Shown one piece after another: positions 1-64,000 of a stretch of DNA of 64,000 bases (the first letter of the stretch is position 1; every line of letters begins with the position of its first letter). The notes beneath the pieces are model-generated. The model made no database searches and was not told the DNA's origin. It saw only the letters and a list, made by a program, of their open reading frames with translations. The stretch covers positions 62,001 to 126,000 of the forward strand of contig JACRMR010000017.1 in NCBI GenBank assembly GCA_016214895.1, given 5' to 3'. Made by a program: the position numbers and the translations under genes. Source of the stretch: a candidate division KSB1 bacterium (GTDB lineage Bacteria > Electryoneota > RPQS01).

Positions 1-1
1 T

Positions 2-520
2 CGGCGAATCGCGGTGGCCGGGTTCTTGTATGGTGACGCATATCTATATGTGTTGGACTCGGCAGGTCACTTGACGCAGGGCAACGGTCACGGCGGCGAT
101 AACTACGAAGAAGCACGCGCATTGGCACTCACGAACGACGGTGGCTATGTTCTCGCAGGGTATTCCGAGTCGTACGGAGACCGAGTGCAGGCGTATGTAG
201 CGCGAGTCAGCTCGTCGATGGGGACCGTCTGGACGAAGACGTTTGGCGATACTGCGGTCAGTGCTGCAAATGCCATCGCGGTTACGGCGAATGGCGGGTT
301 CATTGTGGCGGGCTATGTGGGCCAGCAACCGAGGAAGGCGTGGATTATTCGGCTTTCGTCTGACGGTGACAGCCTTTGGTCAGTCAAGTATGAGCGAGGT
401 GCGATCCTCAGCGCCAATTCGATACAGCAGACGCAAGACGGCGGTTTCATTGCGGCGGGGAATGGCTTTCTGTTGAAGCTCAGCGCGGACGGTGACACCC
501 TCTGGTCACGGATTCTGTGA
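2..520 (+). CDS. Secreted beta-propeller repeat protein, 5' end cut by window edge
   Basis: The frame is open to the left edge, so the start lies outside the window. The visible 172 residues hold about three repeats of roughly 50 residues with the pattern DGGYVLAGY...DGDSLWS. The same repeat builds the complete protein at 2324-3724, so a beta-propeller fold and export are inferred. It stops straight after DGDTLWSRIL, without a further blade and without a T9SS sorting tail. Either the protein ends there naturally, as the 2324 protein also lacks the tail, or the 3' end has been lost. Function is unknown; a cell-surface or secreted structural or binding role is a guess. Confidence 0.6.
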   Translation, partial: RRIAVAGFLYGDAYLYVLDSAGHLTQGNGHGGDNYEEARALALTNDGGYVLAGYSESYGDRVQAYVARVSSSMGTVWTKTFGDTAVSAANAIAVTANGGFIVAGYVGQQPRKAWIIRLSSDGDSLWSVKYERGAILSANSIQQTQDGGFIAAGNGFLLKLSADGDTLWSRIL

Positions 521-820
521 TCGTGGGGATACCGAATATCGCGCACGCGTTGTGCCGCTACGGAGAGGCCGCGATCATTCTGTTCGCAGCAACGGGTTAT
601 TCCTCAGTCATTCTGAAGGTCGCGTCGGGGGGATTTCGCGGCCTGAAGAATCACTGAAAGTTGATTTCATTTTCCGAGTCCGAGACTTTCAGCGATCCTT
701 CACGGCGAAGACTTGTTCAGGATGACAGGTTTGGACGGCGGTGGTTTTGCATGGTTCGTTCATCGAGGTTCGTTGAATTCGCCCGAGCGCATATCTATGC
801 GGCGCGACAAATAATAGAAT
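521..820. other. Intergenic stretch with dispersed-repeat fragments
   Basis: No supported gene. At 541-564 there is a degenerate copy of the REP hairpin (GCGCAC...GTGCCGCTACG). At about 611-740 two blocks, CATTCTGAAGG...CCTGAAGAATC and GATCCTTC...TTCAGGATGACAGG, resemble a dispersed repeat type common in environmental bacterial genomes. Reading frames here have no recognisable protein. Confidence 0.4.
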
Positions 821-922
821 ATGACAGCACCATTACATACCATCCTTTCCGACCTGCGCGAGCGGCTGCAAGCCCACTACGGCGAGCGGCTGGTAGCGCA
901 TGCAATAAGGATTCCCCGATGA
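821..922 (+). pseudogene. Truncated MNT-family nucleotidyltransferase remnant
   Basis: The 33-residue frame starting MTAPLHTILSDLRERL and continuing HYGERLVA matches the first 25 residues of the intact MNT proteins at 7622, 10296 and 14382 (for example ILAELKARL...LYGERL). The frame then diverges before the catalytic GSQARGD...DSDID motif and stops. Its TGA overlaps the ATG of the next gene (ATGA), the same coupling intact MNT genes have with HEPN partners. It is best read as the 5' stump of a deleted antitoxin or nucleotidyltransferase gene. Confidence 0.6.
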
Positions 923-1296
923 AGAAGTCCCCACCGCCCGAGCAAGAGGGCACACAGACCTACATCCTGCGCGGCCCGATTCCCGAGCAGGTTCAGCAGG
1001 CATTGAAAGCGCGGCTGGAAAAGCGCATCAGCGAGGAGTGGGATCATACCCTTGTCAAGCTGAAACTGCGCTTTCGCAGCTACTATGCCTACGTCGATGT
1101 GCAAGACCCGACGGAAGAAGTTCCCACGCACCTGTGCCGCCTCGGTTACCTCGGCAACATGGAGGAGTGGCAGTTTGCCTTCTACAAGTATAGCGACGAG
1201 AAGTACGAGATCAGCATGGACATGGAAGGCAATTGGCTGGTTTGCCCGGAAACCGCCCTCGATATTTCCGCCGGAGTGTATTTGCAGGGCGGATGA
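919..1296 (+). CDS. Hypothetical cytosolic protein, 125 aa
   Basis: The reading frame is open further upstream, but the ATG at 919 overlaps the stop of the MNT remnant (ATGA) and gives a sensible N-terminus (MKKSPPPEQEG). The protein is charged, with no signal peptide or membrane segment. It is rich in aromatic residues in the middle (RSYYAYVDVQ, EEWQFAFYKYS). I do not recognise the family. Being coupled to an MNT stump, it may be what followed the original MNT/HEPN locus after a deletion. Translation may depend on coupling to the 33-codon upstream frame. Confidence 0.6.
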   Translation: MKKSPPPEQEGTQTYILRGPIPEQVQQALKARLEKRISEEWDHTLVKLKLRFRSYYAYVDVQDPTEEVPTHLCRLGYLGNMEEWQFAFYKYSDEKYEISMDMEGNWLVCPETALDISAGVYLQGG

Positions 1297-1418
1297 GGCG
1301 CGAGCAGGAATCGGGTCGGGAAATCAGAAACAAACGCCGAGTTCTTGAGCGGGGCATGTCAAGACTCCAGAGACATGCCGCCGCAAGATAGATCGCACAC
1401 GGCGGTGCGACGCTACAA

Positions 1419-1880
1419 ATGAAAATTATCGCCTACTTACTCATTCTACTACCGCTCGTGATCGGCGGGTGCAAGCCGAGTGCGCCGCCGCCAAAGGCTG
1501 TCGCGCCGAAACCCGCGGCTCCCGGTTCCGAGAAGCAGGCGGTGCCCGCCGTGCAGGACTCCATCGCCGAGGTCATCGCCACCTTCATCAACGCGATGAA
1601 AGCGGGCAATGAGAAGCAGGCCAAGGCCGTGCTCGCGCTGGAATATTTCGAGCACTATTCGCTGCCGGGTCCGGTCGAGATCAAACAATACACGATCACC
1701 GAGCGCACCGTGCTGGATTCCGCCGAAATCGAACAGCTGGGGTTCGTCGAACCGCCGCACGTCGGTGATGCGCGCGTACGGACGGAGCAATACATGACCG
1801 GAAATGTGCTCGTGTACGGAACCTATTGGCTGCGGAAGATCAACGGCTACTGGAAGATTTGGGGATGGGGGCTCTCCTAA
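1419..1880 (+). CDS. Lipoprotein with proline-rich linker and NTF2-like domain (probable)
   Basis: The protein has 153 residues. Residues 1-17 form a lipoprotein signal peptide (MKIIAYLLILLPLVIG) and Cys18 sits in an IGGC lipobox, so the mature protein should be lipid-anchored. Residues 20-45 are a Pro/Ala/Lys-rich linker. The rest (about 48-153) begins with an amphipathic helix (SIAEVIATFINAMKAGNEKQAK) and ends with beta strands and a Trp-rich end (YWKIWGWGLS). This resembles SnoaL/NTF2-like domains, but that assignment is only by pattern. No operon partner of known function. Confidence 0.75.
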   Translation: MKIIAYLLILLPLVIGGCKPSAPPPKAVAPKPAAPGSEKQAVPAVQDSIAEVIATFINAMKAGNEKQAKAVLALEYFEHYSLPGPVEIKQYTITERTVLDSAEIEQLGFVEPPHVGDARVRTEQYMTGNVLVYGTYWLRKINGYWKIWGWGLS

Positions 1881-1928
1881 ATCGAAAACTTGAAACTTGA
1901 AACCTGAAACTTGAATGCGGAGGCCGAG

Positions 1929-2144
1929 ATGGAACTTGGCGTGTGGTTTTGGGTCAAGATGGCAGGGATCTTCGCGACGGTCGCGGCGGTCGGAATTGGC
2001 TGGGCGCTCATCAAGCAAGATCTGGGCAAACGCGGAGAGCGCATCGATGAGTTCTTGCGCTGGGTCGCGCTGGGTAACCGAATCTGGAGCGTGATCCTGA
2101 TTGCGCTGTTTGCGATCGGGCTGCTGTGGTGGGGAGCGCGGTAA
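1929..2144 (+). CDS. Small two-helix membrane protein, 71 aa
   Basis: The ATG at 1929 is chosen over an in-frame TTG at 1911 because GGAGG at 1919-1923 lies five bases before it. There are two hydrophobic segments, about residues 4-24 (GVWFWVKMAGIFATVAAVGI) and 48-68 (IWSVILIALFAIGLLWW), separated by a charged loop. The gene follows a degenerate heptamer repeat at 1883-1915. About 18 bases of its leader are copied again before the micro-gene at 2193. Function unknown. Confidence 0.6.
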   Translation: MELGVWFWVKMAGIFATVAAVGIGWALIKQDLGKRGERIDEFLRWVALGNRIWSVILIALFAIGLLWWGAR

Positions 2145-2192
2145 GCCGAGAACCTCAAACGTGAAGCTTGAAACCTGAATGCGGAGGCCGAG

Positions 2193-2261
2193 ATGGCGGT
2201 CACGCTGGTGGTGATCGCGCTGGTTCTCGTCTTGATCAGGACGTGGCTGTGGTGGCAATGA
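2193..2261 (+). CDS. Putative 22-aa membrane micropeptide
   Basis: The frame MAVTLVVIALVLVLIRTWLW... is 22 residues long and almost entirely hydrophobic. It is preceded by the same leader as the gene at 1929, including GGAGG at 2183-2187 and the same spacing to ATG. The duplicated translation signal makes it likely that this very short frame is translated, or that it is a truncated copy of the gene before it. The hydrophobic sequence does not match either helix of the 71-residue protein closely. Function unknown. Confidence 0.35.
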   Translation: MAVTLVVIALVLVLIRTWLWWQ

Positions 2262-2323
2262 TAGCCGCATGAAATTCGACCGAACATAGTTGACAGACGA
2301 GTGGATGAAGCAGGAGGAGAGCG

Positions 2324-3724
2324 ATGAAGGTATATACCGGTTTCCTGTTCCTTGCAGCGATGATGGTGAATTGGGTTTCGATGAGTTTCGCCCAGGCGCC
2401 CGATAGCCTGTGGACGCGGGCGATCGGCGGCCCGGGCTATGACGAAGCAGAGGCGGTGCAACAAACCAGCGACGGCGGTTTCATAGTCGGCGGGTTGACG
2501 ATGAGCTACGGCGCGGGTAACGAAGATTTCTGGCTGGTCCAGCTGGACGCCGACGGCGACACGCTGTGGACCAACCACTTCGGCGGCAACCACCTCGACC
2601 GCTGCTACTCGGTCATTCAGACCAACGATGGCGGCTTCGCGATGGCCGGTTATACCGAAACCTTCGGCGCGGGATCGAGCGATTTCTGGCTCGTCAAGAC
2701 CAACGCCAACGGCGACAGTTTGTGGAGCCGCACGTACGGCGGGGCGGCCATCGATATTTGTTATATGGTGATCGAGACCGGCGATCTTGGTTTCGCGCTG
2801 GTCGGTCGCTCAACTTCGTACAGCGGTGCGGGCGACTCCGATTTCTATCTGGTGAAAACCGACGCGAACGGGAATCCACAGTGGAGCCGGCGCTACGGCG
2901 GCGCGGGGTTTGATCTGGGCTGGTGCGTACTGCAAACCCCCGACGGCGGCTACGCGCTGGCCGGACGTACGCAATCGTACGGAGCGGGCAACGAAGATTT
3001 TTGGCTCGTAAAAACAAACTCAACCGGCGATAGCCTGTGGAGTCATACTTACGGCGGAACGCAGCTTGACCGCTGTTATGTGGTCGAAGCAACCAACGAC
3101 GGCGGCTATGCCCTGGGCGGACATACGTTCTCGTTCGGCGCGGGCAGCGCGGATTATTGGCTGGTCAAAACCGATGCTAACGGCGATAGTTTGTGGAGCC
3201 GTCGCTACGGCGGCGCTGATCTTGACGCAGGCTATTTCATGCGCGAGACCGGCGACAATGGTTTCGTGCTGACGGGCGCGAGTTACTCGTTTGGACCGCC
3301 GAACGCGAACATGTGGATCGTCAAGACCGCGGCCAACGGCGATAGCCTGTGGAGCGTCAGCTACGGCGGCGGCTTGCAGGATGCGGGCTACTGGATCGAG
3401 CAAAACAGCGACGGCGGCTATATTTGCGCGGGCGGCACGGCCAGCTTCGGCGGCGGCAGCACGGAGATGTACGTCGTGCGGCTCGATGCCGAAGGCCCGG
3501 TCTTTGTGCCGCAACAGGTGGTCGTACAGCCGTTCGGCGGCACCGATTTGCGCCTCGTGTGGGAGCGGGACGGCAACCCCTACTACCGCGTTTACCGCGA
3601 CAGCGATCCCGAAGGAGCGTTCAGCACGCTTGTCACGACCACGCCTGATACGAGTGTCGTCCTCATTAATGGCGTGACGGCGCTGAAGAATTTCTATATC
3701 GTGAAGGGCTCGCGAATCCCCTAA
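2324..3724 (+). CDS. Secreted seven-repeat beta-propeller protein
   Basis: The protein has 466 residues with GGAGGAGA at 2313-2320 as ribosome binding site. Residues 1-24 are a signal peptide ending FAQA. It then has seven near-identical repeats of about 53 residues (GDSLWSRxYGG...DGGYALAG...SYGAGNxDFWLVKTDANG), as expected for a seven-bladed propeller. The last ~75 residues (VVVQPFGGTDLRLVWERDG...) look like a fibronectin-III-type strand-rich end. Unlike the next gene, it lacks the T9SS sorting tail, ending ...IVKGSRIP. The repeat DNA is strongly conserved, which suggests recent repeat expansion or homogenisation. Surface adhesion or binding is only a guess. Confidence 0.8.
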   Translation: MKVYTGFLFLAAMMVNWVSMSFAQAPDSLWTRAIGGPGYDEAEAVQQTSDGGFIVGGLTMSYGAGNEDFWLVQLDADGDTLWTNHFGGNHLDRCYSVIQTNDGGFAMAGYTETFGAGSSDFWLVKTNANGDSLWSRTYGGAAIDICYMVIETGDLGFALVGRSTSYSGAGDSDFYLVKTDANGNPQWSRRYGGAGFDLGWCVLQTPDGGYALAGRTQSYGAGNEDFWLVKTNSTGDSLWSHTYGGTQLDRCYVVEATNDGGYALGGHTFSFGAGSADYWLVKTDANGDSLWSRRYGGADLDAGYFMRETGDNGFVLTGASYSFGPPNANMWIVKTAANGDSLWSVSYGGGLQDAGYWIEQNSDGGYICAGGTASFGGGSTEMYVVRLDAEGPVFVPQQVVVQPFGGTDLRLVWERDGNPYYRVYRDSDPEGAFSTLVTTTPDTSVVLINGVTALKNFYIVKGSRIP

Positions 3725-3833
3725 CACGCGAACAACCGAAAATGCGAACAAGCGAACATTCAAAAAGAGCGGTGTAGCGCCGCACGGATGGGCGTTCGGT
3801 TTCTACTTGTAACCCAAATCGAGGAGGCCTGCC

Positions 3834-5237
3834 ATGCGAACTGCTGTGACGTTGGGCCTGATTTGCTGCTGCGCGGTGTGCTGTGCGCAGCCGGATACGT
3901 TGTGGACGAGGGTGCTGGGGGATAGTGTTGGGACTTCACTTGGGAGCATTGACTGCGCACCGAATGGTGACGTCATCATCGCCACGCACAGAGTGGCGCC
4001 TGACCCGGAACAGAGCTGGCTTGCCCGAGTTGACCCCTCTGGGAACGTCGTTTGGCTGCGACATTATGCAGGAGTGCGAATTTTGGACGTGCGGGCACTC
4101 TCGTCCAACAACTTGGTAGCGCTTGCCAGTGGTAGCATTCGAATTCTCACGGGCGATGGCGATTCCCTGGACACTCACAGCGATGAGTCCCCCTTTCAGT
4201 ATCTCTTGATTCGGGGTGCCCACAACAACTTCTATACAGGATTTCGCACGTCGTATGTGTACTGGAGAAACGGATCGCCCCACGGGGTGATGGGAATCTT
4301 CCCGATCGAAGCTGACAGCATGGGAATGCCTGGGAATCAATGGACCGGTGGTTCGGAGAATTGTGAAGGTGAGACATTGCTCCAAGATGTCCAAGAGGGG
4401 CCCGGAGGCTCGTACACCGCGGTTGGTCCACATGAGTGTGACTACTACTACCTACGTGCGAGACATACAGAGCAAGGGCACTGGTGGAATCACGAGTTTT
4501 CGTGGAACGGCGGAAACGGATGGCTAGTTGAGAGCGCCATTGAACGTTTGCCCTCCGAAGTTACCGTGATTGCAGCCGATGTCACGTTCGAAGGAACCGA
4601 TAGCGTCCACCTCTATTTCTTGCAGGATGATGGTACCCTTTTGCGAACGGCGGATGTGCAGAGTCCTTTCAGTTTTCATTTGGCCGACATGAAAGCCGTG
4701 CCCGATGGCTGCGTATTGCTTGGAACGGCGCACTACGGCGGCGATGCCGGGACGGATATCGCCATTATTAAACTGGACGCCTCGGGCTATCAAGAGTGGA
4801 CTACGACATTTGGCGGAGACGGATCTGAGTCAGCTTCGGAGCTTGTTATTCACTCAGACGGGGCGTGTACGATACTTGGCTCAATAGTGCCGGCCGGGGG
4901 AAGCACCCAGAGCCCGTACCTGCTTCGCACGGGTAGTGTCTTGACCTCTGTTGGCAAAAACAGGGGCTTGTCGCCACGCTTCTCCCTCTCCCCCGCCTTC
5001 CCCAATCCCTTCAACCCGTCCACCGAGATTCGCTTCGAGGTGGGGCGAACGGAGCAGGTGAAGCTCACGGTGTTTGATCTGTTGGGACGCGAAGTGGCTG
5101 TGCTGGCCGACGAGACTATGAGCGCGGGGAGCTATGCACGCACGTTCGACGGCCACGGCCTCGCGTCGGGGATGTACCTCTATCGCCTCGAAGCCGGCGA
5201 GGAGGTGCAGACGCGGAAGATGGTGCTGCTGAAGTAA
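3834..5237 (+). CDS. T9SS-sorted secreted protein
   Basis: The protein has 467 residues; GAGGAGG at 3821-3827 sets the ATG. Signal peptide at residues 1-18 (MRTAVTLGLICCCAVCCA). The body holds loosely conserved propeller-like repeats (PDTLWTRVLGD, DASGYQEWTTTFGGDGSES). Residues ~385-467 form a type A sorting tail: FPNPFNPSTEIRFEV, LTVFDLLGREVAVLADE, GLASGMYLYRL, KMVLLK. In T9SS bacteria this tail directs export across the outer membrane and is removed or replaced by an anchor. Base composition is lower in GC than the neighbours. REP hairpins follow the stop. Confidence 0.85.
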   Translation: MRTAVTLGLICCCAVCCAQPDTLWTRVLGDSVGTSLGSIDCAPNGDVIIATHRVAPDPEQSWLARVDPSGNVVWLRHYAGVRILDVRALSSNNLVALASGSIRILTGDGDSLDTHSDESPFQYLLIRGAHNNFYTGFRTSYVYWRNGSPHGVMGIFPIEADSMGMPGNQWTGGSENCEGETLLQDVQEGPGGSYTAVGPHECDYYYLRARHTEQGHWWNHEFSWNGGNGWLVESAIERLPSEVTVIAADVTFEGTDSVHLYFLQDDGTLLRTADVQSPFSFHLADMKAVPDGCVLLGTAHYGGDAGTDIAIIKLDASGYQEWTTTFGGDGSESASELVIHSDGACTILGSIVPAGGSTQSPYLLRTGSVLTSVGKNRGLSPRFSLSPAFPNPFNPSTEIRFEVGRTEQVKLTVFDLLGREVAVLADETMSAGSYARTFDGHGLASGMYLYRLEAGEEVQTRKMVLLK

Positions 5238-5487
5238 CCCGTTGGATTGATACCCCGAGCGCACGCAGTGCGCCGCTACGAAGGTGCGAAGGGATCGTGG
5301 TCTATGCGGGGCGGGCGGGATGGGCGAGCGAACCCCCGAGCGCACGCAGCGGGCCGCTTCGAAGCTCTATTATGCCTTGTGTGATCGTTACCCCCTCGCA
5401 GTGCGGAGATTCTCCGAGCGACAAGCCAACGTGGTTGAACGACCGTAGCGGCGCACTGCGTGCGCTCGGGATACACCGGATCAACCC
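5238..5487. repeat. REP hairpin cluster 5' of the first RAYT gene
   Basis: There are three copies of a hairpin with stem GCGCAC-GCA-GTGCGC followed by CGCTAC (GTAGCG on the other strand): 5253-5283 on one strand, a variant at 5333-5363, and 5443-5470 in the opposite orientation. The first and last copies make an inverted pair, the BIME-like arrangement typical of REP elements mobilised by RAYT proteins. No gene is present. The first copy may also act as a terminator for the T9SS gene upstream. Confidence 0.8.
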
Positions 5488-6042
5488 ATGACGGGTAGCA
5501 TTCCCGATCCGCGATTCAAGTCGGTGCGGTTGAAATACCTGCGGTACTCCGAGCCCGGAGCGTATTTTGTAACGATTGTTACCGCGCGACGCGAGAGCCT
5601 GTTTGGCGTGATCGAAGATGGACAGATGGTTGCCAACGAGGCGGGGCAGATCGTGATTGACGAGTGGCTACGAACCATCGCCATGCGCACACGGCTCACC
5701 ATGGATGCGTTCTGTCTGATGCCCAATCATTTTCATGCCGTGGTCGTGATGGGCGAAGCTGCTCCAAGCGCACGCAGTGCGCCGCTACGAAACGAGCTGT
5801 TGCTTCGGCGGTGGAATGAGCGGGCGCCTGATTCCCTCAGCACGATCATGGCAGGCTTCAAAGCCGCCACGACGAAACGAATCAACGAACTGCGCTGCGC
5901 TCGGGGACAGTCGGTCTGGCAACATCGCTTCCATGAACACGTCGTGCGCGGGGACCGCGACCTCGCGCAAATTCGTGATTACATTCTGGGCAATCCTGCG
6001 CAGTGGTCAGCGGATCATGAGAACCCCGAGCGCCGACCGTAG
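5488..6042 (+). CDS. REP-associated tyrosine transposase (RAYT, IS200-like HUH nuclease)
   Basis: The protein has 184 residues and belongs to the Y1 transposase family. The HUH motif is at residues 78-84 (MPNHFHA) and the likely catalytic Tyr165 lies in IRDYILGNPAQW. Between them is the family block FKAATTKRINELR. Known RAYTs nick and move REP hairpins carrying GTAG, and REP copies lie on both sides of this gene and inside it. Residues 92-102 (APSARSAPLRN) are encoded by an inserted REP copy at 5764-5791, and the TAG stop is the TAG of another REP copy. The nuclease signature residues look intact, so activity is plausible. Confidence 0.9.
   Translation: MTGSIPDPRFKSVRLKYLRYSEPGAYFVTIVTARRESLFGVIEDGQMVANEAGQIVIDEWLRTIAMRTRLTMDAFCLMPNHFHAVVVMGEAAPSARSAPLRNELLLRRWNERAPDSLSTIMAGFKAATTKRINELRCARGQSVWQHRFHEHVVRGDRDLAQIRDYILGNPAQWSADHENPERRP
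5764..5791 (-). repeat. REP copy inside the RAYT reading frame
   Basis: The sequence AAGCGCACGCAGTGCGCC followed by GCTACG is the same hairpin as in the flanking cluster. It has a length that keeps the reading frame open and encodes APSARSAPLR between the HUH motif and the tyrosine helix. The second RAYT gene has its own REP type at the equivalent position. Confidence 0.85.
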
Positions 6043-6064
6043 CGGCGCACTGCGTGCGCCCGGT
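6030..6064 (-). repeat. REP copy that supplies the RAYT stop codon
   Basis: CCGTAGCGGCGCACTGCGTG plus CGC is a full hairpin copy in the reverse orientation relative to 5253. The RAYT frame ends on its TAG (6040-6042), preceded by CCG. Confidence 0.85.
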
Positions 6065-6089
6065 GCTGTTAGGCTGTAACCCCTCCTGA

Positions 6090-7625
6090 ATGAAACTCCT
6101 GAACCTCCTTGAGCAGCGGATCGTGGCGGCGGCAACGCTGCTCGTGTTGCTCGCGGCCTGTGAAGGCTACTACCTGTCCGTCGAACACGCGCTGGCCGGG
6201 ACGTACGGCTTCTCGCTCGACGACTCGTGGATTCATGCCACCTTCGCGCGCAATCTGCTCGATGGGCACGGCTGGTCGTTCAACATCGGCGAGCAGATCT
6301 CCGCTTCGACCGCGCCGCTCTATACCGCGCTGCTGGCGCTCGGGTTCGCAATCACGGGAAACATGGTCTGGGCGGGTAAGATCATCGGCATGCTCGGGCT
6401 GGCGGCGAGCGCGGGGTTTGTGTATTTGGGGGTTGAGGCACTGACTACCCCCCCCTACCCCCCCGTGAACGGAGGGGAGACGAAGGCACCCCCCCCCGCC
6501 CCCCCAAGCGAGTTGGGGGGGAGCCGGATCGCCGCATGGCTGGCGGCGGGGTTGATCGTGACGAGTCCAGCACTGTTGTGGGCAAGCCTGAGCGGCATGG
6601 AATCGACCACACAGCTCGCGCTGGTGTGCGCGGCGCTCTACATGTTCGCGACAGCACGCTACCGCTGGATGATTGCGCTGCTCGCGTTGGCGGTCTGGAC
6701 GCGACCGGAAAGCGTGATGCTGCTCGGTCTGGGTTGGCTGGCGATTCCCCAGCGCGAGAAGTTGCGAACGCTCGCGATCGGTACCGCGATCTTGCTGCCG
6801 TACTTCGGCATGAATTACGCGTTAGGCGGCTATCCCTTTCCGCTGACGGTCAAGACCAAGTCGCTGCTGTACGTGCAGCACTTCTCCGCGCTGTTCCTGA
6901 GCGAGACCAAGTCGCTGTTCGTGGACGCGAACTTCCTGCCAATCTACCTGCTGCTGCCGTTCGGGATTATTGCACTCTGGAAAAGAGCGTGGTGGATTGT
7001 GCTCGCGCCGGGCCTGTTCTTTGTGATGATGTGGTCGCGAGCATCGACGACCTCGAGCTTCGGCCGCTATCTGTTCCCGCTGCTGCCGTTGGTCTATCTG
7101 CTGATCGGCGCCGGGCTGGGCTGGCTTGTGATCCGCAATGTGCGGTGGACAGCGATGCTCGCGCTCCTCGCGCTGGTGCTGGTCGCGGGCCAGGCTGTGG
7201 AAGCCCAAAAGAAGGCCTATCTGCACGGCCTGTCGGTGCAGAATATCGACGCGATGCAGGTGCGGCTGGCGAAGGTGATTCCGCGAATTCTCGATCCCGA
7301 AGAAAGCGTGGCGACAAATGATGTCGGCGCGCTCGGCTACTTCGGCCGGCGCTATGTGCTGGACTTGGTCGGTCTCGTGACACCGCACAAGCTGATGGAT
7401 GAAAATATCCGTGAGCAGCAGCCGGCGCTGGTGGCCATCTTCGACTCGTGGTTCCCGCCGCAACTGCGGCCGCCAAGCTTCAACGATCACTATATTCCGA
7501 TTGTCAAGATCAGCCTCGATCAAAACGTCGTCTGCGGCGATAGTATTATGACGGTCTATGCGCGCGAAGACCGCAAGGAAACGATCGTCGAACGTTGGAA
7601 ACAGATTACGCCGGATAGCCAATGA
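6090..7625 (+). CDS. Multi-pass membrane glycosyltransferase-like protein
   Basis: The 511 residues have an N-terminal helix, then a periplasmic loop with LDDSWIHATFARNLLDG, the acidic-motif loop seen in GT-C enzymes of the ArnT/PMT type. About 9-10 further hydrophobic segments follow, then a soluble C-terminus. It probably moves a sugar from a polyprenyl-phosphate donor to a lipid or protein acceptor at the membrane; substrate not visible. Residues ~122-146 (PPYPPVNGGETKAPPPAPPS) are encoded by an inserted C/G-run repeat that keeps the frame open. The stop overlaps the MNT start that follows. Confidence 0.7.
   Translation: MKLLNLLEQRIVAAATLLVLLAACEGYYLSVEHALAGTYGFSLDDSWIHATFARNLLDGHGWSFNIGEQISASTAPLYTALLALGFAITGNMVWAGKIIGMLGLAASAGFVYLGVEALTTPPYPPVNGGETKAPPPAPPSELGGSRIAAWLAAGLIVTSPALLWASLSGMESTTQLALVCAALYMFATARYRWMIALLALAVWTRPESVMLLGLGWLAIPQREKLRTLAIGTAILLPYFGMNYALGGYPFPLTVKTKSLLYVQHFSALFLSETKSLFVDANFLPIYLLLPFGIIALWKRAWWIVLAPGLFFVMMWSRASTTSSFGRYLFPLLPLVYLLIGAGLGWLVIRNVRWTAMLALLALVLVAGQAVEAQKKAYLHGLSVQNIDAMQVRLAKVIPRILDPEESVATNDVGALGYFGRRYVLDLVGLVTPHKLMDENIREQQPALVAIFDSWFPPQLRPPSFNDHYIPIVKISLDQNVVCGDSIMTVYAREDRKETIVERWKQITPDSQ
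6447..6527. repeat. G-run palindromic repeat inside a coding sequence
   Basis: Runs of C and G (CCCCCCCTACCCCCCCGTG, then GGAGGGGAGACGAAGG, then C runs and AGTTGGGGGGG) match the intergenic repeats at 20401, 47790, 50469, 56125 and 56522. Here it lies in frame within the membrane glycosyltransferase gene and encodes a Pro/Gly-rich loop. Confidence 0.75.
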
Positions 7626-7945
7626 ACGAACAACTGAAACCCATCCTCGCCGAACTGAAGGCGCGGCTCGTTGACCTGTACGGCGAGCGGCTGTCGCGCG
7701 TCATCCTGTACGGCTCGCAAGCCCGCGGTGACGCCGAACCGGATTCGGATATCGATGTGCTGGTGGTGCTGAAAGGGACGGTTGAGTTCGGCACAGAGCT
7801 GAGGTGGGTCGGTCCAATCGTCGCCGACATCAGCCTGCGAAACACGGTCGTGCTTTCGCCGATGATCTTATCTGAAACGGACATGGACTCGCGACGCAAC
7901 CAAGCATTTCTCCAGAACATCCGTCACGACGGAATCAAGCTGTGA
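7622..7945 (+). CDS. MNT-family minimal nucleotidyltransferase (antitoxin of HEPN/MNT pair)
   Basis: The protein has 107 residues. The nucleotidyltransferase core is LYGSQARGDAEPDSDIDVLV (about residues 29-48), with the GS and DxD signature of the pol-beta superfamily. In characterised HEPN/MNT modules the MNT protein AMPylates the HEPN ribonuclease and so silences it. The ATG overlaps the stop of the glycosyltransferase gene (ATGA), and the stop overlaps the GTG of the HEPN gene (GTGA). All three genes should therefore be translated from one message. Close copies are at 10296 and 14382. Confidence 0.9.
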   Translation: MNEQLKPILAELKARLVDLYGERLSRVILYGSQARGDAEPDSDIDVLVVLKGTVEFGTELRWVGPIVADISLRNTVVLSPMILSETDMDSRRNQAFLQNIRHDGIKL

Positions 7946-8331
7946 CTCCGGGTCAATCCGCACTACTGGACAAAGCCGGATACGCGCTTGAAGACGCGCA
8001 AATCCTGCTGGCGAGAGATCGAACAGACTCCGCCATTTCGCGGGCCTACTATGCGATGTTCCATGCGGCCAGCGCCTTGCTCCTCCGCAAGCTCGGTAAG
8101 TCCGTTCGAAAGCACTCCGCGGTGATCTCGCTGTTCGGTCAGTATTGGGCGCAGGCGGATGGTATCGAACCGGAGTATCACCGTTTCCTCCTGGAGGCAT
8201 TTGCCGCGCGCAACAAAGCGGACTACCATGTGGGCGACTTCGCTCGCAGCGAGGACGCCGCGCTTCACATCGCTCGCGCCGAAGCGTTTGTCAAACGCGC
8301 GCGCGAAATTCTCGTTGAACAATCCTCCTAA
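7942..8331 (+). CDS. HEPN-domain protein (toxin of HEPN/MNT pair)
   Basis: The protein has 129 residues of the PF05168-type HEPN family: an amphipathic helix, the hallmark SRAYYAMFHAASALLL (about residues 33-48), then KHSAVISLFG and a C-terminal helix (HIARAEAFVKRAREIL). HEPN proteins of this type are usually RNases or tRNA-targeting toxins held in check by the MNT partner. The start is a GTG overlapping the MNT stop. gyrB begins 12 bases after the stop, so toxin module and gyrase subunit are probably in one transcript. Confidence 0.85.
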   Translation: MTPGQSALLDKAGYALEDAQILLARDRTDSAISRAYYAMFHAASALLLRKLGKSVRKHSAVISLFGQYWAQADGIEPEYHRFLLEAFAARNKADYHVGDFARSEDAALHIARAEAFVKRAREILVEQSS

Positions 8332-8337
8332 TCATAG

Positions 8338-10275
<1,938 letters not shown>

Positions 10276-10295
10276 AAAACGATGAACGAGGAACG

Positions 10296-10619
10296 ATGAA
10301 CGCGGAAGATCTGCACGCAATTCTCGCGGAACTCAAGCAACGCCTGACCGACCTCTATGGCGAGCGGCTGGAACGGCTCGTGTTGTATGGCTCGCAGGCG
10401 CGCGGCGACGCCCAGCCCGATTCGGATATTGATGTGCTGGTGGTGCTGAGGGGCGAGGTGAACGGCTGGAAGGAGATCCTTAATGCCGAAGATGCAACGT
10501 CGGCCGTTTCGCTCAAATTCGGAGTGTTCGTCGCGCCGTTATTCATAGCTGAGAGTGAATTTCGCCGAGGTGACCGGCCGTTGTTGAACAACGTGCGTAC
10601 AGAAGGAATCCGCTTGTGA
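10296..10619 (+). CDS. MNT-family nucleotidyltransferase (antitoxin)
   Basis: The 107-residue protein is closely related to those at 7622 and 14382: ILAELKQRLTDLYGERLERL, then LYGSQARGDAQPDSDIDVLV. It lies 20 bases after gyrB, and the gap is a heptamer repeat of the form GATGAAC/GAGGAAC whose last unit provides the ATG. The second half (SAVSLKFGVFVAPLFIAESE) is divergent from the 7622 copy, which is typical for the partner-contacting part. The stop overlaps the HEPN start (GTGA). Confidence 0.88.
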   Translation: MNAEDLHAILAELKQRLTDLYGERLERLVLYGSQARGDAQPDSDIDVLVVLRGEVNGWKEILNAEDATSAVSLKFGVFVAPLFIAESEFRRGDRPLLNNVRTEGIRL

Positions 10620-11005
10620 CAGAGCGATACGAGAAGTGGATTCGGAAAGCGCGCCGAAGTCTTGCAAGCGCAAGAGCAGACTTACTTGATGGAAATGCGG
10701 ACTTTGCCGCTTCCAGAGCCTACTATGCAATGTTCTATGTTGCAACGGCACTCTTGGAGTCGCGTGGGTGCTCTTTCAGGAAACATTCAGCAGTTATTTC
10801 AGCTTTCGGAAAAGAGTTTGGAGCAACGGGACTGCTGCCTCCCGAATTTCATAAATTTCTGTCCAGTGCGGAAAACGCGCGCCTCATCGGCGACTATTTG
10901 GCGGATGAGGAACCCGGAACTGAAGACGTGGAGTTACACCTCATACGCGCGGAAAAGTTCATTGAGGCGGCAGTGACATTCTTGAGCGAACGGGGCAAGC
11001 CCTGA
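10616..11005 (+). CDS. HEPN-domain protein (toxin)
   Basis: The protein has 129 residues, the same length as the HEPN at 7942, with the hallmark SRAYYAMFYVATALLESRG and the KHSAVISAFGKEF motif. The sequence between motifs differs strongly from the other HEPN, so the two modules probably do not cross-neutralise. The start is a GTG overlapping the MNT stop. GC content is visibly lower than in gyrB, consistent with acquisition by transfer. The following gene starts in overlap (TGATG). Confidence 0.85.
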   Translation: MTERYEKWIRKARRSLASARADLLDGNADFAASRAYYAMFYVATALLESRGCSFRKHSAVISAFGKEFGATGLLPPEFHKFLSSAENARLIGDYLADEEPGTEDVELHLIRAEKFIEAAVTFLSERGKP

Positions 11006-11700
11006 TGTCACCGTCGAACTGCGCCGCCATTCAGCGAGAAGAGCGCAAGGTACGTGACGATTGTGGATGTGCAAGCGCTATGGATGCCGACCAGAAGTTG
11101 AAGACCTTCGTCAACGAAGTTGATAGGGTACTGCTCTTAGAGCACGTCGCCAACCAGGCGTACCAAAAGCAGCAGCTAAAGTTCAGCGCCAAGAATGGGG
11201 AATCCGGATTTACCGTTAACATAGAAGCTCACCTACCTCCGGTCGACGCAATCCGGTCGTTCATGATGGGATTTCGGAAATTCTACATGAACGACGAGCC
11301 CACCAATTTCTACGGGATCTGCAATCTGGTTCAGCATGGTGCGTTTTCGGACGAATTGAAGGAAGCCACTCGGTTGATTCGATCTCATTACAAGTCGGGA
11401 TTGAGTGGACGCCACTTCCCCATACAATTAGGCCCCGGTCACGTGTCGATAGAGTATCTCATAGATCTCTATTTCAACGGGGAGATGTTTCATAGCGATG
11501 CGGCCAAGGCGAAAGTCCTTGAATCCATCAAGGGATCTCCAAGCGAGCCACTATTCTGGTATTTTTTTGTGGTTGGCTGCAGCTATCTTTTCGCGATGAT
11601 TTCAAACCTTGCGGTAGGATTGCGTAATGCGGACAAGCCAGAGTACCTGCGGGAGCTGGCTGAGTGCCTTCGTATTCCACCCGCCAACCCGACCCCATGA
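11005..11700 (+). CDS. Hypothetical protein, 231 aa
   Basis: No family recognised. The ATG at 11005 overlaps the stop of the HEPN gene; an internal ATG at 11080 (MDADQKLKTF) would remove a poor N-terminus and may be the true start. The protein is mostly helical and soluble (KTFVNEVDRVLLLEHVANQAY), with one moderately hydrophobic stretch near residue 190 (PLFWYFFVVGCSYLFAMI). GC content is low, like the HEPN gene before it, so it may be cargo of the same transferred module. Confidence 0.6.
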   Translation: MSPSNCAAIQREERKVRDDCGCASAMDADQKLKTFVNEVDRVLLLEHVANQAYQKQQLKFSAKNGESGFTVNIEAHLPPVDAIRSFMMGFRKFYMNDEPTNFYGICNLVQHGAFSDELKEATRLIRSHYKSGLSGRHFPIQLGPGHVSIEYLIDLYFNGEMFHSDAAKAKVLESIKGSPSEPLFWYFFVVGCSYLFAMISNLAVGLRNADKPEYLRELAECLRIPPANPTP

Positions 11701-11789
11701 ACCCCAAACTCGGCAGAATTCTCTACTGGGTCGCGATGGCGGCGATGGTGGGCTTCGTCGCCTATCGCTTCGCCACCGGCTGTACTTGA
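11697..11789 (+). CDS. Putative 30-aa single-span membrane peptide
   Basis: The frame begins MNPKLGRILYWVAMAAMVGF and overlaps the stop of the preceding gene (ATGA). Residues ~8-24 could span the membrane, with a basic N-terminus. The overlap with the upstream gene is the main support. No homolog is recognised. Confidence 0.35.
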   Translation: MNPKLGRILYWVAMAAMVGFVAYRFATGCT

Positions 11790-11847
11790 GTGCAGTGAAG
11801 CCGGTCGGGTGACCGGATGAATCGACAGTTACCTTGAATTCAGTGCC

Positions 11848-13320
11848 ATGATTCTACTCTACACTGCACTTGGCGCCGTACTTGGTTTCGCTGTTGCGTG
11901 GTTTGCCGTACGCGGTGCATTCGCGCGCGAGCGTGACGCGATCAAAGCAGAGTTTTTGCGCGAGCATGATGCGAAAACGGAGGCATTACAGCAAGTTGCG
12001 GTTTTGGAGGAACGTGCACGAACGCTCAAGGCGAACCTCGATGAGCACATAAGCCAGCTTGCCGAGAAGGAATCGCTATTGAATACTCAGGGAACCGATA
12101 ATGCGAGACAGGGAGCGAGGATCAGCGAACTTGAGATGGAGTTGACAAAAGAACGTGAGTCGGCCGTAGAGAAGCTTGCGCTTCTCAGCAATGCACGTGA
12201 AGCTCTTGAAAATTCCTTCAAAGCGCTGTCTGCAGACGCACTTTCGGCGAACAACACGTCATTCCTTACGTTGGCGAAACAGAATCTTCAGAATTTTCAG
12301 GATGGGGCAAAGAACGACCTGGAAACGCGGCAGACGGCTATCGGCGAACTGGTTAAGCCACTCAACGATGCGCTTATCAAAGTCGACCAAAAAGTTCAAG
12401 AACTGGAGACAAAGCGAGAGGGCGCTTACGAATCGGTACGTAAGGAACTCCAGAATTTGGCGTCAACGAGTGGCCGACTTCAAGAGGAAACATCCAAGCT
12501 CGGTCAGGCGTTGAGATCGCCTAATGTGCGGGGTCGGTGGGGGGAGATACAGCTTGAACGAATTCTCGAGCTTGCGGGCCTAACGAAGCATTTTTGTTGG
12601 ACGCCACAGGAAACCGTCGACGGTGAAGAGAAGTCTGGACGTCCCGATGGCATCGTCTCGTTGCCGAACAAATGGCGACTGGCCATTGATTCCAAAGTTC
12701 CCTATGAGGCATTCGAACAGGCGATAGCGGCCGTGGATCCAGCCGTTCGCAAGGAGAAGCTTAGGGAGCACGCTAAAGCGGTGCGGGGGTTTGTTGACAA
12801 TCTCAGCCGAAAGACCTATGCACAGAAGATTCAGCCGGGGCCGGATTATGTCATCATGCTTATTCCGGGTGAAGCATTCTACTATGCGGCGTTGGAAAGC
12901 GACCCCACACTTCTGGAATACGGGGCAGAGCAGAAGGTTTTGATTGTATCTCCGGTAGCACTGATCGGCCTGCTTCGATCAGTCTACTTCGGATGGCGCG
13001 AGCAAGAGCTTGCAGAAAACGCAAAGGAAATAACCGAGCTAGGCAAGCAGCTCTATGATCGCCTACGCAGGTTCGTAGATCATTTCAATGATGTTGGCCG
13101 AGGCCTTCAGGTGGCAAACAATGCCTATGAAAAAGCGCGAAAGTCGGTTTCTTCGCGACTTCTCGTGACAGCTCGCAAGTTCGAAGAATACAAGGTTTCA
13201 ACCGGCGATACGATCCCCGTTCCAGTGCAGATAGAAGAAGCGCACGGTTTAAATGAACTCTCGGACTCTGCTGAAGAGCTCGCGGATTCGACAGACCCGG
13301 ACACGTCGCAGGCTTCTTAG
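11848..13320 (+). CDS. rmuC: RmuC-family DNA recombination protein
   Basis: The 490 residues start with a membrane anchor (residues 3-21, LLYTALGAVLGFAVAWFAV), continue with a coiled coil to about residue 200 (EERARTLKANLDEHISQL), and end with the RmuC nuclease-like domain. That domain contains the family block NVRGRWGEIQLERILELAGL, then AIDSKVPYEAFEQA and YVIMLIPGEAFYYAAL. RmuC limits inversions at short inverted repeats, which is of interest in a genome so full of inverted repeats. GC content is lower than in gyrB. Confidence 0.92.
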   Translation: MILLYTALGAVLGFAVAWFAVRGAFARERDAIKAEFLREHDAKTEALQQVAVLEERARTLKANLDEHISQLAEKESLLNTQGTDNARQGARISELEMELTKERESAVEKLALLSNAREALENSFKALSADALSANNTSFLTLAKQNLQNFQDGAKNDLETRQTAIGELVKPLNDALIKVDQKVQELETKREGAYESVRKELQNLASTSGRLQEETSKLGQALRSPNVRGRWGEIQLERILELAGLTKHFCWTPQETVDGEEKSGRPDGIVSLPNKWRLAIDSKVPYEAFEQAIAAVDPAVRKEKLREHAKAVRGFVDNLSRKTYAQKIQPGPDYVIMLIPGEAFYYAALESDPTLLEYGAEQKVLIVSPVALIGLLRSVYFGWREQELAENAKEITELGKQLYDRLRRFVDHFNDVGRGLQVANNAYEKARKSVSSRLLVTARKFEEYKVSTGDTIPVPVQIEEAHGLNELSDSAEELADSTDPDTSQAS

Positions 13321-13359
13321 CCCCATAATGATACCAGTGAAGTTCATATTCGGAGCGTA

Positions 13360-14355
13360 ATGAAAAGCAGTCTGTTGAAGGTGTTGCGCTGTCCCGCCGA
13401 CCACGGCGAACTCACGCTAAATCAAGCCAGCGAGCGTAACGCGGAGATCGAGCGTGGCGCGCTGACCTGTGTCAGCTGTTCGCAAGGCTATCCGATCAGC
13501 GGGTTTATTCCGCGCTTCGTGCCGGAGTCCAACTACGCCGATTCGTTCGCGTTTCAGCGGATGAAACACGCGCGGCTGCAGATGGACAAGTTCAACGGGA
13601 CCACGATTCAGCGCGACACGATCCTGCACCGGACGCGGTGGAGCGCGGAGTTTCTGAACGGCCAGACCCTGCTCGAATGCGGCTGCGGCGCCGGACCGGA
13701 TACCCAGGTGCTACTCGACCTCGGCGCGCACGTGACATCCGTCGATATCAGCGGCGGAGTGGATTTCTGCCGGGATAACAACTATCCCAACGAACGACTG
13801 AATCTGATCCAGGCGAGCATCATGAATCTCCCGCTCGCGCCGGAGAGTTATGATATCGTGTATTGTCATCGCGTGATTCAGCACACCCCCGACCCCGCGG
13901 CCGCCTTCCGCGAGATGGTCCGCTATGTCAAGCCCGGCGGGACCGTGTTCATGCACTCCTACCGCAAGAACTTCCGTACGATGCTGCAATGGAAATACTG
14001 GCTGCGGCCGTTTACCACGCGCATGGATCAGCAGAAGTTGCACGGTTTGATCACAACAGCCGCGCCATTCCTGCAGGCGGTGACTGCGGTACTCGACCGC
14101 AACAAACTCACGCGCCAGATCAACTACCATCTGATTCCGTTCTACAACTACCGCCGCGCGTTTCCGATGTTCTCGAAAGAGCAATTGCGCGAATACGGGA
14201 TTCACGATACGTTCGACGCGCTCGCGCCCGCTTACGATATTCCCAATTCCCGGAAGACCGTCGAGCGCTGGCTGAAGGAGGCGGGATTCACTGAATACTG
14301 GTTTCACCCGACCGAGGGGCCGGTGACGGTGGTCGCGAAGAAACCGGGGCGGTGA
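13360..14355 (+). CDS. Class I SAM-dependent methyltransferase with N-terminal Trm112-like zinc ribbon
   Basis: The protein has 331 residues. Residues 7-45 carry two Cys pairs (RCPADHGEL, CVSCSQGYPI) as in Trm112-type modules. The methyltransferase core follows: LLECGCGAGPDTQVLLDLGA (motif I, about residues 107-126), VTSVDIS and YDIVYCHRVIQHTPDP (motif IV region). The Cys-X2-His-type ribbon plus methyltransferase plan is common in enzymes of natural-product, quinone or cell-envelope metabolism; the substrate cannot be told. The gene ends in overlap with a GTG in frame with the next MNT gene. Confidence 0.8.
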   Translation: MKSSLLKVLRCPADHGELTLNQASERNAEIERGALTCVSCSQGYPISGFIPRFVPESNYADSFAFQRMKHARLQMDKFNGTTIQRDTILHRTRWSAEFLNGQTLLECGCGAGPDTQVLLDLGAHVTSVDISGGVDFCRDNNYPNERLNLIQASIMNLPLAPESYDIVYCHRVIQHTPDPAAAFREMVRYVKPGGTVFMHSYRKNFRTMLQWKYWLRPFTTRMDQQKLHGLITTAAPFLQAVTAVLDRNKLTRQINYHLIPFYNYRRAFPMFSKEQLREYGIHDTFDALAPAYDIPNSRKTVERWLKEAGFTEYWFHPTEGPVTVVAKKPGR

Positions 14356-14381
14356 ACCGCACGCGGGGTGAATCAACCATC

Positions 14382-14702
14382 ATGAGCGAACAACTTCAAC
14401 AAATCCTCGCGGAACTCAAGGCCCGTTTGTCCGAGCTCTACGGCGAGCGGCTGGAGCGGCTCGTGCTGTTCGGTTCGCAAGCGCGGGGCGACGCCGAACC
14501 TGATTCCGATATTGACGTGCTGGTGGTGCTGAACGGAGCGGTGAATCCGTACGCGGAGATCGATCGCACACTCGACATTACCTGTGCATTTTCGCTTGAG
14601 CGCGGCGTATTTGTTCAGCTCGTTTTCGCCCCAGCACAAAGGCTGGATCACGAGATGAGTCCGCTATTCATGAATGTCAGGCGGGAAGGAGTAGGGATTT
14701 GA
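14382..14702 (+). CDS. Orphan MNT-family nucleotidyltransferase
   Basis: The 106 residues from ATG 14382 align from the first codon with the copies at 7622 and 10296 (MSEQLQQILAELKARL, YGERLERLVLFGSQARGD). An upstream in-frame GTG at 14352 overlaps the methyltransferase stop but gives an extension absent from the relatives. The catalytic DSDIDVLVV is intact. The expected HEPN gene is missing: only a short decayed frame follows. An antitoxin left without a toxin is the simplest reading. Confidence 0.85.
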   Translation: MSEQLQQILAELKARLSELYGERLERLVLFGSQARGDAEPDSDIDVLVVLNGAVNPYAEIDRTLDITCAFSLERGVFVQLVFAPAQRLDHEMSPLFMNVRREGVGI

Positions 14703-14773
14703 CGGACATGTACGATAGGGCGAATTGCCGGGGCTTGAAGGACAATCACTGTATTGCCCCCGCACGGCCATGA
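14699..14773 (+). pseudogene. Remnant of HEPN start after the orphan MNT
   Basis: At the position where the other modules begin their HEPN gene, overlapping the MNT stop (TTGA here instead of GTGA), a frame reads LTDMYDRANCRGLKD and stops after 24 codons. It resembles the first residues of the HEPN at 10616 (MTERYEKWIRKARRSL), but the rest, including the RAYYAMF block, is gone. The similarity is short and so only suggestive. Confidence 0.35.
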
Positions 14774-15483
14774 TAGAATACGACGGGACAATTACGCTGG
14801 GCGAAATAGCCACGGCTTTCACTACATTGACCGCCGTCGGATTCGCCCTGTTTCATGAAGCTATGATAGGTCGGCTCTTTGGTCCCAGACTGCGCGTGAT
14901 CTGTGAAGCTGTCTCGCCGTATGTTCAGGACTTCAGCGTCATCGATTCGCAGCCACTTTTTGAGGGAAAGAGCAGAGTTGCGTACCGGATTAAACTCGAA
15001 AACAGGGGAAAGAGAGCCGCGAACAACGTTCGAGTCTATGTGAGCAAGATCGATCAAGTGGTGGACGGACAGGCATCCATTCTCGCCCCTTGGGTGCCGG
15101 TTGAACTTGTGTGGACGCATACAGAATCAGGCGTCCAAGAGAGCATTCCCAGTAGACACGCATGTTATGTCAACCTTGGCTATGCACACTACCGGCTCGC
15201 TAACATGTCGAAACTGCCGGACTTTGTCCAGAACAACAGGCGGGTCGGATCGGCGGACATAGGCTTTGAATTCTGTACAATGGTGCAACCAGCCGACGGC
15301 TATAACGTCGTCGGCCCCGGAAAGTACATCGTCCACCTTGTGGTGACTGCGGGCAATGCTAAGACCTTTACCAAGCGAGTAACGCTTGCCGTCGAGTTGG
15401 TGATGGATCGCCTGAACAGAACGACCTCGCCCCTTGTCGAGATCATGGCACGCCCGGTCGAAGTTGCGATTCTCCGTGATTAA
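14770..15483 (+). CDS. Hypothetical protein with one N-terminal membrane helix
   Basis: The 237 residues start at ATG 14770 (MIEYDGTITLGEIA); a more distal start at 14725 would run through the decayed HEPN region. One hydrophobic segment at about residues 9-33 is followed by a soluble domain rich in beta strands (RVAYRIKLENRGKRAANNVRV, KYIVHLVVTAGNAKTFTKRV). This resembles an immunoglobulin-like fold facing the cytosol or periplasm. Family not recognised. The GC content is low, and the location after an orphan antitoxin suggests accessory DNA. Confidence 0.6.
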   Translation: MIEYDGTITLGEIATAFTTLTAVGFALFHEAMIGRLFGPRLRVICEAVSPYVQDFSVIDSQPLFEGKSRVAYRIKLENRGKRAANNVRVYVSKIDQVVDGQASILAPWVPVELVWTHTESGVQESIPSRHACYVNLGYAHYRLANMSKLPDFVQNNRRVGSADIGFEFCTMVQPADGYNVVGPGKYIVHLVVTAGNAKTFTKRVTLAVELVMDRLNRTTSPLVEIMARPVEVAILRD

Positions 15484-15511
15484 GCAAGATTGCCAAACAA
15501 AGGAACCCATA

Positions 15512-16324
15512 ATGAAAACGCTATTCGGGCTGGTGCTTGTTCTAGCGGCGTTGAGTGTTGATTGCAAAGCCCAAGGCCTCGTCCTGAAGTACCAAGACTT
15601 CTCTCAGCAATACGAGATTGTTGCCCCGACTCGTGGAACGCAAGAATATCCGCCGCTCTTTGATTTTGACGGAAATGGTGTTCAGGACCTTTGCTGGCGT
15701 AATGCAAACGGATCCATAACGGTGTACACATTTCCCGGGATGGTGCCAGCATGGACGTCGCCATTCGTTGTTGTCTATCTCTGGCCGGTCTTTCTGGATG
15801 TAACAGGGGACGGCCTGAAGGAGGTTCTCTGTCAGGTCCCCGGTTCCGGCACATATTGTGTATTCTCGCCAGCCACGAATACGTGTCTTTTGGAAATAGA
15901 CTCTGTGATCGAGGGATCCTGCAACTACTTCTTAACCGACTACGACGGTGATCAAGTCTCAGACATCCTCTTCGTAGTCAATGCTGGACACGGAGGCTCA
16001 AGACGTGAAATCTGGGGCGCAGGCACCGTCGCGTCTTCTCCGCCATCCGATCTCGTCATACAGCCCGACGGAGACGACCTGATTCTCAACTGGCAACAGG
16101 TCGATAGCTGCTCGATGTACCGGCTGTACTGGAGCTTTGCGCTTAACGGGGAGTACGCAAGCATTGGGACAAGCTGCACGCCGACATTCACGCATCCCGG
16201 AGCAGTTATCGCGCCACGAGCCTACTACAAAGTGGCCGCGATTACGTCCACCAACGAAATCATCATTGGTCCGGCAACATACGCCGCACCCCCCAATTCA
16301 AACCCTGTGAATCTCTCCCGATAG
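15512..16324 (+). CDS. Secreted protein with FG-GAP-like and fibronectin-III-like parts
   Basis: The ATG at 15512 follows an AAAGGA ribosome site. Residues 1-20 are a signal peptide (MKTLFGLVLVLAALSVDCKA). The next ~150 residues have repeats of the VCBS/FG-GAP kind (FDFDGNGVQDLCWRNANG, LDVTGDGLKEVLCQV, TDYDGDQVSDILFV). The last ~85 residues resemble a fibronectin III domain (LVIQPDGDDLILNWQQVDSC...YYKVAAITSTNE). There is no T9SS tail; it ends PVNLSR. Total 270 residues. The next gene begins directly after the stop. Confidence 0.75.
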   Translation: MKTLFGLVLVLAALSVDCKAQGLVLKYQDFSQQYEIVAPTRGTQEYPPLFDFDGNGVQDLCWRNANGSITVYTFPGMVPAWTSPFVVVYLWPVFLDVTGDGLKEVLCQVPGSGTYCVFSPATNTCLLEIDSVIEGSCNYFLTDYDGDQVSDILFVVNAGHGGSRREIWGAGTVASSPPSDLVIQPDGDDLILNWQQVDSCSMYRLYWSFALNGEYASIGTSCTPTFTHPGAVIAPRAYYKVAAITSTNEIIIGPATYAAPPNSNPVNLSR

Positions 16325-16741
16325 ATGTTTTCCTTCGAACTCAAATCCGCCATCGACGCGGCGCCGCACAAGGTCTTCGCCGCGCTGACCGACCCGAAAC
16401 TTATCACCAAGTGGGAACACTTCCGCTGGGTTCAACACGACATGCGCGCTGGCGGACACGTCCGCAAACGCGACGACGACGGCCAGCTGTTTGACGGTGA
16501 AATCGTGATCTTTGAGCCTCCGTTCCGCTATGGCGTGCTGTGGCCGGTGCCCAAAGATACCGACGACCCCGATGAAGGGACGTTCCCCGTGCGCATGGAA
16601 TTCGACATCGAATCCCACGGCGACAAAAGCACGCTCACGCTCAAGGCCGAAGGGTTCCCCGAGCAGGCGCTGGCCGACCGCGAAAAAAACTCGTGGGGCG
16701 GCTACTATCTCGACAAACTCCGCAAGGTCGCGGAAAGCTAA
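16325..16741 (+). CDS. SRPBCC/AHSA1-family protein
   Basis: The 138-residue protein has the START-like (SRPBCC) pattern: an N-terminal strand with IDAAPHKVFAALTDPKLITKW, the central AGGHVRKRDDDGQLFDGEIV, and a C-terminal helix. Members bind hydrophobic ligands or activate Hsp90-like chaperones; the specific role is unknown. The ATG abuts the previous stop with no spacer, but the high GC content is unlike that gene, so the junction may mark the edge of inserted DNA. Confidence 0.85.
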   Translation: MFSFELKSAIDAAPHKVFAALTDPKLITKWEHFRWVQHDMRAGGHVRKRDDDGQLFDGEIVIFEPPFRYGVLWPVPKDTDDPDEGTFPVRMEFDIESHGDKSTLTLKAEGFPEQALADREKNSWGGYYLDKLRKVAES

Positions 16742-16825
16742 CAAATCTTCCAAACCGGATTCCGGCCGGGTTGCGGAAGACGGGCGGCGCAGCCTGCCCC
16801 TACAACCCGACTCGGCGAAATTACT

Positions 16826-17953
16826 ATGTACACACCTGAAGTTGTCGTCCTCGGCGCCGGGCTGATGGGCCGCGTCGCCGCCTACTTTTTTGTCCACCAT
16901 CCGCGACCACGCAGCATCCGGCTGCTGGACGGCCATCGCGCCCAGCTCGATCCGGCCGTGGCGTGGCTGAATTCGCCGCTCGTCGAGCCGCAACTCGGCG
17001 ATGTCAAGGAAGACGCCGTTCTGCTGAAAGCGTTGAAAGGCGCGAAGGTCTGCATCTCCTGTGTGCCCTATTTTCTGTCGCCGCGGATCGCGAAGATGTG
17101 CCTGAAAGAAGGGGTCTCGTTCCTCGATCTCGGCGGCAATCCCGACGTCACCGACGACGTGCTGGCGCTGCATGACCCCGCGCTCGACAAGCAGATCTGC
17201 TTCATCCCCGATACCGGGCTGGCACCGGGGCTGGGCAATATTCTCGCGGTGGAACTGGTGAACCGCTTCCAGACCTGTGACCGCGTACAGATCCGCGTCG
17301 GCGGCTTGCCGCAACAGCCGACCGGCTCGCTCAAGTACGCGCAATTCTTCTCCGTGCACGGTCTGCTGAACGAGTACCTCGAAGACGCGCGCGAGTTGCG
17401 CGATGGCAAGGAAGTTGCAGTGCCTTCGCTGTCCGATCTTGAAGAGCTGTATTTTGAGGGCATCGGTGAACTCGAAGCGTTCGTCACGTCGGGCGGTACG
17501 TCTACCCTCCCCAAGACGCTGCTGGGCAAGGTGAATCGCCTGAACTACAAGACGATTCGCTTCCCCGGTCACTGCGCGATCCTGCGCACGCTCCGCGAAA
17601 TCGGGCTGACCAACTCGAAGAGCATCACCGTCGGGGACGTCCACGTCAGCCCACGCGATGTCCTGACCAAAGTGCTGGACAACTACCTTGAGAAGAACGC
17701 GCCCGATATGGTGCTCTTACGCGTGACGGCCACGGGCGACGGCGGCAAAGGCGAGAGTATTCAGATGATCGTGAAGGAAGATACCCCGCGCAAACTTTCC
17801 GCGATGGGCCAGACCACGGCCTTCCCCGCCGCCGCCATCGGCCTGGCGATCCTCGAAGGGAGGGTCCCCCCCGGCGCGCACGCGCAGGAGACCGTGATTC
17901 CCTTCGCGTGGATGAAAGAGCAGCTGGGGTTGTTCGGGCTGGAGATTGAATAA
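16826..17953 (+). CDS. Saccharopine dehydrogenase-like oxidoreductase
   Basis: The protein has 375 residues. The N-terminal Rossmann fold has VVVLGAGLMGRVAAYF (residues 6-21), then ISCVPYFLSPRIAKMC and LDLGGN. The C-terminal dimerisation part has GLAPGLGNILAVELVNRF and RVGGLPQQPTGSLKYAQFF, as in saccharopine dehydrogenase and the LysW/carboxynorspermidine-type family. Which amino acid or polyamine it acts on cannot be read from the sequence, and no pathway genes lie next to it. It is preceded by an 84-base gap without features. Confidence 0.85.
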   Translation: MYTPEVVVLGAGLMGRVAAYFFVHHPRPRSIRLLDGHRAQLDPAVAWLNSPLVEPQLGDVKEDAVLLKALKGAKVCISCVPYFLSPRIAKMCLKEGVSFLDLGGNPDVTDDVLALHDPALDKQICFIPDTGLAPGLGNILAVELVNRFQTCDRVQIRVGGLPQQPTGSLKYAQFFSVHGLLNEYLEDARELRDGKEVAVPSLSDLEELYFEGIGELEAFVTSGGTSTLPKTLLGKVNRLNYKTIRFPGHCAILRTLREIGLTNSKSITVGDVHVSPRDVLTKVLDNYLEKNAPDMVLLRVTATGDGGKGESIQMIVKEDTPRKLSAMGQTTAFPAAAIGLAILEGRVPPGAHAQETVIPFAWMKEQLGLFGLEIE

Positions 17954-18021
17954 CTGATTTTCGACTTGGTGGTCGTTAATGGCACTTCTTGGCAGAGAAA
18001 CCGAGCTGTTTAGGAGGTCAG

Positions 18022-19422
18022 ATGAAAGGGATCGTTACCTTCAGCTTTGCATTGCTTGCTCTCGCCGAAACCGCTTTCTGTCAACCTCCGTTGCGTTGGG
18101 ATCATGTATTGATGTACGAGGATACGCAAGGTGGAGGAGATTCACCACGAGCAATCTGCGATGACGGAAACGGTGTTTGTGCGCTTGCAATGTTGTTGCC
18201 GTGGTCCGATACCCGCCTGGTCAAACTTGACGCAGAGGGGAATGTCGGGTTATCGTATGATCTTGGATTTGAGCATCGCAACAGCGTTGTTTCAATCGCG
18301 CGCATGAGCAATGGCGACTTTCTGATTTCAGGAGATCGGGTTTACGACCCAAACTGGTCAGATACGTTCATTGCGCGTGCTGACTCCGTCGGAAATCTGC
18401 TCTGGATAACCGAGATTACTGGAGGAGCAGAGGAGCATTGCGCATTTGCCGGCGAGACCCCTACTGGGTACTTGATGGCGGGTAATACCAATGGTTATGG
18501 TGCGGGACTAAATGACTGGTGGATCCTGTGGTTTGACGAGTATGGCGATAGCCTGAGCTATCGAACATACGGAACCGCAGGGGACGATGTGCTCCAAGCA
18601 GTCGTGCCAACCGATGATGGATTCCTGCTCGCCGGCAGCATTTGGACTGACGTCGAAGCGAGATCAGAACCGTGGTTGATCAAGATTAATTTTGACGGCG
18701 ATAGCGTATGGAGTTCAGTGCATGCCGAGGAGCCGGGAAATTCCGTCCTGGCGGCCGCCAATGCGCCCGGCGGTGGTTTTGCTCTGATCGAAACCGTGCA
18801 CTACGGCCTCCACGTGGATTCGCTCCGTTTTGTACGGACAGACGAATTCGGGAACGCGACGGGAGGTCGCATCACGTCGAACGGCAGCTGGGCGCGCAAG
18901 CTCAAACCTTGTCCCGATGCGGGATATACATTTCTTACTGGCAGCAGCCTTGTTCGTGTTGATGACAACGGCAATTTGCTGTGGAGCACACGCTATCCCA
19001 TGGTGTACCACACGGATTATGTGCGCATGGAAGACAATAGCTACGTAACCTGCGGGATCCATTCTTACGATTTTCCATGGGGCCAATTCATCCGTTCGGA
19101 GGTCATTCGCACATTTCCGGAGCCGGTATTGGCGGACGAGCATCGGTTAAACCCACAGCCTGATTTTGCGCTTACCGGAGCGTATCCCAACCCCTTCAAC
19201 AGCTCCACGCGGTTGCGATACCGCCTGGCGGAGCTCGGCCCCGTTGCACTCGACATCTTCGACATCACCGGACGGATGGTCACGACGCTGATGGACGGCG
19301 TGCAACCGGCCGGTGATCATACAATTACCTTCGACGGCTCGCGGCTCGCGTCGGGGCTGTATCTGTGCCGGCTGTCGAGTCGTGAAGCCTCAGTTGTCGA
19401 GAAAATAGTCCTCTTGAAGTAG
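18022..19422 (+). CDS. T9SS-sorted secreted beta-propeller-like protein
   Basis: AGGAGG at 18012-18017 fixes the ATG at 18022, giving 466 residues. Signal peptide at residues 1-20 (MKGIVTFSFALLALAETAFC). The body has loose propeller repeats (SWNDWWILWFDEYGDSL-like blocks). The last ~80 residues are a type A sorting tail: AYPNPFNSSTRLRYRL, LDIFDITGRMVTTLMDG, LASGLYLCRLSS, IVLLK. The gene has lower GC than the flanking housekeeping genes, like the other cargo genes at 3834 and 15512. Confidence 0.85.
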   Translation: MKGIVTFSFALLALAETAFCQPPLRWDHVLMYEDTQGGGDSPRAICDDGNGVCALAMLLPWSDTRLVKLDAEGNVGLSYDLGFEHRNSVVSIARMSNGDFLISGDRVYDPNWSDTFIARADSVGNLLWITEITGGAEEHCAFAGETPTGYLMAGNTNGYGAGLNDWWILWFDEYGDSLSYRTYGTAGDDVLQAVVPTDDGFLLAGSIWTDVEARSEPWLIKINFDGDSVWSSVHAEEPGNSVLAAANAPGGGFALIETVHYGLHVDSLRFVRTDEFGNATGGRITSNGSWARKLKPCPDAGYTFLTGSSLVRVDDNGNLLWSTRYPMVYHTDYVRMEDNSYVTCGIHSYDFPWGQFIRSEVIRTFPEPVLADEHRLNPQPDFALTGAYPNPFNSSTRLRYRLAELGPVALDIFDITGRMVTTLMDGVQPAGDHTITFDGSRLASGLYLCRLSSREASVVEKIVLLK

Positions 19423-19436
19423 CATCCGGAGACCCC

Positions 19437-20288
19437 TTGTCCGAAAAACGCACCGAGCACTTTCCCAAAGCTTACGATAACGAAGAATTCCTGCACGGGC
19501 CGCACGCGCGGACGCTGCGAATTCTGGCCGAATATCTCGAACCGCAAATGCGGCTGCGGCAGCACAAGATCCGCGGCACCATCGTGTTCTTCGGCTCGGC
19601 CCGCGCGCTGCCGCCGGAAGAAATGGAACCCGAGATCGAACGGCTGAAGCTGAATATGGCCACGGCCGAACTGACCGCCGCGAGTGAGATCGAACAGCAA
19701 ATCCGCCGCACGCAGCGCATGACGCACTACTACGAGGATGCGGCCAAGCTGTCGTCCCTGCTGACCAAACATTACATGCAGCAGCACGACGCGCGCGACC
19801 GGCTGGTCGTGTGCAGCGGCGCCGGTCCGGGCATCATGGAAGCGGCCAATCGCGGCGCGGCTGAAGCCGGCGGCAAGACGCTGGGCCTCGGCATCAGTCT
19901 GCCCTTTGAACAAGGCGCCAATCGCTGGACCGACCCGAAACTGACGTTCGAGTTCCACTACTTCTTCATGCGCAAGTACTGGTTCATGTATCTGTCGCGC
20001 GCGCTGGTGGTGTTCCCCGGCGGGTTCGGCACGTTTGACGAGCTGTTCGAGGTGCTCACACTGCTGCAAACCCACAAAGTCCGGCGGCGGCTGCCCGTCG
20101 TGCTGTACGGCAGCGAGTACTGGTCCCGGGTGTTGAACATGGAGGCGATGGTCGATTGGGGGGTCATTTCCGCTCCCGATGTCAACCTCCCGCATCGCAG
20201 CGATACACCGGAAGACGCGTTCAACTACTTGATTTCCGAAATCCATAATTTCGGCGAGGCGGAAACCGTTGAGGCTGCCGCCGAGTAA
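19437..20288 (+). CDS. LOG-family (TIGR00730-like) protein
   Basis: The 283-residue protein has a TTG start with GGAGA eight bases before it. The nucleotide-binding fold has TIVFFGSARALPPEE near residue 44, then CSGAGPGIMEAANRGA and the hallmark VFPGGFGTFDELFE. The motif PGGxGTxxE is the catalytic site of LONELY GUY cytokinin-riboside phosphoribohydrolases, so cleavage of nucleotide 5'-monophosphates is likely. An extra helical region at residues 60-105 is typical of the larger bacterial members. Confidence 0.88.
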   Translation: MSEKRTEHFPKAYDNEEFLHGPHARTLRILAEYLEPQMRLRQHKIRGTIVFFGSARALPPEEMEPEIERLKLNMATAELTAASEIEQQIRRTQRMTHYYEDAAKLSSLLTKHYMQQHDARDRLVVCSGAGPGIMEAANRGAAEAGGKTLGLGISLPFEQGANRWTDPKLTFEFHYFFMRKYWFMYLSRALVVFPGGFGTFDELFEVLTLLQTHKVRRRLPVVLYGSEYWSRVLNMEAMVDWGVISAPDVNLPHRSDTPEDAFNYLISEIHNFGEAETVEAAAE

Positions 20289-20400
20289 AACGGAGGTCAG
20301 GTAAGAAGGCGGGAGCGCGGGCAATCATCAATTTGAGTGTGCAGCGCTTTGGTCCAGACGGGACAGATCAAGAGATGTGCAACCGAGTTGTCTGATCTTC

Positions 20401-20432
20401 CCCCCGTGATCCCCCCACCGTGTGGGGGGAGA
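20401..20432. repeat. G-run palindromic repeat
   Basis: CCCCCCGTGATCCCCCCACC followed by GTGTGGGGGGAG is an imperfect palindrome of the family also found at 6447, 47797 and 56125. It lies in the 227-base gap before the rhodanese gene. Confidence 0.7.
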
Positions 20433-20515
20433 ATTAGATAACACCCGCCGTGAGCGGGAATTCAAACCAACACCCCGGCGGCGGCGCGAGACACCGCACG
20501 GAGAAGGACGTCACG

Positions 20516-21040
20516 ATGCTCAAACAACTGCTGCTCATGCTGGGACTGGCCGTTCTGGTCAGCGTAGCCGCTCGTCCGTTTCAGGATAAGACCATTCCGT
20601 TTTGGGGGATCCCCGAACCGCTGAAGCTGCTGGAACCGAAGGTCGCGTTGGCCGCGGAGACCGCTTCTGCTGAGGTCGCGTTCCCGGCGGCCGACCTGCC
20701 GTACAAGGTCAGCTACGAGGTCACGAGCGCGCTCTACATGAAGCGCAAAAAGGAAAACGTGCATTTCGTCGATGCGCGGGATGTCCCGCTCTACAACGAA
20801 GGCCACATTCCCGGTGCGGCGAATATTCCATTCGAGCATGTCGCCGACTATCAGAAGGCCTTGGACTCCATTCCCAAGACCGAGCTCGTCTTGATCTACT
20901 GTGACGGCGGGGATTGCCATCTCTCCCACGATCTGTCCGAACACATGAACCAGCGGGGCTGGAAGCGGGTCGCCGTCTATGAGGGCGGCTGGGCCGAGTG
21001 GACCTCAGAGACGGACCTCGTGGAGAAAGTGGAAGACTGA
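20516..21040 (+). CDS. Exported rhodanese-like protein
   Basis: The ATG at 20516 is preferred because GGAGAAGGA lies just upstream (20500-20508) and because it opens a signal peptide or anchor (MLKQLLLMLGLAVLVSVAA). The protein is 174 residues. The single rhodanese domain has VHFVDARDVPLYNEGHIPGA and the active-site loop IYCDGGDCHLSHDL. The loop Cys in YCDGGDC would carry the persulfide. Together with the MauE/DoxX-like membrane protein that follows it suggests periplasmic sulfur or thiol chemistry, but the gap between the genes is 245 bases with its own promoter-like signals. Confidence 0.85.
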   Translation: MLKQLLLMLGLAVLVSVAARPFQDKTIPFWGIPEPLKLLEPKVALAAETASAEVAFPAADLPYKVSYEVTSALYMKRKKENVHFVDARDVPLYNEGHIPGAANIPFEHVADYQKALDSIPKTELVLIYCDGGDCHLSHDLSEHMNQRGWKRVAVYEGGWAEWTSETDLVEKVED

Positions 21041-21197
21041 ACGCGGAAATTCCGCTTCAAGAGATCGAGGGCTGCCGGGCGACCGGTGGCCCTTTCTTGT
21101 CCCCGGCTGCCGTCGGCGCGGGTCGCGTGAAGAGGCGTGCGGACCCGAGCGCCATGGTTCACGTTTGAAGTTTCAAGTTTGTGAATTTAACCCCCTG

Positions 21198-21277
21198 TTT
21201 TTGCGTGCAAAATCCGGGCTAAAGTTATTAATTATGTGAGACTTTAGCTTGACTTTGTGAAATATTCTCAATACCTT
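21198..21277 (+). promoter_or_regulatory. Operator-like palindromes and possible promoter
   Basis: This AT-rich stretch holds a palindrome TTTTGC-GT-GCAAAA (about 21199-21212), an inverted repeat GCTAAAGT (21218-21225) / ACTTTAGC (21241-21248), and a TTGACT box at 21249-21254. A weak TACCTT lies 17 bases after the TTGACT box (21272-21277). It stands out from the GC-rich surroundings and lies directly before the gene at 21286. Confidence 0.4.
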
Positions 21278-21285
21278 TTCTATCC

Positions 21286-21759
21286 ATGAATTCTGCCCAA
21301 AAAGCGCGCCTGACCACGATTCTCGACTGGCTCTGCCGGGGGATCATCGCCGCCATCTTTCTGCTCGCGGCCTGGCCCAAACTCATGGACCCCGCCGGCT
21401 TCGCCAAGTCGATCCAAAACTACAAAGTTGTCCTGCCGCTGATCGGTCAGAATTACATCAATTTGGCCGCCATCTTCCTGCCCGCGCTCGAACTCGTCGC
21501 CGGGCTGGGCCTGCTCTGGCCGCGGACCAAGCGGGCCGCCGCCTGGCTCTGCGCCGCGTTGCTCGTGTTCTTCATCATCATGGTCACACAGGCCGTCCTG
21601 CGCGGCTTCAATATCGACTGCGGCTGCTTCGGTGTCGGCACCGCCGGGGCCGCCCTCGCCCAGAAAACCGGCTGGAGCAAGGTCATCGAAAACTCCATCC
21701 TGCTCGCCATGGCCGTGTGGGTGGCCACGAGAAATCGAAAATTGAAAACTGAAAATTGA
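21286..21759 (+). CDS. MauE/DoxX-family membrane protein
   Basis: The 157-residue protein has four hydrophobic segments (about 17-33, 52-74, 82-103, 133-148). It has the MauE-type signature AAWPKLMDPAGFAKSI in the first loop and GFNIDCGCFG near residue 110. The CGC pair suggests disulfide or quinone-linked redox function in the membrane. The last residues, RNRKLKTEN, are encoded by a degenerate repeat (GAAAATTGAAAACTG), so the original C-terminus has been replaced or extended by repeat DNA. Upstream are operator-like palindromes. Confidence 0.82.
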   Translation: MNSAQKARLTTILDWLCRGIIAAIFLLAAWPKLMDPAGFAKSIQNYKVVLPLIGQNYINLAAIFLPALELVAGLGLLWPRTKRAAAWLCAALLVFFIIMVTQAVLRGFNIDCGCFGVGTAGAALAQKTGWSKVIENSILLAMAVWVATRNRKLKTEN

Positions 21760-21764
21760 AGTTC

Positions 21765-21800
21765 CGCCGGGCATCCGTCTGCGGGGGCCCGGAATCGGAC
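21765..21800. repeat. Degenerate copy of the GCCGAGC/CCGGAATC hairpin
   Basis: CCGCCGGGCATCCGTCTGCG followed by GGGGCCCGGAATCGG keeps the flanks and an imperfect stem of the family best seen at 43033 and 61015. It marks the left edge of the MNT-AAA-PIN module. Confidence 0.5.
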
Positions 21801-21811
21801 AGGAGACCCGG

Positions 21812-22177
21812 ATGGAACCGCGTATCCCGCTTGAGATGGACAAGATCAAGACCTTCTGCGCAAAGTGGAAGATTGTCGAGTTCGCGCTGTTCGGCAGCGT
21901 CCTCACCGACGAGTTCCGACCCGACAGCGATGTCGACGTGATGGTGAAATTTGTGGAGCCTGCAATTTGGTCGCTCAGAGACCTTGACCGGATGGAAGAC
22001 GAACTCACGGACATCATCGGGCGCAAAGTTGACCTCTCCACGAAGCTCGGTGTGGAGCTGATGCAGAACAACATACGCCGCAATTCAATTTTGCGCGGTT
22101 CGCGAGTCTTCTATGCGGCGGGGGGCGGCTGCGGTTTCTCAAAGGGGTCTCATTTCGTGAAAGGAGCCGTAGCATGA
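21812..22177 (+). CDS. MNT-family nucleotidyltransferase, first gene of AAA/PIN module
   Basis: The protein has 121 residues. The first 102 match the MNT of 35309 (MEPRIP, FCxKWxIVEFAxFGSVLTD, FRPDSDVDVMV, IRRxSIL), including the GS and DxD active site. In the relative the protein ends at the HEPN start codon. Here, after VFYA, an unrelated Gly-rich tail (AGGGCGFSKGSHFVKG) runs on into an ATGA overlap with an AAA ATPase gene. The usual DUF86 HEPN partner is absent. It could still modify its new neighbours, or be a bystander whose 3' end was rewritten. Confidence 0.85.
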   Translation: MEPRIPLEMDKIKTFCAKWKIVEFALFGSVLTDEFRPDSDVDVMVKFVEPAIWSLRDLDRMEDELTDIIGRKVDLSTKLGVELMQNNIRRNSILRGSRVFYAAGGGCGFSKGSHFVKGAVA

Positions 22178-23541
22178 TCACAAGGATTTCTGCCAAGAAT
22201 TTCAAGTCGTGGCGGGATACAGGCGATGCATTTGAACTCGGATCGCTGACCGGTCTATTTGGAACAAATAGCTCTGGCAAGACAAGCCTACTGCAGACTC
22301 TTCTCATGCTGAAGCAAACCACCGAGTCATCAGACCGCAAACTCGTGCTGAGAACAGGAGATTTGAAATCAAGAGTTGACCTTGGTACTTATGCAGATGT
22401 TGTTTTTGACCACCAAATCGGCCAACCCCTTGAGATTGAGGTTGCCTGGCAGATGGAGCAACCGCTTGTTGTAACTGATCCCGTTAGAAAGGCCGAGTTG
22501 TTCAGGACCAACGATCTGCTCTTTACAACCTCAATACTGCAGGTAGCCGATAGGCCGGTGGTGCGGTCCTTCTCGTATCGGTTCAACGAGCACGAATTCG
22601 GGATGAAAGCCCGGACGCAAGGAGCCAACGGAGAATACCAACTTGTTAGCAAGGGGTACAAGGCAACCCACCAACTGGGCAGGAAGTGGCCGCTTCCCGC
22701 CCCGCTCAAGTGCTATGGTTTTCCGGACGAGGCCAAAGCCTACTACCAGAACACGGGTTTCCTGTCCGATTTTGTTCTAGAGTTTGAACAGCTGATGAAT
22801 GGTCTTGTCTATCTTGGACCACTTCGTGACTACCCGGCCCGCCAGTACTCTTGGTCTGGAGAAGAACCACAAGATGTCGGCAAGCAGGGCGAATTGGCCA
22901 TCGCAGCTCTGCTTTCGTCGCGAAAGCGTGGTCCATACATATCCTTTGGAAAGGGGATTCCCCGACAGACACTAGAGGAGCGCGTCGCTTTCTGGCTACG
23001 CAAGATGGACTTGATCCACTCATTTGAGGTCAAGCAGATCGCTGCGCAACGACGCGAGTACGAAGTCAAGGTGAAGAAGACTGCTAGGAGTCCCGAGGTC
23101 TTCATCACCGATGTGGGCTTTGGTGTCTCTCAACTGCTTCCGGTAATCGTCCTTTGCTATTACGTACCGGAGGGGACCACGATTCTTCTCGAACAACCAG
23201 AGATCCATCTTCACCCCTCTGTACAGTCTGTTCTCGCCGATGTCCTGATGGACGCTATCAAGATACGGCGCATCCAGGTAATAGTTGAGAGTCATAGCGA
23301 GCACCTACTGCGACGCCTTCAGCGAAGGGTTGCCGAAGGGCCCCCTGATGGTTTTGCTGCGGGGCTCGCGAAACTCTACTTCTGTCGTATGGAAGAGGAC
23401 AGCGCCCAGTTGGCGAAACTTGATCTTGACCTGTTCGGGAACATCACGAACTGGCCGCGCGGGTTCTTTGGCGACGACATGGGTGATTTGATCGCGATGT
23501 CCCGTGCGCAGGCGTCAAGACCGACCCAGCCGCAGTCATGA
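22174..23541 (+). CDS. AAA-family (DUF3696/OLD-like) ATPase
   Basis: The protein has 455 residues. It opens with the RecF/SMC-like ITRISAKNFKSWRD, and the Walker A motif GTNSSGKTS is at residues 30-38. The ABC-type part near the end has GVSQLLPVIVLCYYV, the Walker B-like TTILLEQPEIHLHP, and IVESHSEHLLRRL. A DUF3696-like C-terminus follows. A strong AAAGGAG lies before the ATG. Such single-copy ATPases act as sensors in defence systems when paired with a nuclease. The next gene overlaps it (ATGA) and looks like a PIN nuclease. GC content is lower than in neighbours. Confidence 0.85.
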   Translation: MITRISAKNFKSWRDTGDAFELGSLTGLFGTNSSGKTSLLQTLLMLKQTTESSDRKLVLRTGDLKSRVDLGTYADVVFDHQIGQPLEIEVAWQMEQPLVVTDPVRKAELFRTNDLLFTTSILQVADRPVVRSFSYRFNEHEFGMKARTQGANGEYQLVSKGYKATHQLGRKWPLPAPLKCYGFPDEAKAYYQNTGFLSDFVLEFEQLMNGLVYLGPLRDYPARQYSWSGEEPQDVGKQGELAIAALLSSRKRGPYISFGKGIPRQTLEERVAFWLRKMDLIHSFEVKQIAAQRREYEVKVKKTARSPEVFITDVGFGVSQLLPVIVLCYYVPEGTTILLEQPEIHLHPSVQSVLADVLMDAIKIRRIQVIVESHSEHLLRRLQRRVAEGPPDGFAAGLAKLYFCRMEEDSAQLAKLDLDLFGNITNWPRGFFGDDMGDLIAMSRAQASRPTQPQS

Positions 23542-24071
23542 TCATTGCGGTGGACACAAACGTACCGATGGTCGCAAACTGTCTGTCACCTCAGGCATCT
23601 GTTGATTGTGTGAATCGTTGCCTCGATGTGATAGAGCGATTGGACGCTGACACGTTGCAGATATTGCTTGACACCAACTGGCTGATCATCGGTGAGTATC
23701 AAGACAACTTGAATTCGAACGGACAGCCGGGCATCGGAGATCGATTTCTACGGTGGGTACTGACCAATCACCGTAACCCGCAGCGCTGCAAGTTGGTCCT
23801 ACTCACGCAAATAGGACCCCCACGCCTGTTCGATGAGTTTCCAGGTGACCCAGCGTTGGCCCAATTCGACAGTTCGGACAGGAAGTTCGTCGCAACGACA
23901 AGGTCGTATCGGATCGAGACCGGGGAGTCAGCACCGGTGTACGTGGCGGTGGACACTGACTGGTGGGTCTATGAGCAACCGCTGTCCCGGCACGATGTTC
24001 GTGTTGTCTTTGTTTGTCCGGTGGACATGAATCGCCTGGCGACTCAAAAGGGCCTTTCGAAGCTCCCTTGA
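23538..24071 (+). CDS. PIN-like nuclease domain protein
   Basis: The 177-residue protein has the acidic pattern of PIN nucleases: AVDTNV with Asp6, LLDTNWLIIGEY with Asp45 and Glu53, FDSSDRKFVATT with Asp111/Asp114, and VAVDTDWW with Asp139/Asp141. It starts in ATGA overlap with the ATPase gene, so the two are co-translated. PIN domains cut RNA or single-stranded DNA with Mg2+. As the likely effector of an ATPase-sensor pair it would fit an anti-phage or abortive-infection role. The family match is by residue pattern only. Confidence 0.7.
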   Translation: MIIAVDTNVPMVANCLSPQASVDCVNRCLDVIERLDADTLQILLDTNWLIIGEYQDNLNSNGQPGIGDRFLRWVLTNHRNPQRCKLVLLTQIGPPRLFDEFPGDPALAQFDSSDRKFVATTRSYRIETGESAPVYVAVDTDWWVYEQPLSRHDVRVVFVCPVDMNRLATQKGLSKLP

Positions 24072-24207
24072 GGATGAAAGAACCCTGCCGCACGGCGAAC
24101 ATCACTACCATTTCGATGGCAGCAACTTGCCCTCCGGTCTCTACTTCGCGCGGATGCAGACGCAGAGCGGCATCACGAAGACCGTCAAGCTCGCGCTCGT
24201 GAAATGA
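24049..24207 (+). pseudogene. Orphan C-terminal T9SS sorting tail
   Basis: Directly after the PIN gene, in another frame, the sequence reads LEDERTLPHGEHHYHFDG, then SNLPSGLYFARMQTQSG and ends KTVKLALVK plus stop. This is the second half of a type A sorting tail (compare HLPSGLYFARLQTPE in 35984-37339). No signal peptide, passenger or first half is present. It is therefore the 3' stump of a cargo gene cut off by the DNA that now carries the ATPase and PIN genes. Confidence 0.8.
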
Positions 24208-24310
24208 AGTATGAAGGATGAACTATGAAATATGAAGCCAGCAGGGCCACGCGGATCGCCGCGTTTCTGTGTTTCTGCATTTCTGCGTTTCTGCCTTTGT
24301 CTTCCGTCGC
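24208..24310. repeat. Degenerate 7-8 bp tandem repeats spanning a start codon and signal peptide
   Basis: Heptamers of the form GAAxTAT/GAAGGAT run from 24208 to 24240 and contain the start of the next gene. A second block at 24260-24308 has period 8 (GCGTTTCT, GTGTTTCT, GCATTTCT, GCGTTTCT, GCCTTTGT, CTTCCGTC). It encodes the hydrophobic core of that gene's signal peptide. The same octamer precedes the gene at 26168. Confidence 0.8.
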
Positions 24311-26069
24311 CCGCGAATACGGCGTGAATGGCACCGTCGCGTTCGAATTTCCGCCGGCTAAAAGCGATCCGCAACTGCGCGTCGATGTCCGCGGCGATGA
24401 ACGCTCGCTGGATGACCCGTGGTCGCTGGTGCAGGAGCTGTGGGACGCCGATACCTCGCGGCCCGAGCTGTGGAATGCCTACCCCGTCGGGATGGCTATG
24501 AGCCACGAAGGCCGTGGCTATATCGCCATGCTGCATACCGTGTTCGGGACGCTGGACGGCGGACACACATGGTACAACATGGATCCGTTCCCGCCACCCT
24601 TCGTCGGTGGGCCGTTCACGGCTTTGCGCGCACCGACCTACATCAGCGCACTGGCCGCGCGGCCCGTAAAACGCACGATAGAGACCGCGGACTCCTTCTT
24701 CGTGACTACGCTGCGCGCCGATGCTGACAGCGGGACCGTGCGCGCCTTCCGGTGGACCACCGGAACCTGGCGGCCCGCACCCGCCGCCGCAACGATCCAG
24801 CCGATGTGGCTGTCGCAAATCGCCTTTTCCGATTCACTGGTCGTGAATGTGCTGGCCGATCAGTTTGGCCGCATCGTGCGCAACGATTCGCTCGGCCGCG
24901 ACTCCACCTGGGATCTGCTGCCCTTCAACTTTTTCGGCGGCTATCTCGCGGGCACCGCCGCTGCTGTCGGAAACCTGGTGATCGCTTCCGGCTCGCAGCA
25001 GTGGATCAGCCGCTCGCGCGGTCAGGTCTGGCATGTCGAACCCGCCGTGGATTCCCTGGGAGACGTCGGCGTCAGTTTCAGCGACTCCCTGCACGGATTT
25101 AGCGGCGGAGGTATTGTATCGCCTGCCCCGGCGGGTTGGGTGCACCGCACTGACGATGGCGCCGTGAATTGGTCAGAGCGGCTGCTCGAAGCGCCGTTTC
25201 CGATTCGGGCCGTCGTTCGCTATTCCGATTCCGTGGGCTGGGCCGCGGGCGGCTACATCGACGGCGATGCGGCGATCGGGGGAATCTACAAAACCACCGA
25301 CGCCGGCCTCACCTGGTCACAAGAGCTGACCGTTAATGCCGAAATCCGCGCGCTGACCGCCACACATATCACCCCCGCGTATGTCGATGTATTCGCTGCC
25401 GGTGCCTATCCCGACTTTCACGCCGGAGTCTGGTCCACCCGCCTCTACTGGCCCGATAGCTCGCTTGGCGGTCCGATCCTGTTCGCCGATCCCGACACCC
25501 TCGCCTTCGGGATTGTCGAGGCTGGCGCGCGCGATACACTGCGCTCCGTGCTCCGCAACATCGGCCAGACCGCCGTGACCCTGTTCGCGCTGGATACTCG
25601 CGGCGGCCGCTTCAGTCAGGTCAACAGCCTGGTCGGCACCGTCCTGCAACCGGGGGATAGCGTCGAGTTACTTGTGCAGTTTGCCCCCGAAGAGCCGGGC
25701 CTGTATCGAACCGCGATCGACCAACTCAACAATGTCGGACAGCGTTGCGAGATTATTTGCAGCGGCCTCGCCCCTACCGCCGCCACCGGCGGAAACCCGG
25801 TCATCATTCGTGAACTCGCGCTGGACGTCTGGCCCAATCCCGGCAATGCCGAATTCACGCTCAAATTCGCGCTGCCCCGGGCGGGCGACGTAACGCTGAA
25901 CATCTTCGATGTCACGGGCCGTCTCGTCGATACGCAGTCACTCGACGCGCTCCCCGCCGGAAGTCACACGCGCGTGTGGAATGCCGCGAATTTCGCCAGC
26001 GGCATCTACTTTGCCCGGATCGAATCCGGAACCGAGTTGGCAACGAAGAAGATTATGCTGCTGAAGTAG
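24225..26069 (+). CDS. T9SS-sorted protein with YCF48/BNR-like propeller
   Basis: The protein has 614 residues. Signal peptide: basic MKYEASRATRIAAF, then the core LCFCISAFLPLSSVA, both written by simple repeats. The passenger has propeller motifs like GTLDGGHTWYNMD, WISRSRGQVWHVE and GIYKTTDAGLTWSQEL, typical of YCF48/sialidase-type blades. A choice-of-anchor/ASH-like domain follows (ILFADPDTLAFGIVEAG...). The end is a sorting tail (VWPNPGNAEFTLKFAL, NIFDVTGRLVD, FASGIYFARIES, KKIMLLK). Exported surface protein; ligand unknown. GC content is high, unlike the cargo genes at 3834 and 18022. Confidence 0.85.
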   Translation: MKYEASRATRIAAFLCFCISAFLPLSSVAREYGVNGTVAFEFPPAKSDPQLRVDVRGDERSLDDPWSLVQELWDADTSRPELWNAYPVGMAMSHEGRGYIAMLHTVFGTLDGGHTWYNMDPFPPPFVGGPFTALRAPTYISALAARPVKRTIETADSFFVTTLRADADSGTVRAFRWTTGTWRPAPAAATIQPMWLSQIAFSDSLVVNVLADQFGRIVRNDSLGRDSTWDLLPFNFFGGYLAGTAAAVGNLVIASGSQQWISRSRGQVWHVEPAVDSLGDVGVSFSDSLHGFSGGGIVSPAPAGWVHRTDDGAVNWSERLLEAPFPIRAVVRYSDSVGWAAGGYIDGDAAIGGIYKTTDAGLTWSQELTVNAEIRALTATHITPAYVDVFAAGAYPDFHAGVWSTRLYWPDSSLGGPILFADPDTLAFGIVEAGARDTLRSVLRNIGQTAVTLFALDTRGGRFSQVNSLVGTVLQPGDSVELLVQFAPEEPGLYRTAIDQLNNVGQRCEIICSGLAPTAATGGNPVIIRELALDVWPNPGNAEFTLKFALPRAGDVTLNIFDVTGRLVDTQSLDALPAGSHTRVWNAANFASGIYFARIESGTELATKKIMLLK

Positions 26070-26137
26070 TCCATTCCGCCGAGGCATGCGTCCGCGCGTG
26101 CCTCGGCAGCGGAAACTCACGCGGCACGATCCGCTGC

Positions 26138-26170
26138 TGCATTTCTGAATTTCCGCATTTGTCTTCCATG
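26138..26170. repeat. Octamer repeat ending at a start codon
   Basis: The units GCATTTCT, GAATTTCC, GCATTTGT and CTTCCATG run straight into the ATG at 26168. The same octamer block lies in the coding sequence at 24260-24308. No Shine-Dalgarno sequence is present between the repeat and the ATG. Confidence 0.75.
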
Positions 26171-27166
26171 CTCGGTCAACTCACCATCCACGACTTTCCG
26201 TCACGCTGCCTCGAAGGGAATCCGCTCGGTGATCCCTGCGTGCGGCGCGTGCCCGTGTACTTGCCGGAAGGCTACGCGGCAAATCGCGAGTGGCCGCTGA
26301 TCGTGATGCTGGCCGGGTTCACCGCCACGGGGTTGTCGTTCCTGAACTTCAACGCGTGGCAGGAGAATATGCCGGAGCGGATCGAGCGGCTGATCGCCCA
26401 AAAGCGCATGCCGCCCGCCGTGGTGATCTTCCCCGACTGCTTCACACGCTACGGCGGCTCGCAATATCTGAACAGCAGCGCGACCGGCGACTACGAAGAT
26501 CATCTAACCGGCGAACTCGTGCCGTGGGCGCGCGCCACGTTCCGCGCCGGACTCACACCCGAACAAACCGTTGTCGCGGGGAAATCCTCCGGCGGCTACG
26601 GCGCGTTCGTACTGGCCGCGCGGCATCCCGACATGTTCGGCTGGATCCTGATGCACTCCGGCGACTGCTACTTCGAGTATGGCTACCTCGCCGACTTCCC
26701 CAATGCGCTGAACGAGCTGTGCAGGCGCGGCGGGCCCGCCGAATTCATCAAGAGCATCGACGATCCGCGACCCAAGGGCAAGAGCTGGTTCTCCGCCATC
26801 GACAAGACCGGCATGGCCGCCTGCTATTCGCCCAATCCCGCTTCGCCAATGGGTTTTGACTATCCGTTCGACCTCGACACCGGTGAACTGCGCCAGGACG
26901 TCTGGGCGCGCTGGCTCGTGCATGACCCCGTCCGCATGGCCGAACGCGACGACGTGATCACGAATCTGAAGCAGCTGCGCGGCATCTACATCGAGTGCGG
27001 ACTGGCCGACGAGTTTCATTTGCAGTGGGGCGCGCGCATCCTCGTCTCCCGCCTGCGCAAGGCCGGACTCAGTGTCGAGCACCGCGAATTCGACGACGGC
27101 CACATGAATATCAACTACCGCTACGATGAAAGCCTGTCATGGTGGGGTGCGAAGCGTCAAACCTGA
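26168..27166 (+). CDS. Esterase D-like alpha/beta hydrolase
   Basis: The start at 26168 follows CTTCC and gives 332 residues; the frame is open upstream but unlike protein. The fold has WPLIVMLAGFTATGLSFLNF (oxyanion region), the nucleophile elbow AGKSSGGYGAFVLAARHPD, a likely acid in GLADEFHLQWGAR and the His in FDDGHMNINYRY. Together these form the Ser-Asp-His triad of the PF00756 family. There is no signal peptide, so it is cytosolic. Substrates of the family range from S-formylglutathione to siderophore and mycolyl esters; none can be singled out. Confidence 0.85.
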   Translation: MLGQLTIHDFPSRCLEGNPLGDPCVRRVPVYLPEGYAANREWPLIVMLAGFTATGLSFLNFNAWQENMPERIERLIAQKRMPPAVVIFPDCFTRYGGSQYLNSSATGDYEDHLTGELVPWARATFRAGLTPEQTVVAGKSSGGYGAFVLAARHPDMFGWILMHSGDCYFEYGYLADFPNALNELCRRGGPAEFIKSIDDPRPKGKSWFSAIDKTGMAACYSPNPASPMGFDYPFDLDTGELRQDVWARWLVHDPVRMAERDDVITNLKQLRGIYIECGLADEFHLQWGARILVSRLRKAGLSVEHREFDDGHMNINYRYDESLSWWGAKRQT

Positions 27167-27204
27167 AACGCGAAACTTGCAACCTGAAAACCCGCCGGAT
27201 TCGG

Positions 27205-27241
27205 GTCTCCCTCCGTTCACGGGGAGACTAAGGGGTCTTCG
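27205..27241. repeat. G-run palindromic repeat, degenerate copy
   Basis: CTCCCTCCGTTCACGGGGAG followed by ACTAAGGGGTCTTCGG is a diverged copy of the G-run family. It is preceded by a heptamer-like tract (AACCTGAAACGCGAAACTTG) at 27157-27185. Confidence 0.55.
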
Positions 27242-27262
27242 GTTCTTCACCGGCGTATTATC

Positions 27263-27907
27263 ATGCTCAACAAATCCTGGCACGAAAAGAATGTCATGCC
27301 CAAAAACGCGACACTCGAAGAGCGCGTGAAGTGGCATGAAGCACACGGGAAACACTGCGGCTGCCGCGAAATGCCGCCCAAAATTGTCGCCATTCTTGCC
27401 GAGCGCGGTAACGGACCCCAAGCGGAAGTTCGCGGGGCACGGGTGGTGAAGAAATTCACGGCGGTCCTGCAGGACGCGGGCGGTGGCGGTGTCTATGTGG
27501 ACGTCCCATTTGATGTCGAGAAAGCCTATGGCACGCGCGGGCAGGTGAAGATCAAAGCGCTCATCGACGGCGAACCCTATCGCGGCTCCCTCGCCAACAT
27601 GGGCACCGGCTGCCACATGTTCCCGATTCTGAAGGCGATTCGAATGAAGTTGGGCAAGGGTCCGGGCGACAAGATCAACATCGAACTCCGGCGCGATACC
27701 GAGGAACGGGTGATCGCCGTGCCGGCCGACTTGCAGAAGCGACTGACCAAGCACAAAGCAGCGAAGGCCGGCTTCGACAAGCTTTCTTACTCGCACCGTA
27801 AGGAGTACGTGCAGTGGATCGAAGCCGCCAAACGCGCAGAAACGCGCGCATCGCGCATCGAAAAGACCATCGCGATGCTGAGCGAAGGTAAGCGCTCGCC
27901 GAAGTGA
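27263..27907 (+). CDS. DUF1905/OmdA-like protein
   Basis: The 214 residues have an N-terminal helical part with SWHEKNVMPKNATLEERVKW and a CGCREMP motif. A DUF1905-type beta barrel follows (KKFTAVLQDAGGGGVYVDVP, VKIKALIDGEPYRGSL, GDKINIELRRDTEERVI). The bacteriocin-protection (YdeI/OmdA-like) helix comes last (FDKLSYSHRKEYVQWIEAAK). The conserved YSHRKEYVxWI block makes the last assignment firm. Its biochemical role is not established. No Shine-Dalgarno is visible before ATG 27263; the ATG at 27296 is an alternative. Confidence 0.8.
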   Translation: MLNKSWHEKNVMPKNATLEERVKWHEAHGKHCGCREMPPKIVAILAERGNGPQAEVRGARVVKKFTAVLQDAGGGGVYVDVPFDVEKAYGTRGQVKIKALIDGEPYRGSLANMGTGCHMFPILKAIRMKLGKGPGDKINIELRRDTEERVIAVPADLQKRLTKHKAAKAGFDKLSYSHRKEYVQWIEAAKRAETRASRIEKTIAMLSEGKRSPK

Positions 27908-28020
27908 ATGCAGATGTCAAACCGGCTTGCAGGGGCTGACCTCATCGCCCGTCTTCGCAACCCGAATGAAGCAGAGACATACGGTCGGTTCCCCCGTCCA
28001 TTCGAATACAGGAGGTTGAG

Positions 28021-28542
28021 ATGATCGGCAAGTTCCTGGCGGTTGGCGCGCTCCTCGGCGGGATCGTGTTCTTTGCCTGGCAGGCGTTCTCACACATGGC
28101 CCTGCCGGTTTGGGAGTGCACCATGAGCGAGTTCACGAATCAGCAGGCGATTGATCTAATCAAGTCCAGCATCTCCGGCAACGGCCTCTACTTTGCCAAG
28201 GAGGGCTTCCTGATGTCCACCTTCTTTGTGCCGGGAGTCACGGACACAACTCAGCTCATGGCGCCGATGCTGCTCAAGCAGTTCCTCACCAATTGCGTGG
28301 TCGCGCTCCTGATCGCTTTTGTCATTACCCGCATGCCGCCGCAATCGTTCGGGGTCTATCTGCGAATTACCCTGCTGTGGAGTCTCGTCGGTTGGCTGCT
28401 GTTCGCGCTGCCGAATGGAACGTGGTACGGCTGGCCCATCGGCTATCTGCTGCTCGATCTGTGCGACCGACTCGTCGGCGTGGCCCTGCTGACCGCAGCC
28501 ATCGTCTGGCTGGCCGTGAAGATGAAGATAACGACCGCTTGA
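28021..28542 (+). CDS. Membrane protein, 173 aa
   Basis: AGGAGG directly upstream (28011-28016) fixes the ATG. Hydrophobic segments lie at about residues 5-24, 90-107, 116-135 and 141-165, with a soluble loop of some 60 residues (TMSEFTNQQAIDLIKSSI) between the first and second. The loop would face the periplasm if the N-terminus is inside. Family not recognised with certainty. A REP hairpin follows the stop at 28553. Confidence 0.7.
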   Translation: MIGKFLAVGALLGGIVFFAWQAFSHMALPVWECTMSEFTNQQAIDLIKSSISGNGLYFAKEGFLMSTFFVPGVTDTTQLMAPMLLKQFLTNCVVALLIAFVITRMPPQSFGVYLRITLLWSLVGWLLFALPNGTWYGWPIGYLLLDLCDRLVGVALLTAAIVWLAVKMKITTA

Positions 28543-28552
28543 GCTGCTCGAA

Positions 28553-28582
28553 ATCACCGAGCGCACGCCGTGCGCCGCTACA
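28553..28582 (+). repeat. Single REP hairpin
   Basis: ACCGAGCGCACGCCGTGCGC followed by CGCTACAG is a copy of the first RAYT's REP type with one change in the loop. It lies ten bases after a stop codon and could also end transcription. Confidence 0.75.
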
Positions 28583-28626
28583 GCAGAAGTTGTTCCTTGT
28601 TCCTTGATCCTTCGTCCTTTCTTCCC

Positions 28627-29145
28627 ATGACCGATCCTCGCTATCCTATCGGCCCGTTCAGTTGGAACGGATTCCTCACTCCCGCCGAGCGCGCGGAGTG
28701 CATCCGCCGGATTCTGGAGATTCCCCGCCAGCTCAGCCACGTCGTCGCGCAACTGAGCCCGGCGCAGCTTGAACAATCCTACCGGGAGGGCGGCTGGAGC
28801 GCGCGGCAACTCGTGCACCACGTCGCTGACAGTCAGATCGTGGGCTTCATCCGAACCAAGCTGATCGTGACCGAAGACTCGCCGACGGTCAACCCGTTCG
28901 ACGAAAACCTGTGGTCCTTGACCGCCGATGCCCAGTGCGATGTCAGGGCCTCGCTGGCCATCATTACCGGAACCCACGAACGCTGGGCCGCCCTGCTGAA
29001 ATCACTGACCGCCGAGCAGTTCGAGCGCACCTGGATTCATCCCGCGTTCCCCGACGAGCGCCGCACCGTGGACCGCCTTGTCGCCTACTTCACCTGGCAC
29101 GCCGAGCACCATACGGCGCATGTGCGGCTAATCGCGAATAGATAA
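28627..29145 (+). CDS. DinB/YfiT-like metal-dependent protein 1
   Basis: The start at 28627 comes at the end of a heptamer tract (GTTCCTT, GTTCCTT, GATCCTT, CGTCCTT), giving 172 residues. The N-terminus DPRYPIGPFSWNG is the YfiT signature. The DinB four-helix fold has the metal ligands in GWSARQLVHHVADSQ and WHAEHHTAHV (one His in the first motif, two in the second). The family includes bacillithiol S-transferase BstA; this may be a thiol transferase, but the thiol used here is not known. A paralog follows immediately. Confidence 0.85.
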   Translation: MTDPRYPIGPFSWNGFLTPAERAECIRRILEIPRQLSHVVAQLSPAQLEQSYREGGWSARQLVHHVADSQIVGFIRTKLIVTEDSPTVNPFDENLWSLTADAQCDVRASLAIITGTHERWAALLKSLTAEQFERTWIHPAFPDERRTVDRLVAYFTWHAEHHTAHVRLIANR

Positions 29146-29208
29146 TAGATGATCGATGAGGTCGAGGCGATTCTTGAGTTTGTTCCCTGTTCCTTGGTCC
29201 TTTCTTCC

Positions 29209-29727
29209 ATGTCCGATCTCCGCTATCCTACCGGCAAGTTCGTCTGGAAATACCCGCTGACAGTCGTTGATCGCGAGCAATACATCGAGACCATCGCCGG
29301 GACTCCGGCCAAGTTCCGCGCCGTCGTGCAGGGTTTGACCGAAACGCAGCTCGATACGCCTTATCGCGCAGGCGGCTGGACGGCGCGGCAGGTGATCCAC
29401 CATGTGCCCGATAGCCACCTGAATGCCTATGTGCGCACGAAACTCGCGCTGACCGAGGACGTGCCCACGATCAAGCCCTACGAGGAAGCCGCCTGGGCCG
29501 CGCTGCCGGATAACTTCAACACTCCCGTCGAGGTCTCGGTTCGGACGCTGGAACTGGTGCACGAGCGCTGGGTCAATTTGCTGCGCGCGCTCAAGCCCGC
29601 AGATTTCAAACGACGCTTCATCCATCCTGCGGTCGCCGGCGATCCGCGCACGCTGGACTGGCTGCTCGGCCTTTACGCCTGGCATGGTCCGCATCATATC
29701 GCGCACATCGAATCGGTGAAATACTAA
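29209..29727 (+). CDS. DinB/YfiT-like metal-dependent protein 2
   Basis: The 172 residues are paralogous to the preceding gene over the whole length (DLRYPTGKFVWKYPLTV, GWTARQVIHHVPDSHLNAYV, WHGPHHIAHI). The His residues of both motifs are kept. It too begins right after a heptamer tract (GTTCCCT, GTTCCTT, GGTCCTT, then TCTTCC), so the leader was duplicated with the gene or the repeat arrived in both. Another heptamer block (AATAGATGATCGATG) separates the paralogs. Confidence 0.85.
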   Translation: MSDLRYPTGKFVWKYPLTVVDREQYIETIAGTPAKFRAVVQGLTETQLDTPYRAGGWTARQVIHHVPDSHLNAYVRTKLALTEDVPTIKPYEEAAWAALPDNFNTPVEVSVRTLELVHERWVNLLRALKPADFKRRFIHPAVAGDPRTLDWLLGLYAWHGPHHIAHIESVKY

Positions 29728-29760
29728 GCGGCACCGTCCCGGTGCCGCGCACCCTGTGCC

Positions 29761-31275
29761 ATGTCGGATCCCGAACCTACCGGCCGCCTCTCCGCCGCGG
29801 AAGAACGCTTTGAAGCGGTTCGCCGCAAAGCCGGATTTGTACTCGCGCCACTCGTGTTCTGCGCCGTGTGGCTGGCGCCGCTCGCGGGACTGTCGCACGA
29901 AGCACACCTGCTCGCCGCCGTCGTCGCCTTGACGGTGACGCTGTGGGTGACCGAGGCGATCCCGATTCCCGCCGCGGCACTGCTCGGTCCCGCGCTGTGT
30001 GTTCTGCTCGGTGTGGCTCCGGCGAAAACCGTGTTCGGTCCGTTCGCCGATCCGGTGGTGTTCCTGTTCATCGGCTCGTTCATGCTCGCACAGGGATTGT
30101 CTGTACACGGCCTTGACCGCCGCATTGCCGTCTCTATCCTCGCGCACAAATGGGTCGGCCCGCATCCGGCGCGGATTCTGATCGCATTTTCCGGCGTCAC
30201 GCTGGTGATTTCGATGTGGCTCTCGAACACGGCCACTACCGCGATGATGTACCCCATCGGTCTCAGTCTGTTCGCCGCGCTGTCCCGCAAGAAGGGCGCC
30301 AGCGCCGGACCCACCGTGTACGCCTCCGGCATGCTGCTGATGTGCGCCTATTCCTCCTCGCTGGGCGGACTCGGCACTCCCGTCGGCACACCGCCCAATT
30401 TGATCGGTCTCGGCCTGATCGAGCAGGCCACTGGCATTCACATCGGTTTCTTCCAGTGGATGCTGCTCGCGGCGCCGGTGATCATTCTGCTCTTTGTCGT
30501 GCTTTACTGGCACGTCGGGCGCAAGGCCGCCGCCGATTTCCCGCGCATCGAGAACTTCAACCGTTGGATTGCCGATCAACTGCGCGAGCTCGGTCCGCTG
30601 CGCCGCGGCGAGCGAAATGCGGCCACCGCCTTCATCCTTACCGCCTTGCTCTGGATCGTCCCCGGTGTCGTCGTGATTATCGCCGGACCGGAGAGCAACA
30701 CCGCCAAATGGTTGAGCGGACACCTGCCCGAGTCGATCGTGGCGCTGATCGGCGCAACGCTGCTGTTTGTGCTTCCGGTCAATTGGAAACAGCGCGAATT
30801 CACGTTGAACTGGCGGCAGGCGGCGGATATCGACTGGGGCACGATTCTGCTCTTCGGCGGCGGGTTGTCGCTGGGCGGGCTGATGTTCACAACGGGACTT
30901 GCCGACGCGATCGGGCACAGTCTGCAATCCCTGACCGGAGCCCAGTCGCTGGCCGCGCTCACGTTCTTGTTCACGGGAATCGGGATCATCCTGACCGAAT
31001 TCACCTCCAACACCGCCTCCGCGAACGTGATCATCCCCGTCGCGCTGGCCATGTCGGTGGAGTGTGGCGTCAATCCCGTGATCCCCGCGATCGGCGCCTG
31101 CATGGGCGCCTCGATGGCCTTCTTGCTACCGGTCTCCACGCCGCCCAATGCCATCGTGTATGGCTCCGGTCTGGTTCCGATCACGCACATGATCCGCTAC
31201 GGCTTCGCCCTCGATGTCGTCGCGGCGGTCGTGGTGCCGCTGGTTCTGCTCACGTGGGGCCAGTATGTTCTATAG
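29761..31275 (+). CDS. SLC13/DASS-family sodium-coupled anion symporter
   Basis: The protein has 504 residues and 11 or so membrane segments. Family motifs are WVTEAIPIPAAALLGPALCV, the first half-site SMWLSNTATTAMMYPIGLSL with the SNT signature, and the second half-site ILTEFTSNTASANVIIPVAL with its SNT. SNT pairs bind the carboxylate or sulfate in DASS transporters such as VcINDY. The substrate, di-/tricarboxylate or sulfate, cannot be fixed from sequence alone. A ~70-base decayed copy of its 5' end lies downstream at 31435-31506. Confidence 0.92.
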   Translation: MSDPEPTGRLSAAEERFEAVRRKAGFVLAPLVFCAVWLAPLAGLSHEAHLLAAVVALTVTLWVTEAIPIPAAALLGPALCVLLGVAPAKTVFGPFADPVVFLFIGSFMLAQGLSVHGLDRRIAVSILAHKWVGPHPARILIAFSGVTLVISMWLSNTATTAMMYPIGLSLFAALSRKKGASAGPTVYASGMLLMCAYSSSLGGLGTPVGTPPNLIGLGLIEQATGIHIGFFQWMLLAAPVIILLFVVLYWHVGRKAAADFPRIENFNRWIADQLRELGPLRRGERNAATAFILTALLWIVPGVVVIIAGPESNTAKWLSGHLPESIVALIGATLLFVLPVNWKQREFTLNWRQAADIDWGTILLFGGGLSLGGLMFTTGLADAIGHSLQSLTGAQSLAALTFLFTGIGIILTEFTSNTASANVIIPVALAMSVECGVNPVIPAIGACMGASMAFLLPVSTPPNAIVYGSGLVPITHMIRYGFALDVVAAVVVPLVLLTWGQYVL

Positions 31276-31434
31276 GATGGTGCCGCGGCCGGTCGTCGTT
31301 GACTGCCGCAGCACGAGCACCTCACGGCAGCGAAGCCTGAGTTCGCCCGCCGAGTCGGTTTATGTCTCCGTATGGTTGCTGGAATCGTAGCCGAAACATT
31401 ATTCTGCTTCGCTATTTCGAATCTCGACTCCACC

Positions 31435-31506
31435 GGATGACTGCTTGCGGCCCGGGAACGCTCCGAAGCGTTCCGCCGCGGCGCCGGATTCCTGCTGGCC
31501 GCGTCT
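31435..31506 (+). pseudogene. Decayed duplicate of the SLC13 gene 5' end
   Basis: A frame reading AARERSEAFRRGAGFLLAA aligns with SAAEERFEAVRRKAGFVLAP near the N-terminus of the SLC13 protein, and the DNA matches at roughly three of four positions over its central 40 bases. There is a stop just upstream in frame. The segment also forms a hairpin, GGAACGCT-CCGA-AGCGTTCC (31455-31474), in the leader of the next gene. Confidence 0.45.
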
Positions 31507-31538
31507 GCGACCAGCGCCATTCCGCCAACCGACTTCCC

Positions 31539-32174
31539 ATGTATCAAAGACCCGACTTCGTGGAATCCCGCGAGCAGGTGCTCGATCAGTTCATCCATGA
31601 GCACAGCTTCGCCACGCTGGTCAGCCAGCACAAAGCTGAACCGTTCGCTACTCCGCTGCCGTTGCTGCTGACCGTTCGCTCCGATGGCTCGCGTGTGCTC
31701 GAAGGCCACATCGCCGTCAGCAATCCGCAGTGGCGAAGTCTGGAGAGTCAGAGCGTACTCGCCATCTTCCACGGTCCGCACGGTTATGTTTCGCCGAGCT
31801 GGTACGACACGAGACGCGAGGTCGCGCCGACCTGGAATTACGTCACCGCGCACGTGTACGGCGTCGTGCGGCTGCACACGGACCCGGTCTGGCTCGAAAA
31901 ACTGCTGCGCCGCCTGATCGAGAAGTACGAATCCCGGCTCGTCCCGCCGTGGACGCTCGAACAGGCCGACCCGCAGTTCATCCAGAGCCTCTATCCGCAC
32001 ATCGTGGGCCTCGAACTCGAAGTCGCGCGCATCGAAGGCAAGTTCAAGCTCAACCAAAACCGCACCGCCAAGGACCGCGACGGCGTGATCGCTCACCTCA
32101 AAGCTCACGGCGACGCGGATGGTAAGGAGATCGCCCGGTACATGGAAGAGCGGAGGGGCGAAGGGAAGGGGTAG
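31539..32174 (+). CDS. PaiB-like FMN-binding protein
   Basis: From ATG 31539 the protein has 211 residues. It begins MYQRPDFVESREQVLDQFI, has LVSQHKAEPFATPLPLLL and the FMN/dimer motif AIFHGPHGYVSPSWYD, then APTWNYVTAHVYGVVRL. This is the PaiB (negative transcriptional regulator, FMN-binding split barrel) family. The end IEGKFKLNQNRTAKDRDGVI is also typical. In Bacillus, PaiB affects protease and sporulation genes, but whether the family are regulators or enzymes is open. Confidence 0.88.
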   Translation: MYQRPDFVESREQVLDQFIHEHSFATLVSQHKAEPFATPLPLLLTVRSDGSRVLEGHIAVSNPQWRSLESQSVLAIFHGPHGYVSPSWYDTRREVAPTWNYVTAHVYGVVRLHTDPVWLEKLLRRLIEKYESRLVPPWTLEQADPQFIQSLYPHIVGLELEVARIEGKFKLNQNRTAKDRDGVIAHLKAHGDADGKEIARYMEERRGEGKG

Positions 32175-32201
32175 AGGCGGGGTGCGGTACCACACGTACA
32201 A

Positions 32202-32927
32202 TTGATTGCAGCGACGTATAAAGCTTTGAATTCACGAGCAAATAGGATTCTCTCGTATTACGAAATGTGTGGCAATGAAGGTCAACAGACCATGCAGCGT
32301 GGCATGAACTTCCGCCTGAACGCCCACTACTCGGTCATATTGATGTCCTTACGTGCCAATGCGCCCTATTCAGATCGGATTCTTGATAGCGGGCGAATTC
32401 TGCTATATGAAGGTCACGATATTCCACGCTTGAAGGATGGTCCAAGTCCGAAAAGCGTCGACCAGCCCGAACTTACCCCGTCCGGTGGATTGACCCAGAA
32501 CGGACTGTTTCACAAAGCGGCACAAGACTTCAAATCTGGAAAACGTGAAGCTGAGCTCGTGCGCGTTTACGAAAAGATTCGAGCCGGAATTTGGACCGAC
32601 AATGGCCTATTTCGTTTGACTGATTCGCGGAGAGAGAAAAGCGGCGGCCGCAGTGTATTCAAATTCGAACTTGAACTCGCCGAGGATGCTGTGCTTGGTA
32701 ATCAACATGAGACCGTTGACTTGGATCACGTGCGGCTCATTCCGTCTCGCGTGAAGGCTGAAGTCTGGAAACGAGACAAAGGGCAATGTGTGACCTGTGG
32801 CGCCACAGACAACCTGCATTTTGACCACATCATTCCATTCTCGAAGGGCGGTTCCTCGCGCAGTGCGAGCAATGTCCAGCTACTTTGCGAACGCCACAAT
32901 ATCGCGAAGCGGGACAAGATCGAGTGA
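32202..32927 (+). CDS. HNH endonuclease with N-terminal SRA/PUA-like domain (possible type IV restriction)
   Basis: The protein has 241 residues from a TTG at 32202; ATG 32265 is an alternative. The C-terminal HNH fold is complete: VWKRDKGQCVTCGATDNLHF, DHIIPFSKGGSS, NVQLLCERHNIAKRDK. The N-terminal part (HYSVILMSLRANAPYSDRIL, GRILLYEGHDIP, GGLTQNGLF) looks like an SRA-type or related PUA-fold base-recognition domain. SRA-HNH proteins cut DNA containing modified cytosine. There is no methylase beside it. GC content is low, and an MNT/HEPN pair follows. Confidence 0.75.
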   Translation: MIAATYKALNSRANRILSYYEMCGNEGQQTMQRGMNFRLNAHYSVILMSLRANAPYSDRILDSGRILLYEGHDIPRLKDGPSPKSVDQPELTPSGGLTQNGLFHKAAQDFKSGKREAELVRVYEKIRAGIWTDNGLFRLTDSRREKSGGRSVFKFELELAEDAVLGNQHETVDLDHVRLIPSRVKAEVWKRDKGQCVTCGATDNLHFDHIIPFSKGGSSRSASNVQLLCERHNIAKRDKIE

Positions 32928-32973
32928 ACCGCTACCATCTCTGGTTTAATCTGGGGCGCTCTGCCCAAAACGA

Positions 32974-33303
32974 ATGTCCATGAAAATGCCAAATCCAAAG
33001 CTGCCCGTTGACCAAGCCAAGCTTGATGCCTTCTGCCTGAAATGGAAGGTCAGCGAGTTCGCGCTCTTTGGATCCGTTCTGCGTGACGACTTCGGTCCGA
33101 ATAGCGACGTGGATGTGCTCCTCGCGTTCGAGCAAGGCACGGACTACAGTCTGTTCGACCTCGTTGATATGGAAGATGAGCTGAAAGAGATCTTCGGCCG
33201 CAAGGTTGATCTTCTGCTGCGAAAATCCGTGGAGCGAAGCAAGAACCCGTACCGCAGGCAGGCAATTCTTTCCTCGGCACAGACGATCTATGGATCGAGA
33301 TAG
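32974..33303 (+). CDS. MNT-family nucleotidyltransferase (antitoxin, DUF86 partner)
   Basis: The protein has 109 residues. The core FALFGSVLRDDFGPNSDVDVLLAF carries the GS and DxD residues. It belongs to the subfamily of 21812 and 35309 (FCLKWKVSEFALFGSVL), distinct from the YGERL subfamily. The last 14 bases overlap the DUF86 HEPN gene. In the Shewanella MntA/HepT system, MntA tri-AMPylates HepT and so blocks its RNase activity; the same relation is expected here. Confidence 0.88.
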   Translation: MSMKMPNPKLPVDQAKLDAFCLKWKVSEFALFGSVLRDDFGPNSDVDVLLAFEQGTDYSLFDLVDMEDELKEIFGRKVDLLLRKSVERSKNPYRRQAILSSAQTIYGSR

Positions 33304-33625
33304 AGCATACTTGCGGGATATCTTGGATGCCGGAAATCGGATCGCCACGAAGACAAACAATGTCTCGCTCGCTGACTTTCTCGCCAACCCCGACATTCAG
33401 GATATTGTGATGCGACAAATCACGATCATGGGTGAAGCGGCCAGAATTATTAGCGACCAAACGAAAGAGCGGTTTTCTAACATCCCATGGCACAAAATCT
33501 CCGGCATGCGTAATCGACTTGTGCATGAATATCGCGATATCGACTATGAAGAGGTTTGGAAGACGGCAAAGTCAGATGTCCCCAAACTGGTGAGACAAAT
33601 CGACAGAGTCTTGTCGGAGTTGTGA
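33290..33625 (+). CDS. HepT-like DUF86 HEPN ribonuclease (toxin)
   Basis: The start at 33290 gives 111 residues beginning MDRDRAYLRDILDAGNRIA, the usual HepT N-terminus. The catalytic RX4H motif is in GMRNRLVHEYRDIDY, where Arg and His cut RNA and the Tyr after them is the residue modified by MNT partners. It overlaps the MNT gene by 14 bases, so the two are translationally coupled. All key residues are present, so the toxin looks intact. Confidence 0.9.
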   Translation: MDRDRAYLRDILDAGNRIATKTNNVSLADFLANPDIQDIVMRQITIMGEAARIISDQTKERFSNIPWHKISGMRNRLVHEYRDIDYEEVWKTAKSDVPKLVRQIDRVLSEL

Positions 33626-33920
33626 ACCCCCGCCAACGCTGGTTCTAACCCGCCGCCCGGTGTTAAGGAACGGGTGTTCTGCGAGGCCGTGAATAAAGAT
33701 CCGAGCCACCTGAGATCGCGAAACGAGATCGCGAGCTGGCGGCTGACGCGGCGCAAGCTCGGTTTCGGTCCGACCGCGCTCTCTACCGGGATTATCCGGA
33801 TGAAGTCCGGGAGAAAACATGAAGTATGAACTATGAAGGATGAAGCCGAACCGGCTTTCCGTCCACTTCGACCGCTTCATAGTTCATATTTCATACGTCA
33901 TACTTAATCACAGAGGAACC
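33626..33920. other. Intergenic region with inverted heptamer tracts
   Basis: No gene is supported in 33626-33815. At 33818-33844 heptamers read CATGAAG, TATGAAC, TATGAAG, GATGAAG, and at 33873-33905 the complementary type reads CTTCATA, GTTCATA, TTTCATA, CGTCATA. The two tracts can pair into a long stem whose loop is about 30 bases. GAGGAA then follows before the ATG at 33921. Confidence 0.7.
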
Positions 33921-34229
33921 ATGCCAGATAGCAAGATCAAGCCCGGTTGGCAGCCCGTGCAGGACGTCAACTGGGATGCCTACTGCGACGCCATCGCCAA
34001 GGCCAAGAGCAAGCAGCAGATCATCGCGCATCTGCAAAACCTGATCGAAACCAAAGGCTACGCAAATATGATCCGCGCCGCCGAAGTTGCGTTCAACCGT
34101 CTGCTCGAAACCAATCCCGGCGACAAGGGCTCGATCGGTGTCTATGCCGATGTGGACGGCAAAGAAGTCTATACCAACTTCCGCTTCGTCTCCCCCGCCA
34201 GCAAAGCCAAAGACGAGTTCAACTATTAG
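33921..34229 (+). CDS. Hypothetical small protein, 102 aa
   Basis: GAGGAA at 33913-33918 supports the ATG at 33921. The protein (MPDSKIKPGWQPVQDVNWDA) is soluble. A helical first half (CDAIAKAKSKQQIIAHLQNLI) precedes a strand-rich end (GSIGVYADVDGKEVYTNFRF). No family recognised. It lies between two inverted heptamer structures and upstream of two DinB-fold genes; no functional link is evident. Confidence 0.55.
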   Translation: MPDSKIKPGWQPVQDVNWDAYCDAIAKAKSKQQIIAHLQNLIETKGYANMIRAAEVAFNRLLETNPGDKGSIGVYADVDGKEVYTNFRFVSPASKAKDEFNY

Positions 34230-34230
34230 A

Positions 34231-34320
34231 GATGAAGCATGATAGATGATAGATGAGGTCGAAGGATAGTACTCATCTGCTTCATCTATTATCTATCATC
34301 GATCATCTTTCTCTTCCATG
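34231..34320. repeat. Inverted heptamer tracts forming a stem before a start codon
   Basis: Units GATGAAG, CATGATA, GATGATA, GATGAGG at 34232-34259 are complementary to CTTCATC, TATTATC, TATCATC, GATCATC at 34281-34308. The second tract is followed by TTTCTCTTCC and the ATG at 34318. This is the same design as at 33818-33905, with a different heptamer. Confidence 0.75.
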
Positions 34321-34845
34321 AAATGGACCCCCAACACGACCGCTGACTCCGCTGCCCGACAGTTCCTTGCCGTCTCGGCCTGGCAGCTGCGCGACTACAA
34401 CTTTCCCAAGCTCCGCGAAGCGGTGAACCGGCTTACGTACGCTGAACTCTGGCAACGACCCGGATCGGCCTCGAATAGCATCGGCAATCTGCTGCTGCAT
34501 CTGAACGGCAACGTCCGGCAGCATATCATCGGCGGAGTCGGCGGCGGCACACAGGAACGCGCGCGGGATGCCGAGTTCGCCGCGGACGGCGGACCAAGTG
34601 GCGAGGCACTGCTCGCCAAACTTGAGCAGACCGTGAACGAAGCGCATGAGGTGCTCATGAACGGTGATCCGGCCAAGCTGCTCGAACGCCGCACGATTCA
34701 GGGCAAAGACGTCATACTGATGGATGACATCTTTCACGTGGCCGAGCACTTCTCCTATCATACCGGGCAGATCATCTACATCGTCAAGGCGCTCAGGAAC
34801 GAAGGCTTCAACTGGTACAAGACGCTGGAGCAGAAAACCCCGTGA
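34318..34845 (+). CDS. DinB-superfamily protein
   Basis: The 175-residue protein has the DinB four-helix pattern: WQLRDYNFPKLREAVNRL, NSIGNLLLHLNGNVRQHI with the first His, and MDDIFHVAEHFSYHTGQIIY with two further His in the metal site. It is closer to the DUF1572-type branch than to the YfiT-like pair at 28627-29727. The start directly follows TTTCTCTTCC with no ribosome binding site. The next DinB gene overlaps its stop (GTGA). Confidence 0.82.
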   Translation: MKWTPNTTADSAARQFLAVSAWQLRDYNFPKLREAVNRLTYAELWQRPGSASNSIGNLLLHLNGNVRQHIIGGVGGGTQERARDAEFAADGGPSGEALLAKLEQTVNEAHEVLMNGDPAKLLERRTIQGKDVILMDDIFHVAEHFSYHTGQIIYIVKALRNEGFNWYKTLEQKTP

Positions 34846-35303
34846 AAGACTATCTACTCAAATTGTTCGCGCACGAGGAGTGGGCGAACCGGCAACTGAT
34901 CGACGAAATGCAACGCCGGGCCGAGCTCCCGTCGCGGCTGCGCGAACTGATTCCGCATATGCTCTCCGCGCACCTGTTCTGGACGCTGCGGCTGACCGGC
35001 GGTGAGGGCGCGAATTTCGTGTGGTGGCCCAAGTTCAGCGGCGAGGAGTGCCGCCGGCTGAACGAGGAATACGCTCGCGGCTGGGCGACGTTCATCGGCG
35101 AACTGCCCGAACTCGTCGAAGAGCAGAGCGTGACCGTAGCCTCCGCCAAGGGCGAGCCGGTCACCTTCCGCGTGATCGACATCCTGACCCAGCTGCACTC
35201 GCACTCCGTCCATCATCGCGGCCAGATCGCCATGCTCATGCACACCGCCGGCTTCGAAGTGATCCCGACGGATTATATCGTCTATTGCCGGAAACACCCG
35301 TAG
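34842..35303 (+). CDS. DinB-superfamily protein
   Basis: The 153-residue protein starts with GTG overlapping the previous stop. The fold has KLFAHEEWANRQLIDEM with the first His, PHMLSAHLFWTLRL with the second, and LTQLHSHSVHHRGQIAML with the final HHRGQ typical of DinB. It is coupled to the DinB protein before it, so the two may form one heterodimer or be related enzymes. The stop is a TAG in CCCGTAGCGC, the same context as REP-derived stops in this window. Confidence 0.85.
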   Translation: MKDYLLKLFAHEEWANRQLIDEMQRRAELPSRLRELIPHMLSAHLFWTLRLTGGEGANFVWWPKFSGEECRRLNEEYARGWATFIGELPELVEEQSVTVASAKGEPVTFRVIDILTQLHSHSVHHRGQIAMLMHTAGFEVIPTDYIVYCRKHP

Positions 35304-35308
35304 CGCTC

Positions 35309-35620
35309 ATGGAACCCCGTATCCCCGTCAACCGCGAACAGATCGTCGCCTTCTGTCAGAAATGGCAGATCGTCGAGTTCGCCTTTTTCGGCTCCGTCCT
35401 CACCGATGACTTCCGTCCCGACAGCGACGTGGACGTGATGGTCACGTTTGCGCCGGAGGCGAAGTGGCGCATGTCACATTGGTTCGAGATGGAGGACGAG
35501 CTGCGTCGGACCTTCGGTCGCAGCGTTGATCTGGTGACGCGCCCCGATGTCGAGCGTATGGACAACTATATCCGCCGCCGCAGCATCCTCGCCGGCGCAG
35601 CCCGTTACTATGCTCACTGA
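35309..35620 (+). CDS. MNT-family nucleotidyltransferase (antitoxin, DUF86 partner)
   Basis: The 103-residue protein MEPRIPVNREQIVAFCQKW contains FGSVLTDDFRPDSDVDVMVTF with the catalytic GS and DxD. It is very similar to the first 100 residues of the MNT at 21812, making that one a useful comparison. It starts five bases after the DinB stop, and its end overlaps the HEPN gene by 11 bases. Confidence 0.9.
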   Translation: MEPRIPVNREQIVAFCQKWQIVEFAFFGSVLTDDFRPDSDVDVMVTFAPEAKWRMSHWFEMEDELRRTFGRSVDLVTRPDVERMDNYIRRRSILAGAARYYAH

Positions 35621-35951
35621 TCCGGCCTATCTGCTGGACCTGCTGAACGAGGCCCGCATTCTGCTCGAGCTTGTCGATGGCATGAGCTATGGGGAATTCG
35701 TGCAAGACGTTCGGACAACGAAGGCCGTTGAGCGGTCCTTCGAAATTCTGGGAACCGCTGTCAAAGGACTGTCGCCCGAATTTCGCGCGGCTCACCCTGA
35801 GTTGCCCTGGCGCTGGATGATTGACACCCGCAACGTGATTGCCCACCAATACAAAAAGGTCAATTACGCGCTGTTGTGGGAGACCATTCAGGTTGACATC
35901 CCCGAACTCATCCGCCTGCTCGAACCGCTTGTGCCGCCCGAGACGAGCTAA
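35610..35951 (+). CDS. HepT-like DUF86 HEPN ribonuclease (toxin)
   Basis: The 113 residues from ATG 35610 (MLTDPAYLLDLLNEARILLE) carry the HEPN catalytic motif in DTRNVIAHQYKKVNYALLW: Arg-X4-His, followed by Tyr two residues on. The preceding block AVERSFEILGTAVKGL is the family helix. It pairs with the overlapping MNT gene. GC content matches the host genes more closely than the pair at 32974-33625, so this copy may be an older resident. Confidence 0.9.
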   Translation: MLTDPAYLLDLLNEARILLELVDGMSYGEFVQDVRTTKAVERSFEILGTAVKGLSPEFRAAHPELPWRWMIDTRNVIAHQYKKVNYALLWETIQVDIPELIRLLEPLVPPETS

Positions 35952-35983
35952 CTACCGGTCGTTTGCTGATGGGAGCTCCGGTC

Positions 35984-37339
35984 ATGAAAAGTGCTATCGT
36001 AATTTTGCTCGCCCTGCTTTTGTCCATGTTCTCTCGTCCCGCGAATGCGTGGATCAATATCTCGCTCTGCGAAATCGACGAAGCGCTGCACTGCCCGTGC
36101 GGAACCGAAGGACCGCTGATCGGTCATACGACGGCCTACGTCATGCAGGATGTGAACCTCAACGGCCCGGATGCACTGGACGACACCTATGCCGCCGTCG
36201 AGTACTGCCAATACATCGCGGAAGGCTGCTCCTGCGCGTGGCTGCCGTTCGGGCCGGTCCCCGACGGACCCCTGATGTTCTACGTCCGCGTCGCGGGCTC
36301 CGATAGCTGCTGCTGGATTTCCGACGAGTTCCCGCTGGCCAACGGATATAACCACATCGAGCTGTCCGGTTGGGAATGTGTCCCGGCGCGTTGTTTCGCG
36401 CGGCCGTTCAACACCATGGCCGCCTGGTTCACCGACTGTATGCAAAGCGTCGGCTGCCCCTGCGACTATCCGCTGCAACTGCCGCTTGGCACACCGATCT
36501 GCCTCTGGCATGATCTCGACAGTAACGAGGTCAGTGATGCCGACACCGTAGTCGCGTGCTTCGAGTTCGGCGCGGGCGCGGGACGGCCGCCGTGGAATTG
36601 CCAATGGACACCCGCGCCGGACCGCATGCTATCGCCGGGATACTATTATCTGCTGATCAACTCCGGCGCCTGCTGCTGGGTGGCGGGATCGTATTTGTCG
36701 AGCAACGGCGGCGGCACCATGGCCGTGACTCCGGGGGCGTGGCAGTGCTACGATATCCCGTGCGCGCAAGCCCAGCCGCCCGCGTCGCCGTCGTCCGTCA
36801 CCGTGGATTGCGATACCGTGTTGGTGGCCATCCGCTTTGTTCATGACGGGTACGATGTGAGCGGTTATCACGCCTACCGCAACGGGGAGTTCTTTGCCAG
36901 CTTCCCCAGTCCGGCCATGTTTCCCTTCTATGACTGGCAGTCCGTGCCTGGAGTGGTCAACACCTATTGCGTGAGCGCGTACAACCACTTCGGCGAATCG
37001 GCTCTGACCTGTGCGCCGCCCTGTACCGTGCAGTTTGAGCCGCCGTCTCCCAACGTGATTGCCAGGCCCATGCCCGCTATGATTCCCGAATGCGTGATCG
37101 CGCCCAACCCGTTTAACCCGGAGACCGCGATCACGCTGACGCTGCCCATGGAGATGACCGCAACGCTGGCGATCTACGACGTGCAAGGCCGCCTCGTCAC
37201 CATCCTCGCCGATGGCGCGCTGTCCGCCGGCCAGCACCGCTTCAGCTTCAACGGCGCGCACCTCCCCAGCGGCCTCTACTTCGCGCGGCTGCAAACGCCC
37301 GAGTCGCTAACTACGCACAAATTGCTGTTGCTGAAGTAG
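35984..37339 (+). CDS. T9SS-sorted cysteine-rich secreted protein
   Basis: The ATG at 35984 opens the signal peptide MKSAIVILLALLLSMFSRPA; a GGGAG lies ahead of it. It has 451 residues. Two Cys-rich modules repeat (CPCGTEGPLIGHTTAYVM ... SDSCCWISDEFPL ... WECVPARCF; then GCPCDYPLQLPLGTPICL ... SGACCWVAGSYLS ... WQCYDIPC), suggesting disulfide-stabilised surface domains. A fibronectin-III-like domain follows and then a sorting tail (IAPNPFNPETAITLTL, IYDVQGRLVTILADG, HLPSGLYFARLQT, KLLLLK). Its TAG stop is the first TAG of a REP hairpin. Confidence 0.85.
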   Translation: MKSAIVILLALLLSMFSRPANAWINISLCEIDEALHCPCGTEGPLIGHTTAYVMQDVNLNGPDALDDTYAAVEYCQYIAEGCSCAWLPFGPVPDGPLMFYVRVAGSDSCCWISDEFPLANGYNHIELSGWECVPARCFARPFNTMAAWFTDCMQSVGCPCDYPLQLPLGTPICLWHDLDSNEVSDADTVVACFEFGAGAGRPPWNCQWTPAPDRMLSPGYYYLLINSGACCWVAGSYLSSNGGGTMAVTPGAWQCYDIPCAQAQPPASPSSVTVDCDTVLVAIRFVHDGYDVSGYHAYRNGEFFASFPSPAMFPFYDWQSVPGVVNTYCVSAYNHFGESALTCAPPCTVQFEPPSPNVIARPMPAMIPECVIAPNPFNPETAITLTLPMEMTATLAIYDVQGRLVTILADGALSAGQHRFSFNGAHLPSGLYFARLQTPESLTTHKLLLLK

Positions 37340-37366
37340 CGCCGCACAGCCGTGCGCGATCTGCTC
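37336..37366 (+). repeat. REP hairpin of the second type overlapping a stop codon
   Basis: GTAGCGCCGCACAGCCGTGC followed by GCGATCTGC begins at the stop codon of the T9SS cargo gene and ends about 10 bases before the RAYT start. It is identical in the core to the units of the tandem array at 37933. Confidence 0.85.
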
Positions 37367-37377
37367 GCGGAACACCG

Positions 37378-37938
37378 ATGAACGACACAAGCCAACCTAA
37401 ACGCTACAACGGTACGGTGCGCTTGCCGTATCTGCACTACAGCGAGGCAGGCGGCTACGCCATCACCGTGGTTTCACACGACCGCACGCCGTTGTTTGGC
37501 CGGATCGAGGACGGGCAGATGATCGCAAGTGAATATGGCTTGGTCGTCTTGCGTGAATGGATGAAATCGCCCGTGTTGAGACCGGGACTCATGCTGGATG
37601 TGTTCTGTCTTATGCCGAATCATCTTCACGGGATCGTCATTTTGATGGAGTCAGAGCAGATCGCGCACGGCACCGAGCAGATCGCGCACGGCTGTGCGGC
37701 GCTACCGCGTGGGCCTCGTGATCGGGCCAAACGCTCGATTAGTTCCATGATCGCGGGATTCAAAGCTGCGACGACCAAGCGCATCAACGAATTGCGCGGC
37801 ACACCGGGACAACCGGTCTGGCAGCCCAAATTCTACGAGCATGTCATCCGCAACGGCGCCGATCTGCTGCGCCAGCAAGAGTACATTACAAACAACCCGC
37901 TCCAGTGGGAGCTTGACGACGAGCACCCCCACCCGTAG
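37378..37938 (+). CDS. REP-associated tyrosine transposase (RAYT), second copy
   Basis: The 186-residue protein has the HUH motif at residues 79-85 (MPNHLHG) and likely catalytic Tyr169 in RQQEYITNNPLQW, with FKAATTKRINELR identical to the first RAYT. Residues 92-112 (SEQIAHGTEQIAHGCAALPR) are encoded by an inserted REP of the second type. The stop codon is the TAG of the first unit of the downstream array. The two RAYTs share about half their residues and are each linked to their own REP subtype, so they are probably separate REPtrons. Confidence 0.9.
   Translation: MNDTSQPKRYNGTVRLPYLHYSEAGGYAITVVSHDRTPLFGRIEDGQMIASEYGLVVLREWMKSPVLRPGLMLDVFCLMPNHLHGIVILMESEQIAHGTEQIAHGCAALPRGPRDRAKRSISSMIAGFKAATTKRINELRGTPGQPVWQPKFYEHVIRNGADLLRQQEYITNNPLQWELDDEHPHP
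37655..37711 (-). repeat. REP copies inside the second RAYT reading frame
   Basis: On the minus strand this reads GTAGCGCCGCACAGCCGTGC, GCGATCTGCTC and then a partial second copy. It sits at the same place in the protein (after the HUH strand) as the REP insert of the first RAYT gene and in the same orientation. Confidence 0.85.
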
Positions 37939-38220
37939 CGCCGCACAGCCGTGCGCGATCTGCCGTGAAGCATACCGTAACCGTAGCGCCGCACAGCCGT
38001 GCGCGATCTGCCGTGAAGCATACCGTAACCGTAGCGCCGCACAGCCGTGCGCGATCTGCCGGAAAGCATACCGTAACCGTAGCGCCGCACAGCCGTGCGC
38101 GATCCGCCGTGAAGCATACCGTAACCGTAGCGCCGCACAGCCGTGCGCGATCTGCCGTGAAGCATACCGTAACCGTAGCGCCGCACAGCCGTGCGCGATC
38201 CGCCGTGAAGTATCCCGTTT
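37933..38220 (+). repeat. Tandem array of six 48-bp REP units
   Basis: Six units begin at 37933, 37981, 38029, 38077, 38125 and 38173, exactly 48 bases apart. Each is CCGTAGCGCCGCACAGCCGT, then GCGCGATCTGCCG and TGAAGCATACCGTAA. Variation between units is one or two bases (TCTGCC or TCCGCC; TGAAGC or GGAAGC). Spacers are the same in all units, so this is not a CRISPR array. Confidence 0.95.
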
Positions 38221-38326
38221 CCCGTAGCGCCGCTTGGATATACGCTCGGGTAACGCGCGGGATGCCATCAATGCCGGTGGCCAACTACAATCACACCGTA
38301 GCGCCGCATGGACATGCGCTCGGATT
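38221..38326 (+). repeat. Variant REP copies beyond the array
   Basis: Two more copies keep CCGTAGCGCCGC but have different stems: TTGGATATACGCTCGG at 38234 and ATGGACATGCGCTCGG at 38309. The second has a perfect CATG/CATG stem, showing that the stem sequence can change while GTAGCGCCGC is kept. Confidence 0.75.
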
Positions 38327-38391
38327 CGTTGCCAGTCAGCATCGACACGAAGCAAGATGCGGCTGACCAAGAACGTCACACACATATTCAA

Positions 38392-39402
38392 ATGTCTCAA
38401 TCTCGGAATTTGACCCAAGCCATCGAGGCCGCCGTCCTACGCGTCCTAAAGGGCGGTCCCGCCTCGAAAGCGCAAATCGCGACTGCCGTGAAGAAACAGC
38501 TTGCCGACGCAAACATGAACACGTTGACAGGACAGATTCACGCGCTCAAGGAACGTCGGCAGATCAAGTCACCTCGGCGTGGGTGGTGGGAGCTAAGCAA
38601 GGTTGGTGATCGCCAGAAGAAGCGGGCCGGAGTTCCGGCCACCAAGTCCACAACTAAGACGGGAAAGGTGGCGACTATAGAGAAACTCGTGCTCAATCTG
38701 CTCAAAGATGGGCAAAGGAGACGGTCCGAAATTATTCATGCGCTTCGACTTCGACATCCGGAGCTGAACCCGAACACCATGAATGGCACCATTAACGGTT
38801 TGGGCCAGAAGAAGCAAATTGTTCGTGGCGAATACGGTTTCTGGTCGTTGGCAGCCCTGAAGGACTCGCCAGTTGCTGATGGAGCTCGGCTGTCGCCACC
38901 GGCGAAGGGTCCTAAGACTTTGGAGGGTGACTTCTATAAGCCCTTCGCTGAATGGCTCGTTAACGATGTGTTGGAGTGCACAAGGGCTGAGACCCTCGGC
39001 GGCAATGTTCTTGGTCGAAAATGGGGAACACCTGACGTCATAGGCGTGTACCGCGTTGATCATCGAGGCATTTATAAGCAGGGAGAGATCGCGGCGTTTG
39101 TGTCTGCCGAGATAAAGCTCGATCCATCAGAGCCGATCACAGCATTTGGCCAGGCGTGCTCGTATCTTTTGTTCAGTCATAAGGTCTACTTGGTCTTGCC
39201 CAACACGACTACGCCAGCCGACAAGACAACGATTGAACTGTTGTGCGGCATTGTTGGGCTTGGACCGGTCTTTTTTGACCCCAAAGATGTTCACAATCCG
39301 GATTTTGAGATCAGGGTTCGTCCTTCTCAACGCGAACCAGACGCGGGCCGACTCAATGATCTTCTCCGAAGTGATGTCATATATAAGCGTTTGATGCAGT
39401 AG
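38392..39402 (+). CDS. Tandem winged-helix plus PD-(D/E)XK nuclease-like protein
   Basis: From ATG 38392 the protein has 336 residues. Residues 8-70 and 93-155 are two similar winged-helix units (VLRVLKGGPASKAQIATAV / VLNLLKDGQRRRSEIIHAL), reminiscent of HARE-HTH domains. The C-terminal half has a nuclease pattern: Glu188, then WGTPDVIGVY with Asp215, and FVSAEIKLD with Glu240-X-Lys242. A restriction-like, DNA-binding role is inferred. No methylase is adjacent, so it could be a lone modification-dependent nuclease. GC content is low and it sits against the REP array. Confidence 0.65.
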   Translation: MSQSRNLTQAIEAAVLRVLKGGPASKAQIATAVKKQLADANMNTLTGQIHALKERRQIKSPRRGWWELSKVGDRQKKRAGVPATKSTTKTGKVATIEKLVLNLLKDGQRRRSEIIHALRLRHPELNPNTMNGTINGLGQKKQIVRGEYGFWSLAALKDSPVADGARLSPPAKGPKTLEGDFYKPFAEWLVNDVLECTRAETLGGNVLGRKWGTPDVIGVYRVDHRGIYKQGEIAAFVSAEIKLDPSEPITAFGQACSYLLFSHKVYLVLPNTTTPADKTTIELLCGIVGLGPVFFDPKDVHNPDFEIRVRPSQREPDAGRLNDLLRSDVIYKRLMQ

Positions 39403-39453
39403 CTCCGAAGCGCACGGATGTTAACCGATCACAATTCATCAAGTTTGAGATAA

Positions 39454-41961
<2,508 letters not shown>

Positions 41962-42015
41962 ATGAGAAATGAGAGATGATCGCTCACGTCAGATCCCGGA
42001 AGGAGGCGATGATCC

Positions 42016-43017
42016 ATGCTCAGTAAACAAGCCCGCGAGGCGAAGTACGAAGCGGCGATGTCCAGCGCGCGTGATCATCTGCATTACGAGCGCTTCGGGC
42101 AGGCGATCAAAGCGCTGCAAGAGGCGGCGCGGTTATGCGCGGACCGCGTCGAGCCGCTGTACATGCTGGGCACGATGTATGGCGATCAAGAACGCTGGGC
42201 GGCGACGGTTGAGGTGCTGAAGAAAGCCGTCAGGATTGAGCCCGAGCACTTCGGAGCGTGGACCGCGTTGGGCATCGCCTGCCATCAGACTGGTGATCTC
42301 GAGCGCGCCGAAAAGGCCTTTGTCCGCGCCACGGAATTGCAGCCCGACCGCGTCGAGACATGGTACGCCTACGGCGAAGTGTTAATGGACCTCGATGAAG
42401 TCGTCAGCGCGGCGGACGCATTTCAGAAAGCCGCCGATCTCGCGCCCGACGACGATGAATTGCAGATGAGGGCCGGGAGCGCGCAACTCGAGGCCTTCGA
42501 CGCGGAAGCCGCCCGTCACTGCTTCGAGCGGATCTTGAGCCGACGCCCGCACCACGAAAGCGCCGCTTTCGTGTATGCGCTCTCCTACCTGCGCTCCTTG
42601 CCGCCGGACCCCAATGAGGCCGTGCGCAGGTTCGACGAGCTGCTCGGGAAGTTCCCGCATTCCTATGACATGTTCCTGAATGTCGGACGCGGATTTCTCG
42701 AAGCCAATGATCTTGACCGCGCGCGAACTACATTCGAGCAGGCACGCAAGCTGACCGCCGCACCCGCCGATGCCGAGCTCGGACTTGCCCGCATTGCGAT
42801 GCGGAACGAGGACGAGCAAACTTGGACTGCGCATGTCCGCGCGGCTTACCGTCTGAATCCGACCAACTCCGAGGCCATCTACCTCATGGCCATTCTCCAC
42901 AGACAGGAAGGTCGCCAGCCGGAATCCGACGAGCTCCTGCGAGAACTTACCCGACGAGACCCTGACTACGCGATGGAGGCCGCGCAGTCTTTGCTCGACA
43001 GCGGTCTCGTGAAGTAG
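42016..43017 (+). CDS. TPR-repeat protein
   Basis: The 333-residue protein has GGAGGCGATGATCC before the ATG. At least six tetratricopeptide repeats are visible, for example AIKALQEAARLCADRVEPLY, ATVEVLKKAVRIEPEHFGAW, AEKAFVRATELQPDRVETWY and AADAFQKAADLAPDDDELQM. No signal peptide or catalytic domain is present, so a protein-protein scaffold role in the cytosol is likely. The stop overlaps a short upstream leader of the next small gene. Confidence 0.88.
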   Translation: MLSKQAREAKYEAAMSSARDHLHYERFGQAIKALQEAARLCADRVEPLYMLGTMYGDQERWAATVEVLKKAVRIEPEHFGAWTALGIACHQTGDLERAEKAFVRATELQPDRVETWYAYGEVLMDLDEVVSAADAFQKAADLAPDDDELQMRAGSAQLEAFDAEAARHCFERILSRRPHHESAAFVYALSYLRSLPPDPNEAVRRFDELLGKFPHSYDMFLNVGRGFLEANDLDRARTTFEQARKLTAAPADAELGLARIAMRNEDEQTWTAHVRAAYRLNPTNSEAIYLMAILHRQEGRQPESDELLRELTRRDPDYAMEAAQSLLDSGLVK

Positions 43018-43032
43018 TGCCGCTGCCACCTT

Positions 43033-43066
43033 CGCCGAGCCGGGCGTCCCCGCCCGGACGGAATTG
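43033..43066 (+). repeat. GCCGAGC/CCGGAAT hairpin repeat
   Basis: CGCCGAGCCGGGCGTCCCCG followed by CCCGGACGGAATTGG. The stem is CCGGGC/GCCCGG. Copies with other stems but the same flanks are at 48751, 50392, 50521, 50651 and 61015. Confidence 0.75.
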
Positions 43067-43076
43067 GAGTCCCCTC

Positions 43077-43259
43077 ATGAAACGCTTCGACATCAGCAAC
43101 CCCGTCTGGAAGCTCGAAACCATCGGCTGGATTGTCTTCGCCATCCTCGCCGTGTTTCTCGTGATCGTCCTCGCGCAGGTGCCGCATTCCACCCTTTGGA
43201 TCATCCTCGGTGCGACAGTCGCCATCACCGCCCGGCTGTTCGTCGGACGAAGGATGTAG
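43077..43259 (+). CDS. Small two-helix membrane protein, 60 aa
   Basis: From ATG 43077 (MKRFDISNPVWKLETIGWIV) the protein has two hydrophobic segments, about residues 14-33 and 38-54, and a basic end (RLFVGRRM). GGAGT lies before the ATG. The stop is TAG in GATGTAGCGCCGC, which is the conserved start of the REP hairpins in this window. Family not recognised. Confidence 0.55.
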   Translation: MKRFDISNPVWKLETIGWIVFAILAVFLVIVLAQVPHSTLWIILGATVAITARLFVGRRM

Positions 43260-43338
43260 CGCCGCTTTTCGTCGAGCAGGAATTGTGTTTCCCTTGAGTG
43301 TGCAATGTTTCATGCGCAACGCACAAATTGACTATAGA

Positions 43339-44235
43339 ATGAAGAGAACGGACTACGAACTCGTGCATGTAATGGGACATCATGATGAAGATGCAGTTGC
43401 TACGCCGTCACCAAGAACCAAACCCTTTCTCAAGTGGGCAGGTGGCAAGTCCGCGCTGTTACCAACGCTTCGAAAATGCTTTCCGCCGCGATTTAACAAA
43501 TATGTGGAACCATTTGTCGGGGGCGGTGCACTGTTTTTTGATTTGGCACCCGATGCTGCCCTTCTCGCCGATTCTAATGCTGAGCTTGTCAACTGCTACA
43601 GGGTTGTCAAGACAAGGGCTAAGCAATTGATCGAGATTCTTCAAGATGTGCCTGTTAGTTCCGTCGAATACTACGAGATACGTCAATTGGATCCCAACGA
43701 GCTTGATTCTCTGAGTCGAGCAGCACGTCTGATCTACCTCAACAAGACTTGCTTCAATGGACTGTATAGAGTAAACCGATTCGGTCAGTTCAATACGCCC
43801 TATGGAGGCGCACGCGTTGTCAATGTTGTCGATGAAGTCACGATACTCCGCGCAAGTCGAGCACTTCAACGCGCAACGATTGCGTGCGGTGATTTCTACG
43901 ATCTACTATTGGACACGGCAGAACGCGGGGATTTTGTATACTTGGATCCTCCATACCTCCCAGTGAGTCAGTACGCAGATTTCAAGAGATATACAAAAGA
44001 GCAGTTTGGAGTCGAGGATCACATCAGGCTAGCGGAGATGCTGGCGTTGCTGACTGCGCGAGGGTGCTTTGTCTTGCTTAGCAATTCATATACTGAATTT
44101 ATTGCGAACTTGTACAAAGAGTTCTGGCAAGTGACCGTGTACGCACCGCGGGCCATCAATTGTAAGGTTGGTGGGCGGGGAATCGTGCGCGAGCTGTTGA
44201 TAGCCAACTACGACATTAGTCGCATGACCGTATGA
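43339..44235 (+). CDS. D12-class DNA adenine N6-methyltransferase (Dam-like), R-M operon gene 1
   Basis: The chosen ATG (43339) gives 298 residues; ATGs at 43312 and 43372 are possible. The SAM site is KPFLKWAGGKSALLPTLRK and FVGGGALFFDL, with catalytic DPPYLPVSQYADF and a D12-type NKTCFNGLYRVNRFGQFNTP recognition segment. It methylates adenine N6 in a short target, probably GATC-like judged from the Dam resemblance, though not certain. It overlaps the second methylase by four bases. GC content drops sharply from the flanking genes, marking a transferred operon. Confidence 0.9.
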   Translation: MKRTDYELVHVMGHHDEDAVATPSPRTKPFLKWAGGKSALLPTLRKCFPPRFNKYVEPFVGGGALFFDLAPDAALLADSNAELVNCYRVVKTRAKQLIEILQDVPVSSVEYYEIRQLDPNELDSLSRAARLIYLNKTCFNGLYRVNRFGQFNTPYGGARVVNVVDEVTILRASRALQRATIACGDFYDLLLDTAERGDFVYLDPPYLPVSQYADFKRYTKEQFGVEDHIRLAEMLALLTARGCFVLLSNSYTEFIANLYKEFWQVTVYAPRAINCKVGGRGIVRELLIANYDISRMTV

Positions 44236-45293
44236 TCACGCAAGAGGCGTTGAAATTGGACTTGGTTCGCGGCGTTGCCGCTCGATTCCCGGAAACCAAA
44301 TACATGGGAAGCAAGCAGCGACTCCTTCCGTGGATCCAGCGTCATGTCCAAAAGCTAAAATTTCGAACCGCGCTTGATGCATTCTCTGGGACCGCTTGCG
44401 TTGGATACATGCTCAAGGCAATGGGTGCACGAGTGACATCAAATGATTTCTTGCATTTTGCTTACCACACGGCTAAAGCTACAATTCAAAATAGCGGCAC
44501 GCTTGTTAGTGACATTGATTTGATTCATTTGCTCGCCATTAATCCTCATTCCGGTACACTTGTGAGAGATAATTTTGCTGGTCTGTACTTCGATGAACGA
44601 GACTCCGAGTTCCTTGACAACTTGTATGCAAATATTCGCTTGACAAGATCACCACTGGTACGCTCCATCGCGCTTGCGGCGGCTTGTCGCGCTTGCATGA
44701 AGAAGAGACCGCGCGGAATATTTACGTTCACGGGCAAGAAAGGCTGGGATGGCAGGCGTGACCTTCAACTCTCCATGAAAGAACAGTTCCTCGCCGCCGT
44801 AAGTGACTATAACTTGGCCGTCTTCTCTAATGGACAGAGAAACAAAGCGCTTTGTTCTGACGTATTCGAATTAGATCCGAGAGGATTCGACCTCGTGTAT
44901 ATCGACACACCTTATGTCAGCCCATTTTCCGATTGCGACTATACTCGCCGTTACCACTTTGTCGAAGGATATTGTCGCTATTGGGAAGGGTTGCATATCC
45001 TGCAAAGCACCACAACCAGGAAATTTGCGTCCTACAAAACAGCATTCTCCGATCGGCGCTCTGCGGCTTCAGCGTTTCGTCGGTTGTTTGACCATTTCAA
45101 GAAGTCCACGCTTGTCGTATCATATTCATCAAACTGCATCCCCGATAAGAAGACAATGTTCGACTTGCTGAGAGAAGTGAAGGGAAGTGTAGGTGTTCAC
45201 GAGAAGGACGTTACATACTATCATGGAAACCACAGGCACAGGGTCGGGGACAATAACAACAAGGCAAGAGAATATCTCTTTGTAGCCGAATAA
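44232..45293 (+). CDS. D12-class DNA adenine methyltransferase, R-M operon gene 2
   Basis: The 353-residue protein starts in ATGA overlap. It has KYMGSKQRLLPWIQRHV and LDAFSGTACVGYMLKAMGA (SAM motifs) and the catalytic IDTPYVSPFSDCDY, a DTPY variant of DPPY. It is not a duplicate of gene 1: length and motif spacing differ. Two adenine methylases beside one nuclease are typical of type II systems with asymmetric targets (one enzyme per strand) or of DpnII-like systems. Low GC content. Confidence 0.85.
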   Translation: MITQEALKLDLVRGVAARFPETKYMGSKQRLLPWIQRHVQKLKFRTALDAFSGTACVGYMLKAMGARVTSNDFLHFAYHTAKATIQNSGTLVSDIDLIHLLAINPHSGTLVRDNFAGLYFDERDSEFLDNLYANIRLTRSPLVRSIALAAACRACMKKRPRGIFTFTGKKGWDGRRDLQLSMKEQFLAAVSDYNLAVFSNGQRNKALCSDVFELDPRGFDLVYIDTPYVSPFSDCDYTRRYHFVEGYCRYWEGLHILQSTTTRKFASYKTAFSDRRSAASAFRRLFDHFKKSTLVVSYSSNCIPDKKTMFDLLREVKGSVGVHEKDVTYYHGNHRHRVGDNNNKAREYLFVAE

Positions 45294-46303
45294 TGAAGTT
45301 CAAAACTGAAGACATACCACAAGCAGACAACCTAAGCTCGGTTCTTAGGGTTGTGGAGGGCGTTCACTCAGGAAGAAATTCGTATCAGGAACTATCCTCG
45401 GAAATTGGTATGGTCGAAAGGCAGGGGCGTTACTATCGCCGCGCAGCGGAAATACTTGGCTTCATACAGAATCATGACAATCATTCGGTCCTGACACGCA
45501 GGGGCGCTCAGTATGTTGCGGCATCAAACCAACAACGGCAGGTCCTCTTAGCGAATGCCATCTTGTCAGCTCGACTGATTCAACGAGTTCTGCCCTTTCT
45601 TGAAGCCAAACAAAATGTCACTCGGATGGAACTGACCAATTTTATGCGTGAGATCACAGTTAGTACCGGTGCATCAATGTTGCCCCGACGAGTGAACACA
45701 GTCATAAACTGGCTGAAAGCGGTTGACATGCTCCGTGCTGTCGGAAATCATCTTGTATTCGGACAGCTCCCAGAGCATGTCACCCTTATTTGCTATAATG
45801 ACGTAAGCGAGCCCATTCTGCCGCGCAACTACGATCTCCAAGAGTATAGGGACTTGGCCGCATTGACAGAGAAATCAAACAGGGTTATCGAGTACTTTGT
45901 TGATGAAGCCAAACGAGATAGGGCTAACACAAGGCATCGGATGTTAACCAATTTGGTTGCGTCCAAGGTCCGAGCGTCCGGAGCTATGCCGAGATCCAAT
46001 CGATTTGTAGATATGGCCGCTCGTATAGGAAATCAGGATTACATCTTCGAGATGAAATCATCCACTGTTAGTAATATGCATGCTCAAATTCGGCGTGGTA
46101 TATCTCAGTTATTCGAGTATCGTTATCTTCAACGAGCGCCACGTGCTAAGCTCGTGCTCGTGCTTGAAGAGCAAATCAATGAGCCACTGCAATGGATGGC
46201 AGACTATGTTGTCGAAGATCGTGGGATTCTTCTTGTCTGGGATGGCGATAACCGACTTCACTGTCCTCAAAGCATTCGTTCACAGGTTGGATTTCTGCTG
46301 TGA
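45293..46303 (+). CDS. Type II restriction endonuclease, R-M operon gene 3
   Basis: The 336-residue protein overlaps the stop of the second methylase by one base (TAATG). The N-terminal half has winged-helix-like segments (YQELSSEIGMVERQGRYYRR; RGAQYVAASNQQRQVLLANA). The nuclease core is NRFVDMAARIG with Asp240, followed by YIFEMKSST with Glu253-X-Lys255, a PD-(D/E)XK site. It is the restriction partner of the two methylases before it. Recognition site unknown. GC content is low throughout. Confidence 0.85.
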   Translation: MKFKTEDIPQADNLSSVLRVVEGVHSGRNSYQELSSEIGMVERQGRYYRRAAEILGFIQNHDNHSVLTRRGAQYVAASNQQRQVLLANAILSARLIQRVLPFLEAKQNVTRMELTNFMREITVSTGASMLPRRVNTVINWLKAVDMLRAVGNHLVFGQLPEHVTLICYNDVSEPILPRNYDLQEYRDLAALTEKSNRVIEYFVDEAKRDRANTRHRMLTNLVASKVRASGAMPRSNRFVDMAARIGNQDYIFEMKSSTVSNMHAQIRRGISQLFEYRYLQRAPRAKLVLVLEEQINEPLQWMADYVVEDRGILLVWDGDNRLHCPQSIRSQVGFLL

Positions 46304-46354
46304 AACAATCCGTTTTTCGCAAGGGGGACGTGCGAAGCGAATCAACAATACTAC

Positions 46355-47767
46355 ATGACAAACCTCCTCGACGACTCCGAACCCGCGCACTGGCCCGCGC
46401 CGCTGCTCGAACGTCTGCTGAACAAGCCCGCCGCGCTGTGGCAAGCCGATGATCTGGTCGCGCTCGCCCGCGAATACGGCATCCGCCTCGTCGCGCTGAT
46501 GCACGTCGGCGGCGACGGCTGGCTGAAAACGCTCGACTTCGCCCCGCGTGATCTGCATCATTTCCGCGATGTGCTGAGCGGCGGCGAACGCTGCGATGGC
46601 TCCTCCCTGTTCGGCATGATGGGCATCAATCCCGGCGCGTCCGACATCGTGCTCCGTCCGCAAATCGCGACCGCGTTCATGGACCCGTTCCGCGAAGGCA
46701 CACTCTGTGTTCTCTGCGCGCACTATGGTCGCGACGGCAAACCGCTGCCCGAATCCCCCGACACGATTCTGCGCAAAGCCGCCGCGCGGCTGAAGACGCT
46801 CACCAATGTCGAGATGACTGCACTGGGCGAAGTCGAATATTTCCTCGGCAAAAAAGCCGGCGAAGAAGATTTCTACGGCGCCGCCGACCGCGGCTATCAC
46901 TCCGCCGCGCCGTTCGTGTTCGGCGAGAGCCTGCGCCGCGATGCGCTGACCTCGCTCGCAGAAATGGGCGTCGCCATCAAGTACGGCCACAGCGAAGTTG
47001 GCTATGTCCCCACCGGCGAAAAAGAGGACCGCATCTGGGAGCAGCACGAAATCGAGCTGCAACTCGCGCCGCTCGTGCAGAGCGCTTACGCCGTTACGCT
47101 CACGCATTGGGTGCTGCGCAATCTCGCCTATCGCGCGAGCATGCGGCTCTCCCTCGAACCCGTGTTGCAGCAGGGACATCCCGGCAACGGCTTGCATTTT
47201 CATTTCTCGCCGATGGTTGACACTCAGCATCTCGAAATCGGCCAGGAAAACAACAAACTGCCGGAGTCCGCGACCTGGCTGATCGCCGGACTCGTGCGTT
47301 ACGGCGGTACGCTGATGGCCTTCGGCAATCGCGAATCCACCTCGTTCCTGCGACTGTCGCAAGCCAAGGAAGCCCCAAGTTCCGTGACCTGGGGCCGCTA
47401 CAACCGTAAAGCGCTGGTGAGACTGCCCATCGTGGCCACCGACGAACAGGGCCGACTCGTCTCGCCCGAAACCATCGAGTTCCGCCTCTCCGACGGCTCC
47501 GCCCATCCGCAACTCCTGCTCGCGGGGATCGCGCAGACCATGTGCGCCGCGCGCGCCATGCCCGATCCACGAAAACTGCTCGCGACGACCGAAGCCGAAC
47601 ATGTCTCCGCGAACGACAACGTGATGCGCATTCCCAAAGGCTTCCACGAAGTCGCCGCCGTCCTCAAACGCGACCGTGAAGTCTTCGAAGCCGACGGCGT
47701 CTTTCCCCCGCACGTTATCGAGCACACCATCGACCAGCTCGACCGCAAACACGCCATGACGCTCTAA
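46355..47767 (+). CDS. Glutamine synthetase-like ligase
   Basis: The protein has 470 residues. The beta-grasp N-terminus (IRLVALMHVGGDGWLKTLDF) is followed by FRDVLSGGERCDGSSLFGM. The catalytic part has FMDPFREGTLCVLCAH, the metal ligand in LGEVEYFLG, and PGNGLHFHFSPMVD and GNRESTSFLRLS (ATP and glutamate binding). The usual nucleotide loop is shortened, so it may be a type III or gamma-glutamyl-ligase variant rather than classic GlnA. Reaction: glutamate or a related acid plus ammonia or amine plus ATP. It follows the R-M operon, with high GC content. Confidence 0.8.
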   Translation: MTNLLDDSEPAHWPAPLLERLLNKPAALWQADDLVALAREYGIRLVALMHVGGDGWLKTLDFAPRDLHHFRDVLSGGERCDGSSLFGMMGINPGASDIVLRPQIATAFMDPFREGTLCVLCAHYGRDGKPLPESPDTILRKAAARLKTLTNVEMTALGEVEYFLGKKAGEEDFYGAADRGYHSAAPFVFGESLRRDALTSLAEMGVAIKYGHSEVGYVPTGEKEDRIWEQHEIELQLAPLVQSAYAVTLTHWVLRNLAYRASMRLSLEPVLQQGHPGNGLHFHFSPMVDTQHLEIGQENNKLPESATWLIAGLVRYGGTLMAFGNRESTSFLRLSQAKEAPSSVTWGRYNRKALVRLPIVATDEQGRLVSPETIEFRLSDGSAHPQLLLAGIAQTMCAARAMPDPRKLLATTEAEHVSANDNVMRIPKGFHEVAAVLKRDREVFEADGVFPPHVIEHTIDQLDRKHAMTL

Positions 47768-47789
47768 AAATACGCTGAAAGCCGAATCC

Positions 47790-47955
47790 GACCCCCCTTG
47801 GTCCCCCCACTGTGTGGGGGGAGATCGGGTCCTTCCCCTACGAAGTGGGGGAAGATAGATGGGGGTCGGATGCTGCACCCCCGAGCGGGGCCTCCCGGCT
47901 CCTCAGGAATCGGAACTTCATTTTTCGATTTTCAATTTCCAATTTCTCTTCCATG
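47790..47955. repeat. Repeat cluster: G-run palindromes, hairpin repeat and heptamer-like leader
   Basis: Two G-run palindromes (CCCCCCACTGTGTGGGGGGA near 47813, and TTCCCCTACGAAGTGGGGGA near 47834) are followed by a GAGCGGGG...CAGGAATCGG hairpin copy (47879-47914). Last comes an AT-rich tract (TTTTTCGATTTTCAATTTCC, 47921-47942) that ends CTCTTCC directly before the ATG of the next gene. Confidence 0.7.
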
Positions 47956-48666
47956 TCCCTCGCGATCGCCGAACTCGAAGCCGCCGCCGCACAAAATCCT
48001 GAAGATGCCGACGCGCAGTTCGCACTGGGACGGGCCTATCTGATGACCGAACGCTTCAACGAGGCCGTCGCGCGGCTGGAACATGCGGTGAGCTTGGAAC
48101 CCGCGCAGTATCCCTGGATCTACTATCTCGCCTCGGCCTACGGCATGAACCGCCAATATCGTGAGTCCGTCAAATCCTGGGAACACTACCTTCACCATCA
48201 CCCGGATCATGCCGACGCTCACGCCAAGCACGGCATTATCCTGGCCAAGCTGCATAAGTACGACGACTCAATTCTGGCCTTCACCAAGGCCATCGAGCGG
48301 GATCCCGACAACCCGTTTCATCGTTACTTTCTCGGCCTCAGCCTGCAGGAAGTCGAACGCTTTGAAGAGGCCCTGACCGCCTTCAGCGATTCCATCAGCC
48401 GCCGCGCCGACTTCGCCGATGCCCACTACTGGCAGGGAATCATGTTTGGCATGCTCGGACATGTCGCGCCCGCCATCGAAGCCCTGAAGAACTGCGTCGC
48501 CCTGAACCCGGAACACCTCGACGCGCAGTTTAACCTCTGTATCGCTTACGCCATTGATGGACGCATCGGCGAAGCCAAGCTCCAGTATGAACTGGTCAAA
48601 GGCATGGATGCGGAGCTCGGCAAGGAGCTCTTCGAGAAAGTCTTCAATTCTCAGCCCGCTTCGTAA
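47953..48666 (+). CDS. TPR-repeat protein
   Basis: The start at 47953 follows TCTCTTCC without a Shine-Dalgarno sequence and gives 237 residues. At least five TPR units are visible (AIAELEAAAAQNPEDADAQF, AVARLEHAVSLEPAQYPWIY, SILAFTKAIERDPDNPFHRY, AIEALKNCVALNPEHLDAQF). No signal peptide. It lies two genes before a sugar-phosphate transferase; a role in envelope assembly or regulation is possible but not shown. Confidence 0.85.
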   Translation: MSLAIAELEAAAAQNPEDADAQFALGRAYLMTERFNEAVARLEHAVSLEPAQYPWIYYLASAYGMNRQYRESVKSWEHYLHHHPDHADAHAKHGIILAKLHKYDDSILAFTKAIERDPDNPFHRYFLGLSLQEVERFEEALTAFSDSISRRADFADAHYWQGIMFGMLGHVAPAIEALKNCVALNPEHLDAQFNLCIAYAIDGRIGEAKLQYELVKGMDAELGKELFEKVFNSQPAS

Positions 48667-48750
48667 GCTCCGCAACGCGGTTGCACACCCCGTCGGAACG
48701 GGCCACGCAATCTGCCCTTGCCGAGAGTCCCTGGTGTCCGAAGCATGCAC

Positions 48751-48784
48751 CCCGAGCCGGGTCTCCAGACCCTGCCGGAAGCTT
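48751..48784 (+). repeat. Hairpin repeat copy
   Basis: CCCGAGCCGGGTCTCCAGAC followed by CCTGCCGGAAGC keeps the CCGAGC and CCGGAA flanks; the stem is CGGGTC/GACCCTG. It lies in the 156-base gap between the TPR protein and the transferase. Confidence 0.65.
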
Positions 48785-48822
48785 GACGGGTTTCGCCGTT
48801 CTCTTGTCTTGTTCCTAATTCC

Positions 48823-50277
48823 ATGACGATGACGCGCAATCTCAAAGTGAAGTCGAAACGTCACGCCACCCGCCCGGGCGAACGCGCATTGCTGACCACG
48901 TTCTGGCTGCCCTCCTTCGCCAGCCTGGTCGATATGCTCGCCGTCGTCGCCGCGGCACTGACGTCCTACTATATCCGCTTCTATTCCTACCTGAATTACT
49001 GGCTGCCGCCGGACTGGCAGCCCAAAGTCCGCAACTATGCCCTGTTCGGTCTGCTGCTCGGCCTGATCTATACCCTCGTCTCCTGGTCCTACCGTAGCTA
49101 CGCATCCAAGCTCCGCGTCCCGCTCGAACAGGAAGTCGGGCGCATCATCCGCGGCTCCCTGCTGAGTATGGGCGTCGTGATGGCGGGGATCTTCTTCTAT
49201 CGCGAGTTCGACTACTCGCGGGCCGTCTTCCTCATGACACTCGTGCTCATGATGCCCGCGCTGATCATCGCCCGCACGATCTACCAGCGATTGCAGTCCA
49301 TGCTGTTCAAACGCGGAATCGGCGTGCAGCGAATCGCCCTCTGGGGTCGCGGTGACGTGGCCGCCAAACTCTGGCATGACTTCGAGCATGGCCGCGCGCA
49401 GGGCTTCGAACTCGTCGGCGCCATCGGCAAGCCCCCCATCGCCAATGCCCCCTCGCTGGGAGAGGTCGCCGCCATCAAAAGCCTCGTCTTCGAACACGAC
49501 CTCGATCTGATCGTAATGGCTCCGCCGCCGGGCGAAGAAGAGGCCATGAATGACGTGCTGCGCGCTTCCGAAGGCATCACCGTCGAGTTGCTCTACTGCC
49601 CCGCCGCGATCGAGATTACCCGCTCCCGTATCCGGGTCACCGAAGTCGGCGGACGGCCCATTCTGCGGTTGAAGACCATTCCCATGTCCGGCTGGCGATA
49701 TATCGTCAAGCGAGCGACCGACTTCGGCTTCGCGGCAATCTTCCTCCTCTGCTTTAGCTGGCTCTATGCCCTCATCGCCGCCATCGTGTATCTCGACAGC
49801 GGTAAACCCATCTTCTATCGGCAGCCACGCGTCGGCATGGACGGCAGCGAATTCGACGTCATTAAGTTCCGCACCATGCGCACCGACTCCGAAGCCAAGA
49901 GCGGTCCCGTCTGGGCCGTCAAAGGCGATACCCGCTACACCCGAATCGGCGGCTTCCTGCGCCGCTGGTCGCTCGATGAACTCCCGCAAATCTGGAGCGT
50001 CTTCCGCGGCCACATGTCGCTCGTCGGTCCGCGACCCGAACGCCCGTTCTTTGTCGAACAATTCTCCCAACGGATTCCGCAATATCTCGATCGCCATCGG
50101 GTGAAATCCGGACTCACCGGCTGGGCGCAGGTCAACGGCTTACGCGGCAGTGACTCCACCATCGAAGCCCGCACCGAAGCCGATCTCTACTATATCGAAA
50201 ATTGGAACCTCTGGCTCGACCTGAGAATCCTCGTCCGTACTATCCTGACCGTTATCCGCGGCGATGGCGCCATGTAA
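48823..50277 (+). CDS. Polyprenyl-phosphate sugar-1-phosphate transferase (WcaJ/PssY-like)
   Basis: The 484-residue protein has four N-terminal membrane helices (about 20-41, 66-88, 110-125, 135-150) and a CoA-binding-like domain (GIGVQRIALWGRGDVAAKLW). A further helix leads to the catalytic bacterial sugar transferase domain with SGKPIFYRQPRVGMDGSEF, VIKFRTMRTD, RWSLDELPQIWSVFRG and SLVGPRPERPFFVEQF. It starts exopolysaccharide or O-antigen repeat synthesis by loading a sugar phosphate on undecaprenyl phosphate. Near the C-terminus, GLTGWAQVNGLRG is also typical. The gene is not in a visible polysaccharide cluster. Confidence 0.92.
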   Translation: MTMTRNLKVKSKRHATRPGERALLTTFWLPSFASLVDMLAVVAAALTSYYIRFYSYLNYWLPPDWQPKVRNYALFGLLLGLIYTLVSWSYRSYASKLRVPLEQEVGRIIRGSLLSMGVVMAGIFFYREFDYSRAVFLMTLVLMMPALIIARTIYQRLQSMLFKRGIGVQRIALWGRGDVAAKLWHDFEHGRAQGFELVGAIGKPPIANAPSLGEVAAIKSLVFEHDLDLIVMAPPPGEEEAMNDVLRASEGITVELLYCPAAIEITRSRIRVTEVGGRPILRLKTIPMSGWRYIVKRATDFGFAAIFLLCFSWLYALIAAIVYLDSGKPIFYRQPRVGMDGSEFDVIKFRTMRTDSEAKSGPVWAVKGDTRYTRIGGFLRRWSLDELPQIWSVFRGHMSLVGPRPERPFFVEQFSQRIPQYLDRHRVKSGLTGWAQVNGLRGSDSTIEARTEADLYYIENWNLWLDLRILVRTILTVIRGDGAM

Positions 50278-50716
50278 GCCGCAGGCGAAACGATAATGAG
50301 GACGCCGCGAACTTCATTCTTTCATGTGAATTTATGCACGACATCCCTCACGTCCCAGCCCACGCCGCGGCGGGATTCCTTCCCCTACTTCCGTCGAGCA
50401 GGGATTCCTTCCCTGCCGGAATTGCGATCAGCCACGAGTTCGGAGTCCACAGTCAATCCTGTCCGCACCCCGTCCCCCCTTCCAAGGGGGACCATAGGGG
50501 GGTTCTTGATTCCCCTTCTCGGCCGAGCAGGGTTTCCTTCCCTGCCGGAATCACGCACAGCCAAGCGAGTTCAAATCAAGCCTCATCTTGTCCGCACCCC
50601 GTCCCCCCTTCCAAGGGGGGACCATAGGGGGTTCTTGATTCCCGAGTCCTCGCCGAGCAGGGATTCCTTCCCTGCCGGAATCAGTTCGGCCACCCCGCTA
50701 CGACGCGCGTGAATCT
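50278..50716. repeat. 439-base gene-free repeat field
   Basis: No gene. Three hairpin repeats with CCGAGCAGGG-ATTCCTTCCC-TGCCGGAAT lie at 50392-50424, 50521-50552 and 50651-50683, plus a partial one near 50365. Between them are two G-run palindromes of the form CCCCCCTTCCAAGGGGG-ACCATAGGGGG-TTCTTGATTCCC at 50475-50515 and 50605-50642. The two ~130-base blocks (50400-50520 and 50530-50650) are themselves nearly identical, so the pair of elements was duplicated in tandem. Confidence 0.85.
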
Positions 50717-52192
50717 ATGCACGACTTACTCAGCGTTCTAAAAAAATACTGGGGTTACGACTCCTTCCGCCCGCTGCAAAAGGATGCCATGTCCAGCGTC
50801 CTGCTCGGCAATGACTCGCTGGTGGTCATGCCTACCGGCGGCGGAAAGTCCATCTGCTATCAGGCCCCGGCCATGGTTCGCGATCAGCTCGGCGTCGTCA
50901 TCTCGCCCCTCATCGCGCTGATGAAGGATCAGGTCGATGCACTGACCCAATGCGGCATCCCTGCGGCCTTCTACAATAGCACGCAATCCGCGAGCGAGCG
51001 CTTCGAGGTCGAACAGCAACTCGCCGAGCGCAAACAGAAGCTGCTCTATGTCGCGCCCGAACGGCTGGTCAACCCCGACTTTCTCCGCCTGCTGAAAGCC
51101 GCCGGACCCGCCTTCTTCGCCGTCGATGAAGCCCACTGTATCAGCAGTTGGGGACACGATTTCCGGCCCGAGTATCGCGAACTGGCCATGCTCAAACAGC
51201 AGTTCCCCGAAGCCGCCGTACATGCCTACACGGCCACCGCGACGCCGCACGTCCAACAGGATATCATCAGCCAGCTCGGCCTGCAAAACCCGGTCGTGCT
51301 GATCGGCTCCTTCGACCGGCCCAATCTGAGCTATCGCATTGTCCGTCGCAGCAGTCTCCTCGAACAAGTCTGCGATTGCATCGAGCGCCACCGCTCGGAT
51401 TCCGGCATCATCTACTGCTTGAAACGGGCCGATACCGAAGCCCTCTGCGACGCACTCACCAAACGCGGCTACCGCGCCCTGCCCTATCATGCTGGCCTGC
51501 CCGATGCGGTGCGCAAGCGCAATCAGGAGGCCTTTATCCGTGACGACGTCGAACTCATGGTCTCCACCGTCGCCTTCGGCATGGGAATTGACAAATCCAA
51601 CGTCCGGTTCGTGATCCACGCCGGCATGCCCAAGACGATCGAGCACTATCAACAGGAATCCGGACGCGCCGGTCGCGACGGCCTCGAAGCCGAGTGTCTG
51701 CTACTCTGGAACGGCAGTGACGTCATCACCCAGAAATACTTCCTCCGTGACCTGACCGGTGAAGCTTACCGAATCGCCAAGCGCAAGCTCGAAGACATCC
51801 ACGAATTCTGTCAGGCCTCGTCCTGCCGCCACCGCGCACTCGTCCGCTACTTCGGCCAACCCTATGAAACCGAAAACTGCGCCGCCTGCGACTCGTGCCT
51901 CGGCCTCAGCTCAACCTTTGAAACCAAACGCGAGTTCACTCCTCACGAATGCCGCGAGTTCGCCCGCAAGCTGCTCGGCGCCGTGGCCGAACTTGAACCC
52001 TGCTATCTCAGCCGCGCCATGGAAGTCGTCGTCGGCGCCGGAAGCGCGTGGATCGCCGAAGCCGGTCTTGACAAGTCAACATACTTCCGCTCCATCACCG
52101 GATTCCGCCGCGAAGCCGTCCGCGACTGGATTGTGCAATTGCTCGAGCAAGGCTATCTCCTCAAAGACGAGGAGACTAAAATGGTGCGCTAA
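50717..52192 (+). CDS. recQ: RecQ-family ATP-dependent DNA helicase, frameshifted before the HRDC domain
   Basis: The first 491 residues contain all helicase motifs: VMPTGGGKSICYQAPA (Walker A), DEAHCISSWGHDFRPEY (DEAH), ATATPHVQQDI, VSTVAFGMGIDKSNVRFVIH and QQESGRAGRDG. The zinc Cys residues are in ENCAACDSCLG and the RQC winged helix follows. The frame stops at 52190 inside the RQC domain, after KDEETKMVR. The missing part (LSPAAGQILNG and then an HRDC domain) continues in the -1 frame from the AAAA run at 52178-52181. A one-base loss, an assembly error or frameshifting would explain this. Confidence 0.92.
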   Translation: MHDLLSVLKKYWGYDSFRPLQKDAMSSVLLGNDSLVVMPTGGGKSICYQAPAMVRDQLGVVISPLIALMKDQVDALTQCGIPAAFYNSTQSASERFEVEQQLAERKQKLLYVAPERLVNPDFLRLLKAAGPAFFAVDEAHCISSWGHDFRPEYRELAMLKQQFPEAAVHAYTATATPHVQQDIISQLGLQNPVVLIGSFDRPNLSYRIVRRSSLLEQVCDCIERHRSDSGIIYCLKRADTEALCDALTKRGYRALPYHAGLPDAVRKRNQEAFIRDDVELMVSTVAFGMGIDKSNVRFVIHAGMPKTIEHYQQESGRAGRDGLEAECLLLWNGSDVITQKYFLRDLTGEAYRIAKRKLEDIHEFCQASSCRHRALVRYFGQPYETENCAACDSCLGLSSTFETKREFTPHECREFARKLLGAVAELEPCYLSRAMEVVVGAGSAWIAEAGLDKSTYFRSITGFRREAVRDWIVQLLEQGYLLKDEETKMVR

Positions 52193-52539
52193 GCCCGGCC
52201 GCCGGCCAGATTCTGAACGGCGACGCCGCGCCCACCATCGTCGAACGCGTGCAGAGCGCCCCCAAGGCCTTGCCCGCCGCTGCGACGGATGCCCTGTGGA
52301 ACGAAGTGGATCGCGCGCTCTTCGAAAAATTGCGCAGGATTCGGCGAGATCTGGCTGAACAACGGCATGTCCCCGCCTATGTCATCTTGCACGATGCCGC
52401 GCTGCGCGAACTCGCAAGATCGCGCCCCAAATCCCTCACCGAGCTGGCGCGCGTCTCCGGAATCGGTGACCGCAAGATCCAGGAGTTCGGCCAGGTACTC
52501 GTACAGGTGATCCGCGCTCATCTGGGCCAGCGCGGATAA
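52180..52539 (+). pseudogene. recQ: Detached C-terminal part of RecQ (end of RQC plus HRDC domain)
   Basis: In the frame one base back from recQ the sequence reads NGALSPAAGQILNGDAAPTI, which continues the RQC domain. A full HRDC domain follows: LFEKLRRIRRDLAEQRHVPA, YVILHDAALRELARSRPKS and LARVSGIGDRKIQEFGQVLV. No ribosome binding site or good start exists near the break; a GTG at 52249 would give 96 residues. HRDC modulates substrate binding of RecQ, so a truncated helicase could still unwind DNA. Confidence 0.85.
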
Positions 52540-52599
52540 CCAGCGCTCGCGTTTTCTCTGACTATAGATACTATTCCCACATTTACCCCCCAAAAACCT

Positions 52600-53367
52600 A
52601 TGTCGCCGAGAAAAAAGATCGCCAAAACCGCGAAAGCGGCTCGGAGTGCCAAGCCCGTGAAATCCGCGAAGGCCACACGGTCCGTCAGGTCCGCCCGCCG
52701 GCGCGATGTCCAGCAAGAGCCGAAAATCTCCGACGCGACCGTCAAACGGCTCTCCAAGTACTACCGTACCCTGCACCATTCCATTCTCCACGACAAGCCG
52801 ACGATCTCCTCGGAGGAGATCGCGACCCACAATGGAGTCACCTCGGCGCAGGTCCGCAAGGACCTCTCCATGTTCGGGGCCTTCGGTCGGCGCGGCCTCG
52901 GTTACAGCGTCCACGATCTCCACTATAATATCAGCCATATCCTCGGCCTCAACCGCCAATGGAATATCTGCCTCGTCGGCGCCGGCAACATCGGTACCGC
53001 CCTCATCCACTTCCGGCAGTTCGCCGAACAGGGCTTCGTCTTCCGCGTCATCTTCGACAGCGATCCCAAAAAGCGCGGCACCAAGATCGACGACATCCCC
53101 GTCTTTGATCTGGACCGGGCCGACGAGCTGGTCGCAAAAGAGAACATCAAGATCGCCGTCCTCGCGCTGCCCGCGCTGGCCGCGCAAAAAGCGGTTGACC
53201 GCCTCGTCCAAGTCGGCGTCAGGGGCTTCCTGAATTTCGCCCCCGTCACCATCCACGTCCCCAAAGGCGTCCATGTCCGCAACGAGAACATGGCCATCGA
53301 AATCGAAGCCCTCTCCTACGCCCTCTCCGCCAAAACCGGACGAAAGCGAAGGAGCGGCGAAGAGTGA
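52600..53367 (+). CDS. rex: Redox-sensing repressor Rex with basic N-terminal tail
   Basis: The 255-residue protein has the Rex plan: winged helix (residues ~44-103, ISSEEIATHNGVTSAQVRKD and the wing FGRRGLGY), then a Rossmann fold with CLVGAGNIGTALIHF and the swapped C-terminal helix. Rex senses NADH/NAD+ and represses fermentative or respiratory genes. Unusual is an extension of about 40 residues rich in Lys/Ala/Arg (KKIAKTAKAARSAKPVKSAK), like a histone-H1-type tail, that should bind DNA without specificity. The stop overlaps the next restriction gene (GTGA). Confidence 0.93.
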   Translation: MSPRKKIAKTAKAARSAKPVKSAKATRSVRSARRRDVQQEPKISDATVKRLSKYYRTLHHSILHDKPTISSEEIATHNGVTSAQVRKDLSMFGAFGRRGLGYSVHDLHYNISHILGLNRQWNICLVGAGNIGTALIHFRQFAEQGFVFRVIFDSDPKKRGTKIDDIPVFDLDRADELVAKENIKIAVLALPALAAQKAVDRLVQVGVRGFLNFAPVTIHVPKGVHVRNENMAIEIEALSYALSAKTGRKRRSGEE

Positions 53368-54020
53368 CAAAACCAGACTTGACCGTCCAAGCCTTGCGCG
53401 AGAGCGCCGCCGAATTCACGAAGATCGTCTCTGAACAGCTACATCCTGAACTGTTCGGGACTACGGATGGAAAAGCGGTAGGCACATATGTTGAACACGG
53501 TTTTCGAGATTACCTATCTAAGTCCTTCCAATTTGAACAAGGGAATTCGGCGGAAGGCATTGATTTCCCGTCGCTGGGCGTGGACCTGAAAGTCACGAGC
53601 ATTGCTCAGCCGCAATCGTCGTGTCCGTTCAAGTCAGCGCGCGACAAGGTGTACGGTCTTGGCTATTCGCTACTGGTCTTTGTTTACGACAAGAAAGACA
53701 TTCAGGACTCCAGATCCGTCCGCCTATCTATCTTGCATGCCGTCTTTGTAGATGCGAGCAGGACTGCTGACCACCAGACGACTAAAGGGCTGCGTCGGGT
53801 CTTGGATGAAGAGGGGAACAAAGAAGACATAGCGGCGTTTCTCTTGGAGCGAAACCTGCCGCTGGACGAGATAGGCGCCAATGCATTGGCCGACGAAATA
53901 GGGCGGGTTCGACCGGAACTCGGGTACCTGACCATCTCCAACGCGTTTCAGTGGAGACTTCAATATCAGCGTGTGATCGAGTTGGCAGGTAGTGTTGATG
54001 GAATCTCGAGAATACGATAG
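53364..54020 (+). CDS. PD-(D/E)XK restriction endonuclease of a two-gene R-M system
   Basis: The 218-residue protein begins with GTG overlapping the rex stop. The nuclease site is GIDFPSLGVDLKVTSIAQPQ, with Asp67 and Asp74-X-Lys76, a PD-(D/E)XK variant; a preceding helix has TYVEHGFRDYLSKSF with a conserved-looking Glu. It is followed and overlapped by an adenine methylase gene, which makes the restriction assignment likely. GC content is lower than in rex. The direct fusion of its start to the rex stop suggests insertion exactly at the 3' end of rex. Confidence 0.78.
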   Translation: MTKPDLTVQALRESAAEFTKIVSEQLHPELFGTTDGKAVGTYVEHGFRDYLSKSFQFEQGNSAEGIDFPSLGVDLKVTSIAQPQSSCPFKSARDKVYGLGYSLLVFVYDKKDIQDSRSVRLSILHAVFVDASRTADHQTTKGLRRVLDEEGNKEDIAAFLLERNLPLDEIGANALADEIGRVRPELGYLTISNAFQWRLQYQRVIELAGSVDGISRIR

Positions 54021-55536
54021 GCACCAAATGGCAAGCGCAGCAGGCAAGATCGAGTTCGGCGATTTCCAGACCCCAATGGATCTGGCGAGGAGAGTATGTG
54101 CACTTGCCGGGGAAAGCGGAATCGCCTTTCGCAGCGTCGTGGAACCCACTTGTGGAATTGGGAATTTTCTGATTGCGGCGAAGGAACGGATTCCGACCCT
54201 TACTGATGCCCTCGGGGTGGAGGTCAATCCGAGCTATGCCGCTCAGGCGACGCACGCTATGTCCACCCCGGCCAGCGGGGTCATCCCCAAAATCGTCTGC
54301 GCGAACTTCTTCGATTACGACTGGTCAGCCGAGTTGCAGAACCTGCCGGAGCCGCTGCTTGTTATTGGCAACCCACCCTGGGTCACGAATGCCGAGCTTT
54401 CTTCGATCGGGAGTCGGAATCTCCCGGTGAAGAGTAATATCTTCAGGCATCGCGGCATCGACGCACTCACTGGAAAGAGCAATTTCGACATTTCTGAGTG
54501 GATGTTGATTCAGGCCGTTGAATGGATGTCCGGACGCTCAGGAATGTTGGCCGTCTTGTGCAAAACATCCGTTGCCAGAAAGGTTATGACGTATGCATGG
54601 AAGCGCGGCCTCAGAATCAAGACCGCTGATTTGTACCTTATCGATGCTCAGGCGAATTTCTCAGCTTCAGTGGATGCTTGCCTACTTGCCGTAGTTATCG
54701 GTGAAGGTGCGGATTCTGCAACTTGTGCCGTCCACCCAAGCCTGGACGCGGACGCGACCCGCAGATTCGGATTTGATCATGGCCGCGTGATCGCCAATGC
54801 CGACCTTTACCGCAAATGGCGGCCGCTGGCAGGAAATGGAAACAGCCCATGGCGCTCGGGGGTCAAGCATGACTGCGCCGCGGTATTCGAGCTGCAACGG
54901 GAGGGCGAGCTATTCAGGAACGGTAACGGCGAGCTCGCGCCGCTCGATGCAACCGACGTGTTTCCATTGCTCAAGAGCTCCGATGTCGCCAACGGCAGGC
55001 AGGCAATCGGGCGCCGCTGGATACTAATGACGCAAAGGCATGCCGGCGATGACACGACGCGATTGGAGACCGGCTCGCCGTTAACATGGAGCTACCTGCA
55101 GGCCAATCTGGCCGCGATTCAACGTCGAGCCAGTAATATGTACAAGAGCCAACATCCGTTTGCCATGTACGGCGTTGGACCGTATTCTTATGCACCATGG
55201 AAGGTCGCCATTAGCGGCCTCTATAAGCGACTGTTCTTTCAGCTGATTCCGCCCTTTGACGGCAAACCGGTAATCTTAGACGACACCTGTTATTTCCTGC
55301 CGTTTGAAACCGAAATTGCCGCAAAGACGGTGTATGACTTGCTGAATTCCACTCCGGCACAAGAATTCCTGGAGTCCCTGGTGTTTTGGGATTCCAAGCG
55401 ACCGATTACAGCGGACCTGCTACGCAGCCTTGACCTTGAGCGCCTGGCAAAGACACTGGGCAAAGGCGATCTCTTCGTCGTCCCGGCATCCAAACGAGCA
55501 GGAGCGGAGCGGCAGCTCGATCTTGGGACGGATTGA
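53998..55536 (+). CDS. N6-adenine DNA methyltransferase of the same R-M system
   Basis: The start at ATG 53998 overlaps the nuclease gene by 23 bases (ATG 54028 is the alternative) and gives 512 residues. It has FGDFQTPMDLARRVCAL, the SAM motif VEPTCGIGNFLIAAKERI and the catalytic VIGNPPWVTNAEL. The NPPW and the long C-terminal recognition part place it among gamma-class adenine methylases such as those of TaqI/PstI type. Target unknown. It protects the host from the nuclease before it. A hairpin terminator follows at 55588. Confidence 0.88.
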   Translation: MESREYDRHQMASAAGKIEFGDFQTPMDLARRVCALAGESGIAFRSVVEPTCGIGNFLIAAKERIPTLTDALGVEVNPSYAAQATHAMSTPASGVIPKIVCANFFDYDWSAELQNLPEPLLVIGNPPWVTNAELSSIGSRNLPVKSNIFRHRGIDALTGKSNFDISEWMLIQAVEWMSGRSGMLAVLCKTSVARKVMTYAWKRGLRIKTADLYLIDAQANFSASVDACLLAVVIGEGADSATCAVHPSLDADATRRFGFDHGRVIANADLYRKWRPLAGNGNSPWRSGVKHDCAAVFELQREGELFRNGNGELAPLDATDVFPLLKSSDVANGRQAIGRRWILMTQRHAGDDTTRLETGSPLTWSYLQANLAAIQRRASNMYKSQHPFAMYGVGPYSYAPWKVAISGLYKRLFFQLIPPFDGKPVILDDTCYFLPFETEIAAKTVYDLLNSTPAQEFLESLVFWDSKRPITADLLRSLDLERLAKTLGKGDLFVVPASKRAGAERQLDLGTD

Positions 55537-55587
55537 CGAACCTCGCAAGCCCGGACGTTCGTTGTACCCTTGAAATCCGTGCATGCA

Positions 55588-55617
55588 AACGCCCCCGACC
55601 AACCGGCCAGGGGCGTT
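55588..55617. terminator. Hairpin between convergent genes
   Basis: AACGCCCC (55588-55595) and GGGGCGTT (55610-55617) form an 8-bp perfect stem with a 14-base loop that can pair further. It lies after the methylase stop and before pabBC on the other strand, with GCCATTTCTGTTT following on the + strand. Confidence 0.65.
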
Positions 55618-55621
55618 GCCA

Positions 55622-55665
55622 TTTCTGTTTCTCCCATATCCTGTGGGGGGACAGGGGGGAGTCCT
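55622..55665. repeat. G-run palindromic repeat
   Basis: CCCATATCCTGTGGGGGGAC followed by AGGGGGGAGTCCTCAG is a member of the G-run family, between the terminator and the 3' end of pabBC. Confidence 0.65.
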
Positions 55666-55672
55666 CAGTCTT

Positions 55673-57664
55673 CTATCTACGAATTTCCGCCCGCACCGCG
55701 CCCCGCGCCGAGTTCGCTACAATAATCTTCTCCGCTCGGTCCAGATCGGAAACCGTGATGATCGCTTCCCGCCCGCGCCCTTCCGCCACCCAGCGCTCAC
55801 GGTAGATTCCCGGCAGTAGCCCGCACTCTAAGGCGGGCGTCAGCCATTTCCCATCCAGCTTGACAAACAGGTTCGTCCGCGTCCCCTCCGTTGCTTCGCC
55901 GCTTGCGTTTAGCAAGAGCGCTTCGTCCGCCCCCGCCGCTTGCGCCGCCGCCTGCGCACGCTCATAGATCCCCCGCTCCGTCGTCTTATGATAGAGAAAC
56001 ACATCTTGCGGATCGACCGGCTCTCTATCATAGATGAAGAGCCGCACTTCCTGCGCCGACCACGGCTCGAGCGGAGACGTCTGCACGCTGATCTCAGTCG
56101 GCGTTAGCTCAACCCTGACCCGCATCCCGTCCCCCCTTCCAAGGGGGGACAACAGGGGGGTGTCTGCGCTCTCCCCTCCCTTTACGGGGGGGCTGGGGGG
56201 GGTGACGCTTCGCAACTCCACAATCACATTCCGCAAGTCCAGCTCCCACCCAAAATACGCCGCCGACCGCCTCAGCCTTCGCAAATGCAGATGCAGATTC
56301 CGGAATCCCTCGCCGGGCACCCATGCCAGAGTCTCGATCAGCGCGAACTCCGGGAAGGGAGCGGTATTCAGGAATCTGCCCTTCAACAGCGTCTCCTGCC
56401 ATTCCGCTGCCGGATCGGAGTCGGCGACAATCCCCGAACCCAACCCAAGCGTCGTCCGCCGAGCCAGATTGTAGGGACCGACTGCGTCGCCCGCCTTCGC
56501 ATCCCAGCCGGAATCCGGTTCCGCTCCCCTCCGCTTCAGCGGGGGGACAGAGGGGGGAACTCGGCTCGGGTTTTGGGTTTTGGGTTTTGGATTTTGGATT
56601 TCCAGTGTCCTGATCGCCACATTCAATTCAAAATCCCCGCCCGGAAAGAACAGCCCTACCGTCCCGCAATAGACTCCGCGCGGCTCCGGCTCCAGATCAC
56701 GGATGATCTCCATGGCCCGCACCTTTGGTGCGCCCGTCACCGACCCGGGCGGGAACACTGCGGCAAAGATCTCGGAAAGCGAGACGCCGGCGCCGAGTTC
56801 GCCGCGCACCAAGCTCGTCATCTGGTGCACCGTCGGAAAACGGCTAACCACGCACCACTCGGGCACCTGCACACTGCCCGCGCGACACACCCGGCCCAAA
56901 TCATTGCGCACAAGATCCACGATCATCGTGTTCTCCGCGCGCTCTTTATCGCTCGCGGCAAGACCGCGCCGCGCCGCCTCATCGTCTCGCCAGCTCGGTC
57001 GCCGGGCGGCCGTGCCCTTCATCGGGCGCGATTCGAGGATCTGCCCGCGTCGCCGCAGGAACAGCTCCGGCGATAGCGAAACGATGGCCCACTCCCCGCC
57101 ATCCAAATACGCCGCATGCGGCATCGGCACCGCGGCCAGCCGGTCCAGAAACAGCGCGAACGGATCGCCATTGAGGTCAAACTCCGCCCGCACAGTGTAG
57201 TTTACCTGATAGATATCCCCGGCGCGAATATGCGCCAGTGCGTGCTCGACACTCCGCAGATAGTCATTCTCGGTGGTCGAGAATCGTGTCCCGGATACGG
57301 ACGGAGCGGGACCGAGGCCGGTCCCGGTCAGTTGCCCCTTACTGGGGGGCACCATCTCTGGTGCCGCAGGAGTTCCGATTGGCCCATTGAACGCCGCAAA
57401 CCACGCATACGGCAACGCTCCCGGTGGCGGTGTCCGTAGCGCAGGATCAAACGCCGGACCCGCTTCATAGCTGACATACCCAACTATGTAGTGGCCAGAC
57501 CGCTGCGCCGCCGCCACGCGATCCAACGCCGGTCGCACCTGCTCCAAGGTGTCCGCCTGCCACCGTTCGAGTGGTTCGCCGAACACGAACCGGCGTGGCG
57601 GATCGCCCCATGAGGCGGGCATTTCCACCCAGGCCCGAATCCGTGCGCTCTGCTCTTGAGTCAT
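55673..57664 (-). CDS. pabBC: Fused aminodeoxychorismate synthase component I / aminodeoxychorismate lyase
   Basis: The 663-residue protein is a PabB-PabC fusion. The chorismate-binding part has HIRAGDIYQVNYTVRAEF, SPELFLRRRGQILESRPMKG, FPTVHQMTSLVRGEL and PGSVTGAPKVRAMEIIRDLE. The C-terminal lyase part has the PLP-type pattern with FLYHKTTERGIYERA (Lys in HKTT) and EALLLNASGEATEGTRTNLF. Together they make 4-aminobenzoate for folate. Two inserts of repeat DNA interrupt it without breaking the frame: residues ~360-385 (NPKPKTQNPSRVPPSVPPLK) and ~485-515 (TPPSPPVKGGESADTPLLSP). Both sit in loops. Confidence 0.93.
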   Translation of the reverse strand: MTQEQSARIRAWVEMPASWGDPPRRFVFGEPLERWQADTLEQVRPALDRVAAAQRSGHYIVGYVSYEAGPAFDPALRTPPPGALPYAWFAAFNGPIGTPAAPEMVPPSKGQLTGTGLGPAPSVSGTRFSTTENDYLRSVEHALAHIRAGDIYQVNYTVRAEFDLNGDPFALFLDRLAAVPMPHAAYLDGGEWAIVSLSPELFLRRRGQILESRPMKGTAARRPSWRDDEAARRGLAASDKERAENTMIVDLVRNDLGRVCRAGSVQVPEWCVVSRFPTVHQMTSLVRGELGAGVSLSEIFAAVFPPGSVTGAPKVRAMEIIRDLEPEPRGVYCGTVGLFFPGGDFELNVAIRTLEIQNPKPKTQNPSRVPPSVPPLKRRGAEPDSGWDAKAGDAVGPYNLARRTTLGLGSGIVADSDPAAEWQETLLKGRFLNTAPFPEFALIETLAWVPGEGFRNLHLHLRRLRRSAAYFGWELDLRNVIVELRSVTPPSPPVKGGESADTPLLSPLGRGDGMRVRVELTPTEISVQTSPLEPWSAQEVRLFIYDREPVDPQDVFLYHKTTERGIYERAQAAAQAAGADEALLLNASGEATEGTRTNLFVKLDGKWLTPALECGLLPGIYRERWVAEGRGREAIITVSDLDRAEKIIVANSARGAVRAEIRR
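56125..56205. repeat. G-run palindromic repeats inside pabBC
   Basis: CCCGTCCCCCCTTCCAAGGG followed by GGGACAACAGGGGGGTGTCT, then CCCCTCCCTTTACGGGGGGG. The core matches the intergenic copies at 50475 and 50605. Read on the - strand it encodes TPPSPPVKGGESADTPLLSP between the PabC strands. Confidence 0.85.
56522..56605. repeat. G-run repeat plus octamer tract inside pabBC
   Basis: CCCCTCCGCTTCAGCGGGGG (56525-56544) is a G-run element, and 56569-56602 is a tandem octamer of the type TTTTGGGT repeated four times with drift. On the - strand these encode IQNPKPKTQNPSRVPPSVPP, joining the two strands of the chorismate-binding domain. Confidence 0.85.
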
Positions 57665-57736
57665 GTCGATAAGATACGTATTTTTAGAGCGAGAATCCGC
57701 GCTCGAATTCCCCGTCGCGCCAAACCCAGACCCCCG

Positions 57737-58063
57737 ATGACCGCCATTCTACTCCTCGCGCTGTCTAATGTCTTCATGACCGTTGCCTGGTACGGACACC
57801 TGAAATACAAACACGTCAGCCTGTGGGCGGTGATCCCGATCAGTTGGGGCATCGCCTTCTTCGAATACTGCCTGCAAGTTCCCGCCAACCGCATCGGCTA
57901 TGGCCAGTTCTCCGCCGCCCAGCTCAAGACTATTCAAGAGGTGATTAGCCTGCTCGTGTTCGCAGGCTTCTCCGTGCTCTACCTGAAGGAGGAGCTGAAG
58001 TGGTCCACGGTCGCGGGCTTCGCCGTAATCGCCATCGGCGCGTATCTCGTCTTCCGCGATTAG
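57737..58063 (+). CDS. DUF486-family small membrane protein
   Basis: From ATG 57737 the protein has 108 residues and four hydrophobic segments. The family motif FMTVAWYGHLKY is in the first loop, followed by SWGIAFFEYCLQVPANRIGY, LKTIQEVISLLVFAGFSVLY and a final AGFAVIAIGAYLVF. DUF486 proteins belong to the drug/metabolite transporter (EamA/SMR-like) group and probably work as dimers. Substrate unknown. It is divergent from pabBC, with 72 bases between starts. Confidence 0.85.
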   Translation: MTAILLLALSNVFMTVAWYGHLKYKHVSLWAVIPISWGIAFFEYCLQVPANRIGYGQFSAAQLKTIQEVISLLVFAGFSVLYLKEELKWSTVAGFAVIAIGAYLVFRD

Positions 58064-58438
58064 CGCGGATTCCCTGAGCGGCAGCCGCGAAATTTCACCG
58101 CGAATGCCTCTCGATTTTTTAGCTCACCATAGCGAAAGCGGCCCAATCCCCGAGTATTTTCACAGCGCAAACCCGTGATTCGCGTGTGATCCCGGAGTCA
58201 AAACCGCGGAGCCAACTTGAGTCCACGGAGCGAGTTGGGAAACTTTTCCACACGACGCGAACACGGTGCTCCGCTATGCCGATACCCGCATTTCCAGCGC
58301 ACGGGAACTCCCCGCTCACCGAAACGTAAATTCCTTAGGCGCCTATTGACAGTGAGAGGGCACTGTGAGTATATTACCGCCGTTATCCAGAGCATGATCT
58401 CGTCTCACTACTACCCATCCGCAAGGAGAAATTCCATC
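58064..58438. other. 375-base intergenic region with a promoter at its end
   Basis: No gene is supported; an open frame across it lacks protein-like composition. It has less repeat DNA than other gaps. The promoter described separately is at 58346-58375, and the leader to 58438 carries AAGGAGAA before the H1-like gene. Confidence 0.6.
58346..58375 (+). promoter_or_regulatory. Sigma70-type promoter of the H1-like gene
   Basis: TTGACA at 58346-58351 and TATATT at 58370-58375, 18 bases apart. This is the best consensus promoter seen in the window, in keeping with a highly expressed DNA-binding protein. The leader is about 57 bases. Confidence 0.65.
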
Positions 58439-59008
58439 ATGGCAGTGAAAAAAGCTACCGCAAAGAAGGCGACCGCCAAGAAAGCCACCGCGAAGAAGGC
58501 CCCGGCCAAGAAGGCCACCGCCAAAAAAGCCGCGCCGGTCAAGAAGGCCACCGCCAAGAAAGCCGCGCCGGCGAAGAAAGCCACCGCGAAGAAAGCTCCG
58601 GTGAAGAAGGCCACCGCCAAGAAGGCCCCGGTGAAGAAGGCTACCGCGAAGAAGGCCACCGCCAAGAAAGCCACCGCGAAGAAGGCCGCCCCGGCGAAGA
58701 AGGCCACCGCCAAGAAAGCCACCGCAAAAAAGGCCGTGAAGCCGAAGGTGAAGCGTAAGCCCAATGCCGCGTTCATGGCCCCGATGCAGCCGGATTCCAT
58801 CCTCGGCGCCGTCGTCGGCGAAAAGGCCATCCCGCGCACCGAAGTCACCAAGAAACTGTGGGACTACATCAAGAAAAATGGCCTGCAGGATGCGACCAAC
58901 CGCCGCCAGATCAATGCGGACGACAAGCTGAAGGCCGTCTTCGGCAAGCCGAAGGTCACCATGTTCGAGATGAATTCGCTCATCCAGCCCCATCTTCGCA
59001 AGGTCTAA
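58439..59008 (+). CDS. Histone H1-like / SWIB-domain protein
   Basis: AAGGAGAA at 58422-58429 sets the ATG, giving 189 residues. Residues 3-115 are a run of [16 protein letters not shown] repeats, as in bacterial H1-like proteins (Hc1/AlgP type). Residues ~135-189 form a SWIB/MDM2 domain ([40 protein letters not shown]). Such fusions are known from Chlamydia-like and other bacteria and should bind and compact DNA. The repeat DNA is prone to slippage, so lengths may differ between strains. The gene ends before a strong terminator. Confidence 0.9.
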
Positions 59009-59142
59009 CAGCGCACCCCGGACGGAGTCTCCGGACCCCGCCGGTTCTGCCGCTACCATCGATCGGCTGATCCAGTGCCGGGTGCTGCGTAGGGACGGTT
59101 GCGATCGAACCGAAACGGTATCAAGGCCGGATTCGCGTCAAC

Positions 59143-59175
59143 AAAAAGGGCTGCTCCTGCGGGAGTAGCCCTTTT
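59143..59175. terminator. Bidirectional intrinsic terminator
   Basis: AAAAGGGCTGCTCC (59144-59157) pairs with GGGAGTAGCCCTTTT (59161-59175) through a 3-base loop with one G-U pair. A run of A's before and T's after make it work on both strands, between the convergent H1-like gene and the secreted-protein gene. Confidence 0.9.
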
Positions 59176-59252
59176 GATGTGTACAACTCGCTCCCGTGCG
59201 GGGTTAACTCTTCGCAACCCGGCCGGAATCCGAAGCAAAGTCAGGCTTGCCG

Positions 59253-60599
59253 CTATCGCAGATACAGGATCTTCTCCGCCGCCCGCGTCCCTTCCGTCGT
59301 CGTCAGTGACACAAAATAGACTCCACTCCCGCAGTGTGGTGTCCAGCGCAGCCGATGCAGACCCGGCTCCAGTGCGCCGTGATACAAGCTGGCCACCTCC
59401 CGGCCCAGAATGTTAATGACGGACACGTGCAGCTCTCCTGCTGTCGCCACGGCCAGTGGAATCGTCACCGTCGCGTTAAAGGGATTGGGGTAAGTCGGCA
59501 GCAGCCGCGTTTCCAACGGTAACACCCGCCCATTTTCAGGCGCGGCATCGAGGCCGATGTCCCCGGAATCTCCTGCGCTGACCTCGCCCGGACCGCACAA
59601 CGTTGACCATCCCTGCACCGTGAACTCCGCGAACGCCGGCGTTGCCTGTAGGTGGGCGTATCGGTAGTGTGTCGCTGCGTGATCGGAAGCCACCGCACCA
59701 ATCCGCGCACCGTTACGTAGCACGAAAAAGCTGTCGGAAGAGAGCGGACCAGGATCATCCCACTCCACCAGGACAGTGTCTATCAGGTCTTCCGAGGCCA
59801 CGACGCTCCGCGCCACAGCCGGAGTCCAGACCGCGCCAAAGGCCCAAACCGGTACTGTCAGGCCGCTCCCGCCACTGTCGCAAGCTACGCGGGCCTGCAC
59901 CGCATAGGTCTGCATTACTCCCGGCTCCGCACCCAGGTCATCGTACTCGCGCAGTGCGTCACAAGTCTGCTCGTGAATCGGAGTGCCGCCCCGCGAGATC
60001 ACATAACCCTGGCATTCCCGGGTCGAATCGAGCGCCCCCCATGCAATGTGTACGCCGTCGCAACGAGGCTCTCCACCCGACGCCTGCGTCAGGCCCATGT
60101 GATTGCAATGGTCCGTGGCGGGCTGACATTCCCAGCCTAAAATCTCCATTACCTGGTCCCCTGCTTCGAGCGTAAACGTATCCGACACCAGATACCAGCC
60201 GCCCGCCAAACTGATCTGCAGGTAGAACTGGTCCATTCCACTGCCGAACTGCCAGATGAATGCGGATTCAGAGTAGAATAGTCCGGCCCCGAGTCCCGCT
60301 TCGCCGTTCATCGGCAGCCGCGCGAAGTTACCGCAGCGGACTGGAGTTACCGGCGGCTCGTCGCACTCAGGAACCTGAATGTCGTCGAGACTGAATCCAT
60401 TGTGATTCCAATCCCAGATGATCTCGATCCAGACTCCGTCCGGGACCGGCTCGCCGAAAGCCGGTTCGCCGGGTCCGGCGCATTCCGTTCGCAACACTTC
60501 GCTCAAATCCCAGAAAATGAGTCGGGCGTATTCCGCCCGCGCCCGGACTGGGAGCAGCGACAGCAGCGAGATCAGTAGCAAGACCAAACTTTTCACCAT
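59253..60599 (-). CDS. T9SS-sorted secreted protein
   Basis: On the - strand GGGAGG lies nine bases before the ATG at 60599 (MVKSLVLLLISLLSLLPVRA), while the upstream ATG at 60608 directly touches it, so 60599 is the start (448 residues). Signal peptide to about residue 22. The passenger has Cys-containing and strand-rich segments and fibronectin-III-like pieces (DTVLVEWDDPGPLSSDSFFV). The sorting tail is YPNPFNATVTIPLAV, VINILGREVASLYHG, GSGVYFVSLTT, KILYLR. It shares the WECxP-type Cys segment with the cargo at 35984. Confidence 0.85.
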   Translation of the reverse strand: MVKSLVLLLISLLSLLPVRARAEYARLIFWDLSEVLRTECAGPGEPAFGEPVPDGVWIEIIWDWNHNGFSLDDIQVPECDEPPVTPVRCGNFARLPMNGEAGLGAGLFYSESAFIWQFGSGMDQFYLQISLAGGWYLVSDTFTLEAGDQVMEILGWECQPATDHCNHMGLTQASGGEPRCDGVHIAWGALDSTRECQGYVISRGGTPIHEQTCDALREYDDLGAEPGVMQTYAVQARVACDSGGSGLTVPVWAFGAVWTPAVARSVVASEDLIDTVLVEWDDPGPLSSDSFFVLRNGARIGAVASDHAATHYRYAHLQATPAFAEFTVQGWSTLCGPGEVSAGDSGDIGLDAAPENGRVLPLETRLLPTYPNPFNATVTIPLAVATAGELHVSVINILGREVASLYHGALEPGLHRLRWTPHCGSGVYFVSLTTTEGTRAAEKILYLR

Positions 60600-60755
60600 C
60601 TTCGGCATCCTCCCTTCCTAAAGAACTGAGGAGGGCACATTAAGATTCTGTCCCTATTAACTTTGAGATGTAAGATACTGCTCGCACGGCAGATTATCAA
60701 GCTCCGTGGGCGAGATTTGCTGAATGGAGATTTCCTGCCACGGCGTCACTCCCCC

Positions 60756-60784
60756 TTGAGTCTCGCAAATTCCGGAACTATCTT
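60756..60784 (+). promoter_or_regulatory. Promoter giving a leaderless ferredoxin mRNA
   Basis: TTGAGT at 60756-60761 and TATCTT at 60779-60784 are 17 bases apart. The ATG of the ferredoxin gene is at 60790, where transcription would begin, so the message would have no leader. No Shine-Dalgarno sequence precedes the ATG. Confidence 0.45.
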
Positions 60785-60789
60785 GTAAT

Positions 60790-60984
60790 ATGACCCATTC
60801 TATCAACGACACCTGCATCGCCTGCGCCCACTGCGAACCCGTCTGCCCCGTCAAGGCGATCAGCGAAGGCCCCGAGATCTTCGTCATTGACCCCGCCGTG
60901 TGCAACGACTGCCGAGGCCATTTCGACCGGCCCCGCTGCGTCGAGATCTGTCCCGTCGAAGGCTGCATTGCGCCCGCTCCGTAG
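60790..60984 (+). CDS. Ferredoxin, 2[4Fe-4S] type
   Basis: The 64-residue protein has two clusters' worth of Cys: CIACAHCEPVCPVKAI (C-X2-C-X2-C-X3-CP) and CNDCRGHFDRPRCVEICPVE, where the second motif has an 8-residue insertion between the second and third Cys. This is the plan of YfhL-type and related low-potential ferredoxins. It transfers electrons in the cytosol. The gene stands alone, between a divergent secreted protein and a repeat-bearing gap. Confidence 0.9.
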   Translation: MTHSINDTCIACAHCEPVCPVKAISEGPEIFVIDPAVCNDCRGHFDRPRCVEICPVEGCIAPAP

Positions 60985-61306
60985 CCCCGCGGGGGCGTGT
61001 CGCTCAAACCAGATTCGCCGAGCCGGGCGTCCTCGCCCGGCCGGAATCGGAGACGGCGGCCTCGCGGGATGCTTCAAACGCAATAGTCAGTGTTCAATGG
61101 GCGAGACCCCGACGGCGCGTGGCTTCGTGCGATGGTTTTGGCATCAAGCCCGCATCGACATCTATCTTCTCGCGGCGTGGGTTGTCTTCAACCCACCCGC
61201 TCTGAGAGCCTCCCTGCGTCGAACCGTACTTCCCCGTGCAGCCAGCATCGGGTTTTCGCAGCTTCGCTTCTTGACATTTCCACACCCCCTACACCCCCTA
61301 CACCCC
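60985..61306. repeat. 322-base gap with a hairpin repeat and a C-rich leader
   Basis: At 61015-61049 is a clean copy of the GCCGAGC/CCGGAATC hairpin, with stem CCGGGC/GCCCGG. GTAGCCCCGC after the ferredoxin stop recalls the REP foot. The end (61281-61306) is a C-rich tandem tract, CACACCCCCTACACCCCCTA, that runs straight into the ATG of the next gene; TTGACA lies just before at 61271. No gene found. Confidence 0.65.
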
Positions 61307-64000
61307 ATGCGCATCCTGCTCGTCCTCTTCTTCGCCACTTCCGCCCTCGCCCAATTCGACTGGAGCGCCAACGGCGTACCCGTCCGCCAGGGCCTGCATC
61401 TGGGCTGGAACGGCGCTATGACGCCATCCGGTGACGATGTCACGCTGTTCTATTATCACGGACAGCGGGACGGAACTCGCGATGTCTGGGGCCAACGGAT
61501 CGATGGGTCCGGCGCGCACCGTTGGGCGACTGACGGCCAGCTCGTCGCGGCCAATCGCTCCGAACAGCGCGCTCCCCTTACCGCCGCCTACGCCGACGGC
61601 TCCACCTTGGTGGTTTGGGAAGACTATCAGCCCGGTCGATATCGGGATTTGTACGCGCAACGCTACAACAGCAGCGGTCAGCCGCTATGGTCACCCGCCG
61701 AGGGCGTGGCGATCGTGGTCGCCCAGCGAGACCAGTACGACCCGGATCTCGCCCTCGACGAGAACGGGATCGCCTACGTTGTCTTTACCGACGACCGCGA
61801 GACCACCGGCATCAACGTCCGCCTCGGCGCTTATGCACAGGTGATTGATCCTGATGGCATTGTACGAGGACCGGCGGACGGCATTCAGCTCATGGACCGG
61901 CTCTACGGCAGCAACATCCCGGGCGCCGTGGTTGCCACAAATGGTGCAGGATTCGCCCTGATCTCAGCCGTGAATCTGGATCAAACTGACGTCGTGCTGC
62001 AAAAAATCCTGCCCGACGGCACGATCGCCTGGCCCGAAGATCCGGCCCTGTTTTCACTCCCCGATGGCAGCCTGCCGGTGATCGCCCCTATTCTAAACGG
62101 CCTGGCCGTCGGCTTCACCGATCGCACCGCCGACATCGACGGCGACGCGCGTCTGATGCTCATCGATCTCGATCGCACCCCCCTGCCCGGCTGGACCGCA
62201 GAGGGCTTACCTGTGGAAAGTGGCGCCCGGACACAGGCCGTCGTCAAGTTGCTGGAGACGAGTCCCGGCGGCGATATCGCCGTCGCCACCGCCAGCTTCG
62301 ATTATGACGCCAACAGCTCGCTGGCCACCGTCCGTCGCTATACCCGCGACGGCGGCGTGGTCCATGCCCCGGTGATCCTCGGTCCCGCGAACCTGAACAA
62401 CTCCCCCTTCGTGATGATCCGCCAATCCACCGCAGGCCCAATGATCCTGGCTTGGGCCGAGCGTAGCGAGGATATTCACTATCGCGTCCGTACCCAAGCG
62501 CTCTCCGCAACCGGCCAATTGCTGTGGGGAGACCACGGCAATCTGCTCTGGGAGCGCACGAGCAAAGAGCTGCGCGTTGACCTCGCGGCGGGTGCCAACG
62601 GACCGCAGATCACTATCGTCTCCGGTCGCTCCGTTACCCGTCCCGAAAGCCTGTGGGTGGCTCGGCTCAACAATCAGGGCCAGTTCGCTGCCGATCCTGA
62701 CCTGTTGGCGGGTGGCATTACTTACGACTCCTACGACCCGAAACTCGTGCGGATGGCGGGCGATCAGGCACTCTATGTCTGGACCGACACTCGCGAGCAT
62801 CTGAATCGCGATGTCTATGTCCAGATTCTCGACTGGAGAGGGCGTCCCCGGCTCGGCGATCAAGGACAGCGAGTGACGCACGGTGAACTCACAATTCAAC
62901 TGCCGCCGGCGGCCTGCGCGGACGGCAGCGATGGCGCGTTCATCGCCTGGGCCGGAGATAGCTCTGGGGCCTACAATGTGTTGAATATTCAGCGTTTGTA
63001 CGGTGACGGCACGACCCCTTGGGCTACCCCGGCTCGGCTCGAATCCACCGGCGGTGTCATCGGTGAACTGAAGCTCCTGCCGGACGACCAGCAGGGTGTA
63101 TTCATCGCCTATACGGCTTACAACGAAGCGTTCATCACCCGCACCCGTGTCGCGCACGTGAACGCTGAGGGAGCCTTTGACTGGCCCACACCCTACCGCG
63201 ATTTCGATTGGCCGGCGATCTACGACATGACCCTCGGTGATGCCGTGGCCGACGGTCAGGGCGGCATCTTTGCCGTCGCGTCGGTCGGAAGTTGGCAGGA
63301 TCCCGATCTCCGACTCTTCCACGTTGCCCGCGACGGTTCGCCGGGTGCTAACTGGTCATGGAGCGGCCAGGGAATTGGCTACGCCGGCGCCCGCGATTAC
63401 TCCCCGAGACTCCTGCAACTCGGTGACGGCGTCGTGCTCTGTTTCCTCCGGCTGAATCCCGATTTGGCCACAGGGACCCTGCGTGCCTTGACGATCCATA
63501 CCGATGGCAGCCTGCCGTGGGGTCAGACGCCGCGTGCGCTGATCGGCGATAACGTTCGAATCCTCGAACCACAGCTTGCCCAAGACGGTACCGGCGGCTT
63601 TCTGCTCGGCTGGGAAGACTTTCAGCAAAGTGAGTTCGCGTCCGTCCGTGTCGCGCGCTTCACGGCCAACGGTGAGTCGCTGTGGCCAACTGGTGGCGTG
63701 CGGCCCTGCCTGACCGACGGCGAGCAGCGCGGCTTTGCCCTGACCACGGACTCCAGCGGCGGGGCCTGGGTCTCTTGGGAAGATGACCGCCACAGCGACG
63801 ACTATCCCGAATGGGACCTGTACGCCACGCACCTGAACGCTGACGGCCAGTTCGCTTCGATTAACGGCTTCACCTGGCCGGAGACCGGTGCACCCATGTG
63901 CGACCTGCCCACCTACCAGCAGGAAGTCACCCTGATCCCGTGGGTCCAGGGCTCCGCGCTCGCCGTCTGGCGCGACCTCCGCTCGTCCAACCCCGGCCGC
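61307..64000 (+). CDS. Large secreted repeat protein, 3' end beyond the window
   Basis: The frame has at least 898 codons without a stop up to the window edge. Residues 1-15 are a signal peptide (MRILLVLFFATSALA). The body is an array of propeller-like segments with motifs such as YADGSTLVVWEDYQPGRYRD, LDENGIAYVVFTDDRETTG, DGAFIAWAGDSSG and GGFLLGWEDFQQSEF, each with VxW-D/E and LYAQRYN/SGQPLW-type blocks. A T9SS tail would be expected past the edge but cannot be seen. Likely an exported surface protein of unknown ligand. Confidence 0.8.
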   Translation, partial: MRILLVLFFATSALAQFDWSANGVPVRQGLHLGWNGAMTPSGDDVTLFYYHGQRDGTRDVWGQRIDGSGAHRWATDGQLVAANRSEQRAPLTAAYADGSTLVVWEDYQPGRYRDLYAQRYNSSGQPLWSPAEGVAIVVAQRDQYDPDLALDENGIAYVVFTDDRETTGINVRLGAYAQVIDPDGIVRGPADGIQLMDRLYGSNIPGAVVATNGAGFALISAVNLDQTDVVLQKILPDGTIAWPEDPALFSLPDGSLPVIAPILNGLAVGFTDRTADIDGDARLMLIDLDRTPLPGWTAEGLPVESGARTQAVVKLLETSPGGDIAVATASFDYDANSSLATVRRYTRDGGVVHAPVILGPANLNNSPFVMIRQSTAGPMILAWAERSEDIHYRVRTQALSATGQLLWGDHGNLLWERTSKELRVDLAAGANGPQITIVSGRSVTRPESLWVARLNNQGQFAADPDLLAGGITYDSYDPKLVRMAGDQALYVWTDTREHLNRDVYVQILDWRGRPRLGDQGQRVTHGELTIQLPPAACADGSDGAFIAWAGDSSGAYNVLNIQRLYGDGTTPWATPARLESTGGVIGELKLLPDDQQGVFIAYTAYNEAFITRTRVAHVNAEGAFDWPTPYRDFDWPAIYDMTLGDAVADGQGGIFAVASVGSWQDPDLRLFHVARDGSPGANWSWSGQGIGYAGARDYSPRLLQLGDGVVLCFLRLNPDLATGTLRALTIHTDGSLPWGQTPRALIGDNVRILEPQLAQDGTGGFLLGWEDFQQSEFASVRVARFTANGESLWPTGGVRPCLTDGEQRGFALTTDSSGGAWVSWEDDRHSDDYPEWDLYATHLNADGQFASINGFTWPETGAPMCDLPTYQQEVTLIPWVQGSALAVWRDLRSSNPGR

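What the first reader, a model, noticed from the sequence alone, without database searches (positions are those of the whole stretch)
5488..6042. RAYT gene with its own REP element inserted in frame
The REP hairpin found around this gene also lies inside it (5764-5791), encoding APSARSAPLR between the HUH motif and the catalytic tyrosine helix. The second RAYT (37378-37938) has its own, different REP subtype at the equivalent protein position and in the same orientation. Two independent cases suggest that RAYT genes tolerate or favour REP insertion at this loop, which may mark the mRNA or gene as a cis-recognised target, for example for autoregulation by REP binding.
Basis: partly seen in the sequence, partly recalled or inferred. 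Interest (0 to 1): 0.75.

Follow-up and report, generated by a model that had tools for sequence, protein, structure and literature searches.

The report
Transposase gene carrying its own repeat
Two genes here encode RAYT enzymes, which cut and spread short palindromic DNA repeats (REPs), and each gene holds a copy of its own REP, read in frame as a floppy protein loop; this was described for the subgroup in 2018, but here the internal copy is shown to match each gene's own flanking repeats even when close relatives use different ones.

Summary
RAYT1 (5488-6042) and RAYT2 (37378-37938) each hold, in frame, a copy of the REP subtype that flanks them (96% and 100% identical), at the same protein position and in the same orientation. 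A third RAYT in the genome holds two copies of its own, third REP subtype in the opposite orientation.

It is not a coincidence. In 106 long-loop RAYTs from many phyla, found with loop-deleted core queries, 59 loops match their own flanks, against 0.9 expected from core windows of the same genes and 2.0 from other genes' flanks.

It is also already known. Quentin et al. 2018 (PMC6006769) described in-frame REP insertions between HuH and Tyr as predominant in TnpA-REP subclass 2.4. These genes fit that subclass.

Several reading frames and both orientations are used, so the encoded peptide is not conserved. Orientation and frame are partly inherited. A leader-pairing model of translational self-control found no support.

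Best explanation: an old, permissive, disordered-loop slot whose REP is replaced in step with the REP family the enzyme handles. A cis-regulatory role is not excluded and not shown.

The parts
5488..6042 (+). RAYT1, REP-associated tyrosine transposase, 184 aa, HUH and tyrosine intact
   Evidence: Pfam Y1_Tnp 3.3e-6, NCBIfam NF047646 5.7e-21; HUH residues 81-83 and Y165 in the alignment; AlphaFold model pLDDT 88, best PDB match 4ER8
5728..5736 (+). RAYT1 HUH motif (H81-F-H83)
   Evidence: sequence, alignment A2: both H invariant
5980..5982 (+). RAYT1 catalytic tyrosine Y165 of YILGNP
   Evidence: invariant column in A2
5764..5789 (-). Internal REP of RAYT1, in frame, inside the disordered loop (residues about 91-116)
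   Evidence: 96% to the REPs at 5255 and 5444; codon reading; loop pLDDT 57-65 against 95 or more in the core
5255..5280 (-). Upstream REP copy, type 1
5336..5361 (-). Degenerate upstream REP copy, type 1
   Evidence: D8, I14
5444..5469 (+). REP copy immediately upstream of RAYT1, inverted relative to the internal copy
6038..6063 (+). REP copy at the 3' end of RAYT1; its GTAG supplies the TAG stop codon; inverted relative to the internal copy
37378..37938 (+). RAYT2, 186 aa, HUH and tyrosine intact
   Evidence: NCBIfam NF047646 2.1e-17
37674..37705 (-). Internal REP of RAYT2, in frame
   Evidence: 32 nt, 100% complementary to 37336-37367
37657..37672 (-). Partial second REP copy (tandem half-repeat) in the RAYT2 loop
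   Evidence: direct reading; codons
37336..37364 (+). REP copy immediately upstream of RAYT2; its TAG is also the stop of the preceding gene
37935..38203 (+). Array of six type-2 REPs, 48-nt period, immediately downstream of RAYT2; the first supplies the RAYT2 stop codon
   Evidence: D2, D5

Best explanation
These are RAYT (TnpA-REP) genes of subclass 2.4 / Bertels group 4, in which a permissive, disordered loop between the HUH beta-strand and helix alpha-C has become a long-lived slot for the enzyme's own REP. Shown: the slot is occupied by REP-type palindromes in most members; the occupant matches the REPs flanking that same gene, not those of the nearest relatives; both orientations and several reading phases occur; the loop is predicted disordered. 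Inferred: the RAYT mobilises or copies its REPs as single-stranded DNA, as proposed for E. coli TnpA-REP; its own gene, already crowded with REPs, is a frequent recipient; copies landing in catalytic parts are lost while the loop copy is tolerated. As the RAYT and its REP family drift to a new subtype, the loop copy is overwritten or re-inserted along with the flanking copies, so it stays cognate. No regulatory role is needed, though one could have been acquired.
For: Loop against own flanks: 59/106 at score >=15, against 0.9 expected from core windows of the same genes and 2.0 from other loci's flanks (first set 41/78). GTAG-footed hairpin in 72/116 loops against 4.3% of control windows. Own-flank score averages 24-28 at all tree distances, while loop-to-loop score with the nearest REP-bearing relative falls to about 10.6 beyond distance 0.5; own flank beats the relative's flank in 56/58. 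The loop copy is as close to flanking copies (92.7%) as these are to each other (89.4%) (choosing copies by similarity to the loop favours the first figure). Sense GTAG phases 0 and 1 occur in 30 and 19 genes, antisense phases 0 and 1 in 20 and 36, so the peptide is not conserved. Frame and orientation are partly inherited, and the window's clade shares position and frame but not REP sequence. Loop pLDDT 57-65 within a core of 95 or more. Among the genome's other REP hits that were checked, the two in genes with long Pfam domains lie N-terminal of the domain.
Against: Fresh insertion and overwriting in place cannot be told apart here, and no empty-site/filled-site pair of near-identical genes was found. 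The upkeep of the match is also what selection for a cis function would give. REP movement by this enzyme is inferred from E. coli TnpA-REP, not shown.
Confidence: 0.6

Rival explanations
1. The internal REP is kept as a cis-acting nucleic-acid signal: the RAYT binds the hairpin in its own gene or mRNA (or uses it with the inverted flanking REP as a REPIN-like pair), limiting its own expression or favouring action on its own locus.
For: REP-like elements are present in 82 of 106 long loops by one criterion or the other, and stay cognate. Both orientations and several phases occur, which fits a signal at nucleic-acid level. The nearest upstream REP is inverted relative to the loop REP in 18 of 24 genes with clearly asymmetric REPs, the nearest downstream in 16 of 20 (counted).
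Against: The inversion bias is carried by one clade (7 of the 18); without it, 11 to 6 is not significant. A minority of subfamily members have short loops (22 of 128 under 12 residues), most without a REP. No binding data.
Confidence: 0.25
2. mRNA attenuator: the 5' leader REP pairs with the inverted loop REP and hides the ribosome-binding site.
For: In 19 genes with an inverted upstream REP the two REPs pair with mean probability 0.94 in the fold; in RAYT2 the match is 32 nt perfect.
Against: The start region is hardly less accessible than with a shuffled loop REP (0.35 against 0.40 unpaired) and pairs with the loop REP in only a few genes.
Confidence: 0.06
3. The REP-encoded peptide itself is functional, for example helping REP binding or dimerisation.
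For: Antisense phase 2 (not a stop) was seen in 0 of 56 gene-phase counts, a hint of some protein-level filtering; orientation and frame are partly inherited.
Against: At least four orientation/phase combinations give unrelated peptides (VGA..P, RG..APT, SARSAPL and so on). The loop is predicted disordered. Many antisense-only copies look like decayed double-foot REPs, whose geometry would exclude that phase when the sense foot must avoid a stop.
Confidence: 0.08
4. Chance resemblance, gene-calling artefact or pseudogene.
For: None found.
Against: 59/106 against 0.9-2.0 expected; open frames with HUH and Tyr intact, core columns invariant; independent published description.
Confidence: 0.01

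Closest known systems
TnpA-REP / RAYT subclass 2.4 (Quentin et al. 2018, PMC6006769), = group 4 of Bertels
   Same: REP-flanked RAYTs with variable in-frame REP insertions between HuH and Y (beta3-alphaC), described there as predominant and unique to the subclass; canonical and double-foot REPs; peripheral loop
   Different: The text read there reports presence and position. The own-flank match against controls, tracking across relatives, phase/orientation tally and leader-folding test were done here; that paper's supplementary figures could not be opened.
Intragenic GTAG and CGTC REPs (PMC3733652, 2013)
   Same: REPs lying in frame inside genes, thought to be tolerated in loops
   Different: Those are in unrelated host genes (uvrA, recB and others); its RAYT section does not mention REPs inside RAYT genes
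Rickettsia palindromic elements (RPE)
   Same: Palindromic repeats read in frame within proteins
   Different: Not the gene of a transposase that handles the same repeat (my knowledge; RPEs mentioned in PMC3733652)
E. coli TnpA-REP (PDB 4ER8)
   Same: Same fold (Foldseek E 2.9e-8) and the conserved WQ...EH..R recognition strip
   Different: Short HuH-Y distance, no loop insert; bulged REPs (subclass 2.2)

Membership tests
RAYT / TnpA-REP superfamily | HUH motif plus single catalytic Tyr in YIxxNP, Y1 fold | tested here: met
RAYT / TnpA-REP superfamily | Gene flanked by GTAG-footed palindromes repeated in the genome | tested here: met
   (18 and 28 hits with up to 3 mismatches; reversed-pattern control 0)
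RAYT / TnpA-REP superfamily | Binds and cleaves its REP as single-stranded DNA | not testable with these tools
   needs biochemistry
Subclass 2.4 (Quentin 2018) | Motifs NH[IFV]H, WQ, YIxNNP | tested here: met
   RAYT1 NHFH, WQ, YILGNP; RAYT2 NHLH, WQ, YITNNP. Two single-letter departures from the published consensus
Subclass 2.4 (Quentin 2018) | Long HuH-Y distance (published median 88; 58-67 in most classes) | tested here: met
   RAYT1 82, RAYT2 85, RAYT3 97; sampled set median 81.5
Subclass 2.4 (Quentin 2018) | REP inserted in frame between HuH and Y, between beta3 and alphaC | tested here: met
Subclass 2.4 (Quentin 2018) | No conserved C-terminal extension | tested here: met
   RAYT1 ends 19 residues after Y165
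Subclass 2.4 (Quentin 2018) | 8-aa insertion at the end of alphaB | not tested
   the alignment to 4ER8 was too short to place it
Subclass 2.4 (Quentin 2018) | GTAG-recognition residues W94, Q95, R104 (E. coli numbers; E100 and H101 also) | tested here: met
   RAYT1 W144, Q145, E150, H151, R154 by spacing; Q145 invariant, W144 and R154 nearly invariant in A2

The most novel reading that the evidence does not exclude
The internal REP is not just tolerated but maintained as a cognate cis-element: when a RAYT and its REP family change specificity, the copy inside the gene is obliged to change with them, so each such RAYT gene carries a built-in record of its enzyme's current target, used for self-limitation or self-targeting.
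Probability: 0.25. Interest if true: 0.7.

Novelty: new member of a known kind. Interest (0 to 1): 0.38.

Why it matters
How RAYTs and REPs stay matched, and why bacteria keep these single-copy transposases, are open questions. A gene that carries its enzyme's current target inside its own reading frame gives an internal, phylogenetically trackable record of the enzyme's specificity. It would allow target prediction from the gene alone and direct tests of whether RAYTs act on their own gene. The basic fact is published, so this genome is mainly three further examples plus a quantitative test.

Tried and rejected
Peptide-level function: rejected as the main cause because several frames and both orientations occur. 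Leader/loop RNA attenuator: folding gave no consistent loss of start-site access (a first script timed out). A consistent inverted arrangement of loop REP against both flanks: 18:6 and 16:4 overall, but carried by one clade and not significant without it. First flank statistic: gene controls were inflated by neighbouring gene copies and gene-end REPs, so it was redone with masked flanks. Avibacterium genus: only two usable genes, so of little help.

Full report
What was checked. RAYT1 (5488-6042) and RAYT2 (37378-37938) are intact open frames matching the NCBIfam model REP_Tyr_transpos, below its curated cut-off; the insert splits or weakens the match (inference). The internal repeats are real: RAYT1 5764-5789 matches the REPs at 5255 and 5444 at 96%; RAYT2 37674-37705 is a perfect 32-nt reverse complement of the REP ending just before its start codon. 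The two REP types differ. Genome-wide there are 18 and 28 hits with up to 3 mismatches (none for the reversed pattern), and four of the five perfect type-1 copies lie at the RAYT1 locus.

A third case. The genome (3.2 Mb, 26 contigs) has seven genes matching the model. Four are of another type with no insert. The fifth and sixth are RAYT1 and RAYT2. The seventh (L011) has two tandem REP copies of a third subtype in the same loop, in the other orientation, 88-93% identical to its own flanking REPs.

Is it general? To avoid bias, the loop was deleted from the query proteins before collecting relatives from named genomes, the window's order and phylum, and two further genera. In the first set, 41 of 78 long loops matched their own flanks at score >=15, against 0.4 for equal windows of the gene core and 1.6 for the same loops against other genes' flanks. 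In the enlarged set it is 59 of 106 against 0.9 and 2.0 (one of the 59, L141, may match a partial gene copy and was left out afterwards). GTAG-footed hairpins occur in 72 of 116 loops against 4.3% of control windows. By either criterion, 82 of 106 long-loop genes carry a REP-like element. Record titles include Chloroflexi, Nitrospirae, Ignavibacteriae, Deltaproteobacteria, cyanobacteria and Avibacterium.

How it evolves. The loop REP matches its own gene's flanks with a mean score of 24-28 whatever the distance to the nearest REP-bearing relative, while similarity between the two loops drops to background (about 10.6) beyond tree distance 0.5. The own flank beats the relative's flank in 56 of 58. 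Orientation and phase labels change 37 times on the tree, against a mean of 49 and a minimum of 43 in 200 shuffles, so the slot is partly inherited. In the window's own clade the codon phase, orientation and position are shared while the REP between them changes, sometimes by one nucleotide in length with the frame restored outside it (reading by eye). The loop copy has not decayed: 92.7% to flank copies, against 89.4% among the flank copies themselves (selecting copies by similarity to the loop favours the first figure).

What the loop is. The AlphaFold model (mean pLDDT 88) places residues 91-116 as a low-confidence loop between the HUH strand (81-88) and the helix 117-136. The best solved match is E. 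coli TnpA-REP with its REP hairpin, 4ER8.

Mechanism. Sense copies use both stop-free phases (30 and 19 genes) and antisense copies two of three (20 and 36), so unrelated peptides are encoded and a peptide role is unlikely. Antisense phase 2, not a stop, was never seen; decayed double-foot REPs may explain this. Folding the leader plus gene start shows strong leader-loop REP pairing whenever the two are inverted, but little effect on start-site access. The arrangement in which the loop REP is inverted relative to both flanks (18:6, 16:4; counted) rests on one clade. In the window's genome, the two other REP hits in genes with long Pfam domains (a leucyl-tRNA synthetase and an amino-acid kinase) lie N-terminal of those domains. 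A tolerated slot with cognate turnover therefore explains the data most simply; a cis function remains open.

What is known. Quentin et al. [quoted passage not shown] A 2013 paper (PMC3733652) described REPs in other genes and suggested loops tolerate them. The finding is therefore a correct rediscovery. Papers in subscription journals and all supplementary files were outside reach.

Noticed in passing
37935-38203: Six type-2 REPs in head-to-tail array with a strict 48-nt period directly after RAYT2.
   Followed up: partly
6039-6042, 37935-37938, 37336-37339: The TAG of the REP foot GTAG serves as stop codon of RAYT1, of RAYT2 and of the gene before RAYT2.
   Followed up: no
3834-5237 and 35963-37339: Both RAYT genes sit directly downstream of a gene ending in a Por secretion-tail domain.
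   Followed up: no
6446-6526: A different C-rich/G-rich palindromic repeat (related copies at 20400 and 47792, family D16) lies in frame inside the ORF 6090-7625, encoding a Pro-rich stretch.
   Followed up: no
43026-43069, 61009-61052, 50390-50693: Other short palindromic repeat families (GAGCCGGGCGTCC..., GAGCAGGGATTCCTTCCCTGC) recur in the window.
   Followed up: no
L259, L263, L266, L273 and others (genus of L101, Dolichospermum): In this genus the same RAYT loop is expanded by short tandem units (GLHSEGLHSGG..., GGENNTEGGE...), apparently REP pieces duplicated in frame; copy number differs between related genes.
   Followed up: partly
all sampled loops: Antisense REP copies never use the reading phase xxC|TAC although it is not a stop (0 of 56 gene-phase counts).
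   Followed up: no

Follow-up and report, generated by a model that had tools for sequence, protein, structure and literature searches.

The window analysed here, a stretch of 64,000 nucleotides from a candidate division KSB1 bacterium (positions 62001-126000 of contig C17 in genome G000, an assembly of 3.21 Mb in 26 contigs), raises the question of whether REP elements provide stop codons for the genes they adjoin and, if so, whether those genes are cut short in the process. The initial annotation pointed to the foot of the REP hairpins, GTAGCG(C/G)CGC, which contains TAG, and the repetition of this foot is readily confirmed, with 17 occurrences in the window compared to 0.55 expected. The reading that we favor, with a probability of roughly 0.77, is that the window harbors two REPtrons, RAYT genes together with cognate GTAG hairpins, in which the TAG of a REP that is flush and in phase with the reading frame is the stop codon.

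REPs were called with a covariance model built from the genome's own REPs, which produced 19 matches within the window and 60 genome-wide at E<=1; with the addition of a diverged copy from the window (38224-38249, plus strand, 21.3 bits), the total is 61. These elements have the features of a GTAG REP family, namely GTAG followed by a palindrome and repetition in the genome, and in 31 of the 61 copies GTAG is directly preceded by CC. Described REPs typically exceed 100 copies according to the accessible literature, and compared with the GTAG REP families covered by the accessible text of PMC3733652, the copy number here is low. Single hairpins show a modest folding advantage over shuffled sequences (z of -1.0, -1.8, and -0.6). 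The bare 10-mer of the foot was rejected as evidence of a REP given that it occurs 75 times genome-wide compared to 164 times for the same pattern read backward. Family F1 (GTAGCGGCGCACTGCGTGCGCTCGG) goes with RAYT1 and family F2 (GTAGCGCCGCACAGCCGTGCGCGATCT) with RAYT2. Two intergenic REPs, 3774-3799 on the plus strand and 28557-28581 on the minus strand, lie off any stop. AT-rich intergenic repeats similar to ATGATAGATGA are present at 34230-34308 and ahead of several REPs.

The two RAYT genes are laid out alike, in that one REP closely precedes the start codon, another lies inverted within the coding sequence, and the TAG of a third is the stop. RAYT1 (5488-6042, plus strand, 184 aa), a REP-associated tyrosine (HUH/Y1) transposase, has its left F1 REP at 5445-5469 (plus strand), 18 nt 5' of the start codon, an inverted F1 REP in frame at 5764-5788 (minus strand) and a terminal F1 REP at 6039-6063 (plus strand), of which the TAG at 6040-6042 is the stop; one more F1 REP is located at 5255-5279 (minus strand, 38.8 bits). 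In the case of RAYT2 (37378-37938, plus strand, 186 aa), the left F2 REP occupies 37336-37361 (plus strand), the inverted F2 REP at 37680-37705 (minus strand) is translated in frame as AHGCAALP, and the terminal F2 REP at 37935-37960 (plus strand) contributes the stop at 37936-37938. The segment 37674-37705 within RAYT2 is 100% complementary to 37336-37367, and a second, partial inverted copy (37651-37671, minus strand) is recognizable from the pairs I14-I16 and from the translation, in which EQIAHG is repeated; the other single REPs given here were all matched by the covariance model. Directly 3' of RAYT2 is a tandem array of 6.2 copies of a 48-bp unit consisting of a REP and a spacer (37933-38233, plus strand), with one F2 REP per unit and the terminal REP at the start of the first unit; a REP of family F3 is found at 38298-38323 (plus strand, 41.7 bits). 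Thus, the CCG-TAG stops within REPs that the initial annotation assigned to both RAYT genes are borne out by the sequence and by the covariance model, and the inverted REP inside each gene is a feature that it did not mention.

Both RAYT proteins match the NF047646 model with scores under the curated cut-off of 80 bits (RAYT1, 74.9 bits, E 5.7e-21; RAYT2, 63.4 bits, E 2.1e-17), and against PF01797 (cut-off 23 bits) RAYT1 scores over the cut-off with 27.6 bits and RAYT2 under it with 15.5 bits; that RAYT2 falls short of both cut-offs counts against the favored reading. H82, H84, and Y169 are invariant among 20 aligned RAYTs; when 40 are aligned, the two histidines remain invariant and Y169 is present in at least 90%, and this residue is, judging from its position, the probable catalytic tyrosine. 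The predicted model of RAYT2 (mean pLDDT 85.7) shows a Y1 transposase fold, and its top match in a fold search is PDB 4ER8, the E. coli RAYT bound to a REP hairpin (E 1.2e-7, 21% identity), followed by the ISDra2 and IS608 transposases; 4ER8 is also the sole match of RAYT2 in a PDB profile search. In contrast to 4ER8, the HUH motif of RAYT2 is followed by a loop that a REP encodes, and residues 100-107 in this loop have pLDDT below 50 in an otherwise confident model. The two genes share GTAG-tagged hairpins on their flanks and a frame-preserving REP between HuH and Y, and the distance between these motifs in RAYT2 is 85 residues compared with 88, the median that Quentin et al. (2018, PMC6006769) give for TnpA-REP subclass 2.4. 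As far as the accessible part of that paper goes, genes of subclass 2.4 contain frame-preserving REPs, located between HuH and Y as they are here, and similarly combine a long HuH-Y distance with the lack of a C-terminal core extension. Two REPtrons of this subclass fit these observations.

Apart from the RAYT genes, a gene in the window whose stop lies in a REP codes for a secreted protein with a T9SS sorting tail (Por_Secre_tail; 35984-37339, plus strand), which ends on AAG-TAG in the left REP of RAYT2, exactly as originally proposed. Two other stops attributed to REPs at that time, those of the DinB gene (35303, TAGCGCTCATGG) and of the ORF 43077-43259 (TAGCGCCGCTTTTCG), have to be discarded: both are outside the 19 matches in the window, and there is no hairpin, the folding of the two feet compared with shuffles yielding z of +0.84 and +0.88. 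Also rejected were the gene 42016-43017 (GTAGTGCCGCTG), where folding is no better than that of shuffles, and a TPR gene at locus L023 that ends in GTAGCGCCGC and has no match to the REP model.

Across the genome, with genes called by a simple finder based on codon usage and trained on 27 genes, a called stop is the TAG of a REP in 4 of the 61 REPs, the respective genes being RAYT1, RAYT2, the T9SS gene, and murQ, whereas REPs are found inside a gene in 2 of 61 cases, both within RAYTs. Under uniform placement in the gap, the 36 REPs that have a same-strand gene upstream are expected to yield 0.18 exact overlaps compared to the 4 observed (Poisson P ~3e-5), so that the genome-wide count proposed in the initial annotation comes out above chance. 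After the two RAYT genes are set aside, two overlaps remain, one of which is the left end of RAYT2's own element. The notion that REPs supply stop codons holds in that the overlap exceeds uniform placement, but few genes are involved, and most of the effect falls on the RAYT genes themselves. The Pro-stop (CCG-TAG) ends of RAYT1, RAYT2, and murQ follow from the frequent CC before GTAG. A longer repeat that also contains GTAG and begins with GTAGCGCCGCACGGGCTTGTTGCCGAA is present in 8 genomic copies (L276-L283), of which two end genes, one for an aminotransferase and the other of the glutamate-cysteine ligase family.

The register of the stop with the terminal REP can be assessed in a broader sample of RAYTs, assembled from loci of relatives and from named genomes that were scanned (with the best 80 of 562 retained). 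As the queries themselves carried REPs, the sample is enriched in genes of this kind. The 156 loci gave 149 usable RAYT ORFs after the exclusion of L032 (no match), L112, L135, L156, and L192 (too short), and L166 and L173 (duplicates); L193 and L243 were retained despite a stop within the match. A cognate REP on both sides, defined as a 22-mer match of at least 17, is present in 50 of the 149 (this cut-off and that of 16/22 for the inner copies described below were set after the null had been seen). TAG is the stop in 32 of these 50 genes compared to 19 of the other 99 (P 1.2e-7); the contrast with other long ORFs in the same 50 loci, where TAG stops number 36 of 88, is weaker (P 0.013). A REP in the same orientation lies within -25 to +60 of the stop in 38 of the 50, at an offset of exactly 0 in 22 cases, 5-58 in 15, and negative in 1; one zero-offset match (L147) was left out of the count because its stop is TGA. 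Frames simply running into a REP are expected to read through two-thirds of the time, compared with the single negative offset actually seen (P 5e-10). The register is common rather than universal, considering that 12 of the 50 genes have no counted same-orientation REP in this interval and 15 of the 38 stop ahead of the REP. RAYT genes in this REP-enriched sample thus tend to end exactly on their own terminal REP. Under looser criteria, 62 RAYTs are REP-associated, of which 36 end within a REP foot and 42 contain an inner copy. On the tree, the 36 genes with the stop-in-REP trait imply a minimum of 29 changes of this trait, so it appears to be gained or lost often and strong selection is not needed to account for it; this trait and the inner copy are both scattered, with 29 changes each, and the direction of change cannot be inferred from a tree with many unsupported forks.

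With regard to the inner REP, the coding sequence contains a match of at least 16/22 to the cognate REP in 33 of the 50 flanked genes compared to 48 of 596 swapped pairs. Among the 42 genes with an inner copy in the looser set, this copy is inverted in 25 and direct in 17, and in 41 it starts 12-35 residues past the start of the M-P-N-H-x-H motif; the outlier, L240, has it at 55 residues. The inner copy and the flanking REPs of the same gene agree at a mean of 20.5 and a median of 21 of the 22 positions (selection imposes a floor of 16), and the own locus is the best or tied-best match of the inner copy in 36 of the 42 genes. Between RAYTs with 45-60% protein identity, flanking copies agree with one another at 14.7/22 and inner copies at 14.6/22. 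A tentative and, in our judgment, somewhat doubtful extension is that the three cognate REPs of each RAYT gene (leader, inner, and stop) form a locked unit, being kept alike by mutual copying and switching family as one; genomic REPs would then be made from the stop copy and the expressed inner copy as master templates, and GTAG would be at once the guide of the enzyme and the stop codon. In five genomes of the family (G001, G004, G005, G007, and G009; loci L266, L267, L268, L269, and L270), a RAYT is located just upstream of genes in the order mnmG-rsmG-murQ, the first of which we take to be mnmG-like from its sequence. The REP families of these RAYTs differ, and other genomes have no RAYT at that place. 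They were considered as same-site orthologs that would prove concerted change and were rejected in this role; the tree does not unite them, so independent arrivals at mnmG are possible.

The preferred explanation starts from the RAYT enzyme, which, by analogy with known RAYTs, would read GTAG at the foot of the hairpin as a guide; GTAG would be kept for this purpose, and every intact REP would, under this proposal, carry TAG. Where a REP directly abuts the end of a reading frame in the matching phase, this TAG is the stop, often following the proline codon CCG because CC commonly precedes GTAG. At ordinary genes, a REP stop would be less frequent and would reflect the settling of a REP or an entire REPtron on a stop without loss of protein domains. 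Probably, the REP came after the gene, and selection for a compact end may maintain the register. The simplest alternative, that a repeat containing TAG and located 3' of genes occasionally hits a stop by chance, could appeal to the overlap being limited to 4 of the 61 REPs and to the chance nature of the two weaker cases (35303 and 43259), but it is hardly credible given the excess of observed over expected overlaps and the 22 of 38 RAYT offsets that are exactly zero. Slightly less improbable, although still very unlikely, is the possibility raised in the initial annotation that REP insertion cuts genes short and creates new, earlier ends. The final codon is indeed replaced by the REP end in the CCG-TAG cases, and murQ ends in ...TKP where its homologs differ, but comparison of the C-termini reveals no shortening. 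The T9SS tail has 28 homologs whose stop is readable, and every one of them terminates at the residue where the gene in the window does (23 aligned to the last residue and 5 by equal unaligned length; one further homolog, which runs off its locus, is not counted), and 19 murQ homologs end at the equivalents of residues 360-366, that is, at most 3 residues from the own end at 363. Together with the UppP and QueF family models, where the match stops no more than 3 and 2 positions short of the model ends, these comparisons indicate that the proteins retain native or almost native ends. A Pfam domain is detected in 9 of 10 neighboring ORFs of RAYT loci that end on a REP, T9SS tail, Mrr, BacA, CstA, and SLT proteins being among them. 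In the murQ of this genome (L162:2193-3281), the alignments with the homologs break around residues 204-238, apparently owing to an extra stretch.

A more serious competitor, although in our estimate still an unlikely one, is that GTAG is part of the target, so that insertion takes place 3' of a GTAG already present and, an NNG-TAG stop being harmless, the surviving elements sit on stops. The T9SS gene fits this scenario: the tail natively ends in ...K-stop, the stop is TAG in 15 of the 28 homologs, with GTAG at this place in 6, and the AAG-TAG in the window lacks the CC usual before GTAG, so this stop may predate the REP. Furthermore, of the 88 long ORFs that accompany the RAYT genes at the 50 REP-flanked loci, 10 end on the foot of the cognate REP. 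However, in known RAYTs, GTAG is in the guide position and cleavage occurs at CT, as reported in the accessible text of PMC8266576; CC often accompanies GTAG; and GTAG is found at the stop of only 1 of the 19 murQ homologs.

The main parts of this picture are already published. The accessible text of Di Nocera et al. (2013, PMC3733652) describes GTAG REP families and REPtrons that, similarly to those analyzed here, consist of a short palindrome with GTAG at its foot adjoining a RAYT gene, states that GTAG REP termini often give a TAG stop (termed opal there) to flanking ORFs, and marks REPs overlapping the 3' ends of RAYT genes; unlike the present analysis, this text neither sets the number of exact-register stops against chance expectation nor compares inner with flanking copies. 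The frequent location of REPs immediately downstream of the rayt stop (PMC2817692) and REP classes that switch at orthologous RAYTs (PMC3686654) are likewise on record in the accessible parts of these articles. The frame-preserving REPs of subclass 2.4 are known from PMC6006769, the accessible text of which, in contrast, does not mention a stop inside the terminal REP or inner and flanking copies changing together. Among the titles and abstracts covered by a literature search, none concerned such joint change. The present analysis contributes the precise register together with a count of it, as well as the correspondence between inner and flanking copies.

Altogether, the feature is real and partly known: in a subclass 2.4 REPtron, the tag of the terminal hairpin, which by analogy probably acts as a guide, doubles as the stop codon of the transposase. 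This separates a rule, the tendency of RAYTs in the sample to stop on their own terminal REP, from the loose impression conveyed by any gene that ends in TAGCGC, and the host proteins are left whole by these elements. The matching between inner and flanking copies makes REP renewal testable, in that one can ask whether a change of REP family leads a RAYT to rewrite the gene that encodes it.
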